Source: a virus
Virus record (IMG/VR): IMGVR_UViG_3300042503_000377
Coordinates: 1-20,465 of that record
Length of the DNA: 20,465 bases
Strand: one strand, 5' to 3'
Positions 1-20,465 of the stretch are shown here, in pieces (position 1 is the first letter of the stretch; the number at the start of each line of letters is the position of its first letter). The notes under the pieces are model-generated. The model did no database searches, had not been told where the DNA came from, and saw only the letters and a program-made list of their open reading frames with translations. Made by a program: the position numbers and the translations under genes.

Positions 1-30
1 GGGCGACATGCCTTAAAGGCCATACCATGA
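1..30 (+). other. 3' end of an upstream gene (frame ambiguous)
   Basis: Two frames are open at the window edge. One ends at TAA 14-16. The other ends at TGA 28-30, which would overlap the next start as ATGA, a junction style used repeatedly elsewhere in this window. An AAGG at 17-20 could serve as the ribosome site for the ATG at 27. Which frame is real cannot be decided from so few bases. Confidence 0.3.
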
Positions 31-677
31 GTATCGTAAAAGTTCAAGGCAACGCCAGCGGCAGCGGCGCGTTTACGCTTGCATCCCCGAACAGCAACAA
101 CGACCGCACGGCAACGCTTCCTGACGCAACCGGTACACTTGCATTGGCAAGCACAACCGTGGTGGCTGGCAGCTACACATCCGCTGACATCACTGTAAAC
201 GCGCAAGGCATCGTTACTGCGGCAGCGAACGGCTCTGGAGGCGGTGGCACTTCAGCAAGTGTGCAGATAGGGTCTTTAGGTGTCGGCACTCCCGCATCTG
301 GTACTACGGGTGAGATTCGAGCGACAAACAACGTCACCGCTTACTTCTCGTCAGACATCAAGTTTAAGGAAAACGTCGCTGAGATCACCGATGCAAGCAG
401 CATTGTGCGGGCCATTGGAGGGAAGTACTTTGACTGGACCGACGCGTACATCGCAGAGCACGGCGGCGAAGACGGCTACTTTGTGCAAAAATCAGACTTC
501 GGTGTGATTGCACAGGACGTGCTTCGTGTGTTTCCTCGGGCAGTCCGCACCCGGCAGGACGGTTCTTTGGCAGTGGACTACGATAAACTTGGCGTTTTGG
601 CGTTCCCCGCGCTTGTCGAGACCATGGACCGAATTGACAGGCTTGAGCAGCTAGTTGCAAAATTGATCGAAGGCTAA
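27..677 (+). CDS. Short tail fibre with C-terminal S74 intramolecular chaperone
   Basis: 216 aa. Residues 1-75 are Ser/Thr/Gly/Ala-rich and carry the short motifs typical of phage fibres (for example SYTSADITVNAQG, then a Gly-rich hinge). From about residue 108 a Peptidase_S74 domain begins with SSDIKFKENV, a variant of the usual SDxRLKEN. In this family a Ser-Lys pair cleaves the chaperone off after it has helped the fibre trimerise. The domain also shows FGVIAQDV and ends in a probable coiled coil (residues 200-216). The fibre shaft before it is very short, so this is either a small side fibre or a tip protein assembled on another protein. It is followed after 2 bp by the lysis cassette, which places it at the end of a tail module. 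The start ATG has AAGG six bases upstream. Confidence 0.88.
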   Translation: MSIVKVQGNASGSGAFTLASPNSNNDRTATLPDATGTLALASTTVVAGSYTSADITVNAQGIVTAAANGSGGGGTSASVQIGSLGVGTPASGTTGEIRATNNVTAYFSSDIKFKENVAEITDASSIVRAIGGKYFDWTDAYIAEHGGEDGYFVQKSDFGVIAQDVLRVFPRAVRTRQDGSLAVDYDKLGVLAFPALVETMDRIDRLEQLVAKLIEG

Positions 678-679
678 CC

Positions 680-904
680 ATGGACAACCAACAACTCTTC
701 AATCTCGTAGTATCTGTTGCCGGGTTCTTGGCGATCTATGTCATCAACAACCTGACGCGCACGATCCAGCGTCTGGAAGACAAGGTAAACGAGCTGCCGC
801 ACACCTACGTGGCCAAGGACGACTACCGCTCGGACATCGCAGAGATTAAGTCGATGGTCAAGCAAATTTTTGACAAGCTGGACGGCAAAGCCGATAAGAC
901 ATGA
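680..904 (+). CDS. Small one-TM membrane protein, holin-like candidate
   Basis: 74 aa. Residues about 7-25 form one hydrophobic helix. The rest is a strongly charged, probably helical tail ending in Lys/Asp. This shape (N-terminal TM plus cytoplasmic amphipathic helix) recurs among small proteins of phage lysis cassettes, some labelled holin-like. It is the first gene after the fibre and the first of four membrane genes ahead of the spanins, so a role in lysis is likely. Nothing in the sequence proves it is the holin rather than an accessory protein. The start ATG follows GAAGG, and the stop overlaps the next ATG as ATGA at 901-904. Confidence 0.75.
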   Translation: MDNQQLFNLVVSVAGFLAIYVINNLTRTIQRLEDKVNELPHTYVAKDDYRSDIAEIKSMVKQIFDKLDGKADKT

Positions 905-999
905 GAGACTTCGCCGAGGCTCTGGTCGCGGCGATTTTGATTGTCGGTATTGTCATTTGGACTACCAAAGTGATGGTTGAGGTGCTATGGACCCGCTAA
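901..999 (+). CDS. 32-aa single-TM micro-protein
   Basis: A tiny reading frame beginning with ATG in the ATGA overlap with the upstream stop and ending at TAA 997-999, 13 bases inside the next gene. The product is almost entirely one hydrophobic helix (residues about 7-29: ALVAAILIVGIVIW and following) with a charged N-terminus and an Arg at the C-terminus. The overlap on both sides, the tight lysis-cassette setting and the TM composition argue that it is real. It could be a holin regulator or a minimal pinholin-like peptide; function is unknown. Confidence 0.6.
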   Translation: MRDFAEALVAAILIVGIVIWTTKVMVEVLWTR

Positions 1000-1478
1000 C
1001 AGCCCTTGCAGCCGTGTCGGCTGCTGTTAATCTGGTCAAGAAGGCCGTAAAGACTGTCGATGATGTCCGCAGCCTTGGCCCTGTGCTGGGCAAATACTTC
1101 GACGCCAAGGCCGATGCGGTCAAGGTGCTTGAGGAGTCCAACAAGGGCGGCTTCAAAGGCTCCAACATGGGCAAGGCTGTGGAGCTGGAGTTGGCCATTG
1201 AGAACGCCCGCCAGTTCGAGGAGCAGGTCAAGCAGCTCTTCTTTCCCCACAACATGGACGTCTGGGAGAAGATCGTCAATCGCCGCAAGCAGATGGACGA
1301 GGACGACAAGGCCCAGCGCCGTAGGGCCGCAGACGCTGCCAAGCAAGCCCTAAAGAAACGCAAGGAAGACCTTGAGCTGTGGACTGCCATCACACTGGCC
1401 ACCATAGTCTTTGTGATACTGATGTGGGTCGGCATCGAGATCGTCTACTACTGCCGGGAGGTCAAATGCGGAAGCTGA
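987..1478 (+). CDS. C-tail-anchored hypothetical protein in lysis cassette
   Basis: 163 aa. The first 125 residues are helical and charged, with an amphipathic N-terminal part and a long Arg/Lys/Asp/Glu-rich segment (residues about 95-127) that is probably a coiled coil. Residues about 131-153 form a single hydrophobic helix, followed by a short tail with two cysteines. The layout suggests a mostly cytoplasmic domain held to the inner membrane by its C-terminus. It resembles hypothetical proteins that recur in aquatic phages, without an assigned function. GAGG at 979-982 precedes the ATG, which lies inside the preceding micro-gene. Confidence 0.8.
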   Translation: MDPLTALAAVSAAVNLVKKAVKTVDDVRSLGPVLGKYFDAKADAVKVLEESNKGGFKGSNMGKAVELELAIENARQFEEQVKQLFFPHNMDVWEKIVNRRKQMDEDDKAQRRRAADAAKQALKKRKEDLELWTAITLATIVFVILMWVGIEIVYYCREVKCGS

Positions 1479-1684
1479 TTTTTGTGGCGTTACTTGGCTT
1501 GCTGGCTGGCTGTGAAGAGCGGTACCGGTATTTCTGCCAGAATCCCGACAACTTCCACAAGGAACAGTGCCAGAAGCCCCGCTGCCAGTTCACGCAGACT
1601 TGCCCTGAGTACATGGTGGCCCCAATCTTGGAGAAGCAAATTGACCAAACTAAGCCTGCCGAAGCACCAACACCTGTCCGCTGA
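1466..1684 (+). CDS. Small Cys-rich lipoprotein
   Basis: 72 aa. The N-terminus is a classic lipoprotein signal: MRK, a hydrophobic run, then the lipobox LLAGC with the lipidated Cys at residue 16. The mature part holds four more cysteines (residues 24, 35, 40 and 46) that could form disulfides in the periplasm, and ends in a Pro-rich tail. GGGAG lies seven bases upstream of the ATG, and the start overlaps the end of the previous gene by 13 bases. The gene comes before the true Rz/Rz1 pair, so it may be a second outer-membrane lysis factor or an exclusion-type lipoprotein; the sequence does not decide. Confidence 0.75.
   Translation: MRKLIFVALLGLLAGCEERYRYFCQNPDNFHKEQCQKPRCQFTQTCPEYMVAPILEKQIDQTKPAEAPTPVR
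1630..1634 (+). promoter_or_regulatory. Ribosome binding site GGAGA for a TTG start at 1641
   Basis: GGAGA ends six bases before TTG 1641, the ideal distance. It lies inside the lipoprotein gene and is the main reason for choosing TTG as the start of the next gene rather than a start far upstream. Confidence 0.6.
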
Positions 1685-2156
1685 CCAGATTGAGGTTCGC
1701 ATCTGGGCGTTTGTGGTCGTCATGATCACGCTCATATTGACGTTCATCGTCATTGCGCTGCTGTATTCTGTGACGTTCGTGACCCAGCCGATCAAGTCAA
1801 TGGCCCCCATTGACCAAGCCTATACCAAGATGCTCAACGACATCGTACTGCTGATAGTAGGTGGTATTGGTGGCATTGTCGGTAAGCGGGCCGTTGGTTC
1901 TGTGGCAAACGCTATATCGGGCGGCACACCCCCTGCTGCGCCTGCAGCCACGCCCACCCCTCCGCCAGCTCCGGCCCCGGCTCCTCAGCCTGCTCCTGCG
2001 CCTTCGGTGATGCCCAACTTCAACTGGATGGGCTTCAAGAACCCAGAGCTCGATGAGTCATGGACTCCCGGCCCACCTCCTACGACTCCGCCTGAGCACA
2101 TGGAAGACGACGCTGAGCGCGAAGTCTTGGCCGCTGCTCGCCAAGAGGTGAAGTGA
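1641..2156 (+). CDS. Two-TM membrane protein with Pro/Ala-rich tail, holin candidate
   Basis: 171 aa from TTG 1641. The frame is open further upstream, but there it would only repeat the lipoprotein gene in another frame, while the TTG has a well-placed GGAGA. Residues about 20-43 form a strong TM helix and about 63-80 a second, Gly-rich one (IVGGIGGIVG). The loop between them contains TQPIKSMAPID. Residues 95-122 are a Pro/Ala low-complexity linker, and the acidic C-terminus ends in a short helix. Two TM helices plus the place just before the spanins and endolysin make it the strongest holin candidate by topology, though the long tail is unusual for a holin. It overlaps the lipoprotein gene by 44 bases. 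Confidence 0.75.
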   Translation: MTKLSLPKHQHLSADQIEVRIWAFVVVMITLILTFIVIALLYSVTFVTQPIKSMAPIDQAYTKMLNDIVLLIVGGIGGIVGKRAVGSVANAISGGTPPAAPAATPTPPPAPAPAPQPAPAPSVMPNFNWMGFKNPELDESWTPGPPPTTPPEHMEDDAEREVLAAARQEVK

Positions 2157-2656
2157 TGTTCGGCATACCGCTCCCGTGGGCGCTGTGCGGCGCTGCTGTC
2201 ATTGCAGTCGTCACGTACTTCACCGGCCACCATAAGGGATGGGCTCAGCGTGATGTAGAGATGCAGGTGGAGATCGCCCGCAAGAACGAAGAGTCCCGCG
2301 CCAAAGAGCAGGAGATGGCCAAAGCCGTCACCGCCAAAGACGAAGAACTGAGAAAGGCAAACACCGATGTCGCCAAGAAACAAACTGATCTTAATCGCCT
2401 CATTGCTGCTGGCAGGGTGCGCCTCCCCACCTCCAGTTGCGTACAAGCCAGCCCAAGTGCCGCCACTGCCACCGGAAATAGCCCAGAAGCGGGAGCCAAA
2501 CCTGACGGACAGGCTGATCAAGCTGCTGACGCCGAGCGAGAAACCCTCCAGCTCATCGCCCAAATCGCCGCAGACGGAGACAAGGCCATCAACCAGCTCA
2601 ACGCCTGCATCGACGCCTACAACGAAGTAAGGAACACTCTCAATGGTCAACGCTGA
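2156..2656 (+). CDS. Rz: Rz-like inner-membrane spanin
   Basis: 166 aa from ATG 2156, which overlaps the upstream TGA as ATGA; a GTG codon directly before it is an alternative start. Residues about 5-23 are an N-terminal TM anchor, followed by a long charged helix (residues about 30-85, rich in Lys/Glu/Ala), as in i-spanins. The C-terminal part is again helical and contains a Cys (NACIDAYNEVR). Spanins join inner and outer membranes through the periplasm and fuse them in the last step of lysis. Recognition rests on this architecture together with the nested lipoprotein gene inside it and the endolysin directly after. Its end overlaps the endolysin start by 14 bases. Confidence 0.82.
   Translation: MFGIPLPWALCGAAVIAVVTYFTGHHKGWAQRDVEMQVEIARKNEESRAKEQEMAKAVTAKDEELRKANTDVAKKQTDLNRLIAAGRVRLPTSSCVQASPSAATATGNSPEAGAKPDGQADQAADAERETLQLIAQIAADGDKAINQLNACIDAYNEVRNTLNGQR
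2367..2630 (+). CDS. Rz1: Rz1-like outer-membrane spanin lipoprotein, nested in Rz
   Basis: 87 aa, read entirely inside the Rz gene in the +1 frame, the classic embedded Rz/Rz1 arrangement. It has a basic N-terminus, a hydrophobic stretch and the lipobox LLAGC with Cys at residue 18. The mature part is Pro-rich near its start (PPPVAYKPAQVPPLPP), as in known o-spanins, then Ser/Thr/Pro-rich. AAAGG lies nine bases before the ATG. The product would be anchored in the outer membrane and bind the C-terminus of Rz across the periplasm. At 87 aa it is somewhat longer than lambda Rz1 because of the low-complexity tail. Confidence 0.85.
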   Translation: MSPRNKLILIASLLLAGCASPPPVAYKPAQVPPLPPEIAQKREPNLTDRLIKLLTPSEKPSSSSPKSPQTETRPSTSSTPASTPTTK

Positions 2657-3260
2657 ACAACTCAAGCAACTGCACATCGACTCCAAGTGGGTTGACCCGC
2701 TGAACGAAACCTTCGAGCGCTTCAGCATCTTGACACCTCGCCAGCAGGCTGCTTTCCTCGGCCAGTGTGGGCACGAGTGCGGCAACTTCCGGGTGCTGGA
2801 GGAGAACCTGAACTACCGCGCCGAGACGCTGATGAAAATATGGCCACGCCGCTTCCCCACGCTGGAGATCGCCAACCAGTACGCCAAGAACCCCAAGAAG
2901 ATCGCCAACAAGGTCTACGCTGACCGCATGGGCAACCGGGACGAGGCGTCTGGTGACGGGTACCGCTTCCGTGGCCGTGGGTGCATCCAGCTCACCGGCT
3001 CGGCCAACTACTTCCACGCAGGCAAGGCGCTGGGCGTCGACTTCATAATGGAGCCCGATCTGGTGGCTACGCCCCAGTACGCCGCTCTGACTGCCGGGTT
3101 CTTCTGGAACACACAGAAGCTGAACGCCATTGCCGAGTCTGGCAACAATCTGGCCCTGACCAAGAAGATCAACGGCGGAACCATCGGCCTGAACGACCGC
3201 ATCCTGCACACCAACCAAGCACTTGCGCTCCTGAGCGCTGGCGGGCCAGCCTACGCGTAA
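2643..3260 (+). CDS. GH19 chitinase-like endolysin
   Basis: 205 aa without signal peptide, so it needs a holin for export. The single domain matches glycoside hydrolase family 19 as used by phages to cut the glycan strands of peptidoglycan. HECGNF (residues 44-49) holds the predicted catalytic acid Glu45, with the second acidic position at Glu53 or Glu54. NYRAETL (57-63), the block GDGYRFRGRGCIQLTG (105-119) and KKINGG near residue 175 are further family landmarks. The length fits a full catalytic domain with no extra wall-binding module. The start lies in the last bases of Rz, with AAGGA nine bases upstream. It is the last gene before the promoter-bearing gap at 3261. Confidence 0.92.
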   Translation: MVNAEQLKQLHIDSKWVDPLNETFERFSILTPRQQAAFLGQCGHECGNFRVLEENLNYRAETLMKIWPRRFPTLEIANQYAKNPKKIANKVYADRMGNRDEASGDGYRFRGRGCIQLTGSANYFHAGKALGVDFIMEPDLVATPQYAALTAGFFWNTQKLNAIAESGNNLALTKKINGGTIGLNDRILHTNQALALLSAGGPAYA

Positions 3261-3264
3261 GCTA

Positions 3265-3293
3265 TTGGCGCTTCGTTCCATTCACACTACAAT
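3265..3293 (+). promoter_or_regulatory. Sigma70-like promoter candidate
   Basis: TTGGCG (3265-3270) and TACAAT (3288-3293) are separated by exactly 17 bases. It lies in one of the few real gaps of the region (60 bp), directly ahead of the receptor-binding island, with AAGGAG at 3309-3314 serving the next ATG. This suggests separate transcription of 3321 onward on top of read-through. Confidence 0.5.
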
Positions 3294-3297
3294 AGTG
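3285..3297 (+). repeat. Perfect 5-bp inverted repeat overlapping the -10 box
   Basis: CACTA-CAA-TAGTG is a perfect small palindrome that covers the proposed -10 hexamer. It could be an operator half-site pair or a short hairpin at the transcript start. There is no T-tract after it, so it is not a terminator. Confidence 0.4.
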
Positions 3298-3320
3298 CCA
3301 AACATCCGAAGGAGTAGGCA

Positions 3321-3848
3321 ATGCCTCAACAGTTTTCCAACAATGCTAGGTCTACACTGACGAGTTCAGTAACAAACTCCGCGACGTCGCTTACTGTTGA
3401 TGCATCAGCTGCTGACTTGTTTCCCACAGCCAACGTAGGCACTGGTGGTTTACCTTCATCGGGCAACTGGTTCAAGGCTACAATTCAGGACGTGAGCGGC
3501 AACGTGGAGATCATCTACGTGCGTACGCGTAACACTGGCTCCGCCGTGTTCAGCAACATTCTGCGTGGGCAGGAAGGCACTACTGCTCGATCCTTTACAG
3601 CGGGCTCTGTGGTAGGTGTTCGCCTGACAGCGCTCGACGTCCAGACCGCCATCAACATTCTGAGCGGCAGCAACACCTTCACTGGCTCAAATACTTTTTC
3701 GGTCGGTATTTCGACCGGTGCTTGGTCGTTCGCCGAGTCAGGCGGTTACCTATACTTTAAGCACAACGGTGTAAGCAAGATGCGTCTGGATTCAGATGGT
3801 AACGCCGTTGTAGTTGGCAACGTCACTGCGTTTGGCACGATTCTGTGA
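3321..3848 (+). CDS. Tail fibre / receptor-binding adaptor lacking its S74 domain
   Basis: 175 aa. Residues 1-110 form a beta-rich domain seen at the base of many phage fibres (NNARSTLTSSV, IIYVRTRNTG, NILRGQEGTTA). Residues 113-130 repeat the short unit SGSNTFTGSNTF. The last 35 residues, ending in MRLDSDGNAVVVGNVTAFGTIL, are the kind of segment that normally stands right before an S74 chaperone (SDxRLKEN), but here the gene stops. It starts at a strong AAGGAG site behind the promoter candidate and is followed nine bases later by a large probable receptor-binding gene. The product probably anchors that protein, or forms a short fibre, on the tail. Confidence 0.8.
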   Translation: MPQQFSNNARSTLTSSVTNSATSLTVDASAADLFPTANVGTGGLPSSGNWFKATIQDVSGNVEIIYVRTRNTGSAVFSNILRGQEGTTARSFTAGSVVGVRLTALDVQTAINILSGSNTFTGSNTFSVGISTGAWSFAESGGYLYFKHNGVSKMRLDSDGNAVVVGNVTAFGTIL

Positions 3849-3857
3849 GGACCTAGC

Positions 3858-5381
3858 ATGACCTTACCTTCAACAAATATCACACTTGACGCAGTAAACG
3901 TAGAACTCGGTAGTTCCGCTACAGCGCTAATTTCGTTGGATAGTCCCAAAGTGCGGTCGTTGGGCAGCAACTCGGGGGCAGCAGGTACAGTGTTTAGTAT
4001 GTCCAGCCTTGCTGCAAAAAGCGGTACTTGGGTCGCCTGCTTAGCAGGGGCTGGAACCTTCCCAGTTGATCCTAAAATCTACTACCTCAAAACACTAACT
4101 TACCCCAACAACGCCAGATACTCAATTTTCGGCAACTCGGCTAATTCTGCGGGTACCGCTAGTGGTCTTTCTCGGGTAGATTTTTACCTTAACGGAGCGC
4201 AGCGGGCTAAATACCTATACAAGCCCAGCCCTGCTACAGCCAACCAGACTTACGTTAACAGCGTGGCTGTAAACCCTGCTGCCACAACACTGCACTACAT
4301 ATTCGACTATACCGACGCTACGTTTGGTCAACGTGGAGGTATTCTAAAAACCACAATTGGTGGCGATGTCATATCGGCTAAATATCTTCCTGCCAGTACG
4401 ACTTACGCTAATTCTTCAGTGGTAGACGCGGCTGGAAATTGTTATTTTCTGAACCGATTTTTGCAGCCTAGCACCGGAGAGTACGACTATGGAATTGTTT
4501 CGGTGGATACAAATTTAGCTTGGCGCTGGGGTAGGTGTTTCCAGCGTGGAGCCCCTAACTTTTACAATACCTTGTGTTCTATAGCTGGTACTAACTCCGC
4601 AGGTAACCTATGCGTAGTTGTCAGAGAGTACGTGACTGAAGCTCGGGCTGAGTTCCGATACATGCAGATAGCTCCCAGTACTGGTGACATAGTAGCAATA
4701 AGTGGTTCGTACTACGTCGCAAGTTACTACCAGACCTTTACTGTTTCTTCAAATGCCTCTGGGCAGCTATTACTGAATATGAATTCTGACTCAAGCCCGA
4801 GCGGCTTGTTTATGTTCAACGGGAATTGCACGCCATCTGCGTTTCGTACGTTTACGTTTAACGGGACCAATAGAATTAACGTCGGCGCATTTAAAATTCT
4901 GAACGATGGCACCGTGTATTTAGCAGCAACGGCAGGCACCAGTCCAGACTACACGTTGGTTATCATTAAGATGACTTTTGCAGGGACAATTTTGTGGGTC
5001 CGTGGGATGTCGTTTGAGTACCTTGGCCCCGGTGGTGGCACAGCGCCGCTTGGACTGCTGGGAGGTTTAGAAGTAACCGGCGACAACGAAAGTCTTATCA
5101 CTGTACCTGTTCAGTACGGGGCAGTAGATGAGTACGGGACCTTATACGGTGAATCAGGCGTAGTTACTGTAAGAGCAGATGGCTCTGGAGTTGGTACATA
5201 CTCTGGAGGTGACAGACGTTTCAATTACTATGTCGAAACGAGAGTGGCTATGGGGTCAGCAAGCTACGTTACGTCAGGAGTCACTCGAACATGGACATAC
5301 TTCAGCACAGAAAACACTCAGCCGCTTACCGTGGACACGCTCACCCCCGCAACAACCCCTAGTTTTGTGATAAACATATGA
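3858..5381 (+). CDS. Putative receptor-binding protein with beta-propeller-like repeats
   Basis: 507 aa. The first 35 residues (TLPSTNITLDAVNVELG, then LISLDSPKVRSL) are a tail-attachment peptide shared by many phage tail proteins. After it come at least six units with a turn of the type Asp/Asn-x-x-Gly-Asn/Gln/Thr followed by a hydrophobic strand, with turns near residues 143, 193, 249, 302, 351 and 409. The spacing of 49-58 residues fits beta-propeller blades. Aromatic residues are frequent and there is no catalytic motif, so binding rather than depolymerase action is more likely. Lower GC and different codon use set it apart from the structural genes downstream, as expected for a fast-exchanging host-range gene. 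GAGG precedes the ATG. The end overlaps the next gene as ATGA. Confidence 0.72.
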   Translation: MTLPSTNITLDAVNVELGSSATALISLDSPKVRSLGSNSGAAGTVFSMSSLAAKSGTWVACLAGAGTFPVDPKIYYLKTLTYPNNARYSIFGNSANSAGTASGLSRVDFYLNGAQRAKYLYKPSPATANQTYVNSVAVNPAATTLHYIFDYTDATFGQRGGILKTTIGGDVISAKYLPASTTYANSSVVDAAGNCYFLNRFLQPSTGEYDYGIVSVDTNLAWRWGRCFQRGAPNFYNTLCSIAGTNSAGNLCVVVREYVTEARAEFRYMQIAPSTGDIVAISGSYYVASYYQTFTVSSNASGQLLLNMNSDSSPSGLFMFNGNCTPSAFRTFTFNGTNRINVGAFKILNDGTVYLAATAGTSPDYTLVIIKMTFAGTILWVRGMSFEYLGPGGGTAPLGLLGGLEVTGDNESLITVPVQYGAVDEYGTLYGESGVVTVRADGSGVGTYSGGDRRFNYYVETRVAMGSASYVTSGVTRTWTYFSTENTQPLTVDTLTPATTPSFVINI

Positions 5382-5779
5382 CTTCCTACGCATACATTAA
5401 GCTCTCAACGGAAGAATATCCTCGGTTTCAGGGGGATATTCGCCTAGAGCACCCCGAAATAGGGGACGTATTTATTTGCCCAGACACTTACGCTGAGGTG
5501 TACGATCCAGCTACTGCAGTTGTTCCCGGGGAAAATGAAATAGCTGTTGAGGGAGCGCCGCTCAAGACTGGTGGTAGGTGGGTTCGGCAGTTTACTCTGC
5601 AACCGGCACCCCCCAAAGGCCCTTCGGTTAACCCCCCGTCTCCACAAAAAGACTCTCCAGTTAGTCTTCCACGACTACCGTCCGGGAAAGAGTCGATATT
5701 TCCTACCGCCGCTACAGGGCGTATCGAAATCAATTGTTTTGGCCCAACCGTGAAGGAACTCTGCTATGGCACAACCTGA
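5378..5779 (+). CDS. Hypothetical protein following the receptor-binding gene
   Basis: 133 aa. Residues 1-75 look like a folded domain (YAYIKLSTEEYPRFQGDIR, then IGDVFICPDTYAEV, ending RWVRQF). The rest is a Pro/Ser-rich low-complexity tail. Proteins with this type of N-terminal half are found directly after fibre genes in other phages, which suggests fibre assembly or tip capping, but no function is established from the sequence. The start codon sits in the upstream stop (ATGA) with no good ribosome site, so translation is probably coupled. Its end overlaps the first cupin gene by 14 bases. Confidence 0.65.
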   Translation: MTSYAYIKLSTEEYPRFQGDIRLEHPEIGDVFICPDTYAEVYDPATAVVPGENEIAVEGAPLKTGGRWVRQFTLQPAPPKGPSVNPPSPQKDSPVSLPRLPSGKESIFPTAATGRIEINCFGPTVKELCYGTT

Positions 5780-6125
5780 AGTTAACATTGGAACCGTTGC
5801 CAATGTGTTTGTTCGCCAAATGCACTTTGTTGCAGTAGGGGACCAAGAGGTGGGACACGCTCACCCGTTCAACCACTTGACGTTGCTGGCTAAAGGCAGC
5901 TTGGCTGTCAGAATAGGCGACAAAGAAACCGTTTTCACCGCCCCCAACATGATCTACATCGAGGCCGATGTGCAGCATGAACTAACGGCTGTTTCAGAAA
6001 ACACAGTGGCGTACTGTGTGCATGCTTTGCGTGAACAGACTGGCGATATTATTGACCCTACAAGCGTACCCAAAGGCTCTAAGCTCTTTGACTTGCTGTC
6101 CGCGTTGACTATCCGCGATGCGTAA
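5766..6125 (+). CDS. Single-domain cupin with complete His metal site
   Basis: 119 aa, the size of one cupin barrel. Motif 1 reads GHAHPFNHLTLLAKG (residues 30-44). This matches the cupin spacing HxH(x)3-E-(x)6-G, with His37 in place of the usual Glu. His71 in ADVQHEL stands where motif 2 has its His. His31, His33, His37 and His71 could bind one metal ion. Cupins range from dioxygenases and isomerases to pure binding proteins, so the reaction cannot be named. It lies between a probable receptor-binding module and two further cupin-like genes and overlaps both neighbours (14 and 8 bases), so it belongs to that unit. AAGGA lies seven bases upstream of the ATG. Confidence 0.75.
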   Translation: MAQPEVNIGTVANVFVRQMHFVAVGDQEVGHAHPFNHLTLLAKGSLAVRIGDKETVFTAPNMIYIEADVQHELTAVSENTVAYCVHALREQTGDIIDPTSVPKGSKLFDLLSALTIRDA

Positions 6126-6654
6126 GATTGCTGAAGAGGATGTCCCTGACTTCTGTGACTTGGTCCACTTTACTGAGTGGTACCTCGCTGCAGGTATGCC
6201 TGTGCTTTTGCCGCAGAAACCCGAAGTATTTTTGTCTGATGATGCTACCGCAACGTGCCTTTTCAGAAAAGGGCAGTATCAGTTCGAGATGTACTTTATT
6301 CACCCAAATCCAGTGATACCACTCCACGAACACCCCGGCGTGGAGAACATCGAGATTCCTAGTTCCGGGTGGGATAGACTTGACAGCTATAACCTTCGTT
6401 CCCGGGTGCAACAGCGTGGACAGCCCCACGGAAAAGGCATCCACGAGCGAGCTAAAAATGCAGGTTTTGCACTTTTTTCGGCACAGAAGTGGGACGAAGG
6501 TATAGAGATGTCCACCATTGGAGCGCGGTGGAAAGGCTTTACGGCAGGCCCCAAGCACGACGCGTTGATTCAGCGGTTTAACCCCGATTGCTTTGCATAC
6601 ACAGGGTACGCAGACGTGACGCTTAAAAAACCTCTGGCCACTGCGGTCGTGTAA
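6118..6654 (+). CDS. Cupin-like protein, paralogue of the next gene
   Basis: 178 aa. A central LHEHPGVENIEI (residues 69-80) has the HxH(x)3E core of cupin motif 1 (His70, His72, Glu76). His104 and His109 further on may complete the site. The frame FRKGQYQFEMYFI before it and GFALFSAQKW ... RWKG after it match the next gene in the same order (FRQGQFQAEVYLI, GSAFLSLEKW, NWKG), so the two are tandem paralogues. The piece between the two motifs differs and is shorter here, with a basic Arg/Gln-rich sequence (LRSRVQQRG) in place of the partner's Gly/Pro-rich loop. The ATG overlaps the end of the preceding cupin gene. Enzymatic or structural role unknown. Confidence 0.68.
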   Translation: MRKIAEEDVPDFCDLVHFTEWYLAAGMPVLLPQKPEVFLSDDATATCLFRKGQYQFEMYFIHPNPVIPLHEHPGVENIEIPSSGWDRLDSYNLRSRVQQRGQPHGKGIHERAKNAGFALFSAQKWDEGIEMSTIGARWKGFTAGPKHDALIQRFNPDCFAYTGYADVTLKKPLATAVV

Positions 6655-6663
6655 AGGTACGAG

Positions 6664-7230
6664 ATGCAGCTTGTTTTCCCAAACACCACAGGAACTCTTG
6701 AGGAGTTCGCCGCTTGGTATAAAGCAAACGCGTACCCCGTGCGCCCCCCGTTTGAAGACTGTGTGTATGTAACAGAGAACAGTTACAGCTATGTTCTATT
6801 CCGCCAAGGGCAGTTTCAGGCTGAGGTGTATTTGATTAAGCCAAACTCTAGATGCCCAGAGCACAGCCACCCACGGGTAGAGAACATAATTCTTTTTTGG
6901 GGTGGGGACGCAACGCCGTATTACGACGGGGTGCCGGTGAATATCGGGCCTTTTGTACGCTCCGCACCTGACGGCACGAGCCCCGCCTTCGGTGCTATGG
7001 GACCTAAGATCACGGACGCCCATACACATGCGTTACATACAGGCCCCAAGGGTTCTGCATTTTTGAGCCTTGAGAAGTGGCCAGAGGATGTAAAACCTAC
7101 AAGCGTTGTTGTGAACTGGAAAGGCGCTGCTATTGGAGAGCAGCACGCTACGCACGTAAACGCTTTGCTGGAACAGGCAAGCGAAGGTGGCGCAGTATCT
7201 CCCCACATGGTAGACTCGACCGCCAACTAA
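6664..7230 (+). CDS. Cupin-like protein with canonical motif 1
   Basis: 188 aa. PEHSHPRVENIILFWGG (residues 65-81) fits the cupin motif HxH(x)3E(x)6G exactly (His67, His69, Glu73, Gly80). His120, His122 and His125 in DAHTHALHTG lie where the second metal-binding motif is expected. Residues 40-60 and 130-155 align with the preceding gene (see that entry), pointing to duplication. The N-terminal 35 residues form a separate helix-turn piece with Trp and Tyr. AAAGGT lies just upstream of the ATG, in the nine bases after the previous stop. The gene ends 18 bases before a conserved tail structural gene. Confidence 0.7.
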   Translation: MQLVFPNTTGTLEEFAAWYKANAYPVRPPFEDCVYVTENSYSYVLFRQGQFQAEVYLIKPNSRCPEHSHPRVENIILFWGGDATPYYDGVPVNIGPFVRSAPDGTSPAFGAMGPKITDAHTHALHTGPKGSAFLSLEKWPEDVKPTSVVVNWKGAAIGEQHATHVNALLEQASEGGAVSPHMVDSTAN

Positions 7231-7248
7231 CCATTGCTAGGGCTCATC

Positions 7249-9261
7249 ATGGCAGCAGTCAACATCAAAGCATTTCGTGGGGCTGTACCGCGCATCAGCT
7301 CCAGACTTTTGCAGCCTAACCAAGCAGAAGTTGCTGACAACTGTAAGCTGACTTCCGGTAGCCTTGAACCTCTGAAAGGGCCGCTCTTGGTGCACTCGTC
7401 GCTGCTTGACGAAGTCAAGACCGCGTACTTTTGGCGAGCAATCATCGACAGCCGCCCACAAGACAACTGGCTCGTGTGGAACTCTGACGTCGACATCGCC
7501 AAGTCCTTGGTGCCAAACGACCCACTGCAGCGAATCTACTTCAGCAGCGAGGACTTTGAGCCCCGTATGTCTACGTACAACTTGGCAATTAACTCGTTGC
7601 CGTACCCGACTGCGTGGTACGCGCTTGGCGTTGTAGCACCTACAGCGGCTCCGACCATTACGCCCAGTGGCGGCTCTGGCACGCTGGAGTCTCGCTCGTA
7701 CGTGTATACGTACGTGACTGCTCTTGGCGAAGAGTCTCCACCTTCCCCACCTTCTACCGTGACGAACGGATACCCGAACGGTACGTGGAGTGTTACTGAC
7801 ATGCAGGTTGCGCCTCTGAACGCGGGCGCTGTTACAGGGGCTGTTTCCATACCCGGCGAACAGGTTCGTGTGACTCTGAATAGCACGTTTGGCTTTTCCC
7901 AGTACGACACGATCACGTTCTCTGGTGTGGGTGGTATGACCGACCTGAACGGCACATTCAGGATTCAATCGCTTGGCCCTACTGCCAACACGCTTGTGAT
8001 TAACCTGAACACAGCACAAACCTACACGTCTGGTGGCAGTTGGGCGAAGACAGCGCCACACAACACTGTCAACATGGTCAAGCGCATTTACCGCACCGTA
8101 GGAACATCAGGCACATTCCTGTTTGTGGCCGAAGTAGCAGTAACGAATCCTACATACTCTGACACAGTCCTCGCGGCGAGTCTTGGCGAAGAACTTCCAA
8201 CAGTCGACGCTTCGCTGCCACCAAAAAACTTGGTGTCGCTTATCAGTCTACCCAACGGGTGCTTGGTTGGTATCTCTGGCAACGAGGTGTGCTTCAGTGA
8301 CCCATACGTGCCATATTCTTGGCCAATCCGCAATCGCTACGCCTTCGGTGGTACCGGCGTAAAGCTGGTTGCGTCTGGCAACTCCGTCATTGTGCTGACT
8401 GACTCATACCCGATTTTGTTCACAGGCTCGGACCCAGAAGCCATGTCTCCATCCACGATGCCTACTTTTGCACCGTGCGTGTCTAAGCGTGGCGTTGTGG
8501 ACGTTGGCGGCGGATGCATGTACCCTAGCTTCGACGGACTTTGGCTCGCTTCCCCCGGCAGAGTAGACAAGATCACGGCCAAACTCTACCGCGAAGAAGA
8601 CTGGCGGTTGCTAAACCCAGAGTCTTTCGTTGCTGGTTTCTCTGATGGGCAGTACTACGCCAAGTACGATACTGAAAACTCGACGTTTATATGGCTTTTC
8701 GACACGCTGGAAAACGACAGTGTTGTTCGTGTTGAGCAGAGCGCTACGTACCTGCTCCGCAGTGAGACTGACGGCGAGCTTTATTTTGTGGTGGGCAAGA
8801 GTATCTACAAATGGGACAGCAGCTCCAATACCCGGTATACATCGGACTGGGTCAGTGCAGAAATCCAAGCCCCACGCCCGCTGAACTTCTCTGCCGCGCA
8901 GGTCCATGCTGGATTTGACACCGTGCTACCGCCAAACACGGCTGACCTTGAGTACAACGAGTCCATCATTGGTGACGTAGACTTGGTCGGCGGTAGCGTC
9001 AACGCTAACTCTTTGCTCGAACTGGAGATTAACGGGTCCAACCTACGAGCTGTTGTGCTGGAAACTGAAGCTGTGGTGCAGTTCACCCTGTACTCGAACG
9101 GCCAGCCTGTGTTCGTCACAGATGTTAGGTCTTCCAAACCATTCCGCCTTCCAGCTGGGTTCTTGTCGGAGGTCTACCAAGTTGGCATCACAACGTCTGT
9201 GCCGATCTACAACGTATCCATCGCTGAATCCATTTCTGAGCTGTCACAGGTCTCCTTATGA
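7249..9261 (+). CDS. Conserved tail structural protein, nozzle-type candidate
   Basis: 670 aa from ATG 7249. A TTG 15 bases upstream is in frame, but AGGG sits six bases before this ATG and MAAVNIKAFRG is the usual kind of N-terminus. Near residues 148-172 lies a fibronectin-like stretch (SYVYTYVTALGEESPPSPP), followed by an Ig-like insert at about 190-270. Residues 335-405 hold the block PNGCLVGISGNEVCFSDPY ... TGSDPEAMS, and SFDGLWLASPG follows near residue 425; these recur in a large family of phage virion proteins. In short-tailed phages such proteins form the lower tail tube, compare T7 gp12, but direct similarity to T7 gp12 is not visible here. The stop overlaps the next start as ATGA. 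Confidence 0.75.
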   Translation: MAAVNIKAFRGAVPRISSRLLQPNQAEVADNCKLTSGSLEPLKGPLLVHSSLLDEVKTAYFWRAIIDSRPQDNWLVWNSDVDIAKSLVPNDPLQRIYFSSEDFEPRMSTYNLAINSLPYPTAWYALGVVAPTAAPTITPSGGSGTLESRSYVYTYVTALGEESPPSPPSTVTNGYPNGTWSVTDMQVAPLNAGAVTGAVSIPGEQVRVTLNSTFGFSQYDTITFSGVGGMTDLNGTFRIQSLGPTANTLVINLNTAQTYTSGGSWAKTAPHNTVNMVKRIYRTVGTSGTFLFVAEVAVTNPTYSDTVLAASLGEELPTVDASLPPKNLVSLISLPNGCLVGISGNEVCFSDPYVPYSWPIRNRYAFGGTGVKLVASGNSVIVLTDSYPILFTGSDPEAMSPSTMPTFAPCVSKRGVVDVGGGCMYPSFDGLWLASPGRVDKITAKLYREEDWRLLNPESFVAGFSDGQYYAKYDTENSTFIWLFDTLENDSVVRVEQSATYLLRSETDGELYFVVGKSIYKWDSSSNTRYTSDWVSAEIQAPRPLNFSAAQVHAGFDTVLPPNTADLEYNESIIGDVDLVGGSVNANSLLELEINGSNLRAVVLETEAVVQFTLYSNGQPVFVTDVRSSKPFRLPAGFLSEVYQVGITTSVPIYNVSIAESISELSQVSL

Positions 9262-9452
9262 CAAAAGCCGCTATCCCCGTCGTCAACTCTGGCCAGTTTG
9301 ACATCGACCAATTTGCATCTGCTGTGAAGCAGAACATGGATGCCATGACGGGACAGGCCAGAAACGTGACCCGCCTGCAGCCGCTACCCGCCACCGCCAC
9401 GCTGGCCGAAGTGATCGCCCAGCTCAACGCCGTTGTGGATAGATTGCAGTAG
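9258..9452 (+). CDS. 64-aa hypothetical protein, structural-module companion
   Basis: The product has a polar N-terminal half (VNSGQFDIDQFASAVKQNMDAM) and ends in a predicted helix (LAEVIAQLNAVVDRLQ) with heptad-like hydrophobic spacing, which could form a small coiled coil. The ATGA overlap ties its translation to the tail structural gene. Small proteins of this type commonly accompany that structural gene in phages; a chaperone or minor virion role is a guess. Confidence 0.7.
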   Translation: MTKAAIPVVNSGQFDIDQFASAVKQNMDAMTGQARNVTRLQPLPATATLAEVIAQLNAVVDRLQ

Positions 9453-9458
9453 ATCGGC

Positions 9459-9464
9459 CATAAT
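9459..9464 (+). promoter_or_regulatory. Possible -10 box (CATAAT) just before the cupin-SET start
   Basis: The 19-bp gap before ATG 9472 contains CATAAT and no purine-rich ribosome site. A start of transcription about seven bases after the box would fall on the ATG and give a leaderless message. No convincing -35 lies 16-18 bases upstream (TTGTGG is 20 bases away), so this is weak. Confidence 0.22.
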
Positions 9465-9471
9465 ACGCACT

Positions 9472-10350
9472 ATGGAACTTGAACTCGTAGAGCAGTCGGC
9501 AGTGGACTCCTGCTACCCTGATGGGGTGCCGGAAGGATTCCCCATTGATTTGTTCGAGCCGATCAACGGCCCAGAGCTGGTCATCCGCGAGGCCAAGCTG
9601 CGCAACAAGATCGACGCCCTGCAGGCGCTTATGCTGCAGCAGCCACAGGCTGATACGCCCGTGCGCAACGTGTTTTCTGGCGGCGTCTACGCCCGCGAGC
9701 TGTTCATCCCCAAGGGGACTTTGCTGGTGGGCAAGCTGCACATGACTGAGCACTTGAACATCTGCATGCAGGGCGACCTCACATTCATGACGGCAGACGG
9801 ACCTAAGCGTATCAAGGCTCCGGCCATGTTTTCGTCCCCCGCTGGCACGAAGAAGTTAGCGTACGCCAACGAAGATTCGATCTGGATCAATGTGCACCCT
9901 GACTTGGGCCTTGAGCCTGACCAGATCATTGATGCCATCACAGTGAACACATTCGCTGAATACGAGAAACTTGTTGCCCACGCCAGCTTCAAAGACACCA
10001 TTGCTGCGTTCGGGCTGGCTGAAGATACTGTACGTACCGTGTCCGTCGACGAGTCTACGCTGGACAGAACTCCACTAGACGGCGTTGAGGTGCGCGAGTC
10101 CGCTATCGAAGGGTCAGGCTTGTTTTCCTTGCGCGGGTTCAGCGCAGGTGAGAAAATCTGCGTCGCGCTTGTGGACGGCAAACGGTCTCTGGCTGGGAGG
10201 TATTCCAACCATTCGCCCACGCCCAACTGCAATTTTTCTGTCGTCGATGGTGCACTGTGGCTTGTGGCAGGTCGCGAGATCGAGCCTGACGAGGAACTTA
10301 CCACCAATTACGGTGATACATTGACCCTTATCCAAGGGTTGGGGAGCTGA
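9472..10350 (+). CDS. Cupin-SET fusion, predicted protein-lysine methyltransferase
   Basis: 292 aa. Residues about 71-142 are a cupin-like barrel: KLHMTEHLNICMQG (88-101) keeps the H(x)3H(x)6G spacing of the cupin encoded at 5766, but the first motif-1 His is Lys88 and the motif-2 position is Lys128, so metal binding may be lost. Residues 205-283 are a compact SET domain: IEGSGLFSLRGF (212-223) for cofactor binding, GRYSNHSPTPNC (242-253) with the NHS core at 246-248, and EELTTNYGD with the probable catalytic Tyr280. SET enzymes move methyl groups from S-adenosylmethionine to lysine side chains. The insert between the first two motifs is much shorter than in eukaryotic SET domains. The target may be a virion or host protein. 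No clear ribosome site precedes the ATG. Confidence 0.82.
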   Translation: MELELVEQSAVDSCYPDGVPEGFPIDLFEPINGPELVIREAKLRNKIDALQALMLQQPQADTPVRNVFSGGVYARELFIPKGTLLVGKLHMTEHLNICMQGDLTFMTADGPKRIKAPAMFSSPAGTKKLAYANEDSIWINVHPDLGLEPDQIIDAITVNTFAEYEKLVAHASFKDTIAAFGLAEDTVRTVSVDESTLDRTPLDGVEVRESAIEGSGLFSLRGFSAGEKICVALVDGKRSLAGRYSNHSPTPNCNFSVVDGALWLVAGREIEPDEELTTNYGDTLTLIQGLGS

Positions 10351-10352
10351 TT

Positions 10353-11294
10353 ATGAGTGCTGTTGTTGGTGCAATTGCTGTCGGTGGCGGTCTTGCTATG
10401 GGACTTGGCGGAGCTGCGCTTGTCGGCGCTGGCGTGGCTGGCGTGGCTGGCGGCTTAATGATGCAAGAGGGGCGCGAAAACGCCGCTGAAGCTCAGGCTG
10501 CACAAGAACGCGCCGCTGCTGGTTTGGCCTCGTCGTCTGACTACGCTGCTAAGTTGTCGTACAACTTGGGCCAAGACCAACTGGCTTTCGAGAAACAGCA
10601 GTACGCTGAGATGAAGCCGTTGGCGGAACGTGTTTCTGCATCACAGGTTGCGGCGCAAGACGAGCAAATGCGGCAAGGGCGCGACTACTACAACTACCAG
10701 ACTAATACGTTCCGCCCGCTTGAGCAGGGTCTGGTTTCACAAGTCCAACAGTTTGACACTGAGGCTTACCGTGAGCAGCTGGCCTCGCAGGCTGCGGCAG
10801 ACGTTTCGCGTGCATTCGGTGTGGCGCAGGGCATGACCACTCGTGATCAAGCTCGTCGTGGTGTTGGCCCCGGCTCAGGCAACGCCTTGGCCATGAACAA
10901 CCAGAACGCTTTGGCGCTGGCTTCTGCCCGCGCAGGCGCGGCTACAGGTGCACGCAATCAGGCTGAGCAGCTCGGCTACGCCCGCAAGCTGGATGTCACA
11001 GGTCTTGGCCGTGGTCTGGCTGGAGCGTCTACTGCAGCGTACGGTGCAGCAACAACCGCTGGCACCGCTGGCTTGAACTCTGCCATGGCACCGGGTGCTC
11101 AGTACTCCGCAGGCGCAAACCGCGCAGCTGGCGTTATGACCACTGGCGCAGGACAACAAATTTCTGGGTACAGCTCACTGTACGGCGGCGCGACAAGCCT
11201 TGCCTCCGCTGCAATGCAGGAACAAGCAGGCATGACTGGCTCTCTGCTCGGCATGGCCGGAACTTTGGGCGCTGGCTACCTCGGCAGAAAATAA
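10353..11294 (+). CDS. Internal virion / DNA-ejection protein A
   Basis: 313 aa. Residues 3-36 are a Gly/Ala/Val hydrophobic stretch able to enter a membrane. Next comes a Gln/Glu/Ala-rich helical middle (residues 45-165) and then an Ala/Gly-rich second half ending in another mildly hydrophobic segment (285-312). This fits the small ejection protein of short-tailed phages, the kind of role T7 gp14 plays, where internal virion proteins are pushed into the host envelope and form a DNA conduit. Sequence alone does not prove this; the place directly before two larger ejection-type proteins supports it. GGGGAG lies six bases upstream of the ATG. Confidence 0.68.
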   Translation: MSAVVGAIAVGGGLAMGLGGAALVGAGVAGVAGGLMMQEGRENAAEAQAAQERAAAGLASSSDYAAKLSYNLGQDQLAFEKQQYAEMKPLAERVSASQVAAQDEQMRQGRDYYNYQTNTFRPLEQGLVSQVQQFDTEAYREQLASQAAADVSRAFGVAQGMTTRDQARRGVGPGSGNALAMNNQNALALASARAGAATGARNQAEQLGYARKLDVTGLGRGLAGASTAAYGAATTAGTAGLNSAMAPGAQYSAGANRAAGVMTTGAGQQISGYSSLYGGATSLASAAMQEQAGMTGSLLGMAGTLGAGYLGRK

Positions 11295-11305
11295 GGAGTA
11301 CTGAT

Positions 11306-13084
11306 ATGGCAAGCGCATTCGCACAGGGCATGGAGTCTGGAACACGACTCGCCAAAAGCTGGTTGGACACGTACAACCAAACCGAAGAGAAAACACGCAA
11401 GCGTCGCGCTGCTGAGGAAATCGCTGCAGCTGGTACCACCAGCCTTGCAGAACTCCCAGAGCAGCCACGTGTGTACACCCCCGAAGCTCCTGCCGCCCCT
11501 GCCGCTCCCGCGCTCGGTACTGGCGCATACGGCACAGAAGAAGACTACACGAGCATCCAGCCTCAAGGCTTGGTGCGTCCTCAGCCTGCCGCCCCTGCGG
11601 CGACACCACCGGGCACTGGGTTTGCTCGCGGGTACACAGCTGATCAGACTCAGGCCGTGCGTTCTGCGTACGCTACAGGCGGCGCTCCTGCTGCTGAGCG
11701 AGCAGCTACTGCTCAAGGCGTCCCCACACAAGGGCTCACGCGCCCAATCCCCATGTCGCAGCAGCTTGCCCGTCAGGCTGACATCTACGCACGCAACGGG
11801 TTGACAGATCAGGCCGAGCAGTACCGCCTGAAAGCATACGACGTCAGTCGCCAAGAGGAACAGGATGCACGTGCTCGGGAAGCCGACGCTCGCACCAAAG
11901 CCGATTACGAGCAGAAGCAAAACACCAATAACGCTGCCCAGTGGATGGCCGAGCAGATCAGCTCAGGCCGCACTGCAGACATGACTCTGATCGCTGAAGC
12001 ACAGACAAAGTTCAAGGGCAACTACGACACGCTCTTGTCCACCACTGCCAACGTGCTGGGTATTACCGACAAGATCGCGAAGCAGAAGACAGACCAACTG
12101 GTGAACCAGATCAATGAAGCTGTGCTGGGCGGTGAAGCATCGTTCAACAAGTTGTTGGGGTCGTTTGCTGACCCGAACAAAGAGGACAACATCACCCCCA
12201 AGCTGATGCAAGTCAAGGGCGGCGTGCAGGTCATGTACGGCAACAAGCCCATGAGCCCAGTGTTCACTGGCGCTGACGGCATTTCTCCTCTGCAACAAGC
12301 TGGTGCGTTCTACATCAACACCGCACAGGGCAAACCGTTTGAAACCGCTATCCAGATGCAGAACCTTGCAAAGGGTGCGGCTGCTATTAAGGCTTCTGAA
12401 GCGACTACTAATGCGTCTAATGCTACAGTTGGGTTGCGTAATGCTCAGATCGGGCAAATCAAAGAGGGCAGTAAAAACGCAACCGAACGTGCAGACATTG
12501 TTGATAAATTTGAAGCGCTCACACCGGAAGAGCAAGCTGGTCCAAAAGGTCAAGGTCTCATTAAGCAGTTCAACCTGCTCAACGTAAAAGCCGGTGGTCA
12601 GGTGTCGCTTGGCGCAGCCCCTAAAACCGCTGGCCCTGTCAAAATGGATGATCTCGATAAAGAGAACTTGCGTGCGTACCGCGACTGGGAGAAAGACCCA
12701 CGTAACGCTAAGCTGCCGCAAGGGCAGAAAGACGCTTACGCTGCACGACTTGGGGTCACAGAGTTTATCAATCGCGCTGCTGCTGGCCCGCAAACTGGTG
12801 TGGGCTCGAACCCGTACGCTGCATCACAGCAGGGCGTGGACACTACTCGCGCTCCAACTCCTGCTGCCCCTGCTGCCCCTGCTGCCGCTCCTGCTCCGAT
12901 GGCACTGAGCACAGAAAATACGAAGATACTAAACCGTGCCGGAAACACAGGCTACAACGTACAATTGCCAGACGGCACGACACAAGTGATGTCGATCTCG
13001 CAGCTCAACAAGCTGGGTTATCAGTTCCCTAGTGGCACTGGACTTCAGCGAGCATGGTACGAAGATTTGCTGCCACGTCGCTGA
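11306..13084 (+). CDS. Internal virion / DNA-ejection protein B
   Basis: 592 aa, no signal peptide and no TM. It has a helical N-terminus (GMESGTRLAKSWLDTYNQTEEK), a Pro/Ala linker at residues 55-70 with further Pro-rich sequence to about 150, then a long Ala/Gln/Lys-rich helical middle (residues 150-420). A second Pro/Ala linker at about 510-530 leads to a small C-terminal domain (NVQLPDGTTQVMSISQLNKLGY) that looks like a compact binding module. Size, helical content and position between two other ejection-type genes suggest a middle ejection protein, by analogy with T7 gp15; no sequence match to gp15 is claimed. AAGGAG lies seven bases before the ATG. Confidence 0.65.
   Translation: MASAFAQGMESGTRLAKSWLDTYNQTEEKTRKRRAAEEIAAAGTTSLAELPEQPRVYTPEAPAAPAAPALGTGAYGTEEDYTSIQPQGLVRPQPAAPAATPPGTGFARGYTADQTQAVRSAYATGGAPAAERAATAQGVPTQGLTRPIPMSQQLARQADIYARNGLTDQAEQYRLKAYDVSRQEEQDARAREADARTKADYEQKQNTNNAAQWMAEQISSGRTADMTLIAEAQTKFKGNYDTLLSTTANVLGITDKIAKQKTDQLVNQINEAVLGGEASFNKLLGSFADPNKEDNITPKLMQVKGGVQVMYGNKPMSPVFTGADGISPLQQAGAFYINTAQGKPFETAIQMQNLAKGAAAIKASEATTNASNATVGLRNAQIGQIKEGSKNATERADIVDKFEALTPEEQAGPKGQGLIKQFNLLNVKAGGQVSLGAAPKTAGPVKMDDLDKENLRAYRDWEKDPRNAKLPQGQKDAYAARLGVTEFINRAAAGPQTGVGSNPYAASQQGVDTTRAPTPAAPAAPAAAPAPMALSTENTKILNRAGNTGYNVQLPDGTTQVMSISQLNKLGYQFPSGTGLQRAWYEDLLPRR
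12860..12886 (+). repeat. Three perfect copies of CCTGCTGCC in a Pro/Ala linker
   Basis: Three head-to-tail copies of a 9-bp unit encode part of the second Pro/Ala linker of ejection protein B. Such a tract can gain or lose units by slippage and so change the linker length without shifting the frame. Confidence 0.7.
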
Positions 13085-13097
13085 ACACGGAGTAAAA

Positions 13098-16000
13098 ATG
13101 GCTATCTACACCCTCGAAGACCTACGCAACGCTGTACCGCAGGACATGAAAGGGTTGGCGGATGATGCCCTCGTCCGCGACTACAGCCAACGTATTGGCA
13201 AGTCTTTTGAAGAAACAGCCGACTACCTTGGCCTGAAAGCTCGCGGAACTGCTGCTGAGATGGGGCGTCAAGCCCTCGGTGGCGCTGTTGTTGATCTGCC
13301 GAAGATGGTCGGCCAAGGCCTGCAGTACACAGGTATTGCCCCCGAGTTTGGCCGCGAGATGGCTGCATCTGCTGAGGCGCGTGCTCCTGAGTATGTCCCC
13401 GATATGCGTGGCCGTGGCTTGCTCGGCCAAGCTGGCGTCCTTGGTGCTCGTGGCCTTGCACCTGTTGCTGCTACATTGCCGCTGGCATTTGTCCCCGGTG
13501 GCCAAGTCGCTGCGCCATTGGCGGCTGCTACGCTGTTCGGCACATCGTCAGCACAAGAGACCTACGACAAGCTGATCTCCCAAGGCGCAACTGAGCAAGA
13601 TGCCATTGACGCAGCTCGCCGTGTTGGCATGATCCAAGGCCCGCTGGAAGGTGTTGCCACGGCTGTCGGCCTCCGCGCTGCCCGTCCGCTGGCTACTGCA
13701 CTGGGCGCTGCCCCCAAGACAACCGCTGGCATTGCCGGTGCGTTGACTGAAACCGCTGTTGCCAAACCGTTCGCCAAAGGAATGGCCACCAACTTGGTCG
13801 TGCAGCCGGGTACCGAAGTGGCCCAAGACGTAGGCAGTTCCTTGGTGGAGCGAGCCTATGGTGCCGCCCCCGAAGACCTTGGCGAGATGGCCAAGCAGTC
13901 CGCTCTGGGTGGCTTTGGCTTGACGCTGCTGCTGTCGCCCTTGGGCCTTGGCGGTGCTGTCTCTCGTTCGCGTAACGCTGAGCGTCTCACACAGGCTCTG
14001 TATGGCGAAGACACTGCACCAGAAGTCCGCGAAGCTGCACGCCTCGAAGTGATGGAAGCTGCACGCCAGCAGGGCGTGCCTGAGCAAAATACAGAAGAGT
14101 GGCTGCAGCGCCAGCTGCGTGAAGAAGCGGCCAACATTGCTGACACCCAGCTCAAGGAAGAGGAAACTCTGGCCGCTGCGCAAGAGACGCCATTTGCTGA
14201 CATTGCCTATGCACTGAGTGACCCTGAGCTGTCCGCCGTTATGTCTGAGCCCGACAGGGTCAAACTGTTCGGCACTCTGGAGACACTGCAGGCTACCGAT
14301 ACACCCGCTGAGCAGCGCGATGCTTTGCTGGCAGATGCAAATGAGACCATTGGCCGCTACGTCGCCGCGCTCCAAGAGCCCGGTGCAGAGACAGACCTGA
14401 CACAGCCGTTCGGCCTGCAGCGCCAGTCCGCATTGACCACAGCTCAACCTGTGCAGGAGCTCAACCTCGCAGGTGGGCTGACGCAAGTCCAGACCAACAT
14501 CCCTGACAGCTTGGCCGGGTATCAAGCCCCAGCTCCCGCAGGGCGCGAGATGCCACGCACGCAGGCTCCTGCACCCGTCGAAGGTGTCGAGGGCATCGAA
14601 GCTGTTCGCCCCGGTGTTTTCCAAGTCGCCCAACCCTTGCAGCAAGTCGGCACGTTCGTCGGCCCACGCCCAGCCCCAGCGGCCCCCGTTACTCCTCTCG
14701 GCGCACCAACTGCAGTTGCCGCCGCTTTGCCTGCTGCACAACCTGCAGCAGGCGTTTCTTCTACCACCACAACTACCGGAGCACCCAGTGGCACTCAAGC
14801 CCCTCAAGCCGTCAAAGCAAAAACGCAACGAACGAAAGCACCAGCAGCCCCTGCAGCCGCAGCCGTAGTCGAGGAAGAAGACAAGCCTCTGGCCAAGTTG
14901 CTCCAAGACGTTGACTCTGTTGACGTCGGCAACCCACTGCCCGCTTCTGTGCGCGGCGCTGAGACAGTCAAGGCCCCCGGTCGTACATCGCTCAGCACTG
15001 AGATGCTCAAGAAGGTGCGTGACGCCCTGCTGCGCCCATCGGGCAAAGTAGGCAAAGGTGCTGGTGAAGCGGAGCAACGAATCGTCGACGCACTGCGCAA
15101 CTTCGCTGGTGCGTACAAGACATACTCTGACCAAGGCGGTCAGGCAGTATCACGCCGCAACAAATTGCCTAAGTCCAAGGCCGCTGCAGATTTTGCAGAG
15201 ACTCAGGCTTCTGGTATCGAGGTCCAAGCTGCCAACGTGCAGGCTGCCTTGGCTGAGCTTGGTCAGGCTGTCGGCGGCAACGCCAAGGACATCGAGGCCG
15301 TTGTTCGTCTGGTCAAAGACATGGTTCAGGGCAAGATCGTTGCCCCCGGCAAAACACGCGCCGAAGTCATTCAGGCTGGCCAGAAACTGGACACCATGCT
15401 GTCACAGGCATGGGCTGCTGCCAAGCGTGAAACCTTCATGCGCGAAACCACTGACTTGGCCGACGTGCGTGGTGGTGTTGTACGTGTTGCAAAAGAGCAA
15501 CAAGGTGAAGTCTCGCCACTCCAGAAGGCAGCCACAGAAGGCGTTGCCAACCCAAGAGGCAAAGGCGAGCGCCAGTTCGGCCTGCAGGCAGTATTGCAGT
15601 ACATCCGCAACTCCGGCACTCCCTTCGAGCGCATGCTCGCGGCCACACTGCGCGATGTCATCAGCGACCAAATGAACGACGTCAAGCTGGAGTTCATCAC
15701 AGAAGGTGATCCACGCTTCGACCCCAAGACCAACACTGTGTATCTGCGGGCAAACGAGTCCCCAGAAGTTGCGCTGCACGAAGCACTGCACGCCGCATTG
15801 CAGTCGTTCATCTACAAGAATCCCAAAGACCCAATGGTCATGCAGCTCAAGCGTTCGCTCAAGGCTGTTGTTGGATACAAGGGCGAGCTGACTGGCAAAG
15901 CCAAGGAAGTCCAAGACCTGCTGAAGAAGCTCGTCGCAGATAAGAACGAATTGGACGCTGTGCTGGAACTGGTGTCGTACGGCACCACGCTCAACGACTT

Positions 16001-18941
16001 CCGCAAGGCGCTGGAGGCTATGCCATCCAAGGGCGTACCTGCATCATTCCGTGAGTCCGTGAGCAACGTCTGGCGCTACATCAAGGCTGTCATGGCCCGC
16101 ATGCTGAACAAGCCAAACACAGTGGCTGCAGATGTGCTCGACACAAGCCTTGCCCTGCTCGAAAAAGCCAGCAAAGAAGCACGCGTGCCAAACACAGGCA
16201 ACGTACTCGAAGCCGCTGTGCAGACCAGCAAGCCTGTCAGCAACGAGAAAGCTGCTGCAGCTCTGGGCGTCCCTGTCGTGGATTACACCCGCTGGGAAGA
16301 GAAGAACCTCGTCAACGTATTTAGCTTTCAGCGTCTGTTTGAGGCTGTCGGCTGGAGCGAAGAAGGCATGGTCGGCAAGGGTGTTGAGAAGCTGGCTGGG
16401 TGGGCTCGTGAGACAGCAAAGAAGTACCCCAGCGCAGAGATTGTTGCTGGCCTGCTGAACTCACGGTACAACGTCACACGCGATGTCTCCAACATCCAAG
16501 ACAACTACAAGTTCGACAAGAACGTCGGCTACCAAGTCGCTGAGCGTATTGCCAACTACATCACCAGCCAGCCAGCTGCGCAAGTCAACGCTGTGTTCGA
16601 TTATCTCGACGGCAACAAACGCGCACTGGATGGTGTCAATGACGGCGGTAAGCTCAAGGGCTTGGCTGACAACATGAAGAAGTGGTTCGACATCTACGTG
16701 GCTGAGTTGTCGCCTGTCGAGCAGAAATTCTTCAACACACGCAAGTTCTCCGAGAACCTGCTGTTCCCGTCGCGCACCGAAGAGATCGCCCGCAACCAGT
16801 TTGGCCTCGGCAAGATCAATGCTGTACTCGGCAAGAAGTCTGTCTCCGAAAAAGAAATCGACGAGAACTGGTTCACCAAAACCGCAGACGGCGATGTCGT
16901 TCTGGACGGCGACTTCTACCAAGTGTTTAAGACCGCCAACACTGTCAAAGGCACGCCTGAGTCTGCTGGCTTTATGTCGGCTGCTAAGTTCAAGGAACTC
17001 GGCGAGAAAGACCCTATGGGTTTTGCTGTCGACACTACGCGCAAGTGGGTCAACGAGAAAGGCGATGTGGATAAGGGCGAGTTTAAGTTCACTACGAACA
17101 CGACGGCTAAAGAGAAGATCGCAGACGAAAAAGCTGACGATCTGGCAAACGCTCTGCGCAACACCATGGCTGCGCTGGCCAACAACTACGCCAGCAAGAA
17201 CTTCATCAGTGCCATGGCCAAGATGGGCAGCGAAGACAGCCCCTACCCACGTGTTGCCTACGACAACGTAGCGCAGATCAACGAAGAGTATGGCACCAAG
17301 CTGCAAGAGGGCGACGACCGCATTCTGAGCGTGTCGGAAGAAATGTCGCGTTCTGAGAAGACACGTGACCTGTACCGCATGTCTGGCACTTGGGTGCAGC
17401 TGCCGAAGTCTGATGTGTACGGTGATCTCGCTGGCAAGTATCTGCCGGGTCCAGTGTGGAACTCGATGATCGACATGTACTCGCGCCAGCCAGTCATTGA
17501 AATCCGCGCAGTCAACAGCACGATGCGCTGGTTCAAGAAGACAAAGACCACGCTGAACCCCGGCACACACGTCACCAACGCGGCCTCGAACATTACCATG
17601 GCGATGATGCACGACATCTCGTTCAAGACAATGCGCGATGCCACCAAGTTGTTGTACCGCTACGAGTTCAGCCCCAAATCGCTGACTGTGCAAGAGCGCA
17701 CCATGGTCGAGCAGTTTATCAACTCTGGCGCGATGCTGGGCGACTTCTCCAGCACAGAAGTCAAAGAAGCCTTGTACCAAGCGCAAGAGAACAACCTGCG
17801 CAACGGCAACGACGACTCCCTGCTGACACGTGTCGCGGGCTACCTCGGCATCGAGAAGTCCAAAGCTGAGTTCATCGACAAGTACGTCAAGAAGGGTGCC
17901 AAGGGTGCATTGACAGCCGATGAGGTGATGACGCAAATCTACGCCTTTGAAGACAACGCGTTCCGCATGGCAGCGTTTATGAAGAGCGTTGGCCAAGAGC
18001 AGCTCAAGGCTAACGCCAAGGCACCGACTGACGCTATGTTCCGCACTGCTGGACAGTTCGCCTTGAAGGCGTTCGGCGACTACGACATCGACTCCAAGGC
18101 TGTGAAGGCACTGCGCCAGACAGTGATGCCGTTCATCTCGTGGGGTTACGCCATGGGTCCAATGATTGGCCGTATGGTGCTGATGCAGCCATGGAAGATC
18201 GCAAACATCTTGATGGCGTACTACCTGCTGGAAGCTGCGATGAGTGGCGCTTCCGATGGCGACGACGAAGAGATTCGCAAGTCAGGGCCAGAGACTATCC
18301 GCGAGCGTATGTTCTTCGGCTCGGTTGGCCCATACATGCACGTCCGCATCCCGTTCATGGGCGATGCCGAGAACCCTGTGTACTACAAGCTCGGAGACTA
18401 CTTCCCTGTCGCGTCGATGACTAAAGGGTTGCCGAATGGGTTTATGGGCCAGTCATGGTTCCCAAGCATGATCACCCCCAGCGGACCGTTCGTGTCTGTG
18501 ATTGCCAGCACTGTGCTCGGCGTAGACACATTCACAGGCAAGTCCATCCACCAGCCGACTGACACAGGCTGGGAAAAGCTGTGGAACTCCACCAAGTCTG
18601 GGTATGACATCTTCACGCCACCTGCGATCAGCAGCAGACAGATCAGCCGCGCCACCGACTTCTTCGAGGGCAAAGAAGGCATCACAGGCGCTCCGCCTTC
18701 CGGCTTAGTGCTGGCCCGTTCTTTCGGCCTCAAGTTGTATGATTACAACGTAACAGAAGAGGAAGCCAAACAAGAGCTTAACGCTGAGCGCGTACAGCGT
18801 GAGTTCAAAGCTGCAATGACCAAGGCCAAGCGCGACGAGTACCGCAAGGGCTACCCAGACTATGAGGCTCTGGATAAAGAGCTCGAAGACCTGCAAGAAC
18901 GCATGGAAAAAGAGATGGCTAAAAAACGTGGAGAAGAATGA
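13098..18941 (+). CDS. Giant virion protein with zincin-like HExxH site and LPD38-like region
   Basis: 1947 aa from ATG 13098; a longer frame from 13032 has no support, and GGAG lies nine bases upstream of this ATG. Residues 1-50 form a small helical module. Residues about 110-145 and 270-290 are Gly/Ala/Leu-rich and could cross or disturb a membrane, with a PGTEVAQDVGSSLVE helix between them. Residues about 474-594 are a Pro/Ala linker. Residues about 835-1000 form a metallopeptidase-like domain: HEALH at 894-898, with Glu957 in LELVSYG as a possible third zinc ligand. From about 1450 to 1880 runs a region resembling polyvalent-protein domain LPD38 (NSTMRWFKKTKTTLNPGTHVTN). A charged coiled coil ends the protein. 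Such giants are packed in podovirus heads and enter the cell first. The protease may cut peptidoglycan, virion or host proteins. Confidence 0.8.
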   Translation: MAIYTLEDLRNAVPQDMKGLADDALVRDYSQRIGKSFEETADYLGLKARGTAAEMGRQALGGAVVDLPKMVGQGLQYTGIAPEFGREMAASAEARAPEYVPDMRGRGLLGQAGVLGARGLAPVAATLPLAFVPGGQVAAPLAAATLFGTSSAQETYDKLISQGATEQDAIDAARRVGMIQGPLEGVATAVGLRAARPLATALGAAPKTTAGIAGALTETAVAKPFAKGMATNLVVQPGTEVAQDVGSSLVERAYGAAPEDLGEMAKQSALGGFGLTLLLSPLGLGGAVSRSRNAERLTQALYGEDTAPEVREAARLEVMEAARQQGVPEQNTEEWLQRQLREEAANIADTQLKEEETLAAAQETPFADIAYALSDPELSAVMSEPDRVKLFGTLETLQATDTPAEQRDALLADANETIGRYVAALQEPGAETDLTQPFGLQRQSALTTAQPVQELNLAGGLTQVQTNIPDSLAGYQAPAPAGREMPRTQAPAPVEGVEGIEAVRPGVFQVAQPLQQVGTFVGPRPAPAAPVTPLGAPTAVAAALPAAQPAAGVSSTTTTTGAPSGTQAPQAVKAKTQRTKAPAAPAAAAVVEEEDKPLAKLLQDVDSVDVGNPLPASVRGAETVKAPGRTSLSTEMLKKVRDALLRPSGKVGKGAGEAEQRIVDALRNFAGAYKTYSDQGGQAVSRRNKLPKSKAAADFAETQASGIEVQAANVQAALAELGQAVGGNAKDIEAVVRLVKDMVQGKIVAPGKTRAEVIQAGQKLDTMLSQAWAAAKRETFMRETTDLADVRGGVVRVAKEQQGEVSPLQKAATEGVANPRGKGERQFGLQAVLQYIRNSGTPFERMLAATLRDVISDQMNDVKLEFITEGDPRFDPKTNTVYLRANESPEVALHEALHAALQSFIYKNPKDPMVMQLKRSLKAVVGYKGELTGKAKEVQDLLKKLVADKNELDAVLELVSYGTTLNDFRKALEAMPSKGVPASFRESVSNVWRYIKAVMARMLNKPNTVAADVLDTSLALLEKASKEARVPNTGNVLEAAVQTSKPVSNEKAAAALGVPVVDYTRWEEKNLVNVFSFQRLFEAVGWSEEGMVGKGVEKLAGWARETAKKYPSAEIVAGLLNSRYNVTRDVSNIQDNYKFDKNVGYQVAERIANYITSQPAAQVNAVFDYLDGNKRALDGVNDGGKLKGLADNMKKWFDIYVAELSPVEQKFFNTRKFSENLLFPSRTEEIARNQFGLGKINAVLGKKSVSEKEIDENWFTKTADGDVVLDGDFYQVFKTANTVKGTPESAGFMSAAKFKELGEKDPMGFAVDTTRKWVNEKGDVDKGEFKFTTNTTAKEKIADEKADDLANALRNTMAALANNYASKNFISAMAKMGSEDSPYPRVAYDNVAQINEEYGTKLQEGDDRILSVSEEMSRSEKTRDLYRMSGTWVQLPKSDVYGDLAGKYLPGPVWNSMIDMYSRQPVIEIRAVNSTMRWFKKTKTTLNPGTHVTNAASNITMAMMHDISFKTMRDATKLLYRYEFSPKSLTVQERTMVEQFINSGAMLGDFSSTEVKEALYQAQENNLRNGNDDSLLTRVAGYLGIEKSKAEFIDKYVKKGAKGALTADEVMTQIYAFEDNAFRMAAFMKSVGQEQLKANAKAPTDAMFRTAGQFALKAFGDYDIDSKAVKALRQTVMPFISWGYAMGPMIGRMVLMQPWKIANILMAYYLLEAAMSGASDGDDEEIRKSGPETIRERMFFGSVGPYMHVRIPFMGDAENPVYYKLGDYFPVASMTKGLPNGFMGQSWFPSMITPSGPFVSVIASTVLGVDTFTGKSIHQPTDTGWEKLWNSTKSGYDIFTPPAISSRQISRATDFFEGKEGITGAPPSGLVLARSFGLKLYDYNVTEEEAKQELNAERVQREFKAAMTKAKRDEYRKGYPDYEALDKELEDLQERMEKEMAKKRGEE

Positions 18942-19195
18942 TGGCAAAGACACCTGCATGGACACGCAAAGAAGGCAAAGACCCCAAGGGCGGGCTCAAC
19001 GCCAAGGGGCGTGCCTCCTACAACAAAGCCAACCCCGGCAAGCCGGGGCTTAAGGCCCCTCAACCCGAAGGTGGCCCACGACGTGACTCGTTCTGCGCTC
19101 GTATGGAGGGCATGAAAGAGAAGCTGACCAGTGAAAAAACTGCCAAAGACCCCAACAGCCGCATCAACAAGTCGTTGCGTGCGTGGAAATGTTAA
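18938..19195 (+). CDS. Small basic DUF6321-like protein
   Basis: 85 aa, very rich in Lys, Arg, Gly and Pro. WTRKEGKDPKGGLNAKGRASYNK and then GGPRRDSFCARM followed by SLRAWKC at the end match a small protein family of unknown function that is widespread in phages (DUF6321). Two start codons stand side by side, ATG 18938 in the upstream stop and ATG 18941. The GGAG at 18930-18933 is better spaced for the second, so the true product may be one residue shorter. Two Cys (residues 53 and 85) and the many basic residues would allow DNA or RNA binding, but this is not established. Confidence 0.8.
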   Translation: MMAKTPAWTRKEGKDPKGGLNAKGRASYNKANPGKPGLKAPQPEGGPRRDSFCARMEGMKEKLTSEKTAKDPNSRINKSLRAWKC

Positions 19196-19214
19196 CCCCT
19201 AACTGGAGATTCCC

Positions 19215-19352
19215 ATGATGTATGGCAAAAAGATGATGGCCCCGGCCAAGCCAGCAGGTAAAAAATCTGCTCCCTTCAAACCTTGCAAGGGCTGCCCAAG
19301 CCCAGCCAAGTGCGCTAAGGCTGGCGTTTGCGCCGCCAAAGCCAAGAAGTAA
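19215..19352 (+). CDS. 45-aa Lys-rich protein with four cysteines
   Basis: A very short frame starting with a double ATG (19215 and 19218), with GGAG seven bases upstream. The product is highly basic (about a quarter Lys) and its C-terminal half carries Cys24, Cys27, Cys33 and Cys39, spacing CxxC-x5-C-x5-C, which could bind one zinc ion as a mini-knuckle. Small Lys/Cys proteins of this look occur at the same place in other phage genomes. The good ribosome site and the taATG overlap with the next gene support it as real. Function unknown; nucleic-acid binding is plausible. Confidence 0.7.
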   Translation: MMYGKKMMAPAKPAGKKSAPFKPCKGCPSPAKCAKAGVCAAKAKK

Positions 19353-19504
19353 TGCCAAGCACCAGCGAAAAGCAAGCCCGCACTATGCGGGCTGCTGCAC
19401 ATGACCCAGCCTTCGCCAAGAAGCTGGGTATCCCCAAGAAGGTGGCCAAGGAGTACGTGGCCGCTGACAAGGCCAAGGGTGTGAAGCCCAAGGCCAAGAA
19501 GTAA
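19352..19504 (+). CDS. 50-aa basic phage protein of unknown function
   Basis: The ATG at 19352 shares its A with the preceding stop TAA, so translation is probably coupled. The product, with MPSTSEKQARTM and then HDPAFAKKLGIPKKVAKEY, resembles a family of very small phage proteins that begin MPS-x-S-x-K-Q and contain an FAKK-x-GIP core. It is basic and probably helical, with no Cys. Its stop at 19502-19504 directly abuts the stop of the opposing gene. Confidence 0.7.
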   Translation: MPSTSEKQARTMRAAAHDPAFAKKLGIPKKVAKEYVAADKAKGVKPKAKK

Positions 19505-19511
19505 TCACTTC
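19498..19511 (+). terminator. Small hairpin across the convergent stop codons
   Basis: GAAGT-AATC-ACTTC forms a perfect five-pair stem with a four-base loop centred on the two abutting stop codons. It reads the same from both sides, so it could slow both operons, but the stem is short and AT-rich and lacks a T-tract, so real termination is doubtful. Confidence 0.22.
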
Positions 19512-19756
19512 ATCCGGGCCGACTTGGTCCGGGCAAAGGAGCGGTTTTCGGACTTGGGCACTGCACGCAGGTTGCCTGATCCGTTGCCGCCGCCTTTGGC
19601 AATAGGCGTCTTGTGATCGACGTCCTTGCCGTCACCCTTGGACACCACACCCTTCTTCTCCATCTGGGAACGGGCAGCGTTGCGCTTCGCACGGTTGGCG
19701 ATTTGCTCTGGCTTGCCTTGGTAGTTGGCATATTCCTGTTTGTAGTTGCGTGGCAT
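19505..19756 (-). CDS. Small HNH-like endonuclease
   Basis: 83 aa. The core DVDHKTPIAKGGGNG (residues 45-59), then GNLRAVPKSENRS, fits a short HNH nuclease: Asp47-His48 for catalysis, Asn62 in the middle position and Asn71 near the last one. No zinc-binding CxxC pairs are present. The N-terminal 45 residues are basic and helical. Stand-alone HNH proteins of this kind are common in phages, where some help terminase at packaging and others act as homing nucleases. It is the last gene of the opposing operon, with GAGGA upstream of the start. Whether it is active cannot be told from the sequence. Confidence 0.75.
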   Translation of the reverse strand: MPRNYKQEYANYQGKPEQIANRAKRNAARSQMEKKGVVSKGDGKDVDHKTPIAKGGGNGSGNLRAVPKSENRSFARTKSARMK

Positions 19757-19765
19757 GGTTGTTCC

Positions 19766-20191
19766 TCAGTAAAGGTTGTTCAGCACTGGAGGGCGGTAGT
19801 TCGGCCCTTTCGCTATTTTCCCATGTTCGTTGAACACAGGGTTGCCGTTCTCGTCGTACTTTGACCAGTTGCTGCGGTTCACGGCATCGACCCCATCGGT
19901 CATCTTCATACCAGCGCAGTGGCCAACACCGACAGACGTGACGATCTGATCGGCCAGCGAGTCCAGCATCTCTTTGCGGTCGTGAATGACCACGTTCTCC
20001 TGCCCGCTCTTGAGTCGGTCAGCCAGCAGCTTGAGCTCGTAGCGCAGATTATTCCACCCGCCGTTGAACTGCACGCAGTCCAGCATCTCTACGAACTCTT
20101 CCACGTGGCATCCCAGCTGAATGTCCAGTTCCCGGGCGGTGGGGTCAGGACGACCCCTACGGTGCCACAACTCGATCGAATCAATACTCAT
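19766..20191 (-). CDS. MazG / PRA-PH-like nucleotide pyrophosphohydrolase
   Basis: 141 aa. A helical all-alpha NTP pyrophosphohydrolase pattern is visible: EEFVE (residues 31-35) as the EExxE motif and EMLD (74-77) as the ExxD motif, with Asp81 after it, which would hold Mg2+. The C-terminal VNRSNWSKYDENG ... GKIAKGPNYRPP (residues 104-125) is typical of phage members near the phosphoribosyl-ATP pyrophosphohydrolase group. The spacing between the two motifs is longer than in classic MazG. Proposed roles include hydrolysing NTPs or alarmones during infection. The start overlaps the stop of the gene before it in the operon (ATGA on the minus strand). Confidence 0.82.
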   Translation of the reverse strand: MSIDSIELWHRRGRPDPTARELDIQLGCHVEEFVEMLDCVQFNGGWNNLRYELKLLADRLKSGQENVVIHDRKEMLDSLADQIVTSVGVGHCAGMKMTDGVDAVNRSNWSKYDENGNPVFNEHGKIAKGPNYRPPVLNNLY

Positions 20192-20457
20192 GCAACTGCT
20201 CCTAATACTGCAAGGGCGATCTTACTCTGTGCGCGGGCTGTGGTGCCCGTCAGGCTGTCTACGAACCGTGGGTGGTTCAGGTTCACGATCATGCACTGCA
20301 TCTGGCCCGGGGCGTGCTTGGGGCAGCCCTTGAACATCGTGACGCGGTCACGGCGGCGCAGCAATGCGTTCTCGTTCTCCAGCTCCCGCTCGATGCGGTC
20401 CAAGCCATCACGCTTGATCTTGAGCCATGAGCGCAGCTTCTCAGCGTTGATCGCCAC
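20188..20457 (-). CDS. Hypothetical protein, GTG start
   Basis: 89 aa. It starts at GTG (20457-20455) with GGAG at 20465-20462 on the coding strand, at the very edge of the window. The N-terminal 40 residues form a charged helix (KLRSWLKIKRDGLDRIERELENENALLRRR, residues about 7-36) of coiled-coil type. Two cysteines follow in KGCPKHAPGQMQC. The C-terminus is Ala/Leu-rich. No family was recognised. Its ATGA junction with the MazG-like gene shows that both belong to one operon entering from the right. Confidence 0.65.
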   Translation of the reverse strand: MAINAEKLRSWLKIKRDGLDRIERELENENALLRRRDRVTMFKGCPKHAPGQMQCMIVNLNHPRFVDSLTGTTARAQSKIALAVLGAVA

Positions 20458-20465
20458 TTGGCTCC

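Follow-up and report, generated by a model that had tools for sequence, protein, structure and literature searches.

The cupin-SET locus

The window that we analysed is a 20,465-nt stretch of viral DNA (positions 1 to 20,465 of IMG/VR record IMGVR_UViG_3300042503_000377). It encodes a protein in which a cupin domain is fused to a SET domain (cupin-SET), with a gp10-like tail gene on its 5' side and genes for ejection-type proteins on its 3' side (Table 1). The position, reading frame and motifs given for this fusion in a preliminary description of the DNA were all borne out, as was the late-operon setting among tail and ejection proteins.

Table 1. Genes, domains and motifs at the cupin-SET locus (window coordinates; fractions are members of the 46-member alignment sharing the residue)
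Feature	Coordinates	Strand	Evidence
gp10-like head-closure / internal virion protein	7234..9261	+	phrog_511 3.9e-130; BcepIL02 gp63 homologue
64-aa ORF between head-closure and cupin-SET genes	9258..9452	+	Position; family search without match
cupin-SET gene, 292 aa	9472..10350	+	Translation, reading frame unbroken
N-terminal helix, residues 34-54	9571..9633	+	AlphaFold model
Cupin jelly roll, residues 64-143	9661..9900	+	phrog_12032 2.8e-37; Foldseek cupins 2e-6
Helical linker, residues 149-191	9916..10044	+	AlphaFold model
Compact SET domain, residues 205-283	10084..10320	+	Pfam SET (PF00856) 5.2e-10; profile versus MLL1 3e-12; Foldseek
SET-N motif SAIEGSGLF (S-x-I-x-G-x-G-x-F), residues 210-218	10099..10125	+	S210, G216 46/46; G214 44/46
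GRYSNHSPTPNC motif (cofactor-binding NHS), residues 242-253	10195..10230	+	G242, R243, N246, H247 46/46; N252 45/46
EELTTNYGD, residues 274-282, putative catalytic Tyr280	10291..10311 (EELTTNY)	+	E275, Y280 46/46 (both in the search pattern)
GGGGAG, likely Shine-Dalgarno of the downstream gene, within the 3' end of the SET reading frame	10341..10346	+	Sequence
Small ejection-type protein, opening the putative three-ORF ejection cluster	10353..11294	+	phrog_8003; BcepIL02 gp66 homologue, E 2e-18
Putative ejection cluster, second ORF	11306..13084	+	Position and size only
Putative ejection cluster, third ORF, 1969 aa	13032..18941	+	Position and size only

Near-identical copies of the cupin-SET gene are present in IMG/VR, and a comparison with the most diverged of these (L018) revealed 25 synonymous versus 6 nonsynonymous codon changes. 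Since synonymous changes dominate among near relatives, the gene is, by this measure, under purifying selection. Its start is ambiguous: the ATG at 9472 has no strong Shine-Dalgarno sequence, and there is an alternative TTG at 9433. Residues 1-32 of the protein are predicted to be disordered. When searched at full length against PHROGs, cupin-SET matches phrog_34170 (E 1.1e-46), a 296-aa full-length cupin-SET family containing the proteins of phages PH1 and P26218, which shows no structural difference from the window protein and has no function assigned.

The pairing of cupin-SET with an ejection-type gene is nearly invariant. Such an ORF lies directly 3' in 77/77 SET loci (i.e., those with sequence extending past the cupin-SET gene), starting at -25 to +2 nt relative to the cupin-SET stop codon. 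In all 77, its product has a small-residue, hydrophobic N terminus of the form MS[AG]..A......GG, and Shine-Dalgarno-like sites for this downstream gene were found in 65 of the 77 relatives. A C-terminal "CQ" is common in relatives, which we rejected as a functional motif because it appears merely to reflect the ATG-TCN start of the next gene in an overlapping frame. In loci encoding cupin-only proteins (see below), an ejection-type ORF, as we defined it, comes next in 51/53, and the remaining two resemble the others. The third and largest ORF of the putative ejection cluster had no match in Pfam and no significant match in PHROGs. P22 gp14, considered as a homologue in the cupin-SET slot, showed no similarity (hhalign probability 0.2%). 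In the gp10-like protein, residues 211-269 match Pfam E1_FCCH above the cut-off, which is unexpected in a phage tail protein.

A compact SET domain fused to a cupin

The match of the C-terminal half to the Pfam SET model exceeds the curated cut-off and, at ~79 residues, this is the smallest SET domain met in our analysis. The SET landmarks occur in the order described initially, up to the probable catalytic Tyr280, and 0 of 200,000 shuffles of the cupin-SET protein match this ordered pattern. When 46 diverse cupin-SET members were aligned, all of which match Pfam SET, we found R75, G101, S210, G216, G242, R243, N246, H247, E275 and Y280 to be invariant, with the proviso that the E275/T277/Y280 stretch belonged to the pattern used to gather relatives from IMG/VR. 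Position 248 is either Ser or Ala. Nearly every SET-bearing relative retrieved by cupin-only patterns has the EELTTNY-type motif too; among the SET-bearing ORFs listed, those not matching the search pattern are L132, which has HEITVNY, and the short L146 and L147, the latter cut by a contig end. The SET signature is kept among relatives sharing 27-36% identity. A natural variant of it occurs in a relative from an Anaerolineae bin (L100:7730-8855), in which NQS replaces NHS.

G216 and N246 span exactly 31 residues in the window protein and in every one of the 46 relatives, in all of which the SET-I insert is missing. For this reason, the compact SET domain is a fixed trait of the family and not damage in one genome, which generalizes the very short insert and the domain of about 80 residues noted beforehand.

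We produced an AlphaFold2 model of cupin-SET using the 46 natural relatives as input (mean pLDDT 87.8), in which the SET strands are found at residues 205-278. Comparison of a predicted structure with known SET domains, proposed in the preliminary description, recovered by Foldseek both SETD8 (4.8e-5) and MLL1 (6u9m; 5e-5, 27% identity). The best solved match of the family profile is the SET domain of MLL1/KMT2A (3.3e-12), which aligns in two blocks bracketing the missing SET-I. The aligned motifs are SxIxGxGLF, GRYtNHsktpN with ARFINHSCEPN, and geEiTvdY with EELTYDY. The first block ends at MLL1 chain residue 44 and the second begins at 88, leaving 43 residues between them, whereas the cupin-SET profile has ~8 positions there. 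No match of the profile to the post-SET part of MLL was seen. Another small viral SET protein, the histone H3K27 methyltransferase vSET of PBCV-1 (1n3j), matches the family profile through its C-terminal half (9.9e-8). However, vSET is a stand-alone protein of 119 aa with a GxG-NHS span of ~53 residues by manual count (i.e., ~22 longer than in cupin-SET), whereas the window domain comes from a bacterial virus and is joined to a cupin. Model and alignment together indicate that the window protein has a SET fold with its cofactor and catalytic signature intact.

The N-terminal half adopts, in the same model, the double-stranded β-helix of cupins, with strands at residues 64-143 and cupin-2 structures as Foldseek matches. 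Pfam cupin models had no match in the protein, while its PHROG matches are phrog_12032, named "short tail fiber protein," and phrog_24280, named "tail fiber adhesin." The His/Glu tetrad, which is typical of metal cupins but not of every cupin fold, is incomplete in the window cupin, K88 and K127/K128 replacing His. The loss of two metal ligands proposed earlier (Lys88 and Lys128) is thus broadly right, but the two positions differ: Lys88, which stands in for the first His of HxH, is replaced by His in 28/46 relatives, whereas 45/46 members have Lys or Arg at the position of the motif-2 His (K127 or K128 in the alignment). Because of this family-wide loss, the cupin is unlikely to bind metal in the classical way.

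Other cupins may be encoded in the window. The ORF at 5766-6125 encodes a stand-alone cupin of 119 aa with an intact HxH (GHAHPFNHL), which hhalign relates to the cupin-SET family with a probability of 90.6%. The ORFs at 6118-6654 and 6664-7230 are mutual paralogues (31% identity, E 2e-19), both with HxHPxVENI motifs, and the former has a weak match (0.0019) to PCO_ADO, a cupin-like family of dioxygenases. Judging from these similarities, the window may therefore hold four cupin-type proteins.

Spread of the family and gain or loss of its SET domain

A profile scan identified at least 534 relatives in IMG/VR, making cupin-SET a member of a large podovirus family. Full-length homologues with 28-37% identity are found in GenBank in Pseudoalteromonas phage PH1, Rhodoferax phage P26218, zth2-2 and two Manatee Spring genomes, one of which was deposited twice. 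Among 50,697 GenBank phages, this SET type occurs in 8 records (~5 phages) and only as a fusion with the cupin; when the SET portion is searched alone, it retrieves just the records holding full-length homologues. One scan of bacterial genomes revealed six loci, mostly on phage-like contigs in metagenome bins.

The cupin also occurs without SET. Cupin-only proteins of ~150-190 residues are encoded by Thalassomonas phage BA3, many Vibrio phages and 55 complete IMG/VR ORFs, in a slot equal to that of cupin-SET. The phrog_12032/24280 proteins of BA3 and Vibrio podoviruses share slot and cupin domain with the window protein but end after the cupin, whereas the window protein continues into SET. 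In a tree of the cupin domain, whose detail is limited by 117 columns and long branches, forms with and without SET intermingle, and a topology uniting all SET forms in one clade is rejected (p 0.001). We counted six switches between the two forms when rows cut by contig ends were dropped from the labels, and eight on a tree rebuilt without these rows. L127, L147 and L154 seemed to have lost SET, but they are truncated by contig ends and were taken out of the count. The cupin is hence, as reconstructed on this tree, the constant part of the family, to which SET has been added or from which it has been lost more than once.

The domain types themselves were already known, and automated annotation has named proteins from uncultured phages "SET domain containing" (A0A6J5PTS6). 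We found no papers on a phage cupin-SET fusion, its size class, spread or gene linkage, which are accordingly without description in the literature found, and no enzymatic, proteomic or genetic data for any cupin-SET member.

Candidate roles in assembly

The preliminary description had proposed a phage lysine methyltransferase made together with ejection proteins. The SET fold, the intact signature and the co-expression all support this proposal, and from them we infer that cupin-SET is probably an active lysine methyltransferase. Alternatively, SET might be a non-catalytic domain binding S-adenosylmethionine (SAM) or a peptide, and serve the ejection protein as a sensor or as a chaperone in assembly. 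This would fit with the absence from all members of SET-I, a region that takes part in substrate binding in known SET enzymes, and with the many phages that manage with cupin-only forms. Yet binding alone would not demand that Tyr280 and the NH dyad be invariant in 46/46 members, and we regard such a non-catalytic role as quite improbable.

Lessieviruses, which are relatives by their flanking proteins, offer an analogue of the slot. In BcepIL02, a small ORF and the acetyltransferase gp65 (L182:11164-11601) lie between gp63 and gp66, the homologues of the two window proteins that flank cupin-SET. Like cupin-SET, BcepIL02 gp65 and JC1 gp63 are enzymes of a protein-modifying type encoded between homologous flanking genes, but they differ from it in fold and chemistry, being positional analogues and not homologues. 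The virion proteome of JC1 contains both flanking homologues, gp61 and gp64, the latter being the counterpart of BcepIL02 gp66, while the acetyltransferase gp63 is absent (PMC9144972). Similarly, for the T7-like phage phiPsa17, passages that list the virion proteins detected include gp14-16 but not the positional equivalent gp13 (PMC4517105). Since JC1 gp63 and phiPsa17 gp13 are missing from virion lists that include flanking products, this suggests, by analogy, that the slot encodes assembly-stage accessory proteins.

The JC1 proteome also bears on the possibility that cupin-SET is a virion tail component (a short tail fibre or adhesin) with a structural cupin and with SET exposed on the particle. 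The names of PHROGs 12032 and 24280 and the position of the gene beside the gp10-like tail gene would agree with it. However, in the papers found, the name "short tail fiber" given to this cupin has no experimental basis and is unvalidated: annotation of the phiAP1 cupin was never validated (PMC8703784), and papers on VvAW1, X14 and P26218 provide no support for a tail-fibre role. A sequence search turned up no solved phage tail structure containing this cupin. Moreover, soluble cupins and SET enzymes top the Foldseek list, the JC1 slot protein is missing from the virion, and a structural role leaves the invariant SAM-site signature unexplained. We therefore consider a tail component improbable.

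An accessory enzyme could instead be guided by its cupin. Docking by this domain, suggested in the preliminary description as a way of selecting the target, is supported by the finding of the cupin on its own in this slot and by the coming and going of SET on it, although docking itself we can only infer. Our preferred reading, which we hold with somewhat less than even confidence, is that cupin-SET is a late, cupin-docked mini SET-domain protein lysine methyltransferase of short-tailed phages, with ejection proteins as its substrates during assembly. Its cupin half would bind a partner in phage morphogenesis, probably the small ejection protein whose gene lies directly downstream and is co-translated. 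The SET half would then move methyl groups from SAM onto lysines of that or a neighbouring ejection protein, before the latter is packaged into the head. The most likely target, an assignment that we make tentatively, is one of the phage's own ejection proteins. Since no lysine is invariant within residues 1-90 of the downstream ejection-type protein, no substrate site is apparent there.

Phages with cupin-SET may thus place chemical tags on their own injection machinery or else on a host protein. The latter would be the case if an active SET methyltransferase had its substrate in the host late in infection and used the late operon only for expression. Active-site conservation would agree with such an enzyme, and the slot acetyltransferase of JC1 has a RimL-type domain that the JC1 authors consider in connection with gene regulation (PMC9144972). 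On the other hand, the near-invariant pairing with an ejection gene across very diverse phages, and a slot shared with cupin-only versions, both point to a role in assembly, which makes a host target rather unlikely.

SET protein lysine methylation has been studied mainly in eukaryotes, and in the literature searched there is no description of a phage SET enzyme that modifies the virion of that phage. A widespread minimal-SET family whose genes have a fixed position next to ejection genes would be a model of a compact, SET-I-free catalytic core, and would open a testable idea on how ejection proteins are prepared. It would also set right the misleading annotation "short tail fiber" in at least dozens of phage genomes.

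A broader version of the methylation reading is that the position 5' of the first ejection gene is a "modification slot," in which interchangeable enzymes (cupin mini-SET or GNAT acetyltransferase) tag lysines of ejection proteins. Such tags would let these proteins fold, pack or refold correctly during injection. We think this generalization doubtful; its GNAT analogy draws on the Lessieviruses plus zth2-2 (adjacent). An acetyltransferase alongside cupin genes is not a general rule, being seen at just 1/160 loci, and T7 gp13, examined as a candidate GNAT, is a probable scaffold protein according to Pfam.

Follow-up and report, generated by a model that had tools for sequence, protein, structure and literature searches.

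Metallopeptidase domains buried within giant phage proteins are of a kind already known. Iyer et al. (2017; PMC5512222) described zincin-like metallopeptidases (MPTases) in phage polyvalent proteins, proposed that they process these proteins before or after transfer or else attack host proteins, and presented the embedded peptidases as an answer to the handling of such proteins during tail passage. In their account, P1 DdrB is cut before packaging, with its own MPTase only inferred as the cause, and the N4 polymerase is packaged unprocessed, its peptidase region being needed for encapsidation. The N4 polymerase contains a C1 domain, residues 2124-2375, described by its authors with a conserved HExxH motif (PMC12633501); the same source reports no degradation of the recombinant polymerase, and repression of the polymerase by its C-terminal part. 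A second description of the N4 zincin is given in PMC8472413, a jumbo-phage zincin has been proposed to act in maturation (PMC7824862), and the ejection protein gp48 of phage PhiM1 includes a domain that its authors call endolysin-like, with disordered loops at R280-S288, S321-A356 and V427-D446 (PMC11440229). In the portions of the literature examined, no activity, zinc or cleaved form attributed to the peptidase is reported for any family member.

The window considered here, the whole stretch of 20,465 nt analysed from IMG/VR virus record IMGVR_UViG_3300042503_000377, leads from genes for the tail and lysis (S74 chaperone, spanin, endolysin) into virion genes. Those on which the argument turns are:

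7234-9261, plus strand: internal virion protein homologue (phrog_511; BcepIL02 gp63, JC1 gp61)
10353-11294, plus strand: virion structural protein homologue (phrog_8003; BcepIL02 gp66)
11306-13084, plus strand: 592-aa upstream gene, placed as the virion-associated BcepIL02 gp69, no detectable homology
13098-18941, plus strand: giant polyvalent or ejection-type protein, ATG start, 1947 aa plus stop, with full-length homologues in IMG/VR

The product of 7234-9261 matches 166 phage records, the best of them ~60 kb Burkholderia phages (BcepIL02, BcepMigl, CSP3 and DC1), with JC1 close behind. In BcepIL02, gp63 and gp66 (the homologues of 7234-9261 and 10353-11294) are followed by gp69 and then by the giant DarB-like gp70, and position and annotation pair BcepIL02 gp63 and gp66 with JC1 gp61 and gp64, respectively. 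Mass spectrometry of purified JC1 virions detected gp61, gp64, gp68 and the giant DarB-like gp69 (PMC9144972). Because the gene for the 1947-aa protein occupies the slot where the Bcep22-like group keeps its virion-packaged giant, we believe, by analogy, that this protein is probably packaged and ejected as well. The ejection-protein setting proposed in the earlier note is supported by synteny and homology with Bcep22-like podovirus virion proteins, and by the presence of the same domain in PhiM1 gp48, the N4 virion RNA polymerase (vRNAP) and 9sfn.

Some further features of this neighbourhood can be recorded on their own account. The product of 7234-9261 has an extra E1_FCCH match at 211-269, and the tail-fibre-like product of 9433-10350 (phrog_12032) matches a SET domain in its C-terminal part (E 5.7e-10). 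Downstream, a DUF6321 gene at 18938-19195 shares its first four bases with the end of the giant's reading frame; in PHROGs it matches the C-terminal end of larger proteins.

Within the 1947-aa protein the following parts can be distinguished:

13098-13997, plus strand: N-terminal module, residues 1-300, Ala/Gly-rich by composition, swapped as a block between relatives
14595-14927, plus strand: Ala/Pro-rich low-complexity linker, residues 500-610, by composition, with the L006 recombination boundary near residue 600
14928-15539, plus strand: pre-zincin region, residues 611-814, helical by eye, without family match
15540-16232, plus strand: predicted zincin-like metallopeptidase domain, residues 815-1045 (AlphaFold2, VIA-align and BFVD matches)
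15777-15791, plus strand: HEALH, residues 894-898, with predicted zinc ligands H894 and H898 and predicted general base E895
15966-15968, plus strand: Glu957, predicted third zinc ligand
16233-16334, plus strand: short linker, residues 1046-1079, the slot that holds an ART-PolyVal domain in 17 of 60 relatives
16335-18938, plus strand: class-specific C-terminal module (C-module), residues 1080-1947, 868 aa, unnamed, delimited by C-terminal alignment search (AlphaFold2 pLDDT 60.9)

When the frame is translated and scanned, the motif and the glutamate stand exactly where the earlier note put both: HEALH at residues 894-898 is the sole HExxH in the protein, and Glu957 is the first residue of ELVSYG. 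Shuffling the protein's residues gave rise to an HExxH in 4 of 2000 trials, and a chance origin of the motif is therefore unlikely.

Ten loci in IMG/VR are related to the 1947-aa protein. Protein and DNA searches of 50,697 phage records returned no close relatives and a plasmid search returned none, while the domain profile produced 104 pattern matches in cellular genomes and no true relative among them. With the domain profile, built by way of two peptide patterns that leave out the HExxH motif, 54 loci were gathered, several of their contigs being near duplicates. HExxH falls inside the profile match in 53 of 53 frames, and the 54th locus, L054, also has one (HEVFH, followed downstream by DEFVAEAF), so that conservation in homologues, set beforehand as a refuting test, ended with the motif kept at all 54 loci. 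Dropping duplicate domains and pieces of <=180 residues reduced the 54 sequences, the 1947-aa protein included, to 46 non-redundant rows, in all of which H894, E895, H898, E957 and F968 are invariant, even as residues 896-897 vary widely (AL, AF, SL, TL, AA, AS, AV, VT, VV, IT, VF, MA). The main reservation about these rows is that they were trimmed around the motif and that the most distant of them were detected partly through the conserved motif region; for HExxH, the count over 54 loci is the less circular one, because only the 46-row set was cut in this way. Identity to the 1947-aa protein falls to ~20% in the lowest row, and with H, E, H and E invariant over that range, a metal and catalysis are hard to avoid as the explanation. 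At the same time, a tyrosine shortly before the third ligand is found in 15 of the 46 rows and in none of the 28 that belong to the clade of the 1947-aa protein; the active site is therefore not the common one, and its activity may be altered.

The predicted structure leads to the same place. AlphaFold2, given residues 815-1045 and 44 aligned sequences, returned a model with pLDDT 87.9 and pTM 0.88, in which three strands (model residues 49-53, 59-61 and 66-70) precede the HEXXH helix (75-93). HEALH occupies model residues 80-84 of this helix, and E957 is model residue 143 in a subsequent helix, 137-150. The model is zincin-like, and both the histidine pair and Glu957 are predicted to sit in its helices. 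Foldseek against the PDB gave no match at E<=0.001, and VIA-align was run on the top 1000 of that list. Among those 1000 the best match is N4 vRNAP gp50, residues 2136-2368 (Z 7.4, rmsd 4.5, 163 aligned), a range that falls within the C1 domain, followed by anthrax lethal factor (Z 7.0, rmsd 3.8-4.2 over 146-147 residues), values near 7 being middling by VIA-align's own note. PPEP-1, a Pro-Pro endopeptidase (Z 5.8, rmsd 3.7 over 131 residues), and the PhiM1 ejectosome chain 8vb2_A, 288-492 (Z 5.1, rmsd 5.2 over 128), also appear, and the leading rows are almost all zincins or fold relatives of zincins. In BFVD there are 15 matches at E<=0.001, to which Roseobacter and Vibrio phages contribute polyvalent proteins and vRNAPs; a crAss-like 'RNAP associated protein fused to zincin protease' follows more weakly at E 0.038.

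Among the sequence profiles, the first domain profile gave only chance-level matches to solved structures. The 44-row profile matches the internal virion protein 9sfn_G (E 9e-11), a virion RNA polymerase (6e-4) and PhiM1 gp48 (E 0.0012, residues 379-488); HExxH is aligned in all three, and the downstream Glu too in 9sfn_G and gp48. Gag proteins matched by the same profile were set aside, a helical stretch being aligned there without HExxH. For sequence-level kinship with the lethal-factor/PPEP family, Pfam ATLF matches at E<=1 in 7 of the 44 rows (best 0.0038); the 1947-aa protein has no Pfam family at E<=0.01, and its Gly_radical and Tox-MPTase4 matches, weak and below cut-off, were discarded. 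With invariant H, E, H and E among relatives, a confidently predicted fold and zincins as its best solved matches, the zincin-type metal site suggested by the earlier note holds up well, and we are highly confident of both the fold and the metal site. On the model, residues 815-1045 are a zincin-like metallopeptidase domain of the kind that Iyer et al. reported from phage polyvalent proteins (PMC5512222).

The other two parts of that proposal fared differently. For a 'membrane-active N-terminal part' no strong membrane segment was found, the best 19-residue Kyte-Doolittle means being 1.60 (114-132) and 1.57 (270-288). An 'LPD38-like C-terminal part' is not supported: PF18857 has no match in the 1947-aa protein, LPD38 occurs in only 1 of 23 relatives (L053), and the tail of that carrier shows no relation to the C-terminal part of the 1947-aa protein.

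What this C-terminal part does define is a class. Used alone as query, the C-terminal alignment recovers 80 loci, and a zincin is present in 68 of the 68 C-module frames that extend far enough upstream, the remaining 12 of 80 being cut by the contig start. In 42 of 60 distinct proteins the zincin and the C-module lie 33-69 aa apart; the other 18 have 203-345 aa there, and ART-PolyVal accounts for 17 of these 18 long inserts, hence 17 of the 60 proteins. Within this class the zincin is obligatory and the downstream ADP-ribosyltransferase (ART) optional. Zincin plus ART-PolyVal, as in those 17 relatives, is the giant multidomain polyvalent layout, and the 1947-aa protein itself shows the zincin only. 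A separate observation concerns L134 5624-6334 (on a contig shared with L028), where a 217-aa insert in the ART slot is not an ART, has no Pfam match and contains HEGRH. The AlphaFold2 model of the C-module is poor, as its pLDDT indicates; a fold search with it yielded mainly long-helix matches, and the absence of N4 C2 from that list is uninformative.

The borders of these parts are also marked by recombination. Identity between the 1947-aa protein and L006 is 94-100% up to residue 600 and 37-47% beyond it; residues 1-300 match L006 at 100% and L001 at 50%; and L008 has 76% identity across the zincin and 36% across the C-module. Breaks lie near residues 300, 600 and 1045, and in most pairwise comparisons no block, or hardly any, is better conserved than the zincin. 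Seen against L006, L008 and L003, the gene is an intragenic mosaic in which near-identical blocks adjoin far more diverged ones.

The zincin is common to further classes of giants. Its profile aligns with that of a distant clade (hhalign E 3.8e-21) and with L052/L053 (7e-12), and the L053 zincin region matches the vRNAP family phrog_2206. Split profiles show no detectable relation between the C-terminal modules of the distant clade and L052/L053 and the C-module of the 1947-aa protein; alignments that mix both kinds of C-module have reliable invariant columns in the zincin only. Homology of the C-module to that of DarB/PLxRFG giants, which the mixed alignments had suggested, was rejected (split-profile hhalign probability 0.6%, E 0.1; best hmmsearch E 0.4). 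Among cultured DarB-like giants, 9 of 11 assessable proteins have HExxH or HExxxH ahead of their C-module, a count in which the motif was found by pattern, not profile, in most cases, and the C-module through distant members of the mixed alignment. The 11 come from 14 records: Itty13, cut by the record end, was left out, as were BcepIL02 and 252E42.2, where the motif is present and the module went undetected by profile. The two misses, L148 (Atu_ph08) and L152 (PBC5), carry a DarB-type C-module and no HExxH or HExxxH in ~1,250 residues upstream. Searches of the 14 records for a T7-type polymerase and a head-tail connector gave no match, nor did the controls, and are uninformative. Two variants may be recorded here: the Serratia phage Parlo giant (L065 5427-16721) has a profile zincin at 1107-1324 and a second motif, HEAFH, at 2557 ahead of its C-module, and in the Vibrio phage giants L066, L068 and L146 HExxxH replaces HExxH, ahead of the C-module where that is detected. 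A set of HExxxH type was also noted by Iyer et al. (PMC5512222).

Overall, the explanation we favour, though we regard it as an even call when taken as a whole, is that of an ejected polyvalent protein whose zincin processes itself or a partner after ejection. The 1947-aa protein would be a polyvalent protein that a Bcep22-like (~60 kb) podovirus packages in its virion and ejects, and it would be built from an N-terminal module, an Ala/Pro linker, a zincin, an optional ADP-ribosyltransferase slot and a class-specific C-terminal module. H894, H898 and E957 would bind the zinc, and E895 would activate water. Inside the capsid the zincin would be idle, whether inactive or unused; once ejected, it would most likely cleave either the chain it belongs to, at a linker, or an ejection partner, and so allow the N-terminal, ART and C-terminal units to work independently in the cell. 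That the zincin is catalytically active we consider likely, and if it is, the balance tilts towards self or partner processing over a host target. No cleavage site was found in the 1947-aa protein, and ready self-cleavage is disfavoured because the recombinant N4 polymerase shows no degradation.

Would the same observations be better explained by an effector protease, delivered to cut a host protein in defence, transcription or the envelope as the adjoining ART might? An optional ART effector does lie next to the zincin, Iyer et al. allow for host targets (PMC5512222), and the related folds include secreted or injected proteases. Nonetheless, in 68 of 68 frames the zincin is obligatory, not swapped in and out, it is generally the best or nearly the best conserved block, and it is also present in ejectosome proteins; an effector role therefore strikes us as unlikely, and processing fits better than one more effector because here an obligatory peptidase adjoins an optional effector. 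A different reading dispenses with proteolysis in the life cycle altogether and sees a zinc-stabilised packaging or docking module. The N4 region with the zincin is needed for encapsidation of a protein that is packaged whole (PMC5512222), the C-terminal part of N4 represses the polymerase (PMC12633501), and the assembled PhiM1 core incorporates the homologous stretch of gp48 (PMC11440229), all of which suits a structural domain. However, the general base E895, dispensable for zinc binding, is invariant too, and because of this we favour catalysis over a purely structural zinc and find the structural reading rather doubtful.

Timing is the issue with the second option of the earlier note, a maturation protease that would trim its own chain or other head proteins before the DNA is packaged. 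The cutting of P1 DdrB before packaging, for which the MPTase is the proposed cause (PMC5512222), and the maturation role proposed for the jumbo-phage zincin (PMC7824862) offer precedents, but the N4 polymerase, a relative, is packaged unprocessed (PMC5512222) and, as recombinant protein, stays intact (PMC12633501), so that action before packaging is the less likely course and this option seems to us quite improbable. There is, lastly, the suspicion that any HExxH invites, since the motif alone is short and might arise by chance in a helical protein with no metal site; given 4 in 2000 shuffles, retention at 54 of 54 loci and fold matches to zincins, it is barely credible here. Processing after ejection thus remains our preferred reading. 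Its most far-reaching form, which is speculative and which we think improbable as it stands, would make the zincin a working component shared by podovirus ejection machines (the N4 polymerase, the PhiM1 ejectosome, the DarB-like giants and the present class), sitting ahead of unrelated C-terminal modules and releasing or rearranging the injected protein past the tail, much like a viral polyprotein processing protease. If that were true, the PhiM1 'endolysin-like' domain would be this peptidase.

Regardless of the specific action of the zincin, the analysis bears on how giant ejection proteins are handled while passing the narrow tail. What is new here is the obligatory zincin with an optional ART in the C-module class; neither the clade of the 1947-aa protein nor its C-module has a Pfam, PHROGs or NCBIfam model above cut-off. 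The class offers a clean case: its one zincin is invariant and always present, its one ART is optional, and recombination has marked the module borders near residues 600 and 1045. A further suggestion is that one domain of the published PhiM1 ejectosome structure be reread as a zincin, and the existing density could be checked for metal. The 'endolysin-like' domain of gp48 covers the zincin-matching stretch (379-488 by profile, 288-492 by fold), and its zincin nature apparently goes unremarked in PMC11440229, the main text of which contains none of the words 'HExxH', 'protease' and 'peptidase'.

How, then, does the 1947-aa protein stand among the known systems? Anthrax lethal factor and PPEP-1, zincins to which we take the M34 label to apply, resemble it in fold (Z 7.0 and 5.8) at a sequence identity of 8-16%, and kinship beyond fold is not claimed. 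The DarB-like/PLxRFG giants of Bcep22-like and Lasta-like podoviruses share its place after the virion genes, and one is virion-packaged in JC1 (PMC9144972), but they differ in their annotated methylase and helicase parts and in an unrelated-looking C-module. The tetrameric ejection protein PhiM1 gp48 (8vb2) and 9sfn_G align HExxH and the downstream Glu to the family profile, a kinship claimed for the zincin domain. The MPTases of Iyer et al. have the same HEXXH helix, second helix with Glu and three-stranded sheet, and the same mid-protein position, in giant phage proteins where ART and LPD domains are neighbours (PMC5512222); the present clade, which has no Pfam, PHROGs or NCBIfam model above cut-off, may be one of their 12 clades. 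Closest among the solved structures compared is the C1 domain of N4 vRNAP gp50 (9pnt/9pnr; Z 7.4 over 163 residues). Although the 1947-aa protein has no RNA polymerase match, and kinship is claimed for the zincin and not for the C-terminal parts, the two giants are laid out alike: in both, a low-complexity linker precedes the zincin and a large C-terminal part follows it (PMC12633501).
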